NCBI GenBank assembly: GCA_019637915.1
Contig: JAHBUV010000001.1
Location: 1,148,565-1,212,564 of the forward strand
Source of the DNA: Pseudobdellovibrionaceae bacterium
Lineage (GTDB): Bacteria; Bdellovibrionota; Bdellovibrionia; Bdellovibrionales; Bdellovibrionaceae
Length of the DNA: 64,000 bases
Reading direction: 5' to 3'
In this document: positions 1 to 64,000 of the stretch, piece after piece
How the letters are laid out: the number at the start of each line of letters is the position of its first letter
How positions within the stretch are numbered: the stretch's first letter is position 1
Translations under genes and position numbers: made by a program
The notes under the pieces: model-generated
Database searches by the model: none
Told to the model about the DNA's origin: nothing
What the model saw: the letters and a program-made list of their open reading frames with translations, nothing else

Positions 1-2026
1 TGGAGAAAGCGGCCCGCCCCTGACTCAGGCTGCGCACATCCGTCGCGTAACCAAACAGGGTGGCCAGGGGGGCCTCGGCATCAATGATCTGTCCCCCACC
101 CGGCTTGACGTTCATGGAAAGAATCTTGCCGCGGCGGGAGTTCAAATCTCCCACCACATTGCCGACGAACTCGTCGGGGCAGCTGACTTCGAGCTTCATA
201 ATGGGCTCCAGGAGCTCCACGGCGGCCTGCCTGACCGCGTCGCGGAAAGCCAGGGAGGTCGCGGCCTTGAAAGCCATCTCCGTGGAGGCGTCCGGGCGGG
301 TTTCCACTTTGAGTAGAATCCCCTTCACCCCCAGCATGGAGTAGCTGGCCAGAGGACCCACTTCCGCGGCCTCACGGAAGCCGCTCTCCACGGCTTTCAG
401 GAGCTCCGCCGGGAACTCGCGACCCACCGTGACCAGACTCTGGAACTGGATGCCTTCTTGGCGGGAAATCGGCTCAAGACGCAAAGTGACCTTGGCGTAG
501 TGGATTTCCCCGCCGATCTCACGCTCGTAAACGTGCTCGGCCTGCGCGGCAACCGTGATGGTCTCACGGTAACTGACTTGCGGCTTGCCCACGTTCGCCT
601 GCACCTTGTGCTCACGCAGCAGGCGATCGACCAGGATCTCCAGATGCAATTCACCCATCCCCGATAAAAGCATCTGCCCCGTCTCGGGATCCGAACGCAG
701 GCGGCAGGAAGGATCCTCTTTCGTCAGCTTTTCCAGGCCCTGCATCATCTTGTCCTGATCCCCGGACGATTTGGCCTCGACGGCCACGGCGATGACGGGC
801 TCGGGGAACGTGATCGACTCGAGCAGAAGAGGATGAGCGGTTTCACAGAGGGTGTCGCCGGTCGCGGTGAATTTGAGCCCGACCACGGCACCGATATCGC
901 CGGCTTTCAGCGTCTCCACTTCCTCGCGGGAGTTGGCGTGCAACTTCACGAGTTTCTGGATGCGCTCTTTTTTCTGGGTGCGCGGATTCAGCAACTGGGC
1001 GCCGACCTTCACCTGGCCCGAGTAAACGCGGATGTACGTCAAAGTCCCGGCGAAGGGGTCGTTGGCGATCTTGAAAGCCAGGGCGGCGACCGGAGCGTCC
1101 CAGTCGAGCTTGCAGACGATCTCTTTGTCTTCCTTCTCGGGGTGATGGGCGATGATCGGCGGGACATCCAGAGGGGACGGGAGATAATCGACGACCGCGT
1201 CCAGCAAAGGCTGCACGCCCTTGTTCTTGAACGCGGATCCGCACAGGACAGGGAAAACTTTTTTCGCCAGGGTGCCCTGGCGCAAAGCGGTCTTGAGCTC
1301 GGCGATCGTGACCTCTTCGCCGTTCAGGTACTTCTCGAGAAGCGCGTCGTCGAATTCGACGATCCTCTCGATCACTTCCGTGCGGAAACGATCCACCTCG
1401 GACCTCATGTCGGACGGCACCTCGACGACGTCAAACTTTTCGCCTTTATCCTTTTCCTGCCAGACGTAGGCTTTGTTCTCGATGAGATCGACGACGCCGC
1501 GGAAAGAATCCTCCATCCCGATCGGCACCTGAATGGCGATGGGATTGGCGTGCAGTTTGTCGCGGATCGAATGCACGCTCATCACGAAATCGGCGCCCAC
1601 GCGGTCCATTTTATTGATGAAGCAGATGCGGGGCACCTGGTATTTATCGGCCTGCTTCCACACCGTTTCCGATTGCGGTTCGACGCCGTTGACGCCGTCG
1701 AAAACCGCCACGGCCCCGTCGAGAACGCGCAAGGAGCGCTCCACCTCGATGGTGAAGTCCACGTGCCCGGGAGTGTCGATGAGATTGATGCGGTAATCTT
1801 TCCAGAAGCACATCGTCGCCGCCGATGTGATGGTGATCCCCCGCTCCTGCTCTTGCACCATCCAGTCCATGACCGTGTCACCGTCATGAACCTCGCCGAT
1901 TTTGTGGGAGCGGCCCGTGTAATAGAGAATGCGCTCGGACGTGGTGGTTTTACCGGCGTCGATGTGGGCCATGATGCCGATGTTGCGGGTGAATTTCAGA
2001 TCGGAGATTTGCTTCGGTTCTTTCAC
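1..2026 (-). CDS. fusA: Elongation factor G, 3' end outside window
   Basis: This is the translocation GTPase of the ribosome, acting in the cytoplasm. The start is a GTG at 2026 preceded by AAGGTG at proper spacing. The first residues read [19 protein letters not shown], then the P-loop AHIDAGKT at residues 20-27. The switch region QERGITI and the DTPGHVDF and NKMD motifs follow in one open frame. The last visible residues ([20 protein letters not shown]) belong to domain V. About 675 codons are visible against a usual 690-700, so only some 20 residues are missing. The gene lies downstream of rpsL and rpsG, as in the str operon, but a small secreted-protein gene and two terminator-like hairpins stand between it and rpsG. 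It may therefore have its own promoter, which I could not identify. No damage is seen. Confidence 0.97.
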
Positions 2027-2078
2027 CGGATCACCTTATCAGGATGCCGGAAAAAGGCCAACCCCTGCGGCGCGAATC

Positions 2079-2106
2079 AAAACCCCGGGCCACGAACGGT
2101 CCGGGG
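2079..2106 (-). terminator. Terminator-like hairpin before fusA
   Basis: Read on the minus strand, CCCCGGACC and GGCCCGGGG pair (eight pairs and one mismatch) around a 6-nt loop, followed by four T. It lies just after the small secreted-protein gene and about 50 nt before the fusA start. The T run is short, so termination may be partial. Confidence 0.5.
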
Positions 2107-2118
2107 CAAAAAAAAGAA

Positions 2119-2442
2119 TCAGAGCTGACGGCAAAGAGCGGCCAGGCCCTTTTCAACGTTCAAAAGCAGCACCTGGGTGCCATTGCCATTCGCGACCTGG
2201 GTCACCGCTTTCGTCTTTTGATCGTAGAAACCCAAGGTCATGCCCTCCCCACTCACCGAGGCGAACACCATCAGGTCATTCGTTTGATGAAGGATGACCG
2301 CGTCACCCGTGGCCTCGACGTCCTGATTGGCCACAACGCGGCTGTAGTTGCCCGCGGCATCCCTTTCAGCAACCAGGCAATTGGACTTCGCCAGAGCAAC
2401 CGCACTCATCGTCATCATGGCGGCAAAAACGAGAACTTTCAT
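2119..2442 (-). CDS. Small secreted protein of unknown function
   Basis: A 107-residue protein with a clear Sec signal peptide, MKVLVFAAMMTMSAVALA, probably cleaved after residue 18. The mature part is about 89 residues and predicted to be beta-rich. It holds two cysteines, C22 and C104, that could form a disulfide. The ATG at 2442 has GGAGGG at good spacing; a longer reading frame upstream lacks both an SD and a signal-peptide start. I do not recognise the family. The position is odd: it lies between rpsG and fusA, inside what is normally the str operon, and is bounded on both sides by terminator-like hairpins. This suggests an independent transcription unit inserted into the ribosomal block. 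A periplasmic or surface role is inferred only from the signal peptide. Confidence 0.75.
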   Translation of the reverse strand: MKVLVFAAMMTMSAVALAKSNCLVAERDAAGNYSRVVANQDVEATGDAVILHQTNDLMVFASVSGEGMTLGFYDQKTKAVTQVANGNGTQVLLLNVEKGLAALCRQL

Positions 2443-2529
2443 GAACCCTCCTTGATTGGGAGGAACCAGCTCATCAAGCCAGGGCGGTGAAAACAAGAAG
2501 TTCCCGGCGGATTTCGCAAGGCAGAAATG

Positions 2530-2555
2530 AAAAAGCCCTCTTCCGAGGGCTTTTT
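2530..2555 (-). terminator. Rho-independent terminator after rpsG
   Basis: AAAAAGCCCTC and GAGGGCTTTTT pair around a TTCC loop, giving an 11-bp stem with A and T tails. It starts 25 nt after the rpsG stop codon and would work in either direction. It separates rpsL-rpsG from the downstream secreted-protein gene and fusA. Confidence 0.9.
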
Positions 2556-2580
2556 CAAAAAAACTTTGAACCGTCTTCTC

Positions 2581-3054
2581 TTACCAGTTGTAGTGAGAGA
2601 AAGCCTTGTTGGCTTCAGCCATCTTGTGAACGTCTTCACGTTTTTTGATGGAGTTGCCGCGGTTGTTGTAAGCATCGATGAGCTCACCAGCCAGGCGCTT
2701 GGCGTAATCTTTCTCCCCGCGCTCGCGGCTGTATTCCACCAACCAACGCATAGCCAAGGACAGGCGGCGCGTGGGACGGACATCCGTGGGAACCTGATAA
2801 GTGGCACCACCCACGCGGCGCGAACGCACTTCGATGGAGGGCTTCACGTTTTCCAGGGCCTTTTTCATCACGGCGATCGGTTCTTCGCCAGGGACTTTGG
2901 CTTTGATTTCCTCGAGAGCACCGTAGAACAGCTTTTGAGCCGTGGCTTTGGCGCCCGAGTACATCATTTTGTTCACGAACTTGGCGACGATGATGTCTTT
3001 GAAAACCGGGTCCGGGATGATTTCGCGCTTGAGTGTCTTACGACGACGAGACAT
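2581..3054 (-). CDS. rpsG: 30S ribosomal protein S7
   Basis: S7 nucleates assembly of the 16S rRNA 3' domain and lines the E site. The protein is 157 residues, the usual length, and starts [12 protein letters not shown]. It carries the family blocks [24 protein letters not shown] and [13 protein letters not shown]. The ATG at 3054 has GAGGAAG upstream, and the gene follows rpsL by 13 nt, so the two are co-transcribed. A strong terminator lies directly after it. In other bacteria S7 represses the str operon through the rpsL-rpsG spacer; the spacer here looks too short for the E. coli-type structure. Confidence 0.97.
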
Positions 3055-3067
3055 GGATCTTCCTCAC

Positions 3068-3442
3068 TTATTTCTTAGGTTTTTTGGCGCCGTATTTCGA
3101 GCGGCTGCGCAGACGACCGTTCACGCCCTGAAGATCCAGGACACCGCGGACGATGTGGTAACGAACACCCGGCAAGTCTTTCACACGGCCGCCGCGAATC
3201 AGAACAACGGAGTGCTCTTGCAGGTTGTGGCCGATGCCCGGAATGTAAGAGATGACTTCAAAACCGTTGGACAAGCGGACTTTCGCCACTTTACGGAGAG
3301 CCGAGTTCGGCTTCTTCGGGGTCGTCGTGTACACGCGGGTGCAAACACCGCGGCGCTGAGGACAACCCGCCAAAGCAGGCGATTTCGTTTGGTTTTTTTG
3401 AACACTGCGCTCACGTTTGATGAGCTGGTTAATTGTCGGCAC
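3068..3442 (-). CDS. rpsL: 30S ribosomal protein S12
   Basis: S12 sits at the decoding centre and controls accuracy. The 124-residue protein shows [17 protein letters not shown] and [21 protein letters not shown]. The two lysines at which streptomycin-resistance mutations usually occur (in TPKKPN and RVKDLPG) are both present as lysine, so the allele looks wild type. The start is GTG at 3442 with AGGGG upstream. The gene is first in a short transcription unit with rpsG, behind the promoter at 3492-3520. The roughly 40-nt leader contains a weak GATCT/AGATC hairpin (3470-3482) followed by a T run. Confidence 0.97.
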
Positions 3443-3491
3443 TTGGTACCCCTAAAATATAAAAAACCTGATCTTTGAGATCGGACGCTGG

Positions 3492-3520
3492 AAACTAGCC
3501 ACTTCCAGCGCCCCGGTCAA
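3492..3520 (-). promoter_or_regulatory. Sigma-70-type promoter for rpsL-rpsG
   Basis: On the minus strand, TTGACC (3520-3515), a 17-nt spacer and TAGTTT (3497-3492) lie between rpoC and rpsL. The -10 box falls in the loop edge of an inverted repeat, CGCTGGAA/TTCCAGCG (3486-3510), which may also act as the end of the rpoC transcript. This is a sequence match only. Confidence 0.6.
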
Positions 3521-3538
3521 GTTGAATGTTTTTCTTCT

Positions 3539-6500
3539 CTAGCCTTGCGGAGCGGGAGCGGCCCCAAAACCCGGCAGGGACACGAAAGAGGTCTCTTCGT
3601 CCTCTTTCACGACCACTTTCCAGCGTTTATAGGAGGTCAAACCCGTTCCGGCGGGGATCAAACGACCCATGATAATATTTTCTTTCAAGCCACGCAGATG
3701 GTCGGTGCGGGAATTGATCGCCGCTTCCGTGAGGACCTTGGTGGTCTCCTGGAAGGAGGCGGCCGAAATCCAGCTGTCCGTGCTCAAGGAAACCTTGGTG
3801 ATCCCCAACAGGAGAGGCTTGCCGTTGGCCGGCTGACCGCCCTCTTGAATCACGCGTTTGTTCTCTTGATCGAAAGCGTAACGCTCGACCTGCTCGCCCG
3901 ACAGGAAGCGGGTGTCTCCGGAATCGGAGATTTCCACTTTCCGCAGCATCTGGCGAACGATGGTTTCAATGTGCTTGTCGTTGATGCCCACGCCCTGCAG
4001 ACGATACACCTCTTGGATTTCGTTGGTCAGGTAGGCCGCCAGGGCCTTGTGACCGAGAACCGCGAGAACATCGTGCGGGTTGGTGGGACCATCCACGAGG
4101 GAGTCCCCGGCCTTCACGAATTCGCCCTCGCGGACGACGACGTGCTTGCCTTTGGGAATCAGGTACTCGCGCTGTTCGCCCACTTCCGGAGTGACGATCA
4201 CGCGCTGCTTGCCCTTCACGTCCTTGCCGAAGGTCACGTAACCGTCGATTTCGGAGATGATGGCGGCCTCTTTCGGCTTGCGGGCTTCGAACAACTCGGC
4301 GACGCGCGGGAGACCCCCGGTGATGTCGCGGGTTTTCGAGGCTTCGCGGTGCATTTTGGCGATCACGTCGCCGGCGTGCACGTCCTGGCCGTCCTGAACC
4401 AGCAGCTGGGCGCCGACCGGGATCAGGTAACGGGCCGGGATGTCGCGTCCGGGAAGATTCAACGGCTTGCCGTTGCCATCCACCAGGTAAACCGTGGGTT
4501 TCACTTCGGAGGATTTCGACTCGGTGATCACTTTCGTCGCGAAGCCCGTCACCGCGTCCACTTGTTCGGACATGGTCGAGCCTTCTTCGATGTCATGATA
4601 CTGCGTCTTCGCCGAGACTTCCGAGATGATCGGGTTGGAATAAGGATCCCACTCGGCGACGTTGGCGCCCTTGGCCACCTTTTCGCCCTCTTTCATGTTC
4701 AAAACGGCGCCGTAAACGAGCTTGAAGTTCTCGCGCTCGCGGCCGGTTTCGTCGACCACCACGGCCTCACCGTTCCGGTTCATGACCGTCAGTTTGCCTT
4801 GGCGGTTCACCACGTAGTGAACGTTCTTGAGTTTCAAGGTCCCGTCGTAACGGGACGTGTGCACGGACTGTTCGACCGCGCGGGAGGCCGCACCACCCAA
4901 GTGGAAGGTCCGCATGGTCAGCTGCGTGCCGGGCTCACCGATCGACTGGGCGGCGATGATACCGACCGCTTCGCCGAGGTTGACCGTGGCGCCGCGGGAC
5001 AGATCGCGGCCATAGCACTTCACGCACACGCCGCGACCGCTTTCGCAGGTCAGAGCGGAGCGGATCATGACTTTGTCCACACCGGCGTCGTCGATGACTT
5101 TGAGGTGCTGTTCCATGATCTCGTCACCGGCCTTCACCAGCACCTGGCCGCTCACCGGATGGGTGATGTCGTTCAGGGCCGTGCGGCCGAGGATGCGATC
5201 GCTCAACGGCTGGATGATCTCGCCGCCCTCGAGGAGGGGCGTGACTTCAAGGCCGTCTCGCGTGCCGCAATCGGTTTCGCTGACGACGACGTCCTGGGCG
5301 ACGTCCACCAGACGACGGGTCAGGTAACCGGAGTTGGCGGTTTTCAGCGCCGTGTCCGCGAGACCTTTCCGCGCGCCGTGCGTGGAGATGAAGTATTGCA
5401 AAACGGTCAGACCTTCGCGGAAGTTCGCGGTGATCGGCGTTTCGATGATCTCACCGGACGGCTTGGCCATCAGACCGCGCATGGCGCACAGCTGGCGCAG
5501 CTGGTTGACGGAACCCCGGGCGCCGGAGTCGGCCATCACGTAGATCGGGTTGAAGCTGGGGCCGACGACTTCTTTGCCGTCGACGACGAACTTCTGCTTC
5601 TCGATGTTGTTCATCATCTCTTTGGCGAGCTTGTCGGAAGTCTGGGCCCAGATGTCGACCACTTTGTTGTAGCGCTCACCCTCGGTGATCAGACCTTCAT
5701 CGTACTGCTGCTGGATCTCGGTGATCTGTTTTTCGGCGTCCTGGATCATGGCGCCTTTGGAGGCGGGAATGATCATGTCGTCCGAGCAGATGGAGATACC
5801 GGCCTGGGTCGAGTACTTGAAGCCCAAGGTCATGATGTTGTCCGCGAGCAGGCAGCACGCTTTGGCGCCGGCGATGCGGAAGGTTTTATCGATCAGGTTG
5901 GCGATCGATTTTTTGTTCATGACGATGTTCACTTCGGAGAACGGCACTTCGCGGGGCACGACGGAAGAGAGGATCGAACGGCCCACCGAGGTGTCCTCGA
6001 GTTTGCCGTTGATGCGCACTTTACAGGCGGCCTGCAGGTCGACGATGCCGGTTTCGTAAGCGTAAACCGCTTCGTCCATCGACTGGAACACCTTGCCGGT
6101 ACCACGGGCGCCCGGGCGGATGCGGGTCATCCAGTAGAGACCCAGCACCACGTCCTGGGACGGGTTGATGATCGGTTTGCCGTTGGCGGGGCTCAGGATG
6201 TTGTTGGTCGACATCATGAGCACGCGGGCTTCGACCTGCGCCTCGATGGAGAGGGGCACGTGAACAGCCATCTGGTCACCGTCGAAGTCGGCGTTGAAAG
6301 CCGTGCAGACGAGCGGGTGCAGCTGGATGGCCTTCCCTTCGTGGAGGACGGGCTCGAAAGCCTGGATCCCCAGACGGTGCAGGGTCGGAGCGCGGTTCAG
6401 CATGACCGGATGCTCTTTCACCACGTCGGCGAGGATGTCCCACACTTCCACCATTTCGGAATCAACGGCGCGTTTGGCCTGTTTGATCGTGGTGGCGAGG

Positions 6501-7666
6501 CCTTTTTCCTCGAGTTTGTTGTACACGAAGGGTTTGAACAGCTCGAGAGCCATTTTCTTCGGGAGACCGCACTGATGCAGCTTCAGGTTCGGACCGACGA
6601 CGATGACGGAACGACCGGAGTAGTCGACGCGCTTACCGAGAAGGTTCTGACGGAAGCGGCCGTGTTTCCCTTTGAGCATGTCGGACAAGGAGCGCAGCGG
6701 TCGCTTGTTCGGACCGGTGAAGGTCTTGCCGCGGCGACCGTTGTCGAGCAGAGCGTCGACGGCCTCTTGCAGCATCCGTTTTTCGTTGCGGATGATGATG
6801 TCCGGGGCGTTCAGCTCCTGCAGGCGCTTCAAACGGTTGTTCCGGTTGATGACGCGACGGTAGAGGTCGTTCAGGTCGGAGGTCGCGAAGCGGCCGCCGT
6901 CCAGGGGCACCAACGGACGCAGGTCCGGAGGCAGCACCGGCAGGGACTCGAGCATCATCCACTCGGGACGGTTCGAGGAACCTTTGAACGCCTCGACGAC
7001 GCGCAAACGCTTCGTGAGTTTTTTGATCTGGGCTTCGGACTTCGTCTCGCGGATGTCCAAGCGCAGTTTTTTGGAAAGGTATTCCGGGTCGATCTTGCGG
7101 AGCATGTCGCGGACCGCTTCGCCGCCCATGCCGGCTTTGAAATTCGGACCGTAGTCGTTCAAAGCGGCCTGGTAGGCCTCTTCGGAGAGGATCTGGCCCT
7201 CTTCAAGCTTCGTGTCCATGGGATCGATCACCACGTAGGCTTCGCAATACAGAACCTTTTCCACGTCTTTCAGGGAAAGGTTCAGCAGGTTGCCGATGCG
7301 GCTCGGGAGCGAGCGCAGGAACCAGATGTGGGCCACGGGCGTGGCGAGCTCGATGTGACCGAGACGTTCCCGGCGCACTTTCGATTGCGTGACTTCGACG
7401 CCGCACTTCTCGCAGATCACTCCGCGGTACTTCATCCGCTTGTATTTGCCGCACAGACATTCGTAGTCCTTGATGGGACCGAAAATCTTGGCGCAGAACA
7501 GACCGTCGCGCTCCGGCTTGAACGTCCGGTAGTTGATGGTCTCGGGTTTCTTCACTTCGCCGTGCGACCACTCGCGGATCATCTCCGGAGAGGCCAAAGA
7601 CAGGCGAACGGCATCGAATGACAGCGGATCCTTCGGCTTATCGAAAAAATTAAGAAGGTCTCTCAA
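3539..7666 (-). CDS. rpoC: RNA polymerase beta' subunit
   Basis: Catalytic subunit of RNA polymerase, 1375 residues (E. coli 1407). The N-terminal zinc ribbon is [20 protein letters not shown] near residues 70-90. The catalytic magnesium loop NADFDGDQM lies near residue 460. The second zinc site is [13 protein letters not shown], followed by the trigger-loop region [18 protein letters not shown]. The start is TTG at 7666, with GAGGTG 4 nt upstream, giving [14 protein letters not shown]. The gene follows rpoB by 54 nt and belongs to the same transcript. No large lineage-specific insert is obvious at this length. Confidence 0.98.
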
Positions 7667-7720
7667 ACTTCACCTCTTTAAAATGAATCAAATCCTTAAA
7701 AAAACAATCCCCAAAAAACC

Positions 7721-11929
<4,209 letters not shown>

Positions 11930-12073
11930 CTTTCTCCTCAGAATCCTTCCGCGCCTGTCGAGGCGGAGAAGGGATGACTGACCCCAAGCAATTCAACTGC
12001 TTCAGGCTGGAACCTCACTTCGGGGGGAGTTCCTCAGACCCACATTGGAATTTGAACGTGGAAATGCAGTGGC

Positions 12074-12103
12074 AATCTAGCAGAGGCGGCGCTTCAAAAG
12101 CAA
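12074..12103 (-). promoter_or_regulatory. Promoter candidate for rpoBC
   Basis: TTGCTT (12103-12098), an 18-nt spacer and TAGATT (12079-12074) lie in the 274-nt stretch between the rplL terminator and rpoB. The resulting leader of about 135 nt (11930-12067) holds several GC-rich self-complementary stretches but no recognised riboswitch. I see no ORF in this stretch. Confidence 0.6.
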
Positions 12104-12203
12104 GCGATTAGGCAAGAGCCATGCCAACTCGGTCAGACCGGCACTTTATTCCAAGAAAATCGGGACAAATCATGACCTCTTCACTCCGTGGCTCAGAGGC
12201 ACA

Positions 12204-12245
12204 TAAAAAAATAACGCACCGACCCATAAGGATCGGTGCGTTATT
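12204..12245 (-). terminator. Rho-independent terminator after rplL
   Basis: On the minus strand, AATAACGCACCGA pairs with TCGGTGCGTTATT (13 bp) and is followed by a run of seven T. It starts about 10 nt after the rplL stop. In E. coli the rplL-rpoB gap carries an attenuator; this one looks strong. Confidence 0.9.
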
Positions 12246-12255
12246 GTGCAAAGTC

Positions 12256-12624
12256 CTACTTTACTTGGACTTTAGCGCCAGCAGCTTCGAGCTGCTTTTT
12301 GATTTTCTCAGCGTCTTCTTTGGTCGCGCCTTCTTTAACCGGTTTGTTGCCGGCTTCGACGAGAGCTTTCGCTTCGGCGAGACCGAGGCCGGTGATGGCA
12401 CGGACTTCTTTGATGACGTTGATTTTGCTCGCACCACCATCCACCAGGATGATGTCGAACTGGGTTTTTTCTTCCACGGGGGCGCCAGCGGCGCCACCAG
12501 CGGCGGCAACAGGAGCGGCGGCGGAAACGCCCCACTTCTCTTCAAGCAGTTTCACCAGTTCGGCGATTTCCAGAACCGTTTTATTCGACAGCGCGTCAAC
12601 GAGCTGTTCATTGGTCAAAGACAT
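12256..12624 (-). CDS. rplL: 50S ribosomal protein L7/L12
   Basis: Stalk protein that recruits translation GTPases to the ribosome. The 122-residue protein starts [17 protein letters not shown], has the Ala/Gly/Pro-rich hinge at about residues 35-50 and the C-terminal factor-binding domain with [20 protein letters not shown]. The ATG at 12624 has GGAGG five bases upstream; an in-frame ATG four codons earlier overlaps that SD and is less likely. It follows rplJ by 41 nt and is the last gene before a strong terminator. Confidence 0.97.
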
Positions 12625-12665
12625 GTAATCCTCCAAAAATTCTAAAATTCAAAAAAAAGCCAGTC

Positions 12666-13187
12666 TTAAGCTTGAGCGGGAGCGGCTTCGGTTCCCCCAC
12701 CCTGTTTCTTGGCGTATTCGTTCAAGCAGCGAGCCAGCGCGGAGCCGGGCCCTTGAAGCATGCCAAGGAACATCGCACGCATTTCGTTTTTGCCAGGCAA
12801 CGTCCCCAAGAATTTAACCTTGGCTTCGTCGAGCGCTTCGCCGTCCATCATCCCGGTTTTGATTTGCAGGACTTCAACGTCCTTCGCGAAATCAACCAGA
12901 ACTTTGGCCGTCGCATTGACCTCACCGTACGAGAAAACAATGGCGTTCGTCCCTCTCATCGTGGACGAAAACGCTTTCTCGACATTCGGGTGGTCTTTGA
13001 ACGCGCGCTTGGCCAGCGTGTTCCGCACAACCTTCATCTCCGACTCGGATTGATTGAGCTTTTTACGAAGATTCGTAACTTGCTCAACCTTCATCCCTTT
13101 GAAGTCGACGATGAAAGCGCCGCGGGCTTTGGCGATTTGTTCGCCGAGAGCTTTGACCTGCTGTTCTTTGTCAGCGCGAGTGATCAT
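12666..13187 (-). CDS. rplJ: 50S ribosomal protein L10
   Basis: Base of the L7/L12 stalk, binding 23S rRNA and several L12 dimers. It has 173 residues from [18 protein letters not shown]. It shows the family block [20 protein letters not shown] and a C-terminal helix ending in [11 protein letters not shown]. The ATG at 13187 is preceded by AGGAGG. An upstream in-frame extension runs through the leader RNA and is not used. The long structured leader suggests autoregulation by L10-L12. Confidence 0.97.
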
Positions 13188-13207
13188 TTGCGGACCTCCT
13201 TTCGTTT

Positions 13208-13290
13208 GGATTTCCTGCGAGTCAGCTTGGAGGAGGTTCCCTGCATGGAAATCCTCTTGCCCATCTAACCTGGCGCCCCTCGGAAGGGGC
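13208..13290 (-). ncRNA. Candidate L10 leader (autoregulatory mRNA structure)
   Basis: The 160-nt rplA-rplJ spacer folds on the minus strand into an 8-bp perfect stem, GGATTTCC (13254-13247) with GGAAATCC (13215-13208). It encloses purine-rich internal bases, just before the rplJ SD. A second hairpin, GCCCCT/AGGGGC with a four-base loop (13275-13290), lies upstream of it. The position and closing stem match the ribosomal L10-leader family; the assignment to that family is inference. Confidence 0.5.
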
Positions 13291-13347
13291 ATTACACGCA
13301 CAACAGCGAACCGGGTGTCTCTGATCGCAAGGGTAAAAAATTAAAAA

Positions 13348-14049
13348 CTAATTCGCACCCGTGGCCTGAGCTTCGTTCACATCGAGAGCGATGCCGGGAC
13401 CCATGGTCGACGACACGGTGATGGAGCGAAGGTACTGACCTTTCGAGCTCGAGGGCTTGGCTTTCACGACGGCGCCCAGAAGAACATTGAAGTTCTCGAG
13501 GAGCTTCGTGGAACCCATCGACTTCTTGCCGATCCCGGCGTGCAGAATGCCCGCCTTGTCGACGCGGAAATCGAGTTTCCCTTTTTTCTCGGCCGTCACG
13601 GCGTCACCGACGTTCATCGTGACCGTGCCGACTTTCGGGTTCGGCATCAGACCACGCGGGCCGAGGATTTTCGCGACTTTCGAGACCGTGCCCATCATGT
13701 CGGGGGTAGCGATCGCTTTGTCGAAATCGAGCCAGCCACCCTGGATCTTTTCGACCAGGTCGTCCGCGCCGACGTAATCCGCGCCAGCGTTTTTCGCTTC
13801 GGCTTCTTTCGGGCCTTTGGCGAAAACAACCACGCGCACGGTTTTACCGAGGCCGTTCGGAAGGGCGATGGCGCCGCGGACTTGCTGATCCGATTGTTTC
13901 GGATCGATGCCGAGACGGAAAGCCACATCGACGGTTTCGTCGAACTTGGCGGGAGCCACATCAACGACGAGATTGAACGCGTCGGCGATGGTGTAACGTT
14001 TCTTGCTATCAACTTTGGCCGAAGCGGCCTTAAATTTTTTGCCAGCCAT
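13348..14049 (-). CDS. rplA: 50S ribosomal protein L1
   Basis: L1 forms the mobile stalk that helps release E-site tRNA and in many bacteria represses its own operon. The 233-residue protein is of normal length. It carries [25 protein letters not shown] and ends with a strand of the type [13 protein letters not shown]. The start at 14049 follows rplK by 14 nt, so the pair is co-translated. A candidate L1 target hairpin lies in the rplK leader. Confidence 0.97.
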
Positions 14050-14063
14050 GATTCACCTCTCGC

Positions 14064-14489
14064 CTATTCCTGGACTTCAAGGCCCATGGACTTGGCGGTC
14101 CCGGCGACTTGCGACATTGCGGATTCCACTTTCAAGCAGTTCAGATCCGGCAACTTGGTCGTCGCGATCTGCTTGATTTGGTCCATTTTGACTTTTCCGA
14201 CCTTGTCTTTTTGCGGCATTTTCGAGCCGGATTCGATCTTCACGGCTTTTTTCAGCAGACTCGACACGGGCGGCGTCTTGGTGATGAACGTGAACGAACG
14301 GTCCTGATAAACAGTGATGATGATCGGAATGATATCATCGCCCAGCTTTTGCGTGCGGGCATTGAACTGCTTACAGAACTCCATGATGTTCACGCCATGT
14401 TGACCGAGCGCCGGTCCAACGGGAGGAGCCGGATTGGCTTTCCCTGCCGGAATCTGCAACTTGATCATGCCAGTTACTTTTTTGGCCAT
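14064..14489 (-). CDS. rplK: 50S ribosomal protein L11
   Basis: L11 binds the GTPase-associated centre of 23S rRNA and is needed for RelA activation. It has 141 residues with the N-terminal proline block [27 protein letters not shown] and the C-terminal rRNA-binding domain ending [12 protein letters not shown]. The ATG at 14489 has GGGAG upstream. It is separated from nusG by a 105-nt leader with a perfect hairpin, suggesting regulation at this point. Confidence 0.97.
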
Positions 14490-14511
14490 GGTTGCGATCT
14501 CCCACTTCAGT

Positions 14512-14534
14512 CTTTCGAGGCGTTATCTCGAAAG
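14512..14534 (-). promoter_or_regulatory. Leader hairpin before rplK (possible L1 target)
   Basis: CTTTCGAG and CTCGAAAG pair perfectly around a 7-nt loop, about 20 nt upstream of the rplK start. L1 in other bacteria represses rplKA by binding such a leader. Whether this stem carries the L1 internal-loop signature is not clear. Confidence 0.4.
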
Positions 14535-14594
14535 AGTTAACTCAAATCATCCCGGCAGAGCCCCATGCCCCGACGGGTTTTTGAAACAAAAAAA

Positions 14595-15128
14595 TCAGCC
14601 TTTCGACACCTGGAGGAAATCGAGTTCCACCGGGGTCGGGCGTCCGAAGATGCTGACGAGGACTTTCACCTTGCCTTTATCTTCATTGATCTCTTCGACC
14701 GTGCCGTTGAAATTGCTGAACGGACCGTCGACGACGGTGACGTTTTCCCCGACCGTGAACTTCACTTTCGGGCGCGGTTTTTCCGCGACGCCAGCCATCT
14801 GTTGAGTCACGCGGAAGACTTCGGCTTCCGGGACTTCCGGAGGACGGGTTTTCGTACCCCCCACGAAGCCGGTGACTTTAGACGCATTGCGCACCAAATG
14901 CCAAGTCTCATCGTTCAAATGCATCTGCACGAAGATGTAACCCGGGAAAAATTTACGCGATTTTTCCTTTTTCTGACCCTTGACCAACTCCACGACGTTT
15001 TCGGCCGGGATCAGGACGTCCCCGAAGAATTTTTCCATCTTCAAGGCCTTGATGCGCTCGCTGATGGCGTTTTTCGCCGTCATCTCGCAGCCGGTCTGAG
15101 TATTGACGATGTACCACTTTTTATCCAT
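14595..15128 (-). CDS. nusG: Transcription termination/antitermination factor NusG
   Basis: Binds RNA polymerase, increases processivity and links it to Rho or the ribosome. The 177-residue protein starts [15 protein letters not shown]. It has the NGN domain with [19 protein letters not shown] and a KOW domain with [22 protein letters not shown]. The ATG at 15128 has GAGG 6 nt upstream. A second ATG at 15140 overlaps the secE stop (ATGA) but lacks an SD. It is coupled to secE as in most bacteria. Confidence 0.96.
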
Positions 15129-15136
15129 GGCAGGCC

Positions 15137-15514
15137 TCATTTCACGAGAACATTCATCAGCTGTCCCGACAGGAAGTCGAAGGACGTGATGATGATGCTG
15201 GCCAAAATCACGAAGATGATCACAATGATCGTCATCGCGGTGACGTCCTTGCTGCTGGGCCAGACGACCTTGCGGATTTCCGCAACGACTTCTTCACCCC
15301 AAGCGAGAACGCGAGGATTGAATTGAAGAACGGCAAACATCACCAAAGCCACCGCCACCGGCACGCCGTGACGAATGACATCGGAATCCGTCATGCGGGC
15401 CACGACGCCGAAGGCGCCCGCCAGAATGCGGATCAGCAGATGCAGGGTGAAACCCACGAGAGCCGCCGCGAGGGCGAAACTCATTGTGAGGATTTTTGAG
15501 TTCGTCTTATCCAT
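15137..15514 (-). CDS. secE: Preprotein translocase subunit SecE
   Basis: Essential clamp subunit of the SecYEG channel in the inner membrane. The protein has 125 residues and three predicted membrane segments, at about 9-37, 46-66 and 89-112. The conserved amphipathic helix [18 protein letters not shown] precedes the last one. Three segments is the E. coli-like long form rather than the single-segment form. The ATG at 15514 has GAGGGGGAG upstream. It follows tRNA-Trp and overlaps the possible upstream nusG start. Confidence 0.95.
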
Positions 15515-15548
15515 TCTTCTCCCCCTCTTCCGCTTCAATGCGGGAGGT

Positions 15549-15624
15549 TGGCAGGGCCGCAGGGATTCGAACCCTGAACCTAAGGATTTGGAGTCCTTCG
15601 CTCTACCGTTAGAGCTACAGCCCT
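15549..15624 (-). tRNA. tRNA-Trp (anticodon CCA)
   Basis: Full cloverleaf on the minus strand. The acceptor AGGGCTG pairs with CGGCCCT (one G-T), the anticodon loop is CTCCAAA, the T loop is TTCGAAT, and the 3' CCA is encoded. It lies between tuf and secE, a common position for this tRNA. Confidence 0.97.
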
Positions 15625-15693
15625 ATCCTGAAAATCCCGAACCGCGACAACCGCAATTCGGATCAACATTTGGATACTCTTTCAAACGGCGAA

Positions 15694-15715
15694 GGGGACC
15701 ACACATGAGGTCCCC
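15694..15715 (-). terminator. Hairpin between tuf and tRNA-Trp
   Basis: GGGGACC and GGTCCCC pair perfectly around an 8-nt loop, about 50 nt after the tuf stop. There is no clear T run after it, so it may be a processing or partial-termination site rather than a strong terminator. Confidence 0.4.
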
Positions 15716-15764
15716 CCGCTTGGACCATCCGACCGAGCTTTCAGCACAACCGGGTGAATCACAA

Positions 15765-16955
15765 CTACTCAACGATTTCGGTCACGACGCCGGCGCCGAC
15801 GGTGCGGCCGCCTTCGCGGATGGCGAAACGCAGTTCTTTTTCCATGGCGATCGGGGCGATCAGCTCCACGTTCATTTCAACGCGGTCACCCGGCATCACC
15901 ATCTCCGTGCCCTGTTTCAAGGTCACGACGCCCGTGACGTCCGTGGTGCGGAAGTAGAATTGCGGACGGTAGCCGTTGAAGAACGGGGTGTGGCGACCAC
16001 CTTCCTCTTTGGTGAGGATGTAAGCTTCGCACTTGAATTTCTTGTGCGGCTTGATGGTGCCCGGCTTGGCCAGAACCTGACCGCGCTCGACGTCTTCTTT
16101 TTTGGTGCCGCGGAGGAGAACGCCGCAGTTGTCGCCGGCCTGACCTTCGTCAAGCAGCTTGCGGAACATTTCGATCCCCGTGACGGTGGTTTTTTGCGTC
16201 GGACGGATCCCGATGATTTCGACTTCATCGTTGACCTTGACGATCCCACGTTCAACACGACCCGTGACGACCGTCCCGCGACCCGAGATCGAGAACACGT
16301 CCTCGACGGGCATCAGGAAGGTCTTGTCGACGGCGCGAACCGGCTCCGGGATGTAGGCGTCGCAGGCTTCCATCAATTTCTTGATGGCGGGACGGCCGAT
16401 GTCGGAGGTGTCGCCTTCGAGGGCTTTGAGGGCGGAACCCGGAACGATCGGGATCTTGTCGCCGGGGAATTCGTACTTGGAGAGCAGTTCGCGGACTTCG
16501 AGTTCCACGAGCTCGAGGAGTTCTTTGTCGTCGACCATGTCGACTTTGTTCATGAACACGACGAGAGCCGGCACGCCGACCTGGCGGGCGAGCAGGATGT
16601 GCTCACGGGTTTGCGGCATCGGACCGTCAGCGGCCGACACGACGAGGATGGCGCCATCCATTTGAGCGGCACCGGTGATCATGTTTTTCACATAGTCAGC
16701 GTGACCGGGGCAATCCACGTGGGCGTAGTGGCGCTTTTCGGTTTCATATTCCACGTGAGTGGTGGAAATGGTGATACCGCGGGCTTTTTCTTCAGGGGAC
16801 TTATCGATCTGATCGTAAGACATGGCCTGAGACTTGCCTTCAGCGGCGAGAGTCGTCGTGATGGCGGCGGTCAGGGTCGTCTTCCCATGGTCGACGTGGC
16901 CGATGGTGCCGATGTTCACGTGCGGTTTGTTCCGGACAAATTTCTCTTTCGACAT
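15765..16955 (-). CDS. tuf: Elongation factor Tu
   Basis: GTPase that delivers aminoacyl-tRNA to the ribosome. It has 396 residues from [19 protein letters not shown]. The P-loop GHVDHGKT lies at about residues 19-26, followed by the switch region [27 protein letters not shown] and NKVDMV. The ATG at 16955 has AGGAGGAAC upstream; the longer frame runs into the preceding tRNA. It lies directly behind four tRNA genes, in the same order as E. coli thrU-tyrU-glyT-thrT-tufB, so tRNAs and EF-Tu are probably cut from one transcript. Confidence 0.98.
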
Positions 16956-17024
16956 TGTTCCTCCTGAAAGATGAAACCTTTTATTTTTGAAACCTCTAAA
17001 AACCAAAAAACTCGCGCAAAAAAC

Positions 17025-17099
17025 TGGAGCCCGTGATCGGAGCCGAACCGACGACCTCACCCTTACCAAGGGTGTGCTCTACCACTGAGCTACACGGGC
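17025..17099 (-). tRNA. tRNA-Thr (anticodon GGT)
   Basis: Acceptor GCCCGTG pairs with CACGGGC, the anticodon loop is TTGGTAA on a CACCC/GGGTG stem, and the 3' end TCCA carries the encoded CCA. It is the last of four tRNAs before tuf. Confidence 0.97.
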
Positions 17100-17123
17100 C
17101 TCAACAACACTCCAAAAGCAACT

Positions 17124-17200
17124 TGGAGCGGGAAACGGGACTCGAACCCGCGACCCTCTGCTTGGAAGGCAGATGCTCTAGCCAACTGAGCTACTCCCGC
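17124..17200 (-). tRNA. tRNA-Gly (anticodon TCC)
   Basis: Acceptor GCGGGAG is followed by the D arm GCTCAGTTGGCTAGAGC. The anticodon loop is CTTCCAA and the T loop TTCGAGT, and CCA is encoded. It is the third of four tRNAs in the tuf transcript. Confidence 0.97.
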
Positions 17201-17288
17201 TTCACTGACCGCCGGCGCTTTCGCGCCCTCGGTCGCTGACCCGCGGGTTCGCGCACCAGCCAGCACGACGGAAAAGACACTGAGGACT

Positions 17289-17375
17289 TGGTGGACAGGG
17301 AAGGATTCGAACCTTCGTAGACCATGGGCCAACAGATTTACAGTCTGTCCTCTTTAGCCACTCGAGCACCTGTCC
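17289..17375 (-). tRNA. tRNA-Tyr (anticodon GTA)
   Basis: An 87-nt class II tRNA with a long variable arm. The acceptor GGACAGG pairs with CCTGTCC, the anticodon loop contains GTA, the T loop is TTCGAAT, and CCA is encoded. Confidence 0.97.
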
Positions 17376-17392
17376 GCTCAATTTCTTTTACG

Positions 17393-17468
17393 TGGTGCTG
17401 GCTATGGGACTTGAACCCGCAACCTGCTGATTACAAATCAGCTGCTCTACCAATTGAGCTAAGCCAGC
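17393..17468 (-). tRNA. tRNA-Thr (anticodon TGT)
   Basis: Acceptor GCTGGCT pairs with AGCCAGC, the anticodon loop is TTTGTAA on GCTGA/TCAGC, and ACCA ends the gene. It is the first tRNA of the tuf transcript. Confidence 0.97.
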
Positions 17469-17542
17469 ATTCATCCCAAACTTGACCGAATCAGTCCCTG
17501 CGCACAAAGACACGAGTCCACCGCGTTTTGGAGAACCCTCGC

Positions 17543-17571
17543 TTTGTATGGAAAATTTCTAGCGCCGTCAA
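17543..17571 (-). promoter_or_regulatory. Promoter of the tRNA-tuf transcript
   Basis: TTGACG (17571-17566), a 17-nt spacer and TACAAA (17548-17543) lie about 75 nt before the first tRNA. The bases after the -10 are GCGAGGG, a GC-rich discriminator of the type seen at stringently controlled stable-RNA promoters. Confidence 0.65.
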
Positions 17572-17611
17572 AGACTTTTCAGAGGCCTTTTTCGGAGGAG
17601 GAGCCGGGGGA

Positions 17612-17663
17612 AGAGCCCGATTCCGGCGCCCGCCCCCTTCGCGGGAGGCGGGAGCGGGGCTCT
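17612..17663 (-). terminator. Terminator-like inverted repeat after rlmB
   Basis: AGAGCCC and GGGCTCT flank a GC-rich inner stem (CCCGCC with GGGCGGG). The structure overlaps the rlmB stop codon. Only short pyrimidine runs follow, so its strength is uncertain. It would separate rlmB from the tRNA promoter. Confidence 0.4.
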
Positions 17664-18525
17664 ATGAGCGATGGCGGTGCTGGCGCAAAGTTTCGGTCAA
17701 AGCCATGGCCGTGGCGACTGAGGCATTGTAGCTAGCTGCGTCACTGAGCTGGGGAATGCTGACGAGCTCATCGCACAGGCGCTCCGTCGGGATGCGCAGG
17801 CCTTTGTCTTCGGCGCCGATGGCCCAGATGACTTTTTCGGGAAGCTTGAGATCAAAGAGACTTTTCTTCGCCTTGTGACTGAGTCCGAAAACCCAGTAGC
17901 CCTTTTGCTTCAGGGTTTCGACGGGACCGGCGAAGTTCGTCGTTTCCTCGACGGGAACGTGCTCGGCGCCGCCGCAGGCGACCTTGTGGACCGTGGCGGT
18001 CAGGCCCACGGCGCGGTCCTCGGGGATGAGGATGCCGTGCACGCCCGTCAGCCAGGAGGTGCGGACGATGGCACCGAGGTTGTGCGGGTCCTCGAGACCG
18101 TCGAGCATGAGCAACATCGAGGTCTGGAAATTGTCGAGCCCGTCCATGTCCAGGGTCGGACGGCCATCCACGTAGATCACCGCGCCCTGATGGGTGGCGC
18201 AGATCTTATCGAGCACGCCGACCGGCTTCACCTCGACGCTCAGACGCGCCTTGCGGGCCTGCTCCTCGAGTTCGCGCAGATCCTGGGAGGACTCCCAGCC
18301 CTGGCGCAGCCACAGCACCTTCACGTCGGAGGCCACGAAGGCTTCGCGGATGGCGTGCGTGCCGGTCACCATGCGCCAGCTTTTCGGGATGTCGTTTTCA
18401 GGACGGCGCTGGGGGCCACCGCGGTGCGGACCGCCGCGCTGAGGACCACGCCCCGCGGGAGCGCCGCGGGACGAAGGGGAACGACCGCCGGAGGGGGAGC
18501 GAGAGGAGGAAGAGCGTTGTTTCAT
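17662..18525 (-). CDS. rlmB: SpoU-family 23S rRNA 2'-O-methyltransferase (RlmB/TrmH type)
   Basis: Probable RlmB, which methylates a guanosine ribose in the peptidyl-transferase domain of 23S rRNA using S-adenosylmethionine. The 287-residue protein has the substrate-binding domain at about 50-120. The knotted SpoU domain shows DPHNLGAIVRTSWLTG, AIGAEDKGL and IPQLSDAASYNASVATAMAL. The first 45 residues form an unusual Ser/Arg/Gly/Pro-rich tail, which may add RNA contacts. TrmH-type tRNA methylation cannot be excluded, but the two-domain layout favours RlmB. It lies upstream of the tRNA-tuf promoter. Confidence 0.9.
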   Translation of the reverse strand: MKQRSSSSRSPSGGRSPSSRGAPAGRGPQRGGPHRGGPQRRPENDIPKSWRMVTGTHAIREAFVASDVKVLWLRQGWESSQDLRELEEQARKARLSVEVKPVGVLDKICATHQGAVIYVDGRPTLDMDGLDNFQTSMLLMLDGLEDPHNLGAIVRTSWLTGVHGILIPEDRAVGLTATVHKVACGGAEHVPVEETTNFAGPVETLKQKGYWVFGLSHKAKKSLFDLKLPEKVIWAIGAEDKGLRIPTERLCDELVSIPQLSDAASYNASVATAMALTETLRQHRHRS

Positions 18526-18673
18526 AAGTCCCGCATCCTGAGGGATCGCCGGAAAAAGCGCAAGCGGCGCCCCCGGGTGGTCACGGGAATAGATAAAGTT
18601 TGCAGGGGAAGACGGCCGTTCAAAGCGGAGCGCCCGACGGAGCGCTGCCGCGTTTTCTCATTCGCCTTCGCTC

Positions 18674-19210
18674 TTAAAAACAGGTGGAGGCCTGCACGCG
18701 GCCGTGGCCATCCTGCACGAGGCCGAGCTTCTGGGCGGCGGCTTTGGAGAGGTCGAGGACGCGGCCGTTCACGTAAGGGCCGCGGTCGTTGATGCGCACG
18801 ACGACGGATTTGCCCTCGTAGGTGACTTTGACTTTGGTGCCGAGGGGCAGCGTCTTGTGGGCGGCCGTCATTTCGGAGGGATTGAAGATCTCGCCGGAGG
18901 CCGTGCGGCGGCCCGCGAAACCGGGGCCGTACCACGAGGCTCCGCCGGCGATCTCGCGGCAGGCGGATTTTTTCCTGGGCGAAGACTCGGCCGTGTCTTG
19001 TTTCTCGGCTTTCAAACCCTTCTTCTGGCAATGCTCCAGCACGCTGCGCAGATCCTGGTAAGAGCGCTGGGTGCGGTCCTCGGACGCGCAACGAGGGCCA
19101 GCCGAAGGGGCCTTGCGGCGGGAGGAATTCCCTTCCCCGAAGTCGAAAGCCAGGGCGTTGTGACTCAAAAGAAGAAAACAGGCGGCGATGAAAAAATGTC
19201 TGTGTTTCAT
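18674..19210 (-). CDS. rlpA: RlpA-like septal-ring lytic transglycosylase/lipoprotein-type protein
   Basis: A 178-residue exported protein. The signal peptide is MKHRHFFIAACFLLLSHNALA. A low-complexity region of about 65 residues follows, with several cysteines and basic residues. The C-terminal double-psi beta-barrel (about 90-178) shows GGASWYGPGFAGRRTASGE, AAHKTLPLGT and INDRGPYVNGRVLDLS, the RlpA signature. RlpA proteins cleave naked glycan strands at the division site in some bacteria. No SPOR domain is present and no lipobox cysteine is seen, so it is probably periplasmic and soluble. The start at M9 of a longer frame was chosen for the signal peptide; its SD is weak. Confidence 0.85.
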   Translation of the reverse strand: MKHRHFFIAACFLLLSHNALAFDFGEGNSSRRKAPSAGPRCASEDRTQRSYQDLRSVLEHCQKKGLKAEKQDTAESSPRKKSACREIAGGASWYGPGFAGRRTASGEIFNPSEMTAAHKTLPLGTKVKVTYEGKSVVVRINDRGPYVNGRVLDLSKAAAQKLGLVQDGHGRVQASTCF

Positions 19211-19396
19211 GCCCTGAGGGGATTCAAAGGGCATGCCGTTCCGGGAGCGAAATCCCGCGCGCGGGAGTGGTTTCCCCTGTCGAAGTTTCGGTGGACCGTC
19301 GAGCGTTCCGCGCCCGCCCCAGAGAGAGACGTCCGAAAACGAGACGCTTCCTCCCCTTGGGGAAAAACCGCCTTTTCATTTCACTGAAAACTTAAA

Positions 19397-20104
19397 TTAT
19401 TTACATGCGTCGAGGAATTTCAGCGTGGCCGCGCGGGGATCCTCCGCGCGCACGATGGGTCGTCCCACCACGAGGGCCGAGGCGCCGTCGCGCAGGGCCT
19501 CCGCCGGGCCCGCCACCCTTTTCTGATCGCCGTGGGCGTCCTCGGCGAGGCGGATGCCGGGGGTGAGAAGGAAAAAACCCTGGTCGCGCAGGAACTCCAG
19601 CTCGTGGGGCGAGCACACCAGGCTCTTCAGTCCGTTTTGGCTCACGTGCCCAGCCAGAGCCTTCACCTGATCGGCGATCCTCCCCGGCTTCATCACCGGA
19701 GGCAGGGAGTTCTCATCCCAGCTGGTCAGGATGGTCACGGCGAGGATGCGGAAAGAACGCTTTTGATTCAGTTCTTTCTCCACGGCGGCCATGGCCCGCA
19801 GGGCCTCCGGACCCGACAGGGCGTGCACGGTGACCACGGAAGCCCCGGCCTCGAAACTGGCGCGGACCGCGGCCTCCATGGTGCTGGGGATGTCGAAGTG
19901 CTTGTTGTCCATGAACACCGGGGCGCGGGCGGCGATCTCGCGCACGAGATCCTGGCCGTAGCGCAGGCACAAACGGGGGCCGAGCTTCAATCCGCCGATG
20001 ACGTCCGCCAGCTGGTCAGCGAGGCGCAGGGCCTCGTCGCGGGTGTCGACATCCAGGGCGGCCACGACGGGATTGCGGAAAGGGCGGCAGTCGGGTTTGG
20101 ACAT
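19397..20104 (-). CDS. pyrF: Orotidine 5'-phosphate decarboxylase
   Basis: Last step of de novo UMP synthesis, decarboxylating OMP in the cytoplasm. The 235-residue TIM barrel shows VVAALDVDTRDEALRLAD and GGLKLGPRL (K40). The catalytic triad motif is DNKHFDIPST (D66, K68, D71), with TPGIRL and the phosphate-binding ALVVGRPIV at the end. In most proteins the motif reads DLKFHDIPNT; here the F and H are swapped, but the charged residues are kept. It stands alone between rlpA and a divergent secreted-protein gene, with no other pyrimidine genes nearby. Confidence 0.94.
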   Translation of the reverse strand: MSKPDCRPFRNPVVAALDVDTRDEALRLADQLADVIGGLKLGPRLCLRYGQDLVREIAARAPVFMDNKHFDIPSTMEAAVRASFEAGASVVTVHALSGPEALRAMAAVEKELNQKRSFRILAVTILTSWDENSLPPVMKPGRIADQVKALAGHVSQNGLKSLVCSPHELEFLRDQGFFLLTPGIRLAEDAHGDQKRVAGPAEALRDGASALVVGRPIVRAEDPRAATLKFLDACK

Positions 20105-20235
20105 GCCCCATCTTGAAGGCGGAAATGGGCCTTTGTCGAGAAGTTCGACGGGAGCGGCGGGCCGTCAAATCACAGAAACCCGGAGAAGCCGGTCCATCCC
20201 TTGCACTTCCCGGCGTTGTCGTGAAAGGAAAGTCC

Positions 20236-21009
20236 ATGATGCGGCTGATATTTTCCCTTTTCCTGGCGGCCTCGGTGGTGGTCCCCGCCCGGGCGCAAAG
20301 CTGGAACACCCCCATCGATCAGGACCTTTTCCAAGTGTATGACCAGCTGAAAACCACGCTCGCGACGCCGGAGGATTTCGCCCGGCGCACGGAAGAGCTG
20401 GTGCGCGCGGCCCGCGAAACCCCTCCCTCTTCCCGCCAGGAACGCCGACGCGCCACCATCACCGAACTCGAAGCCGCCAACCTCCTGAACGACATGATGG
20501 AACACCCGGTGGTCGGCCTGGCCATCGAGAAAAAATACGACCCCACCCTGCGTTTCGGCTTCTGCTTCGGGCGCGCCGCCTGGGCCCACATCGAACTGCT
20601 CCGGCGCGGGGTTGCCAAGGACAGCATCAAAAAAATCTTCGTGGTCGGACCCATGGCCTCCGACGGGCTGAAATGGCAATTCCACGTCGCCGCCATGGCC
20701 CGCCTCCCCGACGGGGACTGGATCACCATCGACAGCGACCTGAAAAAAACCCTGCGTTTGAACGAGTGGATCCGGGAAGTGAACAAGATGAGCGTCGACG
20801 GGAAGCTCGCCTACTTCGTGACCGAACCGGCGCGCCTGGGAGCTTCGACCACCGTCAAAATCAATCCGACGATGTTCCGTCACCCGCTGAACGACGCCAT
20901 GTACAACCAGTACTTCGAGGACATGATGGCGGAGTTTCGCAAGGCCTCGAAAACCAAAGCCCCCGCCCCCGTCTCCTGCCGGGGCGTTTTCAGCGCGACG
21001 GCGCCCTGA
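20236..21009 (+). CDS. Secreted Cys-His-Asp protein, protein-glutaminase-like
   Basis: A 257-residue exported protein with signal peptide MMRLIFSLFLAASVVVPARA, cut after about residue 20. The region FGFCFGRAAWAHIELLRRG, then KIFVVG, KWQFHVA and DWITIDSDL, gives an ordered C110, H150, D166. The same spacing and local sequence (CxxRA, then W.xHVA, then xIDP/S) is seen in bacterial protein glutaminases, which deamidate glutamine side chains in proteins. I infer that family or a close papain-fold relative. The ATG at 20236 has AAGGAAAG upstream. It is a single gene, convergent with ntrX 3 nt away. Transglutaminase-like protease activity is an alternative. Confidence 0.65.
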   Translation: MMRLIFSLFLAASVVVPARAQSWNTPIDQDLFQVYDQLKTTLATPEDFARRTEELVRAARETPPSSRQERRRATITELEAANLLNDMMEHPVVGLAIEKKYDPTLRFGFCFGRAAWAHIELLRRGVAKDSIKKIFVVGPMASDGLKWQFHVAAMARLPDGDWITIDSDLKKTLRLNEWIREVNKMSVDGKLAYFVTEPARLGASTTVKINPTMFRHPLNDAMYNQYFEDMMAEFRKASKTKAPAPVSCRGVFSATAP

Positions 21010-21012
21010 AGG

Positions 21013-22365
21013 TCAGGGCACCTCGATGCCGTAAGCCTTGATCTTGCGGTGCAGGTAGCTCCTCTCGAGGCCGATGGTCTCGGCGGTCTTCGAGATGTTG
21101 CCGTTGTTCTCCTGGATCTTCTTCACCAGGTATTCTTTTTCGAACTGGGCCCGCGCCTCGCGGAAGGTGCCGAGGTCCTCGTTCATGGCCGCCGTCTCCG
21201 CGCCGCCGTCGAGGCCGGCGAAATGCAGGTCGTGCAGGTCGACGTATTCACCCGGCGTGAGGATGTAGACGCGCTCGATGAAATTCTTGAGCTCGCGGAC
21301 GTTGCCCGGCCAGGCGTACTCCCTCATCCCCGACAGGGCGATCTCCGAAAACACTTTCTTCGGCATGCCGGACTCGCGGGAGAACTGGTCGCTGAAATGG
21401 GAGACCAGCACCGGGATGTCCTCGGGTCGCTCGCGCAGCGCCGGCACGCGGAAAGGCACGACGTTCAAACGGTCATGGAGATCCTGGCGGAAATGCCCGG
21501 CCTGAACCTCTTTCTCGAGATCCTTGGAGCTGGCGGCGATGACGCGCACCTCGTTGGCGATCCACTCCGTGCCGCCGACGCGCTGGTATTTTTTCTCCTG
21601 CAGGTAGCGCAGCAGTTTGCCCTGAACCGTGGGATTCATCTCGGAGATGTCGCTCAGGTAAAGGGTGCCGCCCTGGGCGAGGTCGAGCTTGCCCTTCTTG
21701 GTTTTTTCCAAACCGGGCAAGGCGCCCTTTTCAATCCCGAAAATCTCGCCCTCGAGCAGATCCTCCGGGATGGCGGCGCAATTCAGGTCGACGAAAGGCC
21801 GGCTGGCGCGCGGGCTCATGTAGTGGATGTTCTGGGCGGCGAGCTCCTTGCCGGTGCCGGCCTCGCCGGTCATCAGGATCCACGACGGCGTGGGCGCGAC
21901 GCGGGCGATGAGCTGCTTCACCTGCACGATGGAGGGCGCCTCGCCGATCAGGGCGATGGAGCGGCGGAGCTTGTTGAGCAGCGCCGATTTCTCCTCTTTC
22001 TCCTGCATGTACTGACGGATGTTCTGGATGACGATGATGATCTTGTCCATGGACAAGGGCTTTTCGATGAAGTCCCAGGCGCCGAGCTTCGTCGCCTTGA
22101 CGGCGGTCTCGATGGTGCCGTGGCCGGAGATCATCACGAATTCCGTCGCCGGGAATTGCTCGCGGGCCTTGGTCAGCACCTCGATGCCGTCGTAAGAGCC
22201 GGGCATCCAGATGTCGAGAAAGGCGATCTCGGGCTGGAACTCGCGCAGGGCCGCGAGGCCCCGCTCGCCGTCCTCGGCGGTCTGCACCGCGTAGCCCTCG
22301 TCCCGGAGCGAGGCGGACAGGACGTCGCGGATCGGGGCTTCGTCGTCAATGATCAGGATTTTCAT
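21013..22365 (-). CDS. ntrX: NtrX-family response regulator with degenerate AAA+ motifs
   Basis: A 450-residue regulator with receiver (1-120; D8, D9, phospho-acceptor D51, K102), AAA+ (about 138-365) and Fis-type helix-turn-helix ([23 protein letters not shown]). Walker A is GEAGTGKE (167-174). Two key motifs depart from sigma-54 activators. The GAFTGA loop is GALPGL (214-219), and the Walker B LFLDEI is LYLSDI with S238-D239. It may therefore not drive sigma-54 polymerase by ATP hydrolysis and may act as a plain DNA-binding regulator. The ATG at 22365 overlaps the ntrY stop (ATGA). NtrX fits because of its partner; other NtrC-like names are possible. Confidence 0.85.
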
Positions 22366-24611
22366 GGATTGCCTCCCGTGGACGCGAGCCCGCCGCTCCA
22401 TCCGCCGCCCCGACTGAGCGGCAGCTCAATCACCATCCTCGTGCCCTTCGGCTCGTTGTTGGCGGCGCGGATGAAGCCGTTGTGGTCCTCGACGATGCGT
22501 TTGACGATCGCCAGGCCCAGGCCCGTTCCGGTTTCTTTCGTGCTGTAATAGGGTTCGAAAATGCGGCTGCGGTCGCGGCTGGGAATGCCCTCGCCGTTGT
22601 CGGCGACGCTCAGGCGCACGATGCGCAGGTCATCGTCGTAGCGGGCGGTGACTTCCACGCGCGGCGACGGCTCTTTGTGGCAAGCGGCGATGGAGTTGTC
22701 CACCAGGTTCACGAGAACGCGGTGAAACTGGTCCGGGTCGAATTTGAAGGGCGGCAGATCCGCGTCCGCCTCGAAAAGGATCTCCACCTGGGGGTGGGCC
22801 TGGCGGAACATCTTCAGGGATTCCTCGATGGTTTTCTGCAGCGATCCCTCCACCGGCCGGCTCTGGGGCAGGCGGGCGAAATTGCTGAATTCGTTCACGA
22901 GGTTTTTCATGTCATCCACCTGGCGGATGATCATGGTGGTGCACTCCTCGAAAGCCGGGTCGGTGACCTGGGCGGAGAATTTCTTGCGCAAGCGCTCGGC
23001 GGACAGCTTGATCGGCGTCAGCGGGTTTTTGATCTCGTGGGCGATCCGGCGGGCCACTTCCGTCCAGGCGGCGGCGCGCTGGGCGCTCTGGATGGGCGTG
23101 AGATCGTCGAACACCAGGACTTTCCCGATCTCCTGGCCTTTGACGTCCTTCAGGATGGACAAGGTCATGAGCAAAGGCAGCTCCTCCCCCTGCACGTTCA
23201 CCTTGAACTCGCGCTGCAGGCTTTCGATCCGGTGCTCCTGCATGCTCTTGAGCATCTCGGCGAAAATGCGGAAAGACTCGAGCGTCAGGAGCTCGCGCAC
23301 GGAGCGGCCGATGAGCTTCGCCGAGTCGATCTTGAGCAGGGCCGCCGCGTGGCGGTTGATGGTGGTGATCTCGCCGCTCTTGTCGACCGAGATCACGCCG
23401 GCGCTGATGTTGCTGAGCACGACCTCCAGATAACTCAAGGTCTCGCGCAGGGAACTCTCGGAAGTCGCGAGATTCGTCGTCATCTGGTTGAAGCTCTGGA
23501 TCAGGGTCTGGATCTCCTCGCTGCCCGATTTGACGTCGAGGGTGGCGTAGTGACCGGCCGCCACCTCGCGGGTCGCCTGCCCGAGCCGCACCAAAGGCAC
23601 CGACAGCTGGCGGGCCAGGTAAAAGCCGAACCACACGGCGGCGAGCAGGATCACGAAGGTCATCAGGAAAAGGATGATCAGGTAGATCGACTTCAACGGG
23701 TACTCGATGGGGTTGATGTCGCGCAGTTCGTCGTAGACGGAGCTCACGTCGTTCATCCGCGAGATCAGGGACAGGGGCACGAAGCTCGAGACGACGAGGG
23801 CGCCCTTGTTCGCGCCCTCTTTGACCGGCACGATCACGCGCACCAGGTTGCCGTCCCCGAACTGGTGGATGGTGCTGGCGTCGACCTGGGCCTTGATGCC
23901 CTTTTGCAGGAACTCGAGGGACACGGCCGGCAGGCCGGCGACGGATTCATCGTCGGAAGCCACCGCCACGCGGCGGCCGAAGAGGGAGGGGTACCATTCG
24001 ATCGCGTCGAGGGCGAATTCGCGGCGCAGGCGCTGCAGTTGCTTTTCCACCGCCGCCCGCGATCCCACCAGGGGGCCGATGCGCTCCGCCGCCTCATGGG
24101 CGAAATGGTAGTTGTTCTTTTTGGCGTTGAAGTAATAGGCGTTCTGCACCTCGAGGGCGCTCTTCAGGACGCCGACGGTTTTGACGCTGAACCATTTCTC
24201 GAAGCTCGAGTTGATGTAGAACACCGAGACGATGAACATCAGCAGGGTGGGGATGACGCTGAAGGCGGCGAAGGCGGCGATCAGCTTGCCTTTCAGGGAA
24301 CTGCCGAAGATGCGGCCGCGCCTTTCCACGAAGACTTTGACGACGTTCCTGAAAATCAGGAACGCCAGCAGCAGCAGCAGCACGATGTTGAAGTTCACCA
24401 GGCCGAAAAAGAAAATGCTGTGCACGAAGGGCAGCTGCTGGCTGGTGGCGAAAAGGCGGATCTCGAACCAGGTCAGGAAAACGAACAGGAAGGAAACGAG
24501 GAAAATGATGAAGATCTCGCGGCGGCGCTTGCGCTGCTCGAGACGCGCGTCCTCACCGGGGGATTTCCCGAGATCGAGGGCTAGCTGCGGGGCCTTCAAC
24601 GGATCGTTCAT
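22362..24611 (-). CDS. ntrY: NtrY-family sensor histidine kinase
   Basis: A 749-residue inner-membrane kinase. Membrane segments lie at about 32-54, 63-90, 109-133 and 309-332. The 135-305 segment forms a periplasmic sensor domain, followed by HAMP (332-385), a PAS domain (about 390-500), HisKA with [20 protein letters not shown] (H525) and HATPase with [12 protein letters not shown] and [12 protein letters not shown]. This order is typical of NtrY, which senses nitrogen or redox state in alphaproteobacteria. All kinase motifs are intact, in contrast with the partner NtrX. Its start codon overlaps the ribH stop (ATGA), so the kinase is translated with riboflavin genes. Confidence 0.9.
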
Positions 24612-25069
24612 CGTTTTTTGCGCGTCTTCTTTCTGCCGCGGGAGGATTTCCTCAGGTCGTCGAGCAGCCCCAGCATTTCCACCACGACCTGGGCGGCCTC
24701 CCCGCCCTTGTTGCCGTGACGGCCGCCGGCGCGGTCCATGGCCTGCTCATCGTTCTCGGTGGTGATGACGCCGAAGCCGATGGGTTTGCCGGTCTCCAGC
24801 ATCAGCCGGGTCACGCCGCGCTCGACGCTGTTGCAGACCACGTCGTAATGGCTGGTCTCGCCGCGGATGACGGCGCCGCAAGCGACGACGCCGTCGCAAC
24901 CGGCGTCGAAAAGCGCCTTGCAGGCCAGGGGGATTTCCACCGCCCCGGGCACGCGCACGTTCAGGATCTCCGCCCCGATTTCCTCGAGGTAGGACAAAGC
25001 CCCTTCCTCCAAACGGGAGGTGACTTCCTCATTGAAGCGACTTGTGACCACGCCCACTTTCCAGGTCAT
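24608..25069 (-). CDS. ribH: 6,7-dimethyl-8-ribityllumazine synthase
   Basis: Joins the pyrimidine intermediate and 3,4-dihydroxybutanone phosphate to form lumazine, the step before riboflavin synthase. The 153-residue protein begins [20 protein letters not shown]. It has [31 protein letters not shown] and [23 protein letters not shown], the family's active-site blocks, with a basic C-terminal tail. The start lies 41 nt inside the ribBX reading frame, with GGAGAA upstream. The end overlaps ntrY. Confidence 0.96.
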
Positions 25070-26219
25070 GGAATTTCTCCTTCTCCGAGGGAATCAGGTC
25101 CACCGGCACGATTTCAACGATTTCCAGATCAAAGGCCTTCAGTCCGACGCGGCGATCGGGACGATTCGACAGCAGGCGCATGCGCTGCACGCCCACGGCG
25201 CGCAGGATCTGGGCGCCGATGCCGTAATCGCGGTCATCCATGGTGTTCATCTTGGCGGCCTCCTCCTCGGGCGCGATCAGGGCTTTGACCTCGCCGAGGA
25301 TCTGCGGGCGCGCCGTGCCGCGCAGAAGGACCAGCACGCCGGCGCCTTCGTTCTCGATGGCGCGCCAGGATTGCTGCAAGGTCATCTCGGCGCTCTGCAG
25401 GCCGTGCAGCAGATCGCGGCTGAGATTCTCGACGTGCATGCGCACCAGGGCCGGGGCGTCTTTGACGATCTCGCCTTTCTGCAGCACCAGGTGTTCGACG
25501 TTGTCCAGACGGGAGCGGAAGACCCGCACCTTCACGTCCGGGCCGAAGCGCTCGGGCAATTCCTGCTCGAGCACTTCCTCGACGAGGGTTTCATTCTGCA
25601 GGCGGTACTGGATCAGATCGACGATGGTGCCGATCTTGAGGCCGTGCTTGCGCGCGAACTCGCGCAGGTCCGAAACGCGGGCCATGCTGCCGTCGGGATT
25701 CATCACCTCGCAGATCACGGCCGCCGGGTTCAACCCCGCCAGCCGCGCCAGATCGACGCTGCCTTCGGTGTGGCCGGCGCGCTTCAAAACGCCGCCCTGC
25801 TGGGCGCGGATCGGGAAGACGTGACCCGGCATGTGCACGTCGGAGGCCTTGGCCTGCGGGTTCGAGGCGACGCGGATGGTGTGGGCGCGGTCCGCGGCGG
25901 AAATGCCGGTGCTGACGCCGCTCGAAGCCTCGATGCTGACGGTGAAAGCGGTCTTGTTGGGCGTGAAATTCATGTCGTCGCGGACCATCTGCGGCAACTG
26001 CAGGCGATCGATCTGTTGCGGCGCCAGGGCCAGGCAGATCAGGCCGCGGGCCTCCGCGGCCATGAAATTGATGGCGGCGGCGTTCACGTGATCGGCGGCG
26101 AGGACCAAATCGCCTTCGTTTTCACGGTCCTCGTCGTCCACGAGCACGACCATCCTGCCTTCGCGGATGTCGGCGATCAGTTCCTCGGGACGGTGGAATT
26201 CGGTCCACGACGTTTTCAT
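25029..26219 (-). CDS. ribB: 3,4-dihydroxy-2-butanone 4-phosphate synthase with degenerate RibA domain
   Basis: The N-terminal domain (about 1-205) is an intact RibB enzyme with DDEDRENEGDL, TGISAADRAHTIR and HTEGSVDLARLAG. It converts ribulose 5-phosphate to the four-carbon riboflavin precursor. The C-terminal domain (about 210-380) has the GTP cyclohydrolase II fold and ends with DYGIGAQILRAVGV. The zinc cysteines of the usual SECLTGDxFGSxRCDCG block are gone (it reads VENLSRDLLHGLQSAEM), and QEGRGIGL is absent. It is therefore RibBX-like rather than a bifunctional RibBA, and a separate ribA is expected elsewhere. The 396-residue length matches RibBA. It overlaps ribE by ATGA and ribH by 41 nt. 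Confidence 0.93.
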   Translation of the reverse strand: MKTSWTEFHRPEELIADIREGRMVVLVDDEDRENEGDLVLAADHVNAAAINFMAAEARGLICLALAPQQIDRLQLPQMVRDDMNFTPNKTAFTVSIEASSGVSTGISAADRAHTIRVASNPQAKASDVHMPGHVFPIRAQQGGVLKRAGHTEGSVDLARLAGLNPAAVICEVMNPDGSMARVSDLREFARKHGLKIGTIVDLIQYRLQNETLVEEVLEQELPERFGPDVKVRVFRSRLDNVEHLVLQKGEIVKDAPALVRMHVENLSRDLLHGLQSAEMTLQQSWRAIENEGAGVLVLLRGTARPQILGEVKALIAPEEEAAKMNTMDDRDYGIGAQILRAVGVQRMRLLSNRPDRRVGLKAFDLEIVEIVPVDLIPSEKEKFHDLESGRGHKSLQ

Positions 26220-26836
26220 CTTCGCTCCTGCGGGATCATCAAAGCGCCCGCCTCGATCGCCCGCGCCAGGGCGCGCGCGAAAAAGTCCGGCTCGATGTGA
26301 ACCCTGTCCCCCACCTTGAGACGGGGGAGATTCGTGCGTTTTTGAGTTTCAGGGATGAGGCAGACGGAAACAACATCCTTCTCGACGGCGTTGACCGTGA
26401 GGCTCACGCCGTGGATGGCCAAGCTGCCTTTCGGCCACACCAGGGGACGCAGGTGTGGCTGAATGCGCACATCCAGGAACAGCGACTCCCCCTCGGATCG
26501 GACGCGCACCACTTCGCCCAGGCTGTCGACGTGGCCGCTGACCATGTGGCCGTGCAGGCGGTCGCCGAAGCGCAGGGAGCGCTCCAGGTTGAACGAGCGC
26601 GCCAAGGCCGTCTCCGGACGCCAATCGAGAACGCGCAAGGTTTCCGCGGCCAAAGCGAAGCTCATGCTGTCCGCATCGAAGGCTTCCACCGTCAGGCAGA
26701 CACCGTCAACGGCGATGCTGTCGCCCAAGCGGATGTCGGTGAATTCGGGGGGACGTTTGAGACGAAGGCGGAAGACGCCATTTTGCCCCTCACCAGAGAG
26801 GGCCGGGACCACCGCCTCGACGATTCCTGAGAACAT
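26216..26836 (-). CDS. ribE: Riboflavin synthase alpha chain
   Basis: Dismutates two lumazines to riboflavin. The 206-residue protein has the two repeated barrels of the family. The first has MFSGIVEAV, LGDSIAVDGVCLTVEAF and GHMVSGHVDSLGEV. The second has GSLAIHGVSLTVNAV. The ATG at 26836 starts at the conserved MFSGIVE; its SD is weak. It is the first gene of the overlapping ribE-ribB-ribH-ntrY-ntrX unit. The 70-nt gap upstream is too short for an FMN riboswitch. It holds only a small hairpin, AGTGGC/GCCACT at 26873-26890. No ribD is present in the window. Confidence 0.95.
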   Translation of the reverse strand: MFSGIVEAVVPALSGEGQNGVFRLRLKRPPEFTDIRLGDSIAVDGVCLTVEAFDADSMSFALAAETLRVLDWRPETALARSFNLERSLRFGDRLHGHMVSGHVDSLGEVVRVRSEGESLFLDVRIQPHLRPLVWPKGSLAIHGVSLTVNAVEKDVVSVCLIPETQKRTNLPRLKVGDRVHIEPDFFARALARAIEAGALMIPQERR

Positions 26837-26906
26837 GATGGGTGCTTACCGCGACCCATCATGAGAGGCAAGAGTGGCCTGGTTGCCACTCCGTGCCAGG
26901 AGAGGA

Positions 26907-27977
26907 TTACTTCTCTTCTTCGACCGGGATCTGCTCGACGTAGCGATGAAGTTTCACTTTGGCGCCGATCACGGCGTTTTCGTCGGTCTGCTGGATGAGT
27001 TTGACGATGCTGATCTCTTCCGCCGCCGTCTCGATGCGACCGATGGCCACCGGGTTGATGGCGCCGCCGCCGCGGTAATTCGAGGCGCAGGGCTCGCCGT
27101 CCCAGTAGTAAAGCTCGTTGTAGATGGCGACCTCATCCCCTTTTTTGAGATTGAGGTTCGCGCCGCCGATGATGGTCACGTGCGAATCATGGTTGGCGAG
27201 CACGCGGGTGAACCACTCCTCTTTCTGGAGCTGTTCTTTCAAGCCTTTCACGCCCAAGGTCAAAGCGTTCTTCGTCACCGACGCCAGGGGCGTCTGGTAG
27301 AAGTAGCTCGGGCCGAGGGAGAACATGCCCAGGTTGATGCCGAGGTTGATGTTGGTTTTGGTTTGTTTGGCGGTCACGTTGCTGGCGGCCATGAGCCCGC
27401 CGCTGACCGGTTGCGCGGCCATCAGGCTGAAATCCATCTGCGCCGACTCGAGCTGGAAGTTCAGGTTGCCGCCGATGCCGGTGCCGGCCATCGTGCCGGA
27501 CGGCGTGAAGCCGAGGGAAATGCCGCCGCCGCCGATCATCTCGAAGGAGTTCACCGAGCCATACAGGCGGGCCTGGGGCATGTTCACCATGCAGGAGGCT
27601 TCCTTGGACCAATTGACTTGCGAGTTGGAACCACCGTCCAGGGCTTTCCTGAAAACCAGCTTGTCATTGGCGGACAGGCCGTTCAGCACTTCCGTGCGGC
27701 TGGAGGCCGGGGTCACGGGCGGCAGGTAACGAAGGGCGAAACCCTCGCTCTCCAGAAGGATGGCGTAGATCTGTTGATTGGCGACGAACTTGAAGTCGAA
27801 GGCGCCCACGCCGGGGATCACCAGGTTCGGCGAGGAAATCGTGCCGAGGTCGACGATCTTCTTGAGTTCCCGGGTTTGCGCCTGGTCCTGCTTCTGGCAG
27901 GATTGATTGCCCATCAGCAATCCGGCGAGGGGGGCCAGCGTCGCGATTTTCCAAAGATTCCGTTCTTTTGTTTTCAT
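26907..27977 (-). CDS. Exported envelope protein of unknown function
   Basis: A 356-residue protein starting MKTKERNLWKIATLAPLAGLLMGNQSCQKQ. The N-terminus looks like a lipoprotein signal, but the residues before C27 (NQS) do not fit the usual lipobox, so lipidation is uncertain. The middle is rich in Gly, Ser and Asn and contains long alternating stretches (such as GGNLNFQLESAQMDFSLMA) that suggest beta structure. The C-terminal third, with GDEVAIYNELYYWDGEPC, looks like a small barrel domain. The ATG at 27977 has GGAGAG upstream. I do not recognise the family. It lies upstream of the rib-ntrYX unit, separated by a hairpin, and divergent from the next gene. Confidence 0.7.
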   Translation of the reverse strand: MKTKERNLWKIATLAPLAGLLMGNQSCQKQDQAQTRELKKIVDLGTISSPNLVIPGVGAFDFKFVANQQIYAILLESEGFALRYLPPVTPASSRTEVLNGLSANDKLVFRKALDGGSNSQVNWSKEASCMVNMPQARLYGSVNSFEMIGGGGISLGFTPSGTMAGTGIGGNLNFQLESAQMDFSLMAAQPVSGGLMAASNVTAKQTKTNINLGINLGMFSLGPSYFYQTPLASVTKNALTLGVKGLKEQLQKEEWFTRVLANHDSHVTIIGGANLNLKKGDEVAIYNELYYWDGEPCASNYRGGGAINPVAIGRIETAAEEISIVKLIQQTDENAVIGAKVKLHRYVEQIPVEEEK

Positions 27978-28321
27978 GCACTCTCCTTGACTGGACCTCT
28001 GTCGGTGGAATTCAGCCGCCTCAAGAGGTCCGGGACCATGGTCCGGAGAGATTTTTCGACCGCTGTTCAGCGGCTCGACGCTTTTGCCGGGAAAATCCGG
28101 AAGGGTCTTCGCAAGTGATTTCGATTTTTCGGGAATGTGGAGAAACATTCGACAGCCGCCCGGCTTTGCCAAATGAAAGGAAAGACGTCCACCCCGGCCC
28201 CATGTCGCCCTTTCGCAAACAAAGCTTCACGGAAACTGGCATTCCCCTCACCCCGCGCGGGTGCTCAGCTCAGAGCGTCCGATCTTTGAATGGTTCAAAG
28301 ATCACAAACAAGGAGATTCCC
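27978..28321. other. Divergent intergenic region
   Basis: This 344-nt stretch between two divergent exported-protein genes has no convincing ORF. It holds a 6-bp inverted repeat, GAATGT/ACATTC, near 28133-28150, and the perfect 10-bp repeat listed separately. Promoters for both sides must lie here, but no good -35/-10 pair stands out. Confidence 0.4.
28281..28303 (+). repeat. Perfect inverted repeat before exported-protein gene
   Basis: GATCTTTGAA, TGG, TTCAAAGATC: ten perfect pairs with a 3-nt spacer, ending 7 nt before the SD (AAGGAG) of the gene at 28322. It could be an operator or an mRNA hairpin controlling translation. Confidence 0.6.
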
Positions 28322-28741
28322 ATGAAAGCCCTGATCGTTTCGAGCCTGCTCGCCATCGCGCCCTTCGCCTTCGCCGCCGACGAACAACCCGGCCAGGAAC
28401 CCACGCCCACCCCGCCCGCCCAGGAAGAGCCGGCCCAAGGGACGCCGGCCCCGAGCGACTCCAACGTGGTCACCGTGGTCTGTCAATGCACGGGCGATGA
28501 GTGTGAAGGCAAAAAAGACGTGACCGTCACCTACAACAAGGAAAGCCTCCGCGTCGACATGGACAGCGAGAAGTTCTCCTTCTCCGGCTACGCCAGCCGC
28601 CTGGTCATGAAAGAGAAAAACGAAACCTTCCTGATGCTGGGCTTCGGCAAAAAAGCCCATGTCGTGAAAGTCGATGCGAACAACCGCATTGAAAGCATCC
28701 GCACCCATCGCCACAACATGAGCTGCGAAGCGAAACCCTGA
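28322..28741 (+). CDS. Small exported protein, Pro/Glu-rich N-terminus
   Basis: A 139-residue protein with signal peptide MKALIVSSLLAIAPFAFA, cut after residue 18. A Pro/Glu-rich spacer follows (about 20-45), then a compact domain starting VVTVVCQCTGDECEGKKDV. The C-terminus has HRHNMSCEAKP. The four or more cysteines suggest disulfides in the periplasm or outside. The ATG at 28322 has AAGGAGATTCCC upstream. I do not recognise the family. It is convergent with the beta-barrel gene at 28811. Confidence 0.75.
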   Translation: MKALIVSSLLAIAPFAFAADEQPGQEPTPTPPAQEEPAQGTPAPSDSNVVTVVCQCTGDECEGKKDVTVTYNKESLRVDMDSEKFSFSGYASRLVMKEKNETFLMLGFGKKAHVVKVDANNRIESIRTHRHNMSCEAKP

Positions 28742-28761
28742 GCTTCCCTCGCGCGCGGAGA

Positions 28762-28778
28762 CGGCCCGGAACGGGCCG
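28762..28778 (+). terminator. GC hairpin between convergent genes
   Basis: CGGCCCG and CGGGCCG pair perfectly around a GAA loop between two convergent genes. No T run follows on either strand, so it is only a possible termination or RNA-end-stabilising site. Confidence 0.35.
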
Positions 28779-28810
28779 CATCCGCCGCGGTTCCCGCCCG
28801 GAAAAACCCC

Positions 28811-29359
28811 TTACAAGCTGCCGCTGCCACCGAGAATGATGAAGAACTGCGTGTCACCCTTGGGAAGGGCCGCCCCCGTCGAATCCTCACGGGTCTTGAT
28901 GTAATTCAAAGCCTTCACGCCGCCCCCGAGACTCAATCCGCCCAGGCGGAAAACGACGCCGGCCTCACCGAAGACGGCGCTGTTGTCCCGGCTGGCCAAA
29001 CGCACGCCGGGGCCGGCGAAAGCATTGAGCCCCAGCGAACCTTCCTCATTGGCGAAAGAGGTCGAAAACCGCAGGGACGAATCAAGCCCCTGGACGGAGT
29101 CGATGTTCTGCCCCTGGCGCGTGAAAACGGCGTTCCGCCAGTTCATCCAGTCCTGCAGGAACCAATTCAAACCCAGGGTGATTTCGTTGTAACCGGAGCC
29201 GTTGTAGCTGCCGGCGGATCCGCTCAGGTCGTAGGTCAGGCGCGAGGGCTTCTCCCGCGAAGCGGTCGGCGCGCGACGGCGCCCCTGCGCCTCCGCGCCC
29301 AGGCTCACGAACATCACCAAAGCCATCAGGCCCGAGAAAACCGCTCCACGCCCCATCAT
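28811..29359 (-). CDS. Small outer-membrane beta-barrel-like protein
   Basis: A 182-residue exported protein with signal peptide MMGRGAVFSGLMALVMFVSLGAEA. The mature chain is a series of short alternating hydrophobic/polar stretches (YNEITLGLNWFLQDWMNWR, SLRFSTSFANEEG, VRLASRDNSAVFGEAGVVF, FFIILGGSGSL). This is typical of an eight-strand outer-membrane barrel, with a hydrophobic strand at the very end. Two start codons in tandem (29359, 29356) follow AAGG. It lies 23 nt downstream of clpB and may be transcribed with it. No specific family is recognised. Confidence 0.7.
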   Translation of the reverse strand: MMGRGAVFSGLMALVMFVSLGAEAQGRRRAPTASREKPSRLTYDLSGSAGSYNGSGYNEITLGLNWFLQDWMNWRNAVFTRQGQNIDSVQGLDSSLRFSTSFANEEGSLGLNAFAGPGVRLASRDNSAVFGEAGVVFRLGGLSLGGGVKALNYIKTREDSTGAALPKGDTQFFIILGGSGSL

Positions 29360-29382
29360 CCTTCGCCCTTTCCGTCCCGGCT

Positions 29383-31977
29383 TCAGGCTTTCCCGATCTT
29401 CAAGCCGGAATCGCCGCCTTTGACGACGACAGTATCCCCGGACTTGATCGTTCCGGCAATGATGTCCTTGGACAAGGGGTTCAAAAGATCCGTCTGGATG
29501 ACGCGCTTGAGGGGACGCGCCCCGTACACCGGATCGAAACCTTTTTTGGCGAGCCACTTCACGGCCTTGTCGTCGATCTCGAGCTGGATCTTGCGGGCCT
29601 TCAGGCGCTTCACCACCTGATCGAGCTGCACGCGCACGATGCCGGCGATCTGCCCCTCGCCCAACGAACGGTACATGACGATCTCGTCGATGCGGTTCAG
29701 GAACTCCGGGCGGAAGGCGCGTTTCAAGGCGTCCATCACGGCGTCGCGCTTGGCCTCTTCGCTCATCTCGGGATCGAGCAGCGACTGGGAGCCGATGTTC
29801 GAGGTCATGATGAGCACGGTGTTCTTGAAATCCACCGTGCGGCCCTGGCCGTCGGTGAGACGCCCGTCATCGAGAACCTGCAGCAAAATGTTGAACACGT
29901 CCGGATGGGCCTTTTCGACCTCATCCAGCAGCACCACGGAGTAAGGGCGGCGACGGACCGCTTCGGTCAACTGGCCGCCCTCCTCATAACCGACGTACCC
30001 CGGAGGGGCGCCGATCAGCCGGGACACGGCGTGCTTCTCCATGTACTCGCTCATGTCGATGCGGGTGACGGCCTGCTCGTCGTCGAACAGGAACTCCGCC
30101 AGCGCCTTCACCGTTTCGGTTTTGCCGACGCCGGTGGGGCCGAGGAACAGGAAGCTGCCGATGGGACGGTTCGGGTCCGAGATCTCGGCGCGGGCGCGGC
30201 GGATGGCGTCCGCCACGATCTTCAGCGCGTGATCCTGGCCCACCACCCGGCGGCCGAGGGACTCCTCCATGTGCAGGAGCTTCTGGCCTTCGCTCTCGAG
30301 CATTTTCGAGACCGGGATGCCCGTCCACTTGGCGACGACTTCGGCGACGTCCTCGGGACCGACTTCCTCCTTGAGCATGCGTTTTTCCTTGTTGCCGTGC
30401 AGGGCGCTTTCCGCCTTGGCCTGCAGCTCCTTGAGCCTGCTTTCCAGGTTCGGCAGCTGGCCGTACTTGATCTCGGCGGCTTTGCCGAGATCGCCCTGGC
30501 GTTCGGCGCGCTCCATCTCCAGGCGGGTCGCCTCGAGCTGGCTCTTCAGCTGCTTCACCTGCTCGATGCCGCCTTTTTCGAACTGCCACTGCTCGCGCAG
30601 CAGCTGGTTACGGGCGCTGAGATCCTTGATCTCGCGTTCGACGGTGGTCAAACGATCGCGGGCGCTTTCCTCGGTCTCTTTTTTCAGCGCCTCTTTCTCG
30701 ATCTTGAGCTGCATGATCTTGCGCTCGATCTCGTCGATCTCTTCCGGGACGGAACGGATCTCGATGCTCATCTTCGACGCCGCTTCGTCGATCAGGTCGA
30801 TGGCCTTGTCCGGCAGGAAACGCGACGTGATGTAACGCTGCGAGAGCTTCACCGCCGCCACCAGGGCCGCGTCGGTGATGCGCACGCCGTGGTGCAGTTC
30901 GTATTTTTCCTTCAGCCCGCGCATGATGGTGATGGCGTCGTCGGTGGACGGTTCCTCCACCAGCACCGTCTGGAAACGGCGTTCGAGGGCCGCGTCTTTT
31001 TCGATGTACTGGCGGTATTCATCCAGGGTGGTGGCGCCGATGCAGCGCAATTCGCCGCGGGCCAAAGCCGGCTTCAGCAATTGCCCCGCGTCCATGGCGC
31101 CGTCGGATTTGCCCGCCCCCACCAGGGTGTGCAACTCATCGATGAAAAGAATGATCTGGCCGGCGCTGGAGGTGACCTCCTTGATGACCGCCTTCAGGCG
31201 ATCCTCGAACTCACCGCGGTACTTGGCGCCGGCGACCAAAGCCCCCATGTCCAAGGCCATCAGCTTTTTGCCGATCAGATTCTCCGGAATGTCCTCGTGG
31301 ATGATCCGCAGGGCCAGGCCTTCCGCGATGGCGGTTTTGCCGACGCCGGGTTCGCCGATCAGCACGGGATTGTTTTTGGTGCGGCGGGAAAGGACCTGGA
31401 TGACCCGGCGGATCTCCTCGTCGCGGCCGACCACCGGATCGAGTTTGCCTTCCGACGCCAGCTGCGTGAGGTCACGGGCGTATTTCAGCAGGACCTCGAA
31501 TTTGTTCTCGGGGTCGTCGTCGGTCACTTTCTGGCTGCCGCGCATTTCCTCCAGCGCCGTCAGGATCGGACCCAGGCGCACGCCGTGTTTTTGCAGCAAG
31601 GGCGCCAGATCCGCATCATTGGCGCGCAGGATGGCGAGCAGGAAATGCTCCGTCGAGATGTAGGTGTCCCCCATTTCCTGGGCCTCTTTCTCGGCCAGCG
31701 AGAAAACCTTTTGCAGGCGGTTCGAGGCGCCGACGCGGCTGTTGCCGCCGCGGACTTGGGGGAAACGCTGGATTTTTTGTTTGAGATCGGCCGCCAACGC
31801 GGCCGTTTGCGACCCGCTCTTTTCCAGCAGGCGCGGCACGATGCCTTCGCTCTGCTGGATCAGCTCGAGCAGGAGATGCTCGGGCTCGACCGAAGGGTTG
31901 CCGGCCTGTTCGGCCGCGCGCGCGGCCGCCTGCATCGCCTCCTGGCTTTTGCGGGTCATTTTTTCGATATCGCTCAT
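29383..31977 (-). CDS. clpB: ATP-dependent disaggregase ClpB
   Basis: Hexameric AAA+ chaperone that pulls proteins out of aggregates together with DnaK. The 864-residue protein has an N-domain (1-145), a first ATPase with GEPGVGKT near residue 205 and a long coiled middle domain (about 405-530, [17 protein letters not shown] type). The second ATPase has GPTGVGKTE. The IGF/LGF loop of ClpA/ClpX is absent, which fits ClpB rather than a protease partner. The ATG at 31977 has GGAGGAG upstream. A heat-shock-type promoter lies directly before it. Confidence 0.97.
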
Positions 31978-32005
31978 GAATCACTCCTCCGTGGCTCACC
32001 ATTTA

Positions 32006-32033
32006 AGATGAGGCCAAATCGGAGAAGGTCAAG
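32006..32033 (-). promoter_or_regulatory. Heat-shock sigma-32-type promoter for clpB
   Basis: On the minus strand, CTTGACC (32033-32027), a 13-nt spacer and CCTCATCT (32013-32006). This closely matches the RpoH consensus CTTGAAA, 11-16 nt, CCCCATNT. It begins immediately after the stop codon of the upstream HD-GYP gene and gives a leader of about 23 nt. Confidence 0.65.
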
Positions 32034-33005
32034 CTAAGAAGACGGACGGAAATGACGCTCCAGAATCTTCACCAATTCCGGGGGGTAAGGCGCCCCTTCC
32101 AGAGAGGCGATGGCGCGCACCGCCGCGGCCGGGCTCAAGAAATCTTGATGAAGGCCGTCGCCCACCGTCAGTTCGGAAAAACGCTCCGCCAAAGACAGAG
32201 GCAAACTCAAACGATGCAGCTGCTCCGTGGTGCGGCGGTCCGGGTAGCCGGTGCCGCTGGCGGTCTCGTGGTGCTCTTCCACCAGGCGGATCACGTTCTC
32301 GGGAATCTGCGAACAGCCGCGCAGCAGGCGAGCGCCCAAAGCGGGGTGGTTTTGGAAGATGCGGCGTTCGTCGGGACGCAAGGCATCTTCGCTCTTCGTG
32401 GTGATTTCCTCGGGCAGTTTCAGAAAACCGATGTCGTGGAGCAATCCCGCCGAGGCCAGCAAGGTCAGGTCGTCGCGGGAAACCCCGCCCATGTCGCGGG
32501 CGATGACGAGGGTCACCATGGCCACGACCACGGAATGCTTCATCTGCAGTTCACGGACTTTTTGCAGCTCCGACAGAAGGTTGCCCAAGGAAGGACGGCC
32601 CAGAACGGATTCCGCCACCAGATCCGCCATGTGATGGACGGTGCGCCAGGCTTCCGGCGTGAAATCGCTCCAGCGCGCCAGCTCGAAAACCGCCAGCAGC
32701 CCGCCCGACACCGAGTTCATCAGCTCGCCGCGATCGACCTGGGCCTGGGACAGGCCCGTGGCGCGCAGGACGGTCTGCTCCAGGTAGATCGAGAACTCGT
32801 TCCTCGAGATATAGAACCACGGGACCAGGTCGGTCTCGAAGGCCTTGAGACGATGGACCTGGGAAAATGAACCGGTCCGCCCCACCAGGACGAAGTGATC
32901 GGGGCCCAGACGCACGAAAACGTCGTAAGGCAACGACTGGGAATTCGCAAAGAAGTTCTTGGGGACCCGGGCCATTTGCGAGTCCATCATTCGCACGGAT
33001 GTCAC
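32034..33005 (-). CDS. HD-GYP-domain protein, probable cyclic-di-GMP phosphodiesterase
   Basis: A 323-residue protein. The N-terminal 1-120 region (YDVFVRLGPDHFVLVGRTG, WFYISRNEFSIYL) is a small sensor-like domain. The C-terminal domain has H157, HD at 190-191 (GLLHDIGFLKLP), H220, HH at 245-246 and a GYP at 253-255. The canonical HHExxDGxGYP reads HHETASGTGYP, so only the aspartate is changed and all metal-binding residues remain. HD-GYP enzymes hydrolyse cyclic-di-GMP. The start is GTG at 33005, with GGAG six bases upstream; a TTG two codons earlier has worse spacing. Confidence 0.85.
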   Translation of the reverse strand: MTSVRMMDSQMARVPKNFFANSQSLPYDVFVRLGPDHFVLVGRTGSFSQVHRLKAFETDLVPWFYISRNEFSIYLEQTVLRATGLSQAQVDRGELMNSVSGGLLAVFELARWSDFTPEAWRTVHHMADLVAESVLGRPSLGNLLSELQKVRELQMKHSVVVAMVTLVIARDMGGVSRDDLTLLASAGLLHDIGFLKLPEEITTKSEDALRPDERRIFQNHPALGARLLRGCSQIPENVIRLVEEHHETASGTGYPDRRTTEQLHRLSLPLSLAERFSELTVGDGLHQDFLSPAAAVRAIASLEGAPYPPELVKILERHFRPSS

Positions 33006-33108
33006 GTTCAACTCCGAATGAATATCCAGGTTTCTTCAAACAACACTGGACTTCTCGGCAGTTCCCGGTGAAACATTCGTCAATTTTTCAAAAGGCGAAG
33101 GAAGCTCA

Positions 33109-33603
33109 TCAAATGAATCTATTGAGCTCGTGCCAGAATGAGACGGCGGCGACGGCGAGGATGAACACGTTCAAGAAGAGCGCGACGGCGCTCAAAAACG
33201 GTTTCAATTGAAACACGTTGCGTGAACGGAAAAGCCAGTAAAGGGCCATCAGGTTCATGACCACCGGAACCACCAGGGACCAGAGCGTGCAGCGCAGGAA
33301 GCGCGCGCCCGGCGCGTCGACCCCGCTTTCCACCGGCTTCTCCACGACGACATGCAACTGGCTTTCGCGCCGGAAATTCGCGAGTTCGGAGCGCGCCCGC
33401 GCCTCGGCGTCGGCGGGCACGAACACCGCGTAGCCGTCGAACAAGGCGGAATACACCCCCAACGACAGGTTCGGCTGGTCCGTCAGGTTCACGATCATGT
33501 CGCGCCCGGGGGCGTCGCACGGCACGCCGAGGGAACGCAAGCGCGCCACGAAAGCGTCCCTTTCGATCAAAGACTGGAAGCGGTGGAGCACGATCCTCTT
33601 CAC
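33109..33603 (-). CDS. Small membrane protein with DUF2007-like N-terminus
   Basis: A 164-residue protein. The cytoplasmic part (about 1-90) reads VKRIVLHRFQSLIERDAFVARL, then VFVPADAEARARSELANF. This resembles the small alpha/beta domain seen in DUF2007 proteins, which are thought to be signal-related. Two membrane segments follow, at about 107-130 and 137-158. The start is GTG at 33603, with GAGG five bases upstream; ATG at 33621 is an alternative without SD. It lies 103 nt upstream of the HD-GYP gene and may share its transcript. The family assignment is tentative. Confidence 0.6.
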   Translation of the reverse strand: MKRIVLHRFQSLIERDAFVARLRSLGVPCDAPGRDMIVNLTDQPNLSLGVYSALFDGYAVFVPADAEARARSELANFRRESQLHVVVEKPVESGVDAPGARFLRCTLWSLVVPVVMNLMALYWLFRSRNVFQLKPFLSAVALFLNVFILAVAAVSFWHELNRFI

Positions 33604-34039
33604 TGGCACCTCGACGAACATTGTGGTCCGGGCGTCGGAATTTTGTCGAGCTTCCTCGACGAATGATGTGCCGTGAGAGCGGGAAACCGCCTTCAAGACG
33701 CGACCTCCGACGAGAAGTTGTGGCGAAAAAACAAAACCCGCCCACAGTCCTGTCAAGAAGCCGACTCAACTCCCGATCAGCTTCGTGAGTGATGAGAGTG
33801 AACGGCGAAGGCTTTCCTGTCATCAGCGATTTTCACAGGGATTCAGGAAGATCCGGAGAGTGAAAGGTCACACTCTCCCAACGAAGAAAGGGGGGCCCTC
33901 AAGGATGAAATAACGGAACACTGATTGTTCTGAAGACTCGCGTCTCTTGTGACGGCGAGTGAAGCCCAAACAAAAAAACAATCGGCTCGGAAGCCGGCCC
34001 CAAAACAACGGATTGGGGGACTTTACAAGGAGGATTTTC
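33604..34039 (+). other. Long flagellin upstream region
   Basis: About 430 nt without a convincing gene on either strand. On the plus strand a hairpin of ACTCGCGTC with GACGGCGAGT (one bulge) lies at 33936-33960. A purine-rich stretch (GAAGAAAGGGGGG) lies near 33880, and a CTCAAGGATG motif at 33896-33905. No clear sigma-28 or sigma-54 box was found, although the flagellin gene must be expressed from here. The left part overlaps the upstream ORF extension of the small membrane gene. Confidence 0.4.
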
Positions 34040-34057
34040 ATGGAACTTAAAACTTAA
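34040..34057 (+). CDS. Five-codon leader ORF before flagellin
   Basis: ATG-GAA-CTT-AAA-ACT-TAA (MELKT, stop) is preceded by a perfect AAGGAGGA with 6-nt spacing. It ends 25 nt before the flagellin ATG. The segment around its start (GGAGGATTTTCATGG) resembles the flagellin start (GGAGGATTACAATGG), so it may be a duplicated translation-initiation region. It could regulate flagellin translation or be a relic. Confidence 0.45.
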   Translation: MELKT

Positions 34058-34082
34058 ATTTGTATCTTAACGGAGGATTACA

Positions 34083-34916
34083 ATGGGAATGAGAGTTACG
34101 ACCAACATCGCCGCCATCAACGCGCAACGCAACTTGATCGGCAGTCAACGTGTCATGAACAAGTCGATGGCCCAATTGGCCAGCGGTTCACGCATCAACA
34201 TCGCCGCTGACGACGCCGCCGGCCTCGCCATCAGCGAAAAGCTGAAAGCGTCCATCCGCTCCGGCGCGCAAGCTCAGCGCAACGCCAACGACGGTATCTC
34301 GATGGTTCAAACCGCCGAAGGCGGCCTGAACGAAATCGGCAACATCGTCACCCGTCTCCGCGAACTGGGCATCCAGGCCGCGTCCGACACGGTCGGTGAT
34401 GTGGAGCGCGGTTTCCTGAACAAGGAAGTCGAGCAGCTGAAGAACGAGATCCAGCGGATCGCCAAGGTCACGACCTGGGGTGAGACGAAATTGCTCGATG
34501 GTTCGACCCCGGTGTTCGACTTCCAAGTCGGTCTCTACAACAACGGTGAAGAGGATCGCATCAGCTTCGACTCGTCCGTGAACGTCGCCACCCTGGACGC
34601 TCTGGGCCTGGGTTCCTTGGACTACACCAACAAAGAAGGCGCCCAAGAAGCGCTGGGCCTGTTGGATGCCGCCCAAACGAACGTCAACGGCATGCGCGCC
34701 AACCTCGGTGCCCTCCAAAACCGTCTGACCTCCACGGTCGACAACTTGGGTGTGGCTCAGGAGAACATGAGCGCCGCCAACAGCCGGATCCGTGACACCG
34801 ACGTGGCCCAAGCCTCTTCGGAGATGACCCGCAACAGCATCCTGCTGCAAGCCGGTACCTCCACTTTGGCTCAAGCCAACCAGTCGAACCAATTGGCCTT
34901 GAAACTGATCGGTTGA
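34083..34916 (+). CDS. fliC: Flagellin
   Basis: Filament subunit, 277 residues, of the short type with little or no variable D2/D3 region. The N-terminal D0/D1 region is MGMRVTTNIAAINAQRNL, then NKSMAQLASGSRINIAADDAAGLAISEKL. The C-terminal part reads ENMSAANSRIRDTDVAQASSEMTRNSILLQAGTSTLAQANQSNQLALKLIG. The export chaperone FliS and the FlgL-type junction use these ends. The ATG at 34083 has CGGAGG upstream, and a short leader ORF precedes it. A strong terminator follows, so it is monocistronic. No other flagellar gene lies nearby, as is usual for scattered flagellin copies. Confidence 0.96.
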   Translation: MGMRVTTNIAAINAQRNLIGSQRVMNKSMAQLASGSRINIAADDAAGLAISEKLKASIRSGAQAQRNANDGISMVQTAEGGLNEIGNIVTRLRELGIQAASDTVGDVERGFLNKEVEQLKNEIQRIAKVTTWGETKLLDGSTPVFDFQVGLYNNGEEDRISFDSSVNVATLDALGLGSLDYTNKEGAQEALGLLDAAQTNVNGMRANLGALQNRLTSTVDNLGVAQENMSAANSRIRDTDVAQASSEMTRNSILLQAGTSTLAQANQSNQLALKLIG

Positions 34917-34937
34917 TCGACAAGTCCCTGAACTTCG

Positions 34938-34975
34938 AGCCCGGGAGCGAAAGCTCCCGGGCTTTTTGTTTTTGA
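34938..34975 (+). terminator. Rho-independent terminator after flagellin
   Basis: AGCCCGGGAGC and GCTCCCGGGCT pair (11 bp) around a GAAA loop and are followed by TTTTGTTTTT. Confidence 0.95.
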
Positions 34976-35109
34976 AATGTCGAACTTCCCGACAAAATCC
35001 GGCAAACATTCCCCTCAAGGCGCCTGGACCTTCGTCCGATCTCTTTCTTGTCGATCCGATCTGCACGTCACCGACCGCAGGACGACGAACACTGAAGAAG
35101 GAGATGCGT

Positions 35110-35868
35110 ATGAACGGATTGAATCGAGTTTTGGTCCCGGCTGTGATCGCCGCTCTGCTGTTGAGTGGCTGTTCGGAAGGGATGAAGAGCTCCGCCATTG
35201 AAGGTGGCTCCTCCAACGTGGAGTCCGGCAGCGGCGTGGGCGGAATCAACGACGGCCGCAACCCCATGGATCAAGTGGACATGAAGGGCTATGTCTCTGA
35301 AGGCGCCTATCAAAGCGTCAAGAGCGTCGATATCGACAAGGTCGCCGGCGAGCTGATCGTGCGCCTGCCCCTCGGCATGGATGCGACCATCGCGGTGGGC
35401 GGTGGCAGCATTCCCCAATTGCCGGGCGTGACCTTCGGAACGGAGTTCGGTGCGGACGGCAACGCGTACTTCACGGTGCGCATCCCCTTGCGCTATGTTT
35501 TGCGCGGCGTCACGGGACTGCCCTCCACCACCACGCTGCCGAACGGTCGTCCCCTGCCGAAAATGCCCGCCGGGGAATACCCGAGTGTGGCGTTCACGAT
35601 CAACTCCAAGAACACCGACCGGAAATTCCATCTGTACCTGGGTGTCGACGCCGTGGGTCTGTACGTGGAGAGCAAATGGCTTTCCTGCGGCAACTCGCCG
35701 ATCTGCCTCGACTACCTGGAGGCGCCGATCAAAAACGAACAGCGCAACAAGGTCCTGGGTTATCTGACCTTGATGCTGGGCCGCGGGCAGACCGCCGGGG
35801 GCTTCTTCGTCTCCACGATCGTCCCGCCCGAGATCGCTAAAATCCTTGATGAATACTTCTTGGACTAA
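35110..35868 (+). CDS. Lipoprotein of unknown function
   Basis: A 252-residue protein with a clear lipoprotein signal, MNGLNRVLVPAVIAALLLSGC (lipobox LSGC). The mature chain starts CSEGMKSSAIEGGSSN and has a Gly/Ser-rich linker. A beta-rich domain follows (ELIVRLPLGMDATIAVGGG, NAYFTVRIPLRYVLRG, FHLYLGVDAVGLYVES). The C-terminal region has a CGNSPIC pair of cysteines. The ATG at 35110 has AAGGAG six bases upstream; an ATG two codons earlier lies in the SD. It lies between two terminators and is transcribed alone. I do not recognise the family. Confidence 0.8.
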   Translation: MNGLNRVLVPAVIAALLLSGCSEGMKSSAIEGGSSNVESGSGVGGINDGRNPMDQVDMKGYVSEGAYQSVKSVDIDKVAGELIVRLPLGMDATIAVGGGSIPQLPGVTFGTEFGADGNAYFTVRIPLRYVLRGVTGLPSTTTLPNGRPLPKMPAGEYPSVAFTINSKNTDRKFHLYLGVDAVGLYVESKWLSCGNSPICLDYLEAPIKNEQRNKVLGYLTLMLGRGQTAGGFFVSTIVPPEIAKILDEYFLD

Positions 35869-35911
35869 GTGACGCCCCTCAAGGGTTTCTCTCTGGGAAA
35901 ATCCTTTGCAA

Positions 35912-35949
35912 GCCCCCTCAGTTCATATAGGCTGAGGGGGCTTTGTTTT
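35912..35949 (+). terminator. Rho-independent terminator after lipoprotein gene
   Basis: GCCCCCTCAG and CTGAGGGGGC pair perfectly around a 10-nt loop, followed by TTTGTTTT. It ends about 25 nt before the start of the next gene, so any promoter of that gene overlaps it or lies upstream of it. Confidence 0.9.
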
Positions 35950-35974
35950 AACGGATTTTGTTAAGGAGAAACGC

Positions 35975-36484
35975 ATGGCCAAGAAGAAAAAAGCTGCGAA
36001 GAAACCGGCGAAAAAAGCCACCAAAAAAACCACCGCGAAAAAATCGGCTCCGAAAAAAGCCGCTAAAAAAGCGACCAAAAAAACCACGAAGAAAGCCACG
36101 GCGAAAAAGGCCACGAAAAAAGCGGCCAAGAAGACCGCGACGAAAAAGGCCGCTCCCAAGAAAGCCGCCAAGCCCGCCCCGAAAAAATCGGCGAAGAAAA
36201 AAGTCGCCGCGGGCGCCGTCGGCGCCGCTTCCATGATCAAGCCCGCTCCGGCCCCGCTGGACGACCTGACCACGGACTTCGACGAGGAAGGCGACATGGA
36301 CACCATGGCCGAGCTCGATGAGGACGAAACCATCACGACCGAAGGCGACGCCTGGTCGGATGAGGACGAAGACACCGAGAGCGAAGCCAGCGCCCCCATC
36401 GAGGAGAGCGACGACTCGGACGATCTGGACGACGACAAAGACGACGACGATGATTTCGACGACGGCGAGGAAGGCTACTTCTAA
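35975..36484 (+). CDS. Histone-H1-like lysine-rich protein with acidic tail
   Basis: A 169-residue protein in two opposite blocks. Residues 1-76 consist almost only of K, A, T, P and S in AKKATKK-type repeats, as in histone H1 C-terminal tails and bacterial H1-like proteins, which bind and compact DNA. Residues 77-95 are a linker (VAAGAVGAASMIKPAPAP). Residues 96-169 are strongly acidic (many D and E, ending DDDFDDGEEGYF). The ATG at 35975 has AAGGAG upstream. The acidic half is unusual for bacterial H1-like proteins and could self-neutralise the basic half, or bind a basic partner. DNA binding is inferred from composition only. Confidence 0.8.
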   Translation: MAKKKKAAKKPAKKATKKTTAKKSAPKKAAKKATKKTTKKATAKKATKKAAKKTATKKAAPKKAAKPAPKKSAKKKVAAGAVGAASMIKPAPAPLDDLTTDFDEEGDMDTMAELDEDETITTEGDAWSDEDEDTESEASAPIEESDDSDDLDDDKDDDDDFDDGEEGYF

Positions 36485-36511
36485 GCCCCGTTCCCGTTCA
36501 TCGGAGAAAAT

Positions 36512-36542
36512 AAAAAACCCACGTCAATGACGTGGGTTTTTT
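36512..36542. terminator. Bidirectional terminator
   Basis: AAAAAACCCACGTC, AAT, GACGTGGGTTTTTT: a perfect stem flanked by A and T runs, placed between the convergent H1-like gene and the sigma-54 activator gene. It serves both strands. Confidence 0.93.
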
Positions 36543-36570
36543 ATTGGCCGGAACCGCCGCTCGCGCGCGG

Positions 36571-37641
36571 TCACTTGCCGATCGGCTTCGTGTGCACGGC
36601 GAAACGTTCGAACTCGCCGTATTCGTGAAGCTTGTTGTACAGGGTCTTGATGGTGATGCCCAGAGCGTTCGCCGCCTGGGTCTTGTTGCCACCGAAGTGG
36701 GTCAAGGCGCGCAGGATGTAACGCTTTTCCAGCTCATGGATGGTGATGTTGGGATCGTACTCGACCAGGTCTTCCTTGCGATCCGGGTTGCGCACGTGTT
36801 CCGGCAGATCGTTGATCATGATCTGGTGGCCTTCCGAGAGGATCTGCAGGCGCTCGCAGACGTTCTGCAGCTCGCGGATGTTGCCGGGCCACTCGTACTT
36901 CATCAAAGCCTTCATGGCCTCTTCCGAAACCGTGCGGCCGCGGTTGAGGTAGGCGTGGTTCGAGTTGTTGAGGAAGTGCGTGATCAGGACCGGGATGTCC
37001 TCTTTGCGGCGGCGGAGCGGCGGGGCGCTGACCACGATCGTGTTGATGCGGTAGAAAAGGTCCTCGCGGAAATTGCCGCGCACGACTTCCTGGTCGAGCT
37101 CGCGGTTGGTCGCCGAGATCAGGCGGATGTCGACCTTGATGGGGTCCTTGCCGCCGACGCGGTAAATTTCGCCCTCTTGCAGGAAGCGCAGGAGTTTGGA
37201 CTGGATGCCCGGGGCGAGTTCGCCGATCTCATCGAGGAACAAGGTGCCGCCGTTGGCCGCTTCCGCCAGGCCGATTTTCTTGTTGTAGGCGCCCGTGAAG
37301 GAGCCCTTCTCGTGACCGAACAGCTCGCTCTCGAGCAGGGTTTCGCGCAAGGCGCCGCAGTTGATCGCCACGAAAGGCTTGTTCTTGCGGTTGGAGCGCT
37401 CGTGGGCGGCGCGAGCGAGAAGTTCTTTGCCCGTGCCCGACTCGCCCATGATGAGAATGTTGGCGTTCGACGGCGCGACCCGGTCGATCATCTTCATCAG
37501 GGAACCCATCACGTCCGATTGGAAAATGATGGCCTTGCCGCTTTCCTGCGGTTTTTGCACCGGCTGATTGCCCCAAACCAGTTGTTGGGAGTTCTGCGAC
37601 GTCGGCAAGACTGTCGTCGAGCCACTCGAATTCTCGTTCAT
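36571..37641 (-). CDS. Sigma-54-dependent transcriptional activator without receiver domain
   Basis: A 356-residue protein. A Ser/Gln-rich N-terminus (1-35) replaces a receiver. The AAA+ domain has Walker A GESGTGKE (66-73), the sigma-54 contact loop GSFTGA (113-118), Walker B LFLDEI and the arginine region FREDLFYRINTIV. The C-terminus has a Fis-type helix-turn-helix (NKTQAANALGITIKTLYNKL). All ATPase motifs are intact, in contrast with NtrX at 21013. Without a sensory domain it may be constitutive or controlled by a partner protein, as in FlgR- or PspF-type activators. A link to flagellin 2 kb away is possible but unproven. Confidence 0.9.
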   Translation of the reverse strand: MNENSSGSTTVLPTSQNSQQLVWGNQPVQKPQESGKAIIFQSDVMGSLMKMIDRVAPSNANILIMGESGTGKELLARAAHERSNRKNKPFVAINCGALRETLLESELFGHEKGSFTGAYNKKIGLAEAANGGTLFLDEIGELAPGIQSKLLRFLQEGEIYRVGGKDPIKVDIRLISATNRELDQEVVRGNFREDLFYRINTIVVSAPPLRRRKEDIPVLITHFLNNSNHAYLNRGRTVSEEAMKALMKYEWPGNIRELQNVCERLQILSEGHQIMINDLPEHVRNPDRKEDLVEYDPNITIHELEKRYILRALTHFGGNKTQAANALGITIKTLYNKLHEYGEFERFAVHTKPIGK

Positions 37642-37861
37642 ACGTACCGCCTTTCGAGATATTCTGTTTTTAAATTTGGGCGGCGGGCTTCAACGTGGGA
37701 CGCGTCTTTTCACGTACCGTGTGTCAGCTGACGTTCTGCTCGTCTCACATTGAAACGCCGCGTTATATGCACTGCAATATAGTCCAGGGCCTGAAAGCTT
37801 TGCAAGGAGTTTTTTGCAGAGCGTTGTAAATAATTGAGGCCTGATTTGATGATGGAATTTC

Positions 37862-38809
37862 ATGAATCATCCCGCCGACCTGCATGAAATGATCTCTAAC
37901 TTTATGAAATTCATGGCCTTTGTCCAAACGGCCTCGCCCCTCACTTTGCGCGCGTATTGGACAGATTTGCAGCAGGCCTATCAATGGTCCCCCGCCTCCC
38001 TTCAGCCCGGTTGGGGGCCTCAACGCGGCGGGGGCTTTCTGGTCGAGGGGGCCGCTTTTCGGGTTCCGGGACCCCGGTGGAGCGAGGAAGAGCTCTCGCA
38101 AAAAAGCCGCGAGGCCCCCTCGCGCTGGGCGCCGCTGAGCGCCGCCTCCCGCAACCGCAAAGTCGCCACGCTGAAGAGCTTTCTTTCCTGGGCTTACGCG
38201 GAAAAACTGACGGAAAAAAACCTCGCCGAACGTCTGGTGTGCCCGAAGGTGCCGCGCCGGCTGCCGCACTTCCTGTCGGTCGATGAGGTAATCTCTTTGC
38301 TGCGCTCTTTCGATGAAACGCCGGCGGGCCGGCGCGGGATTTGTTTGGTTCATCTTTTATATGGAGGCGGCCTGCGGGTCAGCGAGGCCTGCGGGCTGCG
38401 CTGGGAAAACCTCGATCTCGAGCGGCGTTTGGCCCGCGTGAAAGGCAAAGGCTCCAAAGAGCGTCTGGTCCCCCTGCCCCGCGCCTGCGCCCAAGAGCTG
38501 GCGCGGCTGAAAGAGCGCCGCGAAGGCGATTTCATTTTCGGCGACGAGGCGCTGAACCCCCGGGTCGCCTACGAGTGGATCCGCCAGGCCGGCCGGCGCG
38601 CCGACCTCTTGAATGAGCTGCATCCCCACGCCCTCCGCCACAGCTACGCCACCCACCTGCTGTCGCAAGGCGCGAACCTGCGCACGCTGCAGGAACTGCT
38701 CGGCCACGAGTCCTTGCAGGCCACGGAAAAATACACCCATCTGAGTTTGGATCAATTGGCCCGCACGATGGAGAAGTCGCACCCCCTGGGGCGCAAAAAA
38801 GACGGCTGA
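37862..38809 (+). CDS. xerC: Tyrosine recombinase XerC/XerD type
   Basis: Site-specific recombinase that resolves chromosome dimers at dif with a partner Xer protein. The 315-residue protein has all catalytic residues: R172 (GGGLRVSEACG), K196, H256 and R259 (HPHALRHSYATHLL), H282 and nucleophile Y291 (LQATEKYTHLS). The N-terminal core-binding domain carries an extra loop at about 45-95 compared with E. coli XerC (298 residues). No integrase-type neighbours or att sites are seen, so a housekeeping Xer is more likely than a phage integrase. XerC and XerD cannot be separated from this sequence alone. Confidence 0.88.
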   Translation: MNHPADLHEMISNFMKFMAFVQTASPLTLRAYWTDLQQAYQWSPASLQPGWGPQRGGGFLVEGAAFRVPGPRWSEEELSQKSREAPSRWAPLSAASRNRKVATLKSFLSWAYAEKLTEKNLAERLVCPKVPRRLPHFLSVDEVISLLRSFDETPAGRRGICLVHLLYGGGLRVSEACGLRWENLDLERRLARVKGKGSKERLVPLPRACAQELARLKERREGDFIFGDEALNPRVAYEWIRQAGRRADLLNELHPHALRHSYATHLLSQGANLRTLQELLGHESLQATEKYTHLSLDQLARTMEKSHPLGRKKDG

Positions 38810-38887
38810 GCCCCGGCGTCGAACTCTCGGACGTGCCCTGCGGAACGACCGGTCGCGCGCGCGAAGTTCCCCGCGGCAACGGGCCGG

Positions 38888-39481
38888 TTAAAGAGTCGCG
38901 TTCCTCACGTACTGCTCGATGAGCATCTCGAGGCCGACGATGCGGCGGGCCTCCGCCCGCGCCGGCTCGGCCAGCGTCGGGGCGTCGGCCAGGTTGGCCT
39001 TCAGAAAAGGCGTCATCCAGGGCTCCGGCGTCAGCACCCCTTGCTGCATCAGGAACTTCAGCCAGAATTGCAGCTTGATGGCGGTGAGGTCATCGGCGCG
39101 CTCCAAACCGCTCAGCACATGGCCCAGCAGGTTGAAGAGGAATTCCGCGGTGGCGTCGCCCTCCTGGCTGACCTTTCCGACGGCGTCCACGGCGCGCAAG
39201 GCGAACTCCAAACGATCGTAGTCCCGCCGCAGGCCCGGAAAGTCGTTGATCAGGGACGCTTCCTTGAGCGTGTGCAGCTTGCCCGTTTTGGATTGGTGAT
39301 ACGTGAACTGCACGAAGTGGCAGGGTTCGAGAACCCCGCCGCCGAAACGACGGCGCGATTTCAAAGCGCCGCGCGCCATGAAACTCATTTTTTCGCCGTG
39401 GGTGGACAACGCCTGCAGGATCAGATCGGCTTCGCCGTAACGGACTTTCTTCAGAATGATGAATTTGTTCTTAGTGTCCAC
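38888..39481 (-). CDS. recO: DNA repair protein RecO (short form)
   Basis: RecO helps load RecA onto SSB-coated DNA with RecR. The 197-residue protein starts MDTKNKFIILKKVRYGEADLIL. The N-terminal OB fold shows HGEKMSFMARGALKSRRRFGGGVLEP. The C-terminal helical domain lacks the four-cysteine zinc finger found in some RecO proteins. It is shorter than the usual 240-250 residues, with an unusually short C-terminus. The start overlaps the end of the upstream gene (39471-39481) by 11 nt, so the two are co-translated. Confidence 0.85.
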   Translation of the reverse strand: MDTKNKFIILKKVRYGEADLILQALSTHGEKMSFMARGALKSRRRFGGGVLEPCHFVQFTYHQSKTGKLHTLKEASLINDFPGLRRDYDRLEFALRAVDAVGKVSQEGDATAEFLFNLLGHVLSGLERADDLTAIKLQFWLKFLMQQGVLTPEPWMTPFLKANLADAPTLAEPARAEARRIVGLEMLIEQYVRNATL

Positions 39482-40442
39482 GCCTCAGAACGTCATATTC
39501 GTCCCGCAGGGCCTTGGCAAAACCATTTCTTTTCAAGAGCTCCATGGAGAAGGTGACCAGGCCGCGTAAAACATCCTCGTGGGGGGCGTCCGTCCACCAG
39601 CCGCGGTACAATCGCAAGGAGTCCCAGCGGCACAGGTTCGCGGTGTCCATCAGACCGCCGAAGGCCGGCGCGATGGCGAGTTTGGCGGCCAGGCGGCGCA
39701 GCAGGGCTTCGCCGCTGACGTCCTTGAAAACCAGCACGGCGCGATCGAAAACGCGGGGTGCTTCCGCCACGAAAAAACGCTGCTCGGGGAATTGGGCTTC
39801 GAAATCCAGGACGACTTTTTCGTCACACCCCTCCTGCAGGCGGCGCTCCGTGGTTTGTTCGACCGCTTGGGTTTCCCACACCAGGCTCGATGACACCGGG
39901 GCCTGCAGCTTGAGGCGGGTCCCCGACAGCGAAACCGCCAGGTTGTCGCCCACCGTGCAGAAACGGCAGGAAAAGGGCAGCACCGCCTCGGCCGGATCGC
40001 GCAAAAAAGCGCTGTGCGAGACGCGCAGGGAGAAAATCTTCTGCCGGTTGAGGGTTTCGTCCAGCTCCCGCCACGGCCAGGTCTCGCCGGTGAGGGGATG
40101 GTCCTCGGCGAACAGCGCGAACACCGTGTCCTTGTTCAGGCCCTGGGTCCAGGCCTGGATCTGCTCGGAGGTTTTCAGGTCGCTCAATGAAATTGATTGC
40201 ACATTGTAGGTCTCGCGCAGGAACCAGGGGATGATGCCGTCGAAGATCCAGGAATTCCCCTTGATCACCGCCACCGAGCGTTTGTGGCTGAAGAGCTGGG
40301 CCAACCCCATGGCGGATTCCGAAACAGCCATGGGCAGGCCGCCGTGCACGCGCAAATGACCCTCTTGGAGTTTCGGCCAGATGCGGCCGACGTTGACGTT
40401 CAAACGGTCCCAGGTTTCGGTGGGGATCAGGTCGACTCTCAT
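39471..40442 (-). CDS. Conserved-looking protein of unknown function coupled to recO
   Basis: A 323-residue cytoplasmic protein starting MRVDLIPTETWDRLNVNVGRIWP. It has no signal peptide or membrane segment. The segment SVAVIKGNSWIFDGIIPWFLRE and the later SCRFCTVGDNLAVSLSGTRL hint at an alpha/beta fold with some resemblance to PLP-dependent enzymes, but I see no catalytic lysine motif. It overlaps recO by 11 nt. The longer frame (start 40493) lacks an SD; the chosen ATG at 40442 has GGGGG close by, not ideal spacing. No function is assigned. Confidence 0.7.
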   Translation of the reverse strand: MRVDLIPTETWDRLNVNVGRIWPKLQEGHLRVHGGLPMAVSESAMGLAQLFSHKRSVAVIKGNSWIFDGIIPWFLRETYNVQSISLSDLKTSEQIQAWTQGLNKDTVFALFAEDHPLTGETWPWRELDETLNRQKIFSLRVSHSAFLRDPAEAVLPFSCRFCTVGDNLAVSLSGTRLKLQAPVSSSLVWETQAVEQTTERRLQEGCDEKVVLDFEAQFPEQRFFVAEAPRVFDRAVLVFKDVSGEALLRRLAAKLAIAPAFGGLMDTANLCRWDSLRLYRGWWTDAPHEDVLRGLVTFSMELLKRNGFAKALRDEYDVLRRGH

Positions 40443-40583
40443 CCCCCAAGGTTCGCATGCGCTCCCGGCGCGGTCACGGGAGGGACCGGACACCCCGACG
40501 GAAGTCCTGGGCCTTCGCCTTCCCCGATGGATTTTCCCCGCGACGGGTTACAATGGAAGCGTCGACCCAGGAGGATTCGCCCT

Positions 40584-41198
40584 ATGAAAATGACTTTTTT
40601 GCTTTCCGCGCTTTTGTTGGCCTGCATGGGCCTCGGCTCGCCCGCCCACGCCCTCGTCGAAGCCCGTCTGACTTACACGGCTCTCGCCAGCGGCGCCGAT
40701 CTGACCAAAGTCTACCCGGCCGGGACCCTCGAGGTTCCCTCCATCGTCCCCAACGTCGGACTGGGCGGCGATCTGCTGATCTTCGTGCCGATGACCGGCG
40801 TCGGTTTCGGTCTGCGCCAGGAGAACCTCGGGTTCAAGGCGTCGAAGGACGCGCTCAACTACGAATCGACGGCGGCGCGCACCTCCGCCGTCTTCGCCTA
40901 CCGCCTGATCAACACCGTTTTGCACATCGGCCCGATCTTCACTTACGGTCTTTCGCACTCCGGAAAAATGAAGGTGGATGACGGCACGAACAAGTACGAG
41001 TGGGAACCGGGTTCCTCGTCCTCTTACAGCGCGGGCATCGAGGCCGGCGTGGGACTGGCCGCCTTCGTGCTGGGCGCGGAAGCGGGCTACCAGAACATGA
41101 AATGGAACAAGCTCAAGGACAAAGAGGGCGACGCCGCGACCCCGGATCTCGACATGAGCGGCTCCTACATGAAAATCTTCCTGGGCATCTCGATCTGA
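40584..41198 (+). CDS. Outer-membrane beta-barrel-like protein
   Basis: A 204-residue protein with signal peptide MKMTFLLSALLLACMGLGSPAHA. The mature part has alternating strands (LGGDLLIFVPMTGVGFGLRQ, TSAVFAYRLINTVLHIGPIFTYGL, YSAGIEAGVGLAAFVLGAEAGYQNM) and ends in a strand MKIFLGISI. This is typical of small outer-membrane barrels. The ATG at 40584 has AGGAGG upstream. Its stop codon abuts the stop of the convergent PLP-enzyme gene (TGATCA). Confidence 0.75.
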   Translation: MKMTFLLSALLLACMGLGSPAHALVEARLTYTALASGADLTKVYPAGTLEVPSIVPNVGLGGDLLIFVPMTGVGFGLRQENLGFKASKDALNYESTAARTSAVFAYRLINTVLHIGPIFTYGLSHSGKMKVDDGTNKYEWEPGSSSSYSAGIEAGVGLAAFVLGAEAGYQNMKWNKLKDKEGDAATPDLDMSGSYMKIFLGISI

Positions 41199-42353
41199 TC
41201 AGAGATCCCGCAATGGGGCCAGATCGTAGGGCCCCTCGTGGTACAGGCCGAACCCGAAGCGCAGGCGGTCTTTGCGGGAATCGGTCAGCACGCCCCGCTC
41301 GCGCAATGTTTTCGACACGCGCTCCGTCGCTTCGACCGACGGCAATTGAAACGTCAGGAAATGCCCGTGGTCGGAGCCCTCGCTCATGATCAGGTTTTTC
41401 CGGTTCAAGACCGGGCTCTGAAGGAGATCCAGCTCCCGCAGGAACAACGCCTGCTGTTTTTGGATGTGGCGATGGATCACCTCCACGCTCAGGCCGCGCT
41501 CGCGGAAAAGGCGCAGGACCGCCGACAGGCGGTAAAGAGCCGTGAAGTCCATGGTGCTGCCAGCGAAACGCAGGGCCCCTTGCGGGTAAGCGACGCCGCC
41601 GCCATCGTGATTTTCAAGATGCGAGAGCTCCGCGAACCAGCCCGTGTAAAGAGGGCGCTCGCGGGAGTCCCCGGGAACCACGAGGAAACAACAGCCCTCG
41701 CCGCCCTGGGCGTACTTGTAGGAACCGCTCAGGTAGAAAACCCGCGGGTCCCAGGTCGACAGGTCCGTGGGAACGGCCATGAATCCATGGTAGGCGTCGA
41801 CCACGGTCAGAGCGCCGGTTTCCGCCGCCCGTCGCGACAGCTCTTCCGCGTCGGCCACCAGGCCCGAGTTGAAAAAAACCTGACTGAAAAAAACCAGATC
41901 CGGCCGCAAGTCCCGCAGCCGCCCGGCGAAGCGCTCGTGAAAAGTGGCGAAGGGTTCCACCGGGACCTTTTCCAGGCGCAGGTTTTTCTGCTCGGCGAAG
42001 CGGTTCACTTGCCTTTCAAAACTGTAGAATTCCGAATCCGTGGTCAGGATGGTGCGTTCCTTCCCCAGATCCAGGCAGGACAGCAAACGCATGACGAATT
42101 CGTGGGTATTGGGGGCGAAAACGATCCGCGCGGGATCGCGCAGGTTCAGGTTCGCCGCGATCAGCGCCTGCGCCTCCGGAACCTTCTCGGTGAAAATGTA
42201 AGCCCATTTGTCGTCAGCGAGGCGGGCGGAGTCGTCCCAGGACTGCAAAGCCGCCTCGCGCGTGACATCCGGCCAGTAATGGTGGCTGTGGCAGGCGAAG
42301 TGCTGGACGCCGGGGCGGGCTTTCAGGAAACGGGAATAGAGTTCTCGATACAT
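41199..42353 (-). CDS. Class V aminotransferase-fold enzyme, kynureninase-like
   Basis: A 384-residue PLP enzyme. The PLP lysine is probably K213 in YLSGSYKYAQGGEG, and D186 in TVVDAYHG would hold the pyridine nitrogen. The LSGSYKYAQGG context is close to kynureninase (which cleaves kynurenine to anthranilate), with the N-terminal HSHHYWPD also fitting that family. No tryptophan-degradation genes lie nearby, so the substrate is open; a cysteine-desulfurase-like role is less likely. The ATG at 42353 is the only good start. It is convergent with the barrel gene and divergent from the transglycosylase-like gene. Confidence 0.8.
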   Translation of the reverse strand: MYRELYSRFLKARPGVQHFACHSHHYWPDVTREAALQSWDDSARLADDKWAYIFTEKVPEAQALIAANLNLRDPARIVFAPNTHEFVMRLLSCLDLGKERTILTTDSEFYSFERQVNRFAEQKNLRLEKVPVEPFATFHERFAGRLRDLRPDLVFFSQVFFNSGLVADAEELSRRAAETGALTVVDAYHGFMAVPTDLSTWDPRVFYLSGSYKYAQGGEGCCFLVVPGDSRERPLYTGWFAELSHLENHDGGGVAYPQGALRFAGSTMDFTALYRLSAVLRLFRERGLSVEVIHRHIQKQQALFLRELDLLQSPVLNRKNLIMSEGSDHGHFLTFQLPSVEATERVSKTLRERGVLTDSRKDRLRFGFGLYHEGPYDLAPLRDL

Positions 42354-42534
42354 GACCCTACGTTACGCCTCATTCCTGACGCAGGCCAATCATCAAAAGA
42401 AAGGGCCCAGCTTTTTGACAGCGCGGTGACGAAATGTGTCTGTCTCAAAATGCAACGTCTCAGAACGGATTGAGAGGGGGGACGGCGGGAAAAACATGGT
42501 CCGCGCCTTGCTTTATAAACCAACGGGAGGTCGC

Positions 42535-43896
42535 ATGAGACCTTGGAAAACATCGTTCTTCGCCCTCGCGCTGGTTGTCGCCACCACGGGTTTCGGCTTT
42601 GGCGAACCCCTGGACGGCGTGATTCAGCTTTCGAGCCTCGCGCCCGATGTGGAGCAGGAAGATCCGCTCCTGGATCTGCCTTTCATCAGCTCGACTTTCC
42701 AGCAGATCGAGCGCACCAATGCCCTGCCCCGGATCGTGTCCCAGGGACCGGCCCTGGCGCCGTTCAACCAGATCCCGCTACCGCCTCCCCGTCCCGTGGA
42801 TTTGTCGTCCGCCCCGAGTGAAGACACGACGGCGGGCCTCGGCACGGTCCGCGGCGGCGAATGCCCGGACTGCGCGCCCCGCCTGGCGAATTTGAAGTAC
42901 GCCCAGTGCTCCGCGAAAAACAGCTACCTGGAAAACAGCCTGCAGAAGGCCCTTCGTCAAAACGGTCTTTTGGCCGATTTGATGAAAACGGGAGCCCGTG
43001 GCGACACCCTCATCAAGCCGGTGTGCATGAAGTTGGGCATGGAGTCCCGTTTCGGCGTGAACAACGCCTCCTTCCGCACCTGCGAGCCCGGCGCCCTGAA
43101 GGCCACGAGGAAAGTCATCCGCCCCTGCATCTCGGAGGACTACTTCGCCCTGATGAACAACAGTTTCGACCTGGTCAGCCGCTGCATGGGCCCGCTGCTT
43201 TCCAATGACAAAGGCGAACAGAACGAAGAGATCCGTTTGTTGTTCGGGATGCTGCACATCGAGTCCGGACTGCACCTGAATGCCCAGAGCCCGAGCGGCG
43301 CCGCCGGCATCGGTCAGCTGACCCAGGACGCGATCAGCTCCATCAACCGCTCCGAACTGCCGCGGCTGCGCGAACAGCTGGAGGCCCAGGGCGGCCTGTG
43401 CGCCCAGCTCTCCCGGGAGATGCTGAAGGGCAAAGAGCCGATGAAGTCGTCTTTCCGCCACAGCTGCGAACGGGTGTCCGTGGAAAAAGGCAATCCGCTG
43501 CTGAACCTGGTTTACTCTTTCGCCAACGTCCTGCAGGGCAAGCGCATCGTGAACAAAGACGTCTTGGATCACCGCCGGTTCAAGAACCGCTTCAACCTGT
43601 CGCGCGCCGATCAGGACCGCCTCGAGACCTCGCTGGCCATCTGGACCCACAACACCGGTCCCGCCGGTCTGAAAACCCCGCTGATGGCCCTTTTGAACAG
43701 CAAGTACCGCGGCCGTCGGGTCGGCAACGTCGACCAGTTCCTGCGCGAGCTCAGCCAGGCGATGAAGAGCTACCCGCACAGCGCCAACAGGAAAACGGCG
43801 CGACGCCATGAGACCAGCAACTATTATCCCTTCATGCAAAGGACCTTGAGCAAATTGGAAAAAGACGCCGGAGGTGGTTCATGTCTCGCCCGTTGA
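42535..43896 (+). CDS. Lytic-transglycosylase-like (SLT-fold) exported protein
   Basis: A 453-residue exported protein with signal peptide MRPWKTSFFALALVVATTGFGFG. A long N-terminal region (about 25-230) holds several cysteines in CPDCAP and later pairs. The SLT-like domain starts near residue 235 with LLFGMLHIESGLHLNAQSPSGAAGIGQLT, where E243 is the likely catalytic acid. This matches the ES...AxSPxGAxGxxQL motif of lytic transglycosylases, which cleave the glycan of peptidoglycan. The ATG at 42535 has GGGAGG upstream. The gene overlaps the next one by 16 nt. In a predator such enzymes can serve prey-wall remodelling; here that is only a possibility. Confidence 0.82.
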   Translation: MRPWKTSFFALALVVATTGFGFGEPLDGVIQLSSLAPDVEQEDPLLDLPFISSTFQQIERTNALPRIVSQGPALAPFNQIPLPPPRPVDLSSAPSEDTTAGLGTVRGGECPDCAPRLANLKYAQCSAKNSYLENSLQKALRQNGLLADLMKTGARGDTLIKPVCMKLGMESRFGVNNASFRTCEPGALKATRKVIRPCISEDYFALMNNSFDLVSRCMGPLLSNDKGEQNEEIRLLFGMLHIESGLHLNAQSPSGAAGIGQLTQDAISSINRSELPRLREQLEAQGGLCAQLSREMLKGKEPMKSSFRHSCERVSVEKGNPLLNLVYSFANVLQGKRIVNKDVLDHRRFKNRFNLSRADQDRLETSLAIWTHNTGPAGLKTPLMALLNSKYRGRRVGNVDQFLRELSQAMKSYPHSANRKTARRHETSNYYPFMQRTLSKLEKDAGGGSCLAR

Positions 43897-44306
43897 TCGT
43901 GATGTTGCTGACGGTGTTCTCGCTGGCTGCTCCCGCCCGGGCTTTTGAGGACGCCGCCGTTCACGGTCGCCTGCGTACCCTGCGCGCGGAACTGGCGCGC
44001 GAGTCCAGCGCCTCGGACCGCCTGAAAAGTTTCGACCGGTTCGGCGATTTTCTGGAAGAGCACCTGGAAAAGGTGACCCTCGCGCACACCGCCAAAGGCG
44101 AGGAGGAGTTCGCCTCGCTGAACGAGTTCGCCGTTTCGTTCTTCGCCGTGGACCTGGATCCCGTCAACGCCACCAACTGCCGCCTGAGCCGCGAAAAAGT
44201 CCTCTCGGAAGGGCGCGTGCGTGAAGGCGGCCTGGAAAACGGCAAGGTCAGCTACACGCCGGCGGCGCTGCTGACCTTGGAGCTCGTGAACCTCGTTTGT
44301 CGCTGA
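43881..44306 (+). CDS. Small exported protein coupled to the transglycosylase-like gene
   Basis: A 141-residue protein with signal peptide MSRPLIVMLLTVFSLAAPARA. The mature part is mostly helical (LRTLRAELARESSASDRLKSF, FLEEHLEKVTLAH) with two cysteines. The start overlaps the transglycosylase-like gene by 16 nt, with GGAGG in that gene as SD, so the two are translated together and may act together in the periplasm, for example as enzyme and partner or inhibitor. The family is not recognised. Confidence 0.72.
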   Translation: MSRPLIVMLLTVFSLAAPARAFEDAAVHGRLRTLRAELARESSASDRLKSFDRFGDFLEEHLEKVTLAHTAKGEEEFASLNEFAVSFFAVDLDPVNATNCRLSREKVLSEGRVREGGLENGKVSYTPAALLTLELVNLVCR

Positions 44307-44312
44307 AAAAAA

Positions 44313-45305
44313 CTATTCCTTGAACCAGCAGTTCGGGCGCACGCCGCGATTCTGCAGGCGCGTCGCGTGACAGGCGCCCTGGCGCGCGTCGCCGCGGCCG
44401 AAGGTTTCATTCTCGGAAACCTGGCAGATGCTGCCCGCGTAGTAGGTGTCCAACCGGCATTGCGCTTCCGGATGACCTTCGAAAGTCACCGGCACCGCAT
44501 TTTGATTTTTATTGCGGAAGTCGATCACGCGGGGGTCGGCGCCGCGGGCCGTGCTCAGCACGCGGGCCAAAGAGAGACCGCCCAAGGCGGAGCGCATGCA
44601 GATCCCGGCCTGCTCCGCGGACTGCGGAAAACTCGCCTGGCATTGCACGCGGACGTCGAGGGGCACCGGCGCCCTTTGCGCCCAGGCCGCGTTCTGCCCG
44701 AGAGCCGCGAAGATCCGGCGGGCGCATTTCGCGGTGGCGAAATAATCGGACTGACCTTCGGTGGAGCCCCAAGCCGTGTTGTTCTTGTAGCGCGGGAATC
44801 CCCCCAGATGATGGCCGATCTCGTGACAGGCCACGAGGACCAATCCTTCCGGCGTCATCAAGGGATGACGGGCCAGGCCGCCGAACAGCACCACCAGCGA
44901 AAAGGGCGTGATGACGTCGTCCGCGGTGCGCATCAACTGGCACTCTTTCGGGTACTGCGGATGCCCGAGGTAGCCGGGCTGGTTGCAGGGAATGGCGAAG
45001 GCGTTGACGGAATCATCCTGCCAGCGGGACATGAGCCGCAAGGGGGCGAACCCCGCCTGGCGGAACAAGGGGCTGTACACCTGCTGGGTCACCTGCAGGA
45101 TGCGGTTGACGGTCATCTCGCTGATCTGGCCCGAAGGGCGCACCGGGAATTTCAATTGGTTGGGCGGGAAGAAGCGGCAGGCCGATTCCTTCAGCGGGGT
45201 CGCCGGGATGGCGGCATCCTTGTGGGCGGCCAAAGGCAGGGTCACGAAAAGCGAGCCCACGAAGAACATTCTCAACAACGAATGATGACGGATCTTGAAA
45301 ACCAT
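44313..45305 (-). CDS. Secreted zinc metalloprotease, M48-like
   Basis: A 330-residue exported protein. The signal peptide lies in the first 28 residues (LLRMFFVGSLFVTLPLAAH). HEIGHH at 161-166 is the zinc-binding helix. EGQSDYFA (183-190) follows about 20 residues later and can supply the third ligand. VNAFAIP (100-106) before the helix resembles the NAF strand of M48 peptidases. Several cysteines suggest disulfides. The protein is probably periplasmic or secreted. The start at 45305 has a G-rich stretch upstream. A GCCGATAT box lies about 35 nt upstream (45339-45346). Confidence 0.82.
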   Translation of the reverse strand: MVFKIRHHSLLRMFFVGSLFVTLPLAAHKDAAIPATPLKESACRFFPPNQLKFPVRPSGQISEMTVNRILQVTQQVYSPLFRQAGFAPLRLMSRWQDDSVNAFAIPCNQPGYLGHPQYPKECQLMRTADDVITPFSLVVLFGGLARHPLMTPEGLVLVACHEIGHHLGGFPRYKNNTAWGSTEGQSDYFATAKCARRIFAALGQNAAWAQRAPVPLDVRVQCQASFPQSAEQAGICMRSALGGLSLARVLSTARGADPRVIDFRNKNQNAVPVTFEGHPEAQCRLDTYYAGSICQVSENETFGRGDARQGACHATRLQNRGVRPNCWFKE

Positions 45306-45397
45306 TTCCCCCCCGAAATCTTTTCCCCGTGCAGGGAGATATCGGCGAAAGAAAGGGAAGACAAATGATCAATTTCTGTCGGTGGTATTAGGAATTC

Positions 45398-45964
45398 TTA
45401 TGGTTGGCCGATCAGGCTCTCGAAGTAGGGCTTCTGGTAGACGCACCGGTAGTGCTCCACTTTCGAGCCTTTCTCTTCGGAGACGGTGATGCTGAGGCTG
45501 CCATCCCGGAAAACCTCGATCTGGCGGTCAGCGCGGCCGGTGATGAAAAACACCGTGCGGCGCGTTTCACGCTGTGAAATCACCGTCCCTTGCAGGGAGG
45601 CCCGCGACCAGCGGGTGGTGCCGCTCAAGCCGATGCCGGTCTTCTGATCCCCTTGATTGATCCCCATGACGGCGAAGTTCGGGCGCGCGGACGGAACGGA
45701 CGAAAGCGGTTCGAAACGCAAACCAACCACCCCCACGGCGGAAGAACGCAATTGCGGAGCGCACGCTTGTCCTTCGGACTTCACGAGCCTCCAATCGCCC
45801 TGAAAAAAGAGCAATCCCTGTTCCTGAACCTGTTTTTCGAAAGCCATCTGCTCCTGACTGGCGGCCATGGTGTCCATGGCCGGTCTTTTCAACAGGGCCA
45901 AAGAGGCCCATGAACCCCGGGTCGACAACAGCAGAAGTGTGGCTAAAAGAAGGCGTCCGTTCAC
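45398..45964 (-). CDS. Exported protein of unknown function
   Basis: A 188-residue protein with signal peptide VNGRLLLATLLLLSTRGSWA. The mature part begins SLALLKRPAMDTMAASQEQ and has a beta-rich region (GDWRLVKSEGQACAPQL, VGVVGLRFEPLSS, RTVFFITGRADRQIEVFRDGSLSITVSEE). Two cysteines may be paired. GTG at 45964, with AAGGTG upstream, gives the best signal peptide; a longer frame from 45997 adds an unlikely N-terminus. No family is recognised. Confidence 0.65.
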   Translation of the reverse strand: MNGRLLLATLLLLSTRGSWASLALLKRPAMDTMAASQEQMAFEKQVQEQGLLFFQGDWRLVKSEGQACAPQLRSSAVGVVGLRFEPLSSVPSARPNFAVMGINQGDQKTGIGLSGTTRWSRASLQGTVISQRETRRTVFFITGRADRQIEVFRDGSLSITVSEEKGSKVEHYRCVYQKPYFESLIGQP

Positions 45965-46134
45965 GTCCCACGCACCTTTCGCGTCGGAACATTCCAAAAA
46001 CCGGGCCGGGACAAAAAACGTCCCTGCTCAAAAATAACCGCTTTCCAGTGACTTATTGGCCCGACCGCCATGAAAGATCCCCTCAGCTGGCCAAAATTTG
46101 AACAGCCCCCTCTTCCAAGGAATCTCTTCAAGAG

Positions 46135-46260
46135 CAAAGCCAGCATCTAAGAGCCTTCCCAAAGCTCAGTGTAAGGCGCGAGGAGGAAAGCGGACTCCTG
46201 TCCGCCGACGACGAGCAACGCAGCAATGAGCCTTGGGAAGGCTCTTAGATGCCGGCTTTG
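46135..46260. repeat. 126-bp imperfect inverted repeat at the nuoI 3' end
   Basis: Two 37-nt arms (46135-46171 and 46224-46260) pair with only three mismatches around a 52-nt centre. The centre holds its own stem, GCGGAC/GTCCGC. The right arm includes the last codons and stop of nuoI; the left arm is an inverted copy outside the gene. The whole could form a very strong hairpin acting as the operon terminator, or be a MITE- or REP-like element. Confidence 0.85.
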
Positions 46261-46769
46261 TGGCGCTCTTCGTCGTCGACGTGGGACTGAATCCCGCCCT
46301 TCAATTGCGGGCGATAAGCCAGGTGCGGGATGTCGTACACGAAGTTCGAGCCGTTCAGGCCGGGCGTTTGCCACTCGGGGCCCAAACGGATGGCGTCCAC
46401 CGGACAGGCTTCTTCGCAGTAGCCGCAGAAGACGCAGCGGAGGATGTCGATCTCGTAATTGATCGGGTACTTTTCCACCACCGGATCATCGTGTTCAGCC
46501 GCGACGATCTTGATGCACTCGGCGGGACAGTTCGTCGCGCACAGCATGCAGGCCGTGCAGCGCAGGGAACCGTCCTTTTTCACCGTCAGCACGTGGTTGC
46601 CCTTGAAGCGCGGGCTGTACTCGTACTTTTCCTCCGGATAATCCAAGGTGATCATCTTCTTGCGGTTCAAGAGGTTGCGGAACAAGTGGCGGAAGGTGAT
46701 GACCAAACCGCCGAACACGCCCGGCAGGTACCAATTTTTCGTTTCACCGGTGTTCTGAACGACGCTCAC
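46245..46769 (-). CDS. nuoI: NADH-quinone oxidoreductase subunit I
   Basis: Carries the two tetranuclear clusters N6a and N6b that pass electrons towards NuoB. The 174-residue protein has CTACMLCATNCPAECI and CVFCGYCEEACPVDAI, both complete. The N-terminal helix (LVITFRHLFRNLLNRK) docks to the membrane arm. The last four residues, KAGI, and the stop are part of the inverted repeat at 46135-46260. The start overlaps nuoG (ATGA). NuoH, which normally lies between nuoG and nuoI, is absent. Confidence 0.95.
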   Translation of the reverse strand: MSVVQNTGETKNWYLPGVFGGLVITFRHLFRNLLNRKKMITLDYPEEKYEYSPRFKGNHVLTVKKDGSLRCTACMLCATNCPAECIKIVAAEHDDPVVEKYPINYEIDILRCVFCGYCEEACPVDAIRLGPEWQTPGLNGSNFVYDIPHLAYRPQLKGGIQSHVDDEERHKAGI

Positions 46770-48323
46770 AGAGCCCCCCGACGGAAGACGAATTCGTTTT
46801 TCTTCCGATGTTCCAGCATGACTTGATCGTCACGACGGTTCGTTTCAACGAAGACCTCTTTGGCGACGGGGATCGACAGATCCTTGCCCGACAGGAGCAA
46901 GGCCGCTTCCGTCAGCGTCAAGGCCTCCGGCACGATGGTGGTGGCGCGCTTGAAACGCTGTTCAAGCCCGGCCTGATTGATGAAAGTGCCCGACTTCTCC
47001 ACGAAGGTCTTCAACGGGATCAAAGTCACTTCTCCGGGCAGGTTTTCCAACTGCTCGTTGCGACCGGCCTGCAGCCAGATCAGGTTCTTGGCGGCGGAGA
47101 GAGTCTCGATCTTCTGGCGCAGATCCGGGAAGACGGCCGGGTTTTCCGGTCCGGCCACCACGAGGGTCTTGATCGAACCGCTCGAGAGGCCTTTTTCCAG
47201 CTCACCCCAGGTGGCTTCGATGCCGTGCTTTTCCAGCACGCGCAGCAGGCCCTTGGTGTTCGGGTTCTTGTCCCCGCGCAACAGCAGGCCGTCGAAGTCG
47301 TCGAAGCTTTCCTTGTTGTTGATCCAGAAATAGATTTTCCTGGTCTTGAACTCGTTCACGAAGGTCGAGACGATGGCCTCGTACTCCTCCACCGAGTATT
47401 GCGCCGTCAGCACGAGGGCGAGGGAATCGCCCGCGGCCTTCAAGGTCGCGGCGGCCTCTTTGGCGGCGCGGCCCGGGGCCAGCTCCGTCCAGGCGCCGGA
47501 CGCGTGCTTCTTGGCGCGCAGCAGGCGGTGTTCACGGTTCACGAATTTGTAAACGTCGCGGCCCTCGTCGCACATCCAGTGGCCGTTCACCTGCTCGTTG
47601 TAAACGGGCTTCACGCGGAACATGCCCTCTTTGTTGTAATAGACCTTGATGTTGCAGCCGGTGCTGCAACCCGGGCAGATCGACTCGGAATCCTTGAGAT
47701 ACCACACCCGCTGACGGAAGCGGAAATCCTTCGAGGTCAGGGCGCCCACCGGGCAGATGTCGACGGTGTTCAGCGAGTACTTGTTGTCGAGTTCGCGGCC
47801 CTCGACGCAGCCGATCTCGGTGCGGTCGCCGCGGTTGAAGAGACCGAGCTCGTTGGTCTTGGTCACTTCCTCGGTGAAGCGCGTGCAGCGCGAGCACAGG
47901 ATGCAGCGTTCGGAATCGAGCACGACGCTCGGGCCGAGGTCGACGACCTTGTGCTTTTTCACTTTCGGTTCGGACATCTCGGGATTGTACTTCCCGAATT
48001 CCATGTACTGGTCCTGCAGGCCGCACTCACCGGCCTGGTCGCAGATCGGGCAATCCAACGGGTGGTTGATCAAATGGAAATCGAGCACCCACTTGGCGCC
48101 GTCTTTGATCCGTTCGGATTTGTTGGTGACCTTCATGCCTTCGGTCACCACCGTGTTGCAGGCGATCTGCGGGCGCGGGTTGCCTTCGATGTCGACGATG
48201 CACAAGCGGCAGACTCCGGCCACCGACAGGCCCGGGTGGTAGCAGTAATGAGCGATGTGCTCATTCAGCTTGTAGAAGGCCTCCATGATCGTGGAGCCTT
48301 CCTTGACCTCGACTTCCTTGCCA

Positions 48324-48343
<20 letters not shown>
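46766..48343 (-). CDS. nuoG: NADH-quinone oxidoreductase subunit G (short form)
   Basis: Iron-sulfur subunit of the NADH-oxidising module. The 525-residue protein starts MLKCTINGKEVEVKEGS. It holds the binuclear cluster motif CYHPGLSVAGVCRLC, the HxxxC site HPLDCPICDQAGEC and two tetranuclear cluster blocks, CILCSRCTRF and CPGCSTGC. The C-terminal molybdopterin-like region is much shorter than in E. coli (908 residues), as in other compact NuoG proteins. It overlaps nuoF by 20 nt and nuoI by 4 nt. Confidence 0.93.
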
Positions 48344-49612
<1,269 letters not shown>

Positions 49613-49616
<4 letters not shown>

Positions 49617-50089
49617 TTCATTCCCCGCAGAAGGTTCATCGCCGCTTCCGGCGTCAGTTTCTCATAGTACTTGTCGTTCACCTGCATCATCGGCGCGGTC
49701 CCGCAGGAACCCAGGCACTCGACGCGCGAGATGGTGAAGCGCCCGTCGGGGGTGACGTCCTCGAACTTGACGTTCAGCTCTTTGCAGAGATGCTTCGCCA
49801 GCTCGCGGCCGCCCTCGAGGGAGCAGGAGATGTTCGTGCAGACCTGCACGTGGTACTTGCCCACGGGCTTCTGGTTGAACATCGTGTAGAATTTGAAAAC
49901 CTCGTTGATGCGGGCCTCGGGGATGTCCATCACCCGCGACAGCTCGCGGATGACCTCGACATTGACCCAACCGCCGTTTTCGCCCTGGGCGATGTAGAGC
50001 GACGGGATGATCGCCGACTCCTTCGTCTCGTAGCGTTTCATCTCCATCTGCACTTTGGCCAGTCCCGCGGAGGACAATTGAAATGCCAT
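49613..50089 (-). CDS. nuoE: NADH-quinone oxidoreductase subunit E
   Basis: Thioredoxin-fold subunit with the binuclear cluster N1a. The 158-residue protein has CTNISC and, about 35 residues later, CLGSCGTAPMMQVND, the four-cysteine set of the family. The start at 50089 gives MAFQLSSAGLAKVQ. It lies 13 nt downstream of nuoCD and overlaps nuoF. Confidence 0.95.
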
Positions 50090-50102
50090 GTTCCCTCCCC
50101 CT

Positions 50103-51785
50103 TTACCGATCCAGCTCGCCGGCGATCAAGTTCATGCTGGCGATGGTCGCGATCGCGTCCGCCAGCTGCCAGCCCTGCACCACGGTGGGGAAGGACTGAT
50201 AGATGGCGAAGCACGGCGGACGCACTTTCAGACGATACGGATTCGCGCTGCCGTCGGAGATCAGGTAGAAACCCAGCTCGCCGTTCGGCGCCTCGGTGGC
50301 GTCGTAAACCTCGCCCGCCGGGGGACGCAGACCCTTGATGACCAGCATGAAGTGGTTCATGAGGCCTTCGATGTTGCCGTAGACGTCTTTCTTCTCGGGC
50401 AGCACGATGCCTTTGTCGCGGATGGTGTAATCCCCGCCCGGCACGTTTTTGCACACCTGCTCGATGATCTTGATCGACTGGCGCATCTCCTCGATGCGCA
50501 CGAGGTAACGATCGTAGATGTCGCCGTTCGTGCCGACCGGCACGTCGAAATCAAGGGCGTCGTAGCCGTAGTACGGCGTGGTCTTGCGCAGATCCAGGTT
50601 GACGCCGCAGGCGCGCAGCAAGGGACCGGTGTAGCCCCAGGCGACCGCGTCCTGCGCCGTCACGGGGGCAACCCCCATGGTGCGCTTCACGAAGATCTTG
50701 TTGTCCAGGAGCAGTTTGGAGATCTCGTCGACCTGCACCCGCATCTCTTTGCAGAACGCGAGCACGTCGTCGAACCAGCCCTCGGGGGCGTCCTGGGCCA
50801 TGCCGCCGACGCGGGTCATGGACACCGTCAGGCGGGCGCCGCAGAGTTTTTCGAACAGGTTGTAGACCTTTTCACGGTAGGTGAAGAGGTGGAAGAAGCC
50901 CGTCAGGGCGCCCAGATCCAGACCGCCCGTGCCCACCGCGATGATGTGGTCGATGACGCGCGACAGTTCGCAGAGGATCACGCGCATGGCCTGGGCCTTC
51001 GGCGGGATCTCCACGCCCAGCAGACGCTCGACGGCCTTGCAGTAACCGACGTTGTTGGCCGGGGCCGAGCAGTAGTTCAGACGGTCGGTGTACGGGATGA
51101 CCTGGTTGTAGGGATGGGTCTCCGCCATTTTTTCGAAACAGCGGTGCAGGTAACCGATCTCCACGTTGGCGCGGACGATGGTTTCCCCGTCGAGCTCGGC
51201 CATCATCCGCAAGGTGCCGTGCATGGCCGGATGGGAGGGACCGATGTTGATGGGCATGAAATTCTCGTTCAGCACGTCGCCGCGCTGGCCGTCGACATTG
51301 TCGAAATGCACGGGCAAGACGGAGTCGCAATGCTGTTGGGCATCGGCCTCGTAGTCCTTGCGCAGGGGGTGGCCGACGAACTGATGGTGAGTGAGGATCT
51401 TGCGCAGGTTCGGATGGCCGGCGAATTTCAAACCGAACATGTCGTAGGCTTCGCGCTCGAACCAGTCGGCCGTCTTCCACACGCGCGTGGCGGTTTCCAC
51501 CGACTCGCCATCGGCCATCATCGCCTTCAGGCGCAGCCGCGAACCGTCCTTCGAGGAGAACAGATGGTAAACGACGTCGAAACGCTTTTCACGGTCGGGA
51601 TAATCGACGCCGCAGATGTCCATCAGGAAATCAAAACGGCCGCTGTCCTTGAAGTGTTTCAGCAGGAGGACGACGTCCTCCTTCGGCACCTCGAGAACGT
51701 CGTCACCGAACTGGTGCGAGAAGCGGTAGTTCTCAACTTGGAAACGACCGGCCAGGTCCTGCTTCAAATTATCGAGCTTGGTCAT
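50103..51785 (-). CDS. nuoCD: NADH-quinone oxidoreductase fused subunits C/D
   Basis: A 560-residue fusion of NuoC and NuoD, as in E. coli. The NuoC part (about 1-165) has [10 protein letters not shown] and [23 protein letters not shown]. The NuoD part (about 170-560) has [25 protein letters not shown] and [15 protein letters not shown], ending with the GLRPP and SYQSFPTV-type motifs of the quinone-pocket subunit. It overlaps nuoB by 17 nt. Confidence 0.96.
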
Positions 51786-52305
51786 AGGGATTTTTCCAGT
51801 TGTCGCGCCACGGGCGGGGCGCGTGGTCCTTGATCATCTTCTGCAACACCATGATGCCGTCGAGAACCGCTTCGGGCGTCGGGGGACAACCCGGAACATA
51901 CACGTCCACCGGGATCACCATGTCGCAACCTTGCAGCACGTGATAGGCGCGGTAAAAACCGCCGGAGCTGGCGCAAGCGCCCATTGAGATCACAAAACGC
52001 GGCTCCAGCATCTGCTCGTAAATCCGCACAAGCACCGGAGCCATCTTCTCCGTGATGGTGCCTGCGACCACCAGGAGATCGGACTGACGCGGGGAAAAGC
52101 GCACGACCTCGGCGCCGAAACGGGCCAAGTCGTATTTCGGACCCATCACCGACATCAATTCGATGCCACAACAGGCGGTGCCGTAGGGCAAAGGCCAAAG
52201 AGAGTTGCGTCGCCCCCAAGCCACGATTGCATCCAATCGGGTCGTGAAGGCGAAGTTCCGCGACAGATCGTCGGCGGCCTGCGTTCCTGGTGTCGCCGTG
52301 GACAT
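51769..52305 (-). CDS. nuoB: NADH-quinone oxidoreductase subunit B
   Basis: Holds the terminal cluster N2 next to the quinone site. The 178-residue protein has [29 protein letters not shown] and [11 protein letters not shown], covering the four cluster cysteines. The ATG at 52305 has GAGG five bases upstream. It is the first gene of the nuo unit here; nuoA, which usually precedes it, is absent. Confidence 0.96.
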
Positions 52306-52337
52306 TCTCACCTCGCTTGCATTATGCTAACCTTCTT

Positions 52338-52366
52338 GATGTACGGGAAAAGGCGAACAGTGACAA
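52338..52366 (-). promoter_or_regulatory. Possible promoter of the nuoB operon
   Basis: TTGTCA (52366-52361), a 17-nt spacer and TACATC (52343-52338) give a start about 25 nt before nuoB. A CATAAT box at 52326-52321 is an alternative -10 but would leave almost no leader. Confidence 0.35.
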
Positions 52367-52427
52367 CGAGATATGCGCTGGCGCCAGGACCTGCCCGGCG
52401 CGTCAGAAGTGAGGCCTCCGCGAAAGA

Positions 52428-53504
52428 TTATTCGCGGCAGATTTTGGGGCCCAGCTGCTTTTCGACATAGGAAATCAAGGCCTGCCCACCGCGACTCAAC
52501 GAGAGCCTTTCATGAGCCACACTGCCGCGCGGCCGATGGGTCGGCGTGTACGAAAACTGGGCCACTTCCAGACCCGCCGGCGTGGGCAGGAAATCCAAAT
52601 GGGCCAGAGCGGACACGCGCTTCTCCATGGCCCCTTGCGCGGCCACGAAATTCCCCAAGGAGTAGATCACCGGCGCCTGGCGTCCATCGGAAGTCCTGAA
52701 CCACTCGACGGTTTGGAGCACATGAGGATGATTCCCAATCACGGCGGCCGCGCCGGCCGCGATCCACTCTTTGGCCCAGGCCCGCTGCCGGGAATTCGGG
52801 CGCAATTGGTATTCAGCCCCCCAGTGAGGAAAAATCAAAATCGCGTCCGCGCGGTTTTTCAGGGTTTCAATCGCCCGAAGCACCTCCGACCCCCCGCACG
52901 CCACCACCTGGCGATGGGGATCGGGCCAGCCATTGGTCATTTCCGTGCAGGAAATCACCGCCAGGCGCTGGGATTTGACCGTCACTTCACGCCAGGCGGG
53001 ATCCTCGGAACCGCGGCGCCGCGTTCCCGCGAAAGGCATGTCGATCTTGAGGAGTTCCTCAATGGTGCGATCCACGCCGACCCCTCCCCGGTCCAGGGAA
53101 TGATTGTTGGCGGTCGTCAGAAGATCGAAACCGCTGTCCTGCAGATCGCGCAGCAGGAAGGGGTGATAATTGAAAATCATGTTCGTTCCCGAATAGACCC
53201 GGCCGTCGTACACAAAACCCGGGTCCGCGGCGGCACGTCCCCCCGACAACAAGCCCGGCGCCGTCGGGCCTTCGAGATTGGCCACCGCGAAGTCAGCGGC
53301 CGCGATGGTGGGGATCAGATCCGCCCAGAGGATTTTGAAGCGACGCGGATGGGAGATCACCGGACGATAGATCGCCTCGTGCACCAGCACATCCCCGCTC
53401 GCCGTCACGCGCAGGCCACCCGCCAGGGGCGGGCATTCGTCCGCGCAGACGGGGGACGACAGAAAAAGAAGAAAAGAAAGGAGATGAATCAGAGGCTTTT
53501 TCAT
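52428..53504 (-). CDS. CapA-family exported metallophosphatase-like protein
   Basis: A 358-residue exported protein with signal peptide MKKPLIHLLSFLLFLSSPVCA. The mature domain has SGDVLVHEAIY, AVANLEGPTA, LLTTANNHSLDRG, ILIFPHWGAEY, GAAAVIGNHPHVLQ and VIYSLGNFVAA. These are the metal-binding motifs of the CapA/PgsA family (a calcineurin-like fold used in poly-gamma-glutamate or capsule export and also found in lone periplasmic proteins). No pgsB/pgsC partners lie nearby, so a polymer role is unproven. The start at 53504 was chosen for the signal peptide; its SD is weak. It is divergent from emrA. Confidence 0.87.
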   Translation of the reverse strand: MKKPLIHLLSFLLFLSSPVCADECPPLAGGLRVTASGDVLVHEAIYRPVISHPRRFKILWADLIPTIAAADFAVANLEGPTAPGLLSGGRAAADPGFVYDGRVYSGTNMIFNYHPFLLRDLQDSGFDLLTTANNHSLDRGGVGVDRTIEELLKIDMPFAGTRRRGSEDPAWREVTVKSQRLAVISCTEMTNGWPDPHRQVVACGGSEVLRAIETLKNRADAILIFPHWGAEYQLRPNSRQRAWAKEWIAAGAAAVIGNHPHVLQTVEWFRTSDGRQAPVIYSLGNFVAAQGAMEKRVSALAHLDFLPTPAGLEVAQFSYTPTHRPRGSVAHERLSLSRGGQALISYVEKQLGPKICRE

Positions 53505-53556
53505 GGCCGTGGAATTTAACGGAAGGTTTTCCCCCTCACAAGGGGACTTCGCCCGA

Positions 53557-53586
53557 TTGCATTTCCTATATTGTTTGTGGTACAAA
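53557..53586 (+). promoter_or_regulatory. Promoter of the emrAB-marR set
   Basis: TTGCAT (53557-53562), an 18-nt spacer and TACAAA (53581-53586). The -10 box lies inside the palindrome at 53568-53592, so a bound repressor would block polymerase. Confidence 0.5.
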
Positions 53587-53592
53587 CAATAT
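53568..53592 (+). promoter_or_regulatory. 25-bp palindromic operator, probably for the MarR-family regulator
   Basis: ATATTGTTTGT, GGT, ACAAACAATAT: 11 perfect pairs with a 3-nt spacer. It lies 19 nt before the chosen emrA start, with a MarR-family gene two genes downstream. Size and AT-rich symmetry fit MarR dimers; assignment to this regulator is inference. Confidence 0.7.
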
Positions 53593-53611
53593 GAACAGCG
53601 AGGTCTTTTTC

Positions 53612-54514
53612 ATGCGCTCCGACTCCTCTTCCTCCGGTCCCTCCCCCATCGCCTCCGCCCCCGCCGGCTCCCTCCGGGAAACGCCGGTCCGCGCCGGCTT
53701 CCGCCTGACTCTCCGCCAGAAGATCCTGGCGGGCCTGGCGGCGGTCGCCCTGGTTTTCCTGGGAGCGCGCACCGCCCGCCACCTGATGTTTTTCGAAAGC
53801 ACCGACGACGCCTTCGTGAAGGCCCACATCCACACGGTCAGCGCCCGCATCCCCGGCACCGTGCAGGAGGTGCTGGTGGACGACAACCAGATCGTGAAAA
53901 AGGGCGACGTGCTGGTGAAGCTCGATCCGCGCGACTATGAGGTGCAGATCAAGGCCGCCCAGGCGGGTTACAGCAAAACCCACAAGGACCTGAAACGCTT
54001 CCAGGGTTTTTCCGCCCTGGATCCCACCGAGCGCCCCGTGTTCGACCAGTACCAGGCGAACGCCTTGATCGCCGAAGCCGATCTGACGCGGGCGCAGCTT
54101 CAATATGAGTACACCAACATCACCGCCGCCGCCGACGGCAAGATCGGCAAACGCGGCGTGGAGGTCGGCGAGCAGATCCAGCCCGGCCAGGCCCTCATGG
54201 CCCTCGTTCAGCCCCATCCCTGGATCGAGGCCAACTTCAAAGAGAATCAGGTCGCGAAGATCCGTCCCGGCCAGGACGTGGAGATCGAGATCGACGCCAT
54301 CCCGGGCCACGTGTTCCACGGACGCATCGACAGCATCGCCCCGGGTTCGGGCTCGACGTTTTCCCTCCTGCCCCCCGACAACGCCACCGGGAATTTCACC
54401 AAGATCGTTCAGCGCATTCCGGTGAAAATCCTCATCGAAGAGGAAAGCTCGCGGGATTTCACGGATCGCCTGGTCTCCGGCATGTCCGCCGAAGTCACCG
54501 TGCGCGTCCGCTAA
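53612..54514 (+). CDS. emrA: Membrane-fusion (adaptor) protein of EmrA type
   Basis: Periplasmic adaptor that links the EmrB pump to an outer-membrane channel. The 300-residue protein has one membrane anchor (about 37-55, ILAGLAAVALVFLGA). A lipoyl-like domain follows with DDAFVKAHIHTVSARIPGTVQEVLVDDNQIVKKGDVLVKLDP, then a short helical hairpin and a barrel domain (GDALMALVQPHPWIEANFKENQ-type). The ATG at 53612 has GAGG at good spacing; an upstream ATG at 53591 is inside the operator and lacks an SD. The helical hairpin is shorter than in E. coli EmrA (390 residues). Confidence 0.88.
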   Translation: MRSDSSSSGPSPIASAPAGSLRETPVRAGFRLTLRQKILAGLAAVALVFLGARTARHLMFFESTDDAFVKAHIHTVSARIPGTVQEVLVDDNQIVKKGDVLVKLDPRDYEVQIKAAQAGYSKTHKDLKRFQGFSALDPTERPVFDQYQANALIAEADLTRAQLQYEYTNITAAADGKIGKRGVEVGEQIQPGQALMALVQPHPWIEANFKENQVAKIRPGQDVEIEIDAIPGHVFHGRIDSIAPGSGSTFSLLPPDNATGNFTKIVQRIPVKILIEEESSRDFTDRLVSGMSAEVTVRVR

Positions 54515-54523
54515 GGCGATGCC

Positions 54524-56092
54524 GTGAGCGCGACCGCCGCCCCCACCTCCGAAGAAACCATGAGCCTGCGGTCCTGGATCGCCGTCCTGGGGGCCGTGCT
54601 CGGGGCTTTCATGGCCATCCTCGACATCCAGATCACCAACGCCTCGATCCGCGAAATCACGGGAGGGCTCGGGGCCACGCTGGACGAAGCTTCCTGGATC
54701 TCCACCTCCTACCTGGTCGCCGAGATCGTCATCATCCCGATCAGCGGCTGGCTCACCCGCCTGCTGTCCCTGCGCGTTTATCTGCTCTGGACCTCCGGCC
54801 TTTTCCTGTTTTTTTCCGTGTGCTGCGGGCTCTCTTGGAACCTCGAGAGCATGATCGTCTTCCGCGCCCTGCAGGGACTCACCGGCGGCGCCCTCATCCC
54901 CCTGGCCTTCCAGGTGATCCTGTCGCTGCCCGTTTCGAAGCGCGCCGTCGGCATGACTTTGTTCGGACTGACGGCGACCTTCGCCCCCGCCATCGGTCCC
55001 GCGGTGGGCGGCTACCTCACGCAGATGTTCCACTGGTCCGTGGTGTTTTACATGAACCTGCTGCCCGGCGCTTTCCTGATCTTCGCCGTGCTCTACGGCA
55101 TCGACCGCCGGCCGAAGAACATGGCCCTGCTCCGGCAGATCGACGTCTGGGGGATCTTCAGCATGGCGGTGGGGCTCTCCGCCCTGACCATCTTCCTCGA
55201 GGAGGGCGAGCGCCAGGACTGGTTCAGTTCGCGGATGATCATCGCGCTCGCCGTTTGCGCCGCCGTCTTCATCATCGCGTTCCTGATCATCGAGCTGCGG
55301 GGGAAAAATCCCTTCATCGACCTGCGCCTGCTGCTTCAGAAGAACTTCGGCTTCGGCTGCCTGGTCAACTTCGTCGTGGGCCTGGCCCTGTACGGGGCGC
55401 TTTATCTGCTGCCCATGTACCTTTCGACCATCCAGCGCTACAATTCCGTCGACATCGGGAAAACCATGATGTGGGCGGGCTTCCCGCAGCTGCTCGTGCT
55501 ACCCTTCGTGCCGCGCCTGCTGGCGCGCTTCGACGGACGCTGGGTCGCTTTCATCGGCATCAACGTCTTCGCCCTCAGCTGCCTCATGAACAGCCATCTG
55601 ACCCCCTTCGTCGGCTACGAGCAGCTGATGTGGTCGCAGTTCGTGCGCGCCCTGGGGCAGCCCCTTCTGATGATCCCCCTGTCCACCATCACCACGGGAC
55701 TGATCCGCCCCGAACAGGCGGGCTCCGCCTCGGGGCTGTTCAATATGCTGCGCAATCTCGGCGGATCCGTCGGCATCGCCCTGCTCGGGACGATGCTGAG
55801 CGTGCGGGAGAAATTCCACTCGGCCAAACTGGTGGAAGGCGTGAACCTTTTCCGCCCGGAAACCCGCGAGCGCCTGGCGCTGATGCGATCGGCCTTCGTG
55901 CAAAAAGGCTATGATTCCGTCACCGCCGGGAAGATGGCCGTGGGGGCCCTGGATCAGACCGTACGCCAGCAAGCCCACGTGATGAGCTTCAACGATTGTT
56001 TTTTCTTCGTTTGCCTGGCCCTGGTCGCCGCCTCCCTGCTCATCCTGTTGTGCGACCCCGTGCGGGGCGGCGGTTCCGGAGAGGCGCATTGA
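54524..56092 (+). CDS. emrB: Multidrug efflux MFS transporter, EmrB/DHA2 type
   Basis: Inner-membrane proton-drug antiporter with 14 predicted segments, 522 residues. Family motifs are AFMAILDIQITNASIREITGG in the first segment, ATLDEASWISTSYLVAEIV and ALQGLTGGALIPLAFQ. The LIRPEQAGSASGLFNMLRNLGGSVGIALLG block lies near the end. The start is GTG at 54524, 9 nt after emrA, with AAGG upstream. With emrA it forms a two-part pump and needs an outer-membrane partner not present here. Confidence 0.92.
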   Translation: MSATAAPTSEETMSLRSWIAVLGAVLGAFMAILDIQITNASIREITGGLGATLDEASWISTSYLVAEIVIIPISGWLTRLLSLRVYLLWTSGLFLFFSVCCGLSWNLESMIVFRALQGLTGGALIPLAFQVILSLPVSKRAVGMTLFGLTATFAPAIGPAVGGYLTQMFHWSVVFYMNLLPGAFLIFAVLYGIDRRPKNMALLRQIDVWGIFSMAVGLSALTIFLEEGERQDWFSSRMIIALAVCAAVFIIAFLIIELRGKNPFIDLRLLLQKNFGFGCLVNFVVGLALYGALYLLPMYLSTIQRYNSVDIGKTMMWAGFPQLLVLPFVPRLLARFDGRWVAFIGINVFALSCLMNSHLTPFVGYEQLMWSQFVRALGQPLLMIPLSTITTGLIRPEQAGSASGLFNMLRNLGGSVGIALLGTMLSVREKFHSAKLVEGVNLFRPETRERLALMRSAFVQKGYDSVTAGKMAVGALDQTVRQQAHVMSFNDCFFFVCLALVAASLLILLCDPVRGGGSGEAH

Positions 56093-56103
56093 GAGGAGAC
56101 CCG

Positions 56104-56580
56104 ATGAAAAAGAAAAAAACCGCCGGCAGCATGGTGCGCGGAACCCTGTCGCCGGGACTGCTCGGCCTGAAGGGCTTCATGATTTTCAAACTCGGCCAGT
56201 TCATCCAGGAGAAAACGGAAAACTATTTCAACGAGCACAAGATCAAACCGCGTCACTACCTGGTGCTCGCGCTGCTGCGGGAAAAAGGGGCGCTGTCGCA
56301 ACAGCAGCTGTGCGAAGGCCTGTGGATCGACCGCGCCACCATGGTGGGCGTCATCCAGAAACTCACGCGTCTGGGCTTCGTGAGGAAACGATCCCACCCC
56401 GGCGACAAGCGCGCCCATCTCGTCTCCCTCACCCCCAAAGGGACGGAGTTCCACGCCGCCCACGAGGCCGCCTTCCGGCAATTGGACACGGAGGCCTTTT
56501 TCCCCTCCTTGTCGAAAGAAGATCACGCGAAACTCCTGGCGATCCTGCAAAAATCCGTGAAGTCCCTGGAACGCGGCTGA
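56104..56580 (+). CDS. MarR-family transcriptional regulator
   Basis: A 158-residue winged-helix regulator. The core reads LLREKGALSQQQLCEGLWIDRATMVGVIQKLTRLGFVRKRSHPGDKRAHLVSLTPKG, with the D-(x)-R wing motif. It probably represses the emrAB unit through the palindrome at 53568-53592 and is released by a pump substrate. The ATG at 56104 has GAGGAG upstream and follows emrB by 11 nt. The lysine-rich N-terminus (MKKKKT) is short. Confidence 0.9.
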   Translation: MKKKKTAGSMVRGTLSPGLLGLKGFMIFKLGQFIQEKTENYFNEHKIKPRHYLVLALLREKGALSQQQLCEGLWIDRATMVGVIQKLTRLGFVRKRSHPGDKRAHLVSLTPKGTEFHAAHEAAFRQLDTEAFFPSLSKEDHAKLLAILQKSVKSLERG

Positions 56581-56644
56581 GAAAAAAGCTTTCCGCAGAT
56601 TCCCGTTGCCTGCCCCGCGGCCTTGTCCCAGACTCAAGGGACCC

Positions 56645-58405
56645 ATGGAGACCGCACCCGCACCCGAGTCATTGCAACGACGTCCGCTGCTCTTCTACAT
56701 GAGGAAGTACCCGCGCGCCATGGCCGTGGGTTTCGGCTTTCTTCTCGTCACCAACATCCTCGACGCCATGTGGCCCCTGGTGCTGAAAGAAGGCATCGAC
56801 CGCATCAGCGCCGGGGTGAACCTCGATGAGATCGGCCGCACCTGTTTGCTTTTTTTCTGCATCATGGCCGGTCTGTCCATTACCCGCTACGGCTGGCGGG
56901 TCGGCTTCGGGCGTTTTCACACCCTGGCGGCGGAGGATCTGCGCCTGCGCACCTTCCGCCACCTCACCGCCCTGACCCCGGGGTTTTTCCTGAAAAAACC
57001 GGTGGGCGAACTGATGAGCGTCGTCACCAACGACGTGCAGACCTTCCGCAACGCCCTGGGCAGCGGACTGATGGTTTTCGCCGACGGCATCATCATCCTG
57101 GTCATCGTCATCCCCGTCATGATGTCCTTGAATGCCTGGTGGACCCTGCAATCCCTGGCCTTCCTGCCCTTCGTGCCCGTGCTGATCTGGTGGGTGATGA
57201 AACGCATCCACGTCGCCACCCGCGAGCAGCAGGACGCTTTCGCGCAGGTCACGGCCCACAGCCAGGAGAGCGTCGCCGGCATCCGCGTCGTCAAAGGCTT
57301 CGGCCTCGAGGATCTGCGGCTGAAGCAGTTCACCAGGGAAAACCGCCGCATGGAGGACGCCAGCAACACCTCGGCGCGCATCGACTCCTTCTTCCTGCCC
57401 GTCATGGAATTCGGCGTGACGACGGGAACCGTGATCTTCCTGTTCGTGGCCCGCCAGGATCTTTTGTCCGGCGCCATCACCATCGGCACTTTCGTCGCCT
57501 TCCACCGTTACATCCTGAAAACCGTGTGGCCGATGACGGCGCTGGGCCTGGGGCTGTCGCAGCTGCAAAAAGGCTTCGCCGCGTTCGAGCGCATCCGCGA
57601 GATCTTCGCGGAGAAAGCCGATCTCGCCCGGGAAGGCGACCGTCCTTTGCGCGCTTTCGAAAGCCTTGAGTTCCGCCACGTCGGCTTTCGCTACAAGGGC
57701 TCCATGGAGTGGATTTTCCGCGGCCTGAATTTCCACGTGCAAAAAGGCCAGAGCCTGGGCATCGCCGGCCCCGTCGGCGCCGGCAAGACCACGCTGATGG
57801 CGCTGATCACCCGGCAGTTCGATCCCACCGAGGGCGAGATCCTGCTGAACGGTTTCCCCCTGCAGGAGTACCGCCTGGAGGACGTGCGCCGCTGCCTGAC
57901 CCTGGTGCCCCAGGACGTGTTCCTGTTCAGCGAAACCGTCACCTGGAACGTGGGCTTCGGCCTCGACGACGGTTTCGGCGACATCGAAGCCGAAACCGCC
58001 GCCCGCCACGTCGACATCCACGAAGAGATCGCGCGCCTTCCCGAGGGCTACCAATCCCTGGTGGGCGAAAAGGGTGTGAACCTGTCGGGCGGACAGCGGC
58101 AGCGCCTGGCCCTGGCCCGCGGCCTGGTGACGAAATCCCATGTGCTGCTGCTCGATGACGTGCTGTCCGCCGTGGACACCAAAACCGAAGCGCGCATCGA
58201 TGAAATGCTCAAGGAACTGCGGCGCGCGGGACGCACGCAGATCCTCGTCGCCCATCGCCTGTCGACTTTGGCCACCTGCGACCTGCTTTTGGTGCTGACC
58301 GAAGGGCGCCAGGAGGGCTTCGGACCGCGCGACCTGATGCTGCAGCAGAACAAATTCCTGCAGACCCTGCGCATGATCCAGAACCAGGAGGACCAGCATG
58401 CATGA
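56645..58405 (+). CDS. ABC exporter half-transporter with degenerate Walker B
   Basis: A 586-residue half-transporter with six membrane segments (about 20-310) and a C-terminal ATPase domain. Walker A is GPVGAGKTT, the signature is NLSGGQRQRLALARG and Walker B is VLLLDDVLSAVD. The catalytic glutamate is replaced by aspartate (D505), as in the non-hydrolysing half of heterodimeric exporters. The ATG at 56645 has AAGGG upstream. It overlaps the next half-transporter by 8 nt. Relatives are the MdlA/LmrC-type drug or lipid exporters; the substrate is unknown. Confidence 0.9.
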   Translation: METAPAPESLQRRPLLFYMRKYPRAMAVGFGFLLVTNILDAMWPLVLKEGIDRISAGVNLDEIGRTCLLFFCIMAGLSITRYGWRVGFGRFHTLAAEDLRLRTFRHLTALTPGFFLKKPVGELMSVVTNDVQTFRNALGSGLMVFADGIIILVIVIPVMMSLNAWWTLQSLAFLPFVPVLIWWVMKRIHVATREQQDAFAQVTAHSQESVAGIRVVKGFGLEDLRLKQFTRENRRMEDASNTSARIDSFFLPVMEFGVTTGTVIFLFVARQDLLSGAITIGTFVAFHRYILKTVWPMTALGLGLSQLQKGFAAFERIREIFAEKADLAREGDRPLRAFESLEFRHVGFRYKGSMEWIFRGLNFHVQKGQSLGIAGPVGAGKTTLMALITRQFDPTEGEILLNGFPLQEYRLEDVRRCLTLVPQDVFLFSETVTWNVGFGLDDGFGDIEAETAARHVDIHEEIARLPEGYQSLVGEKGVNLSGGQRQRLALARGLVTKSHVLLLDDVLSAVDTKTEARIDEMLKELRRAGRTQILVAHRLSTLATCDLLLVLTEGRQEGFGPRDLMLQQNKFLQTLRMIQNQEDQHA

Positions 58406-60164
58406 TTCGCTGGTTCGCGTGAACACGCGCCAGGTGCTCCGGCGCATCGTCTCCTACGTCGGCCGCCACCCTTGGGTTTTCACGCTGATCGTGGCCTCGG
58501 TGTTCGCCACGGCGGCGGCCTCCCGCGCCCTGCCGTGGATCATCGGCCAGATCATCGACCGCGCGGTGCTGCCGAAAAACAACGAGCTGTTTTTGCGGCT
58601 GGCGTTCCTGTACCTGGGCATGGAGATCGTGAAAACGGTCTTTCAATTCATCCAGACCTACCAGTTCCAGAAATTCGGCAACCGCATGCTGTTCTACGTG
58701 CGCGAGGATCTTTACCGCCACGTCCTGAACCTGCCCCTGGATTTTTTCAACCGCACGCCGGTCGGCCGCGTCGTCACCCGCATGACCAACGACGTGGGTT
58801 CGATCGGCGAACTCTTCACGGACGGCGTCGTCGCGGTCTTCACCCAAGGGGTGGTGCTGATCGCGACCGTGGTCGCCATGTCGCTGATCTCCTGGAAGCT
58901 CACCCTCCTCACCCTGATCACGGCGCCGGTCTACATTTACGTCACCTACCGCGTGACGGTGAGGATCCGCCTGCTCCTGCACGACACCAAAGCGAAGCTT
59001 TCGGCCATGAACGCATTCCTGGCGGAGAACATCTCCGGCATCAAGGTCATTCAGCTCTACAACAAGACCGGGCGGCAGAACGCCCGTTTCTTCCAGCTGT
59101 CCGAGGACTACCGGCTGATCAATCTGCGCATGATCAAGAGCTACGCCCTCCTGCAGCCGGTGCTGAACCTGTTCAACGCCACGCTCATCACCAGCGCCCT
59201 CTACCTGGGCGGTTATTTCCACCTGCAGGACGCCCTGCCGCTGGGCCTGCTCGTGACCTTCATCATGTACGCCCAGGATTTCATCCACCCGATCCGCGAC
59301 ATCCTCGAAAAAGTGCAGCAGTTCCAGAACTCGCTCACCAGCGCCGAACGGGTTTTCACGCTGCTGGAAGAGCCGGAGGAGACGGACCGCGCCGGCGAAC
59401 TGAACAGCGCCCTGCGCGGCGAGATCGAGATCCGCGACCTCAGCTTTTCCTATCGTCCCGACCTGCCGCCCGCCCTGAAGAACATCTCCATGAAGATCCT
59501 GCCCGGGGAATCCGTGGCCCTGGTCGGCCGCACGGGCAGCGGCAAAACGACGATGATTTCGCTCTTGCAGAGGTTCTACGACGTGCCGGCGGGCACGATG
59601 TGGATCGACGGCCAGGCCATCGAAACGATCCCGCGCCAGGCCTTGCGCCGCCGTCTCGGGGTGATCCAGCAGGACCCGGTCCTGTTCCGCGGCACTTTGG
59701 AGTTCAACATCACCCTGGGCCACCCGGAGATCCCGCTGGAACGCGTGGAACTCGCCTGCCGGCGCGTGGGTTTGAAGCTGCCCCTGGCGCTGGCCATTGG
59801 AGAGCGCGGCGGCAATCTGTCCCTGGGGGAGCGCCAGCTGGTCGCCTTCGCGCGGATTTTCGCCTTCGACCCGGAGATCCTGATCCTGGACGAGGCCACG
59901 GCGAACATCGACTCCGAGACCGAGCAGCTGCTGAAAAAAGCCACGGATGAAGTGACCCAAGGGCGCACCAGCCTGGTCATCGCCCACCGTTTATCGACGA
60001 TCGAGCACTGCGACCGCGTCGTGGTTTTGGATCAGGGAACGATCGCCGAAACGGGCACCCCCGCCGAGCTCCTGGCCCGCGGGGGTTTGTACGCTCAGTT
60101 GGCCTCGGCCGGCTTGAAGTCGATGCGGATCGCGGAGTCCGCCGACGGGATCGCCGATCCGTAG
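58398..60164 (+). CDS. ABC exporter half-transporter, partner of the preceding gene
   Basis: A 588-residue half-transporter. The membrane domain covers about 20-330, and the ATPase domain has GRTGSGKTT (Walker A), ILILDEATANID (Walker B, glutamate intact) and AHRLSTIEHCD. The signature is LSLGERQ instead of LSGGQ. With the aspartate in its partner's Walker B, this gives one degenerate and one active ATP site, typical of MdlA/MdlB and LmrC/LmrD. The start overlaps the partner gene. The last 70 nt overlap the convergent VWA gene. Confidence 0.9.
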   Translation: MHDSLVRVNTRQVLRRIVSYVGRHPWVFTLIVASVFATAAASRALPWIIGQIIDRAVLPKNNELFLRLAFLYLGMEIVKTVFQFIQTYQFQKFGNRMLFYVREDLYRHVLNLPLDFFNRTPVGRVVTRMTNDVGSIGELFTDGVVAVFTQGVVLIATVVAMSLISWKLTLLTLITAPVYIYVTYRVTVRIRLLLHDTKAKLSAMNAFLAENISGIKVIQLYNKTGRQNARFFQLSEDYRLINLRMIKSYALLQPVLNLFNATLITSALYLGGYFHLQDALPLGLLVTFIMYAQDFIHPIRDILEKVQQFQNSLTSAERVFTLLEEPEETDRAGELNSALRGEIEIRDLSFSYRPDLPPALKNISMKILPGESVALVGRTGSGKTTMISLLQRFYDVPAGTMWIDGQAIETIPRQALRRRLGVIQQDPVLFRGTLEFNITLGHPEIPLERVELACRRVGLKLPLALAIGERGGNLSLGERQLVAFARIFAFDPEILILDEATANIDSETEQLLKKATDEVTQGRTSLVIAHRLSTIEHCDRVVVLDQGTIAETGTPAELLARGGLYAQLASAGLKSMRIAESADGIADP

Positions 60165-61078
60165 AAACGCACGACGTTGCGGACGGGATCGTAATCCCAG
60201 CCGTCGACATTGCTGCGCGGGACGGAGACGCCGTTGACCAGCACGACGAGGGTGTCGAGGTCGGGCTTTTTCGACAGATAGAAGTCCGTGATGATCTGGG
60301 CGATACGGGCGCGGATGGTCGCCGCCGCCGAGGACAGATCGCCCGAGCAGATCGACGCCGTCAGGCCCTGCGACATGGCCGCGAGATTCATCCAACGCAC
60401 GCCGGGTTCGTTGTAACCGATGTCCGGCAGGGTCGAGCAGCTGCCCGTCAGGGACAGGATGCCGACGAAGCTCAGGTTCCAGCGGCGGGAGCCGTCATCG
60501 TAAAAACCCTTGAGACCGTCCAGGAAATTCGAGAAGCCGGTGAGGCCGCCCGAGAGGTTGGAACTCTTGTCGTCCTCGGTGGACATGGCGATGATGCTCA
60601 AAAGGGCGTCGTCGCGCAGGAAGCCCTGGCCTTCGCCGTTCTGATAGCCGTTGCCCAGCACCTGCGCGAGGCTGTCGAGGCCGCGCTCCAGGTCGGAACC
60701 GTCGTTGCCCACGGCGGCCACGCGCTGGACGAGGGCGTTGGCGAGGTTCGGCGTCTGGCTGGTCAGGTAACGGGGCGAACCCATGAAGCGTCCGCCATTG
60801 GGGTTGGAGCCGCCCATGCTGGTGGTGATGACGGCGATGTGCAGGTCCAGTTTCTGCTTCAGCATGGCGTTCACCAGCGTCGGCAGGGAGTTGCGCCAGC
60901 TTTCGTTGGCCTGGTCCATCATCGACGAGTTGTCGACGACGAAGACGACGTCCACTTTGTTGTTGTAGATGACGTTGCTGGGGAAGTTGTTGCTCTGCTC
61001 GGGAAAGTCGAACTCGTAACCCTGGTTGCAGGCGGCCGTGAACGCGGCCAAAGCGATCAGCGTGATTTTCCGGAACAT
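60095..61078 (-). CDS. VWA-domain lipoprotein
   Basis: A 327-residue protein with a lipoprotein signal, MFRKITLIALAAFTAACNQGYE (lipobox TAAC). The von Willebrand A domain starts NKVDVVFVVDNSSMMDQANESW, with a MIDAS-like DNSSM in place of DxSxS. It also shows DLHIAVITTSMGG and LSIIAMSTEDDKSS. The C-terminus (LDTLVVLVNGVSVPRSNVDGW) is a small beta domain. It probably sits on the outer membrane or periplasmic face and binds a protein partner. The ATG at 61078 has AGGAGAAC upstream. Its 3' end overlaps the convergent ABC gene by 70 nt. Confidence 0.85.
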   Translation of the reverse strand: MFRKITLIALAAFTAACNQGYEFDFPEQSNNFPSNVIYNNKVDVVFVVDNSSMMDQANESWRNSLPTLVNAMLKQKLDLHIAVITTSMGGSNPNGGRFMGSPRYLTSQTPNLANALVQRVAAVGNDGSDLERGLDSLAQVLGNGYQNGEGQGFLRDDALLSIIAMSTEDDKSSNLSGGLTGFSNFLDGLKGFYDDGSRRWNLSFVGILSLTGSCSTLPDIGYNEPGVRWMNLAAMSQGLTASICSGDLSSAAATIRARIAQIITDFYLSKKPDLDTLVVLVNGVSVPRSNVDGWDYDPVRNVVRFYGSAIPSADSAIRIDFKPAEAN

Positions 61079-61104
61079 CGTCGTTCTCCTTCTTCCCTGT
61101 CCGC

Positions 61105-61920
61105 CTACGCGGCCTTGCGGGTCTTTTCGGTGAAATCCCGAATCGACTGGCGGACCGTTTGACTGATACTCGTGAATTGCACTCCGTATTTCACCGGGGG
61201 CGTCTCCTGGGTCGCCTCTTTCACCCACTGTTTGCTGACGATGCCGCAAACCGCGTTGAAAGGGGGAACGCCGTCGCCGGGTTGGAAATGCAGGTAAATC
61301 GTCTGACCGGGCTGCAGATGGGCGTTCTCGATCATCACGCCGGCGCCGCCCTCGGAAATCTCGAGGCTGTGGCCTTTGTAGACGGCCTTGTTGTTGTGAA
61401 CGATCAGGCTGCAGCCGTAGGTGGCGCGCGCATGGCGGCGGCGGAAAAAGATCTCCGAGACGTCGCCGTCGCCGGATTCCTTCAGGCCGCGCACCTGCTC
61501 GGCGGAAAAGTCCTTCACTTCCGCCAGTCTCTGCCAGGCGTTGAAGTTCTGGTGCCAGACGTAATCGTACTCGAACAATGATTTTTGTTGCAGCATCTGG
61601 ATCAGGTCCAGGTAGGAGAACGGCCCGTAGTTGTTCCCGCCCTTCAGCAGGAACCACTCTTTCTCGCGCCAGCGGCTTTCGGCGCGCAGGTCCACCGGCG
61701 GCTGGGTCATGACGGGTTTTTCCTCCGGGCGCGCGAAGCCCGCGCTGAATTTCTCCGCGAACAGCGGATGCACCATCAGCATGATCCAGTCCTGGGCGGC
61801 GTCGTCATAGACGTAGTCCATCCAGTGGTGTTCCTTGCCTTGCAGCTTTTGCAGCACCTCTTCGAAAGAATAGGGCCCGATGTGGCTGCCGTTCTTCGAA
61901 AGGAAAAATTGCCGTTGCAT
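61105..61920 (-). CDS. GYF-GYF-PilZ protein
   Basis: A 271-residue cytoplasmic protein. Two GYF_2-like modules come first: FFLSKNGSHIGPYSFEEVLQKL (about 4-60) and WFLLKGGNNYGPFSYLDLIQML (about 90-140). A C-terminal PilZ domain follows, with RRRHAR (about 160-165) and LEISEGGAGV. The canonical cyclic-di-GMP residues are RxxxR and D/NxSxxG; the first is present, and the second has E in place of D/N, so nucleotide binding is likely but not certain. Such proteins may turn the second messenger into protein contacts. A GCCGATAG box (61955-61948) upstream resembles a sigma-28 -10 element. Confidence 0.85.
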   Translation of the reverse strand: MQRQFFLSKNGSHIGPYSFEEVLQKLQGKEHHWMDYVYDDAAQDWIMLMVHPLFAEKFSAGFARPEEKPVMTQPPVDLRAESRWREKEWFLLKGGNNYGPFSYLDLIQMLQQKSLFEYDYVWHQNFNAWQRLAEVKDFSAEQVRGLKESGDGDVSEIFFRRRHARATYGCSLIVHNNKAVYKGHSLEISEGGAGVMIENAHLQPGQTIYLHFQPGDGVPPFNAVCGIVSKQWVKEATQETPPVKYGVQFTSISQTVRQSIRDFTEKTRKAA

Positions 61921-62066
61921 CCGATCTCCTCAAAGTGGTCAACAGGCCTATCGGCTGGCCCGTGATTCCACTCAAGGTGTGAAAAACATGACACTTTCCG
62001 GAAAAAATACTTCCCGGAAATGTCGATCAATTCGACAGGACCCCGACTCGGGGAAAGGCGGCGGAT

Positions 62067-62474
62067 TTAAGGTTTCAAGCCGACGGCGGCCAGCCACTCG
62101 GGCGTGGGTTCGATCAAACGGCGCGTTTGCAGGTCAAAAAGGCCGAAGGTGAAAACGGCCTCGGCGGCGACCGTGCCGTCCGCTTTGATCATCTGTTGCC
62201 TCATATGGCCGACCTTGCCCGCGTAATCCAGGACCTCGCTGCGGATGACGATGCTTTCGCGCAAATGCAGCTCGCGCAGGAATTTGAGGTTCACCTCGAG
62301 GATGACGGGGCCTTTGCCAAGCTTTTGGATTTCGCTGAAGCCGTAACCGGCGCGGGTGATGTTCTCCCAGCGCGCCTCCTCGAACAGGGCGAGGTAAGTG
62401 GCGTTGTTCATGTGGCCGAGGGAGTCGACGTGAGCCTCACGGATCACGAGGGGGTAATCGGCCAGCCGGCTCAC
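62067..62474 (-). CDS. Hot-dog acyl-CoA thioesterase (YbgC/4HBT type)
   Basis: A 135-residue single hot-dog domain starting VSRLADYPLVIREAHVDSLGHMNNATYLALFEEARWE. It contains the D-x-x-G-H-x-N-N-x-x-Y motif of the YbgC-type family, whose aspartate is catalytic. It hydrolyses acyl-CoA or acyl-ACP; the chain preference cannot be told. The GTG start at 62474 overlaps the phnE stop (GTGA), so it is translated with the transporter genes, which is unexpected for a thioesterase. Confidence 0.85.
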   Translation of the reverse strand: MSRLADYPLVIREAHVDSLGHMNNATYLALFEEARWENITRAGYGFSEIQKLGKGPVILEVNLKFLRELHLRESIVIRSEVLDYAGKVGHMRQQMIKADGTVAAEAVFTFGLFDLQTRRLIEPTPEWLAAVGLKP

Positions 62475-63505
62475 TTGAGAGCCTCGCGCAAATAAGCGCT
62501 GGCCTGGTCCATCGCCCACACGACCGCGGCGATCACCAGGATGATGCAGCCGACTTCGGGCCACATGGCCTGACCCTGATAGGTCATGAGCATGGTCCCG
62601 ATCCCGCCGCCGCCGACTAGACCGATGATGGTGGCCATGCGCACGTTGATGTCCCAGCGGTAAACCGTGAAAGAGATGTAAGGCAGGACCACCTGGGGAA
62701 CGATGGCGAACCAGATGGTCTGCAGCTTCGTGGCCCCGGTGGACTGGATGCCCTCGATGGGCCCGTCACTCACCGTCTCGACCATCTCGGAGTACTGCTT
62801 CGCCAGCGAAGCCACCGAGTGGATCATCAGGGCGAGCATCCCGGCGAAAGGGCCGATGCCGACCCACACGGAGAAAATGATGGCCCAGATCAGGGCTTCG
62901 ATGGAGCGCGTGACGTTCAGGAAAGTGCGCAGGACCAGGTACAGGGCGAAGGCCGGCGGGCTCTTCATGATGTTCTTGGCGCACAGGAAGCTCAGCACGA
63001 AGGCGATCGGGATCGCCAGCATGGTGGCCAGGAAGGCCATGAAGATGGTCTCGATGATGTTGAGCACGGCCCTGGGCAAGAGGGCGAAGTTCGGGTTCAG
63101 CAGGCCTTGGAACAGGCGGACGGCGCCGGCGAAGCCGTCCTCGTTCAGGAGTTCATACAGGGAGAATTTGGTCTTCACCAGGGCCACGACGAACATCACG
63201 ACGATGGTGACGGCCAGCTGCCAGCCGGAGAAGGTCTTCCACCAGGAGGTTTCCTCGAGCTGGGCTTTTTTGTGGGCCGGCGCGAAGATCGCCTCACCCA
63301 AGGTGCGGATTTTCAAGACGTCGTTGAGGACGGAGCTGAGAACCGCGCCCGCAACCATGGCGGCGAGGAAGATCAGCGAGTTGCGACCGAGCTCCAGCAT
63401 CTGACGGTCGGTCGGCTGGGCAATGGCGATCAGAAAAACGACGCCCAGGAAACCGAAGGTCAGGGAGTCGAAAACCGTGCGGCGGATCAGGGAGCTGCGA
63501 TTCAC
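62471..63505 (-). CDS. phnE: ABC-type phosphonate/phosphate import permease PhnE
   Basis: Inner-membrane permease of a PhnCDE-type importer. The 344-residue protein has about seven membrane segments. The EAA-type loop GPIEGIQSTGATKLQTIWFAIVPQVVLPYI contacts PhnC. It is longer at the N-terminus than typical PhnE, with an extra pair of segments before residue 110. The start at 63505 is 12 nt after phnC. No phosphonate-degradation (phnG-M) genes are in the window, so the substrate may be phosphite, phosphate or a phosphonate. The binding protein PhnD is expected beyond the window, upstream of phnC. Confidence 0.88.
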   Translation of the reverse strand: MNRSSLIRRTVFDSLTFGFLGVVFLIAIAQPTDRQMLELGRNSLIFLAAMVAGAVLSSVLNDVLKIRTLGEAIFAPAHKKAQLEETSWWKTFSGWQLAVTIVVMFVVALVKTKFSLYELLNEDGFAGAVRLFQGLLNPNFALLPRAVLNIIETIFMAFLATMLAIPIAFVLSFLCAKNIMKSPPAFALYLVLRTFLNVTRSIEALIWAIIFSVWVGIGPFAGMLALMIHSVASLAKQYSEMVETVSDGPIEGIQSTGATKLQTIWFAIVPQVVLPYISFTVYRWDINVRMATIIGLVGGGGIGTMLMTYQGQAMWPEVGCIILVIAAVVWAMDQASAYLREALK

Positions 63506-63516
63506 TTCGATCTCCG

Positions 63517-64000
<484 letters not shown>

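Follow-up and report, generated by a model that had tools for sequence, protein, structure and literature searches.

Why should a five-codon open reading frame (ORF) with a Shine-Dalgarno (SD) sequence of its own stand directly before a flagellin gene? This arrangement occurs in a 64,000-nt stretch of a Pseudobdellovibrionaceae genome (the window), and a preliminary description had placed the ORF, MELKT-stop, behind an ideal SD and 25 nt before flagellin. Both the coordinates and the distance are right: the start codon of the mini-ORF follows its SD (SD1) after a 6-nt spacer, and the gap from its stop to the flagellin ATG at 34083 is 25 nt (Table 1). The mini-ORF frame differs from the flagellin frame, with an ATG-to-ATG distance of 43 nt. 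The gene is one of seven flagellin paralogs in this 3.3-Mb genome; an eighth, weak flagellin match is flgL.

Table 1. Flagellin leader and gene, in window positions.
Feature	Position	Strand	Basis
FliA (sigma28)-type promoter, TGTCAAG...CCCGATCA	33751..33779	+	kept in orthologous leaders
Hairpin HA, GGAUU[CAGGAA]GAUCC, GGA in loop; weak	33839..33854	+	leader comparison
Hairpin HB, GGAGAGUG-AAAGGUCA-CACUCUCC	33855..33878	+	RNAalifold consensus
Conserved block GAAAGGAGGGCCUUC-AAGGAUGA; relatives have two more GGA sites here	33886..33908	+	leader comparison
Hairpin HF, CGGCU[CGGA]AGCCG, putative CsrA site	33983..33996	+	covariation; in minimum free energy (MFE) fold
Hairpin HG, GCCCC...GGGGG	33997..34019	+	MFE fold; C-rich/G-rich arms in many relatives
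SD1, SD of mini-ORF, AAGGAGG; GGA within	34027..34033	+	sequence, leader comparison
Mini-ORF MELKT-stop, ATG GAA CTT AAA ACT TAA	34040..34057	+	start, SD and stop kept in 32/40 genera
SD2, SD of flagellin, ACGGAGGA	34070..34077	+	leader comparison
Flagellin (FliC), 277 aa	34083..34916	+	flagellin identity confirmed

Conservation of the mini-ORF

For each relative (classed as Bdellovibrionaceae or Bdellovibrionales), we took the sequence upstream of the closest flagellin and applied one mini-ORF rule uniformly to the 90 nt before the gene. Among the resulting 57 leaders from 40 genera and ten families, 47 have an ORF of 3-9 codons with its own SD, compared to 1.5 expected from dinucleotide shuffles, a count favoured by the substitution, in a few genomes, of a second flagellin copy where the best one had a different leader type. 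Based on this excess in the leader sequences, the mini-ORF before flagellin is not due to chance. With a single leader per genus, it is found in 31 of 40 (P ~1e-42 under the shuffle null, which is not a phylogenetic test and which, by assuming independent leaders, overstates the certainty). Because the P values treat leaders in this way, the argument against chance rests on the breadth over genera and families: at least one mini-ORF leader occurs in 32 of the 40 genera. The check proposed in the preliminary description, conservation of start, SD and stop in relatives, thus came out in favour of a conserved ORF, and the loss of these elements that it had named as counter-evidence was not what we found.

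Within this genome, we sampled 283 SD-bearing genes from 400 kb plus the window, with gene starts set by a simple rule. Three matches were obtained, namely the window flagellin and two ORFs overlapping the gene start by 4 nt, which are probably alternative starts; a non-overlapping mini-ORF was absent from the other 282 SD-bearing genes sampled. Among the relatives, the mini-ORF is missing from 10 of the 57 leaders, including three of the four in one family (f6), and in one of these ten (L134), MNINGG-stop follows an SD too weak for the rule.

The features kept across relatives are the start codon, SD1, a length of 3-9 codons (mostly 5-6), AT-rich codons and a stop that precedes the flagellin start by 1-33 nt, usually by no more than 30 nt. 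The second codon is AAN in 32 of the 47 mini-ORFs, and such an AA-starting codon is consistent with efficient initiation. The peptide, by contrast, varies freely between genera (MELKT, MKNKY, MIKTN, MKDLKNITF, MNLIN, MKINGG and others). MELKT is common only to two members of one genus, which encode its leucine by CTT (window) and TTA.

Two arrangements can be distinguished. In one, the ORF ends before SD2, leaving a gap of 12-33 nt, while in the other, the frame passes through SD2 and ends 1-5 nt from the flagellin start. Nine leaders of the order show the latter, as do a paralog of the same genome (L004) and L071, L079, L081, L092 and L093 (mostly Bacteriovoracaceae). SD2 is then mostly read as GGA-GGA-stop, giving Gly-Gly-stop peptides such as MHIKGG, MKINGG, MTTNGG and MNIQGG and, in Bacteriovoracaceae and similar, MVLTGG, MVITGG, MKLTGG, MNLTGG and MTGG; two g5 members read SD2 as Thr-Glu-Asp or Thr-Glu-Glu. 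The paralog L004 (G000:C1:2224975) has MQGG-stop, of the Gly-Gly-stop class, 3 nt before its start. Another type of flagellin paralog, present in several Bdellovibrionales (L054-L070), has its own leader with a GTAGGT motif and GGA hairpins, without a mini-ORF and often with a GGAGGTCCC-like SD.

The resemblance between the two initiation regions in the window had been attributed to a local duplication. Across relatives, SD1 lies in the context ACAAGGAGG and SD2 in TTAACGGAGGA; since these contexts are separate, old and conserved and share little beyond the SD itself, a duplication, whether local or recent, is unsupported.

A structured leader and its putative CsrA-type sites

The larger object was missed by the preliminary description: judged from the aligned sequences, a FliA-type promoter is followed by a structured leader of ~295 nt, which has hairpins with GGA in the loop and whose 3' end is formed by the mini-ORF. 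In orthologous leaders this promoter reads TGTCAAG...CCCGAT, and we call it FliA-type because it is conserved and resembles the attack-phase FliA motif TTAAG-N16-CCGATA, derived experimentally in Bdellovibrio bacteriovorus (PMC3627812). Transcription of the window leader would start near 33786-33788.

Hairpin HB covaries, with 25 cells changed on both sides and a score that exceeds 500/500 column shuffles as well as every slid control. The HF stem covaries as well and has a GGA in every loop (15 cells with changes on both sides and a score that 0/500 shuffles attain), in an alignment of 25 sequences hand-picked for a six-base loop and excluding pentaloops (CGCA-AUGGA-UGCG), so that the test leans towards structure. 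In many relatives the stem of HA differs and its GGA is retained (GGUUG AAGGAA CAACC, GGCUG AUGGAA CAGCC); HA is not part of the MFE fold of the window leader, and in genus g6 the GGA lies outside the loop. In total, 28 leaders contain 48 hairpins with GGA in the loop, whereas 200 shuffles averaged 14.8 and did not exceed 28. The block at 33886 has lost its first GGA site in the window, where it reads GGGGGG. A candidate second upstream ORF at this place (~33900-33914, an SD-like stretch followed by GGATGAAATAA, MK-stop) was rejected because relatives retain the GGA but not the ATG (GGATGA, GGAAGA or GGACGA).

The targets of CsrA are GGA motifs located at SDs and in the loops of hairpins (PMC4894983), and the GGA-loop hairpins of the leader are putative CsrA-type sites. 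The window leader has the combination typical of hag and flaA, a GGA in a hairpin loop (HF) plus a GGA at SD2. As in the Hag-FliW-CsrA system of Bacillus subtilis (PMC6529632), the flagellin homeostasis genes csrA and fliW lie together directly after flgK-flgL in this genome; csrA is present in 59 and fliW in 58 of 60 relatives. Levels of FliW (Bd0543) go up in late growth of B. bacteriovorus (PMC12546842). Both genes are also present in the genomes of the ten leaders without a mini-ORF, showing that the mini-ORF is not essential to CsrA-FliW control.

By a covariance model of its 5' part, the leader is specific to a single flagellin: 30 of 60 genomes contain exactly one match each, including the 21 leaders from which the model was built and which match by construction, and the copies adjoin a flagellin wherever coordinates were compared. 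The Rfam 15 covariance models gave no gathering-score match in the leader, and only chance matches at E values up to 5. We tentatively suggest, with slightly less than middling confidence, that the leader is an undescribed RNA family, ~200-330 nt long in Bdellovibrionales and represented in Bacteriovoracaceae by a related mini-ORF form, in which an array of CsrA-type GGA hairpins is combined with a peptide-independent upstream ORF (uORF) and CsrA-FliW would set flagellin output via access to that uORF.

Possible function of the mini-ORF

The reading that we favour, and to which we give roughly even credence, is that the mini-ORF is a peptide-independent uORF for translational coupling to flagellin under CsrA-FliW control. 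Because its position is conserved and its peptide is not, the mini-ORF probably governs the access of ribosomes to flagellin and likely that of the regulator CsrA as well. Starting from the conserved anatomy, the promoter type, the covarying hairpins, the invariant GGA and the presence of csrA-fliW in the genome, we envisage that ribosomes would load at the strong SD1, translate the 3-9 codons and terminate close to SD2. The distance left to the flagellin start is mostly 12-33 nt, and 1-5 nt in those leaders whose mini-ORF continues through SD2. The terminating ribosomes could then restart at flagellin, and those still translating would keep the SD2 region clear of structure and repressor. Upon accumulation of flagellin, CsrA bound to the upstream GGA hairpins and to the GGA of both SDs would block SD1 and SD2, for which binding to SD1 together with either HF or SD2 would be enough; FliW, freed once flagellin is exported, would take CsrA off again.

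The conserved placement of the stop favours a hand-over of the terminating ribosome or clearing of SD2, and in the Gly-Gly-stop class translation of the mini-ORF would end with the ribosome directly on the flagellin start codon. On the other side, the window has a gap of 25 nt and no overlapping stop and start, which counts against coupling. SD2 has a mean unpaired probability of 0.59 in predicted folds and so does not seem strongly sequestered; this weakens the unfolding form of coupling, which the structure does not require, and leaves reinitiation unaffected. Strict sequestration of SD2 finds no support in the predicted folds. In some relatives, SD2 lies within the loop of a weak A-U hairpin.

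Several other explanations have to be weighed. Ribosomes loaded at SD1 might do no more than shield or insulate the leader from nucleases (or Rho), stabilising a very abundant mRNA while flagellin starts independently at SD2. The strong SD, the AA-rich second codon, the independence of the peptide, the AT-rich spacer and the strong SD of flagellin itself would all fit, but we consider such protection rather unlikely, as it needs no stop close before the flagellin start, let alone one at 1-5 nt as in the Gly-Gly-stop class. A decoy or brake, in which ribosomes captured at SD1 and terminating nearby lower or delay flagellin initiation and keep output from saturating, perhaps adding a homeostatic limit to that set by CsrA-FliW, seems to us decidedly unlikely. 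SD1 and SD2, both strong, are ~43 nt apart in the window, and ribosomes there would be near enough to interfere; however, a brake would be costly before a gene needed in great amount, and the short stop-start gaps favour hand-over.

Could SD1 merely be a CsrA site, with the following ATG and stop incidental in AT-rich sequence? SD1 does contain GGA and the rest of the leader is rich in GGA hairpins, yet this is very improbable given a second null, in which SD1 and SD2 were kept fixed and only the intervening stretch was shuffled: 28 of 30 leaders, compared to 4.5 expected, have an ATG at 3-9 nt from SD1 and reach an in-frame stop ahead of flagellin, and the remaining two have TTG instead of ATG. 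Moreover, another GGA block of the leader (HD) retains its GGA but not an ATG. The preliminary description had proposed that the ORF pre-loads ribosomes, couples flagellin translation or responds to stalling. The former two fit the SD, start and stop conserved across genera. A stalling sensor, responding to the nascent peptide or to specific codons like an attenuator leader peptide, would be expected just upstream of a regulated gene, where the mini-ORF indeed sits, but we regard it as barely credible because neither peptide nor codon identity is conserved between genera, MELKT being confined to two members of one genus.

Relation to known systems and to B. bacteriovorus

The common explanations for bacterial uORFs are a stalling peptide or an overlap with the following gene. 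The present uORF has persisted throughout an order without peptide constraint, before flagellin and beside CsrA-type sites; if the RNA-family reading is true, it would be a conserved uORF selected only for start, SD, length and stop position. The leader architecture of B. subtilis hag is different, and we know of no leader ORF in hag. Our literature search, which covered few subscription journals, found no paper on a Bdellovibrio flagellin leader ORF and none treating CsrA in Bdellovibrio as its subject.

By analogy, we propose that the flagellin mini-ORF may work like Escherichia coli iraD and Campylobacter jejuni flaA combined. In the iraD leader, CsrA represses a short uORF (ORF27) that has its own SD directly before the gene, and coupling, proposed here, was demonstrated there; of several upstream CsrA sites one overlaps the uORF SD, to which the putative GGA sites of the present leader correspond (PMC5574718). 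Unlike here, the iraD uORF stop overlaps the start codon (the window leaves 25 nt between the two, and relatives leave 1-33 nt) and the SD of the gene is sequestered, which is not clearly so for SD2; moreover, the present uORF precedes a flagellin and has been retained throughout an order whose members do not share its peptide. With flaA, the present leader shares a Sigma28-dependent flagellin mRNA, the presence of csrA-fliW, GGA in hairpin loops with compensatory changes and one GGA at the ribosome-binding site (PMC4894983). The flaA leader, however, is 45 nt long with two stem-loops, compared to ~295 nt with several hairpins, a uORF and putative CsrA sites here, and the terms 'upstream ORF' and 'short ORF' are absent from the text of that paper. 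Salmonella mgtQ is likewise a very short ORF just upstream of a gene whose translation it promotes, as proposed here, but it needs ribosome-destabilising acidic codons (PMC8092293), whereas peptide content is free in the flagellin mini-ORF.

The coordinates of one genome (G036) match B. bacteriovorus HD100: its c-di-GMP-I riboswitch has the coordinates and strand published for merRNA. The G036 flagellins at 2960612 and 3255361 (minus strand) are preceded by MKNKY-stop and MVMTK-stop, respectively, and from their position in the gene order (PMC2791853) we infer that they are fliC5 (Bd3052, a major filament component) and fliC6 (Bd3342). A direct test in a tractable predator is therefore possible with MKNKY-stop before fliC5. 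If our reading is right, it would help to explain how the predator times flagellin synthesis at release from prey, and CsrA would join a regulatory scheme described so far via FliA and c-di-GMP.

Three published small RNAs of B. bacteriovorus deserve mention. APsRNA3 (L179, G036:C1:561500-566000; 561854-561981) is followed after 149 nt by a flagellin ORF (start 562130) in the same orientation, has a FliA-type promoter in front of it, and looks like the leader of that gene and not a free-standing sRNA gene. APsRNA1 (L183, G036:C1:499200-499800; 499375-499581), ~4.6 kb before csrA, has the GGA-loop hairpins ACACAUGGACGUGU, GAUCACGGAGUGAUC and GUGCAGGAUGCAC and could, from these motifs, be a CsrA-sponge RNA; to our knowledge it has not yet been named as such. 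APsRNA2 (L184, G036:C1:535000-535500; 535188-535321) has a strong SD and a five-codon ORF near its 5' end (AAGGAGGUGAUGCUUAUGGUUAAAAACGUAG, MVKNV-stop), a design that resembles the flagellin mini-ORF.
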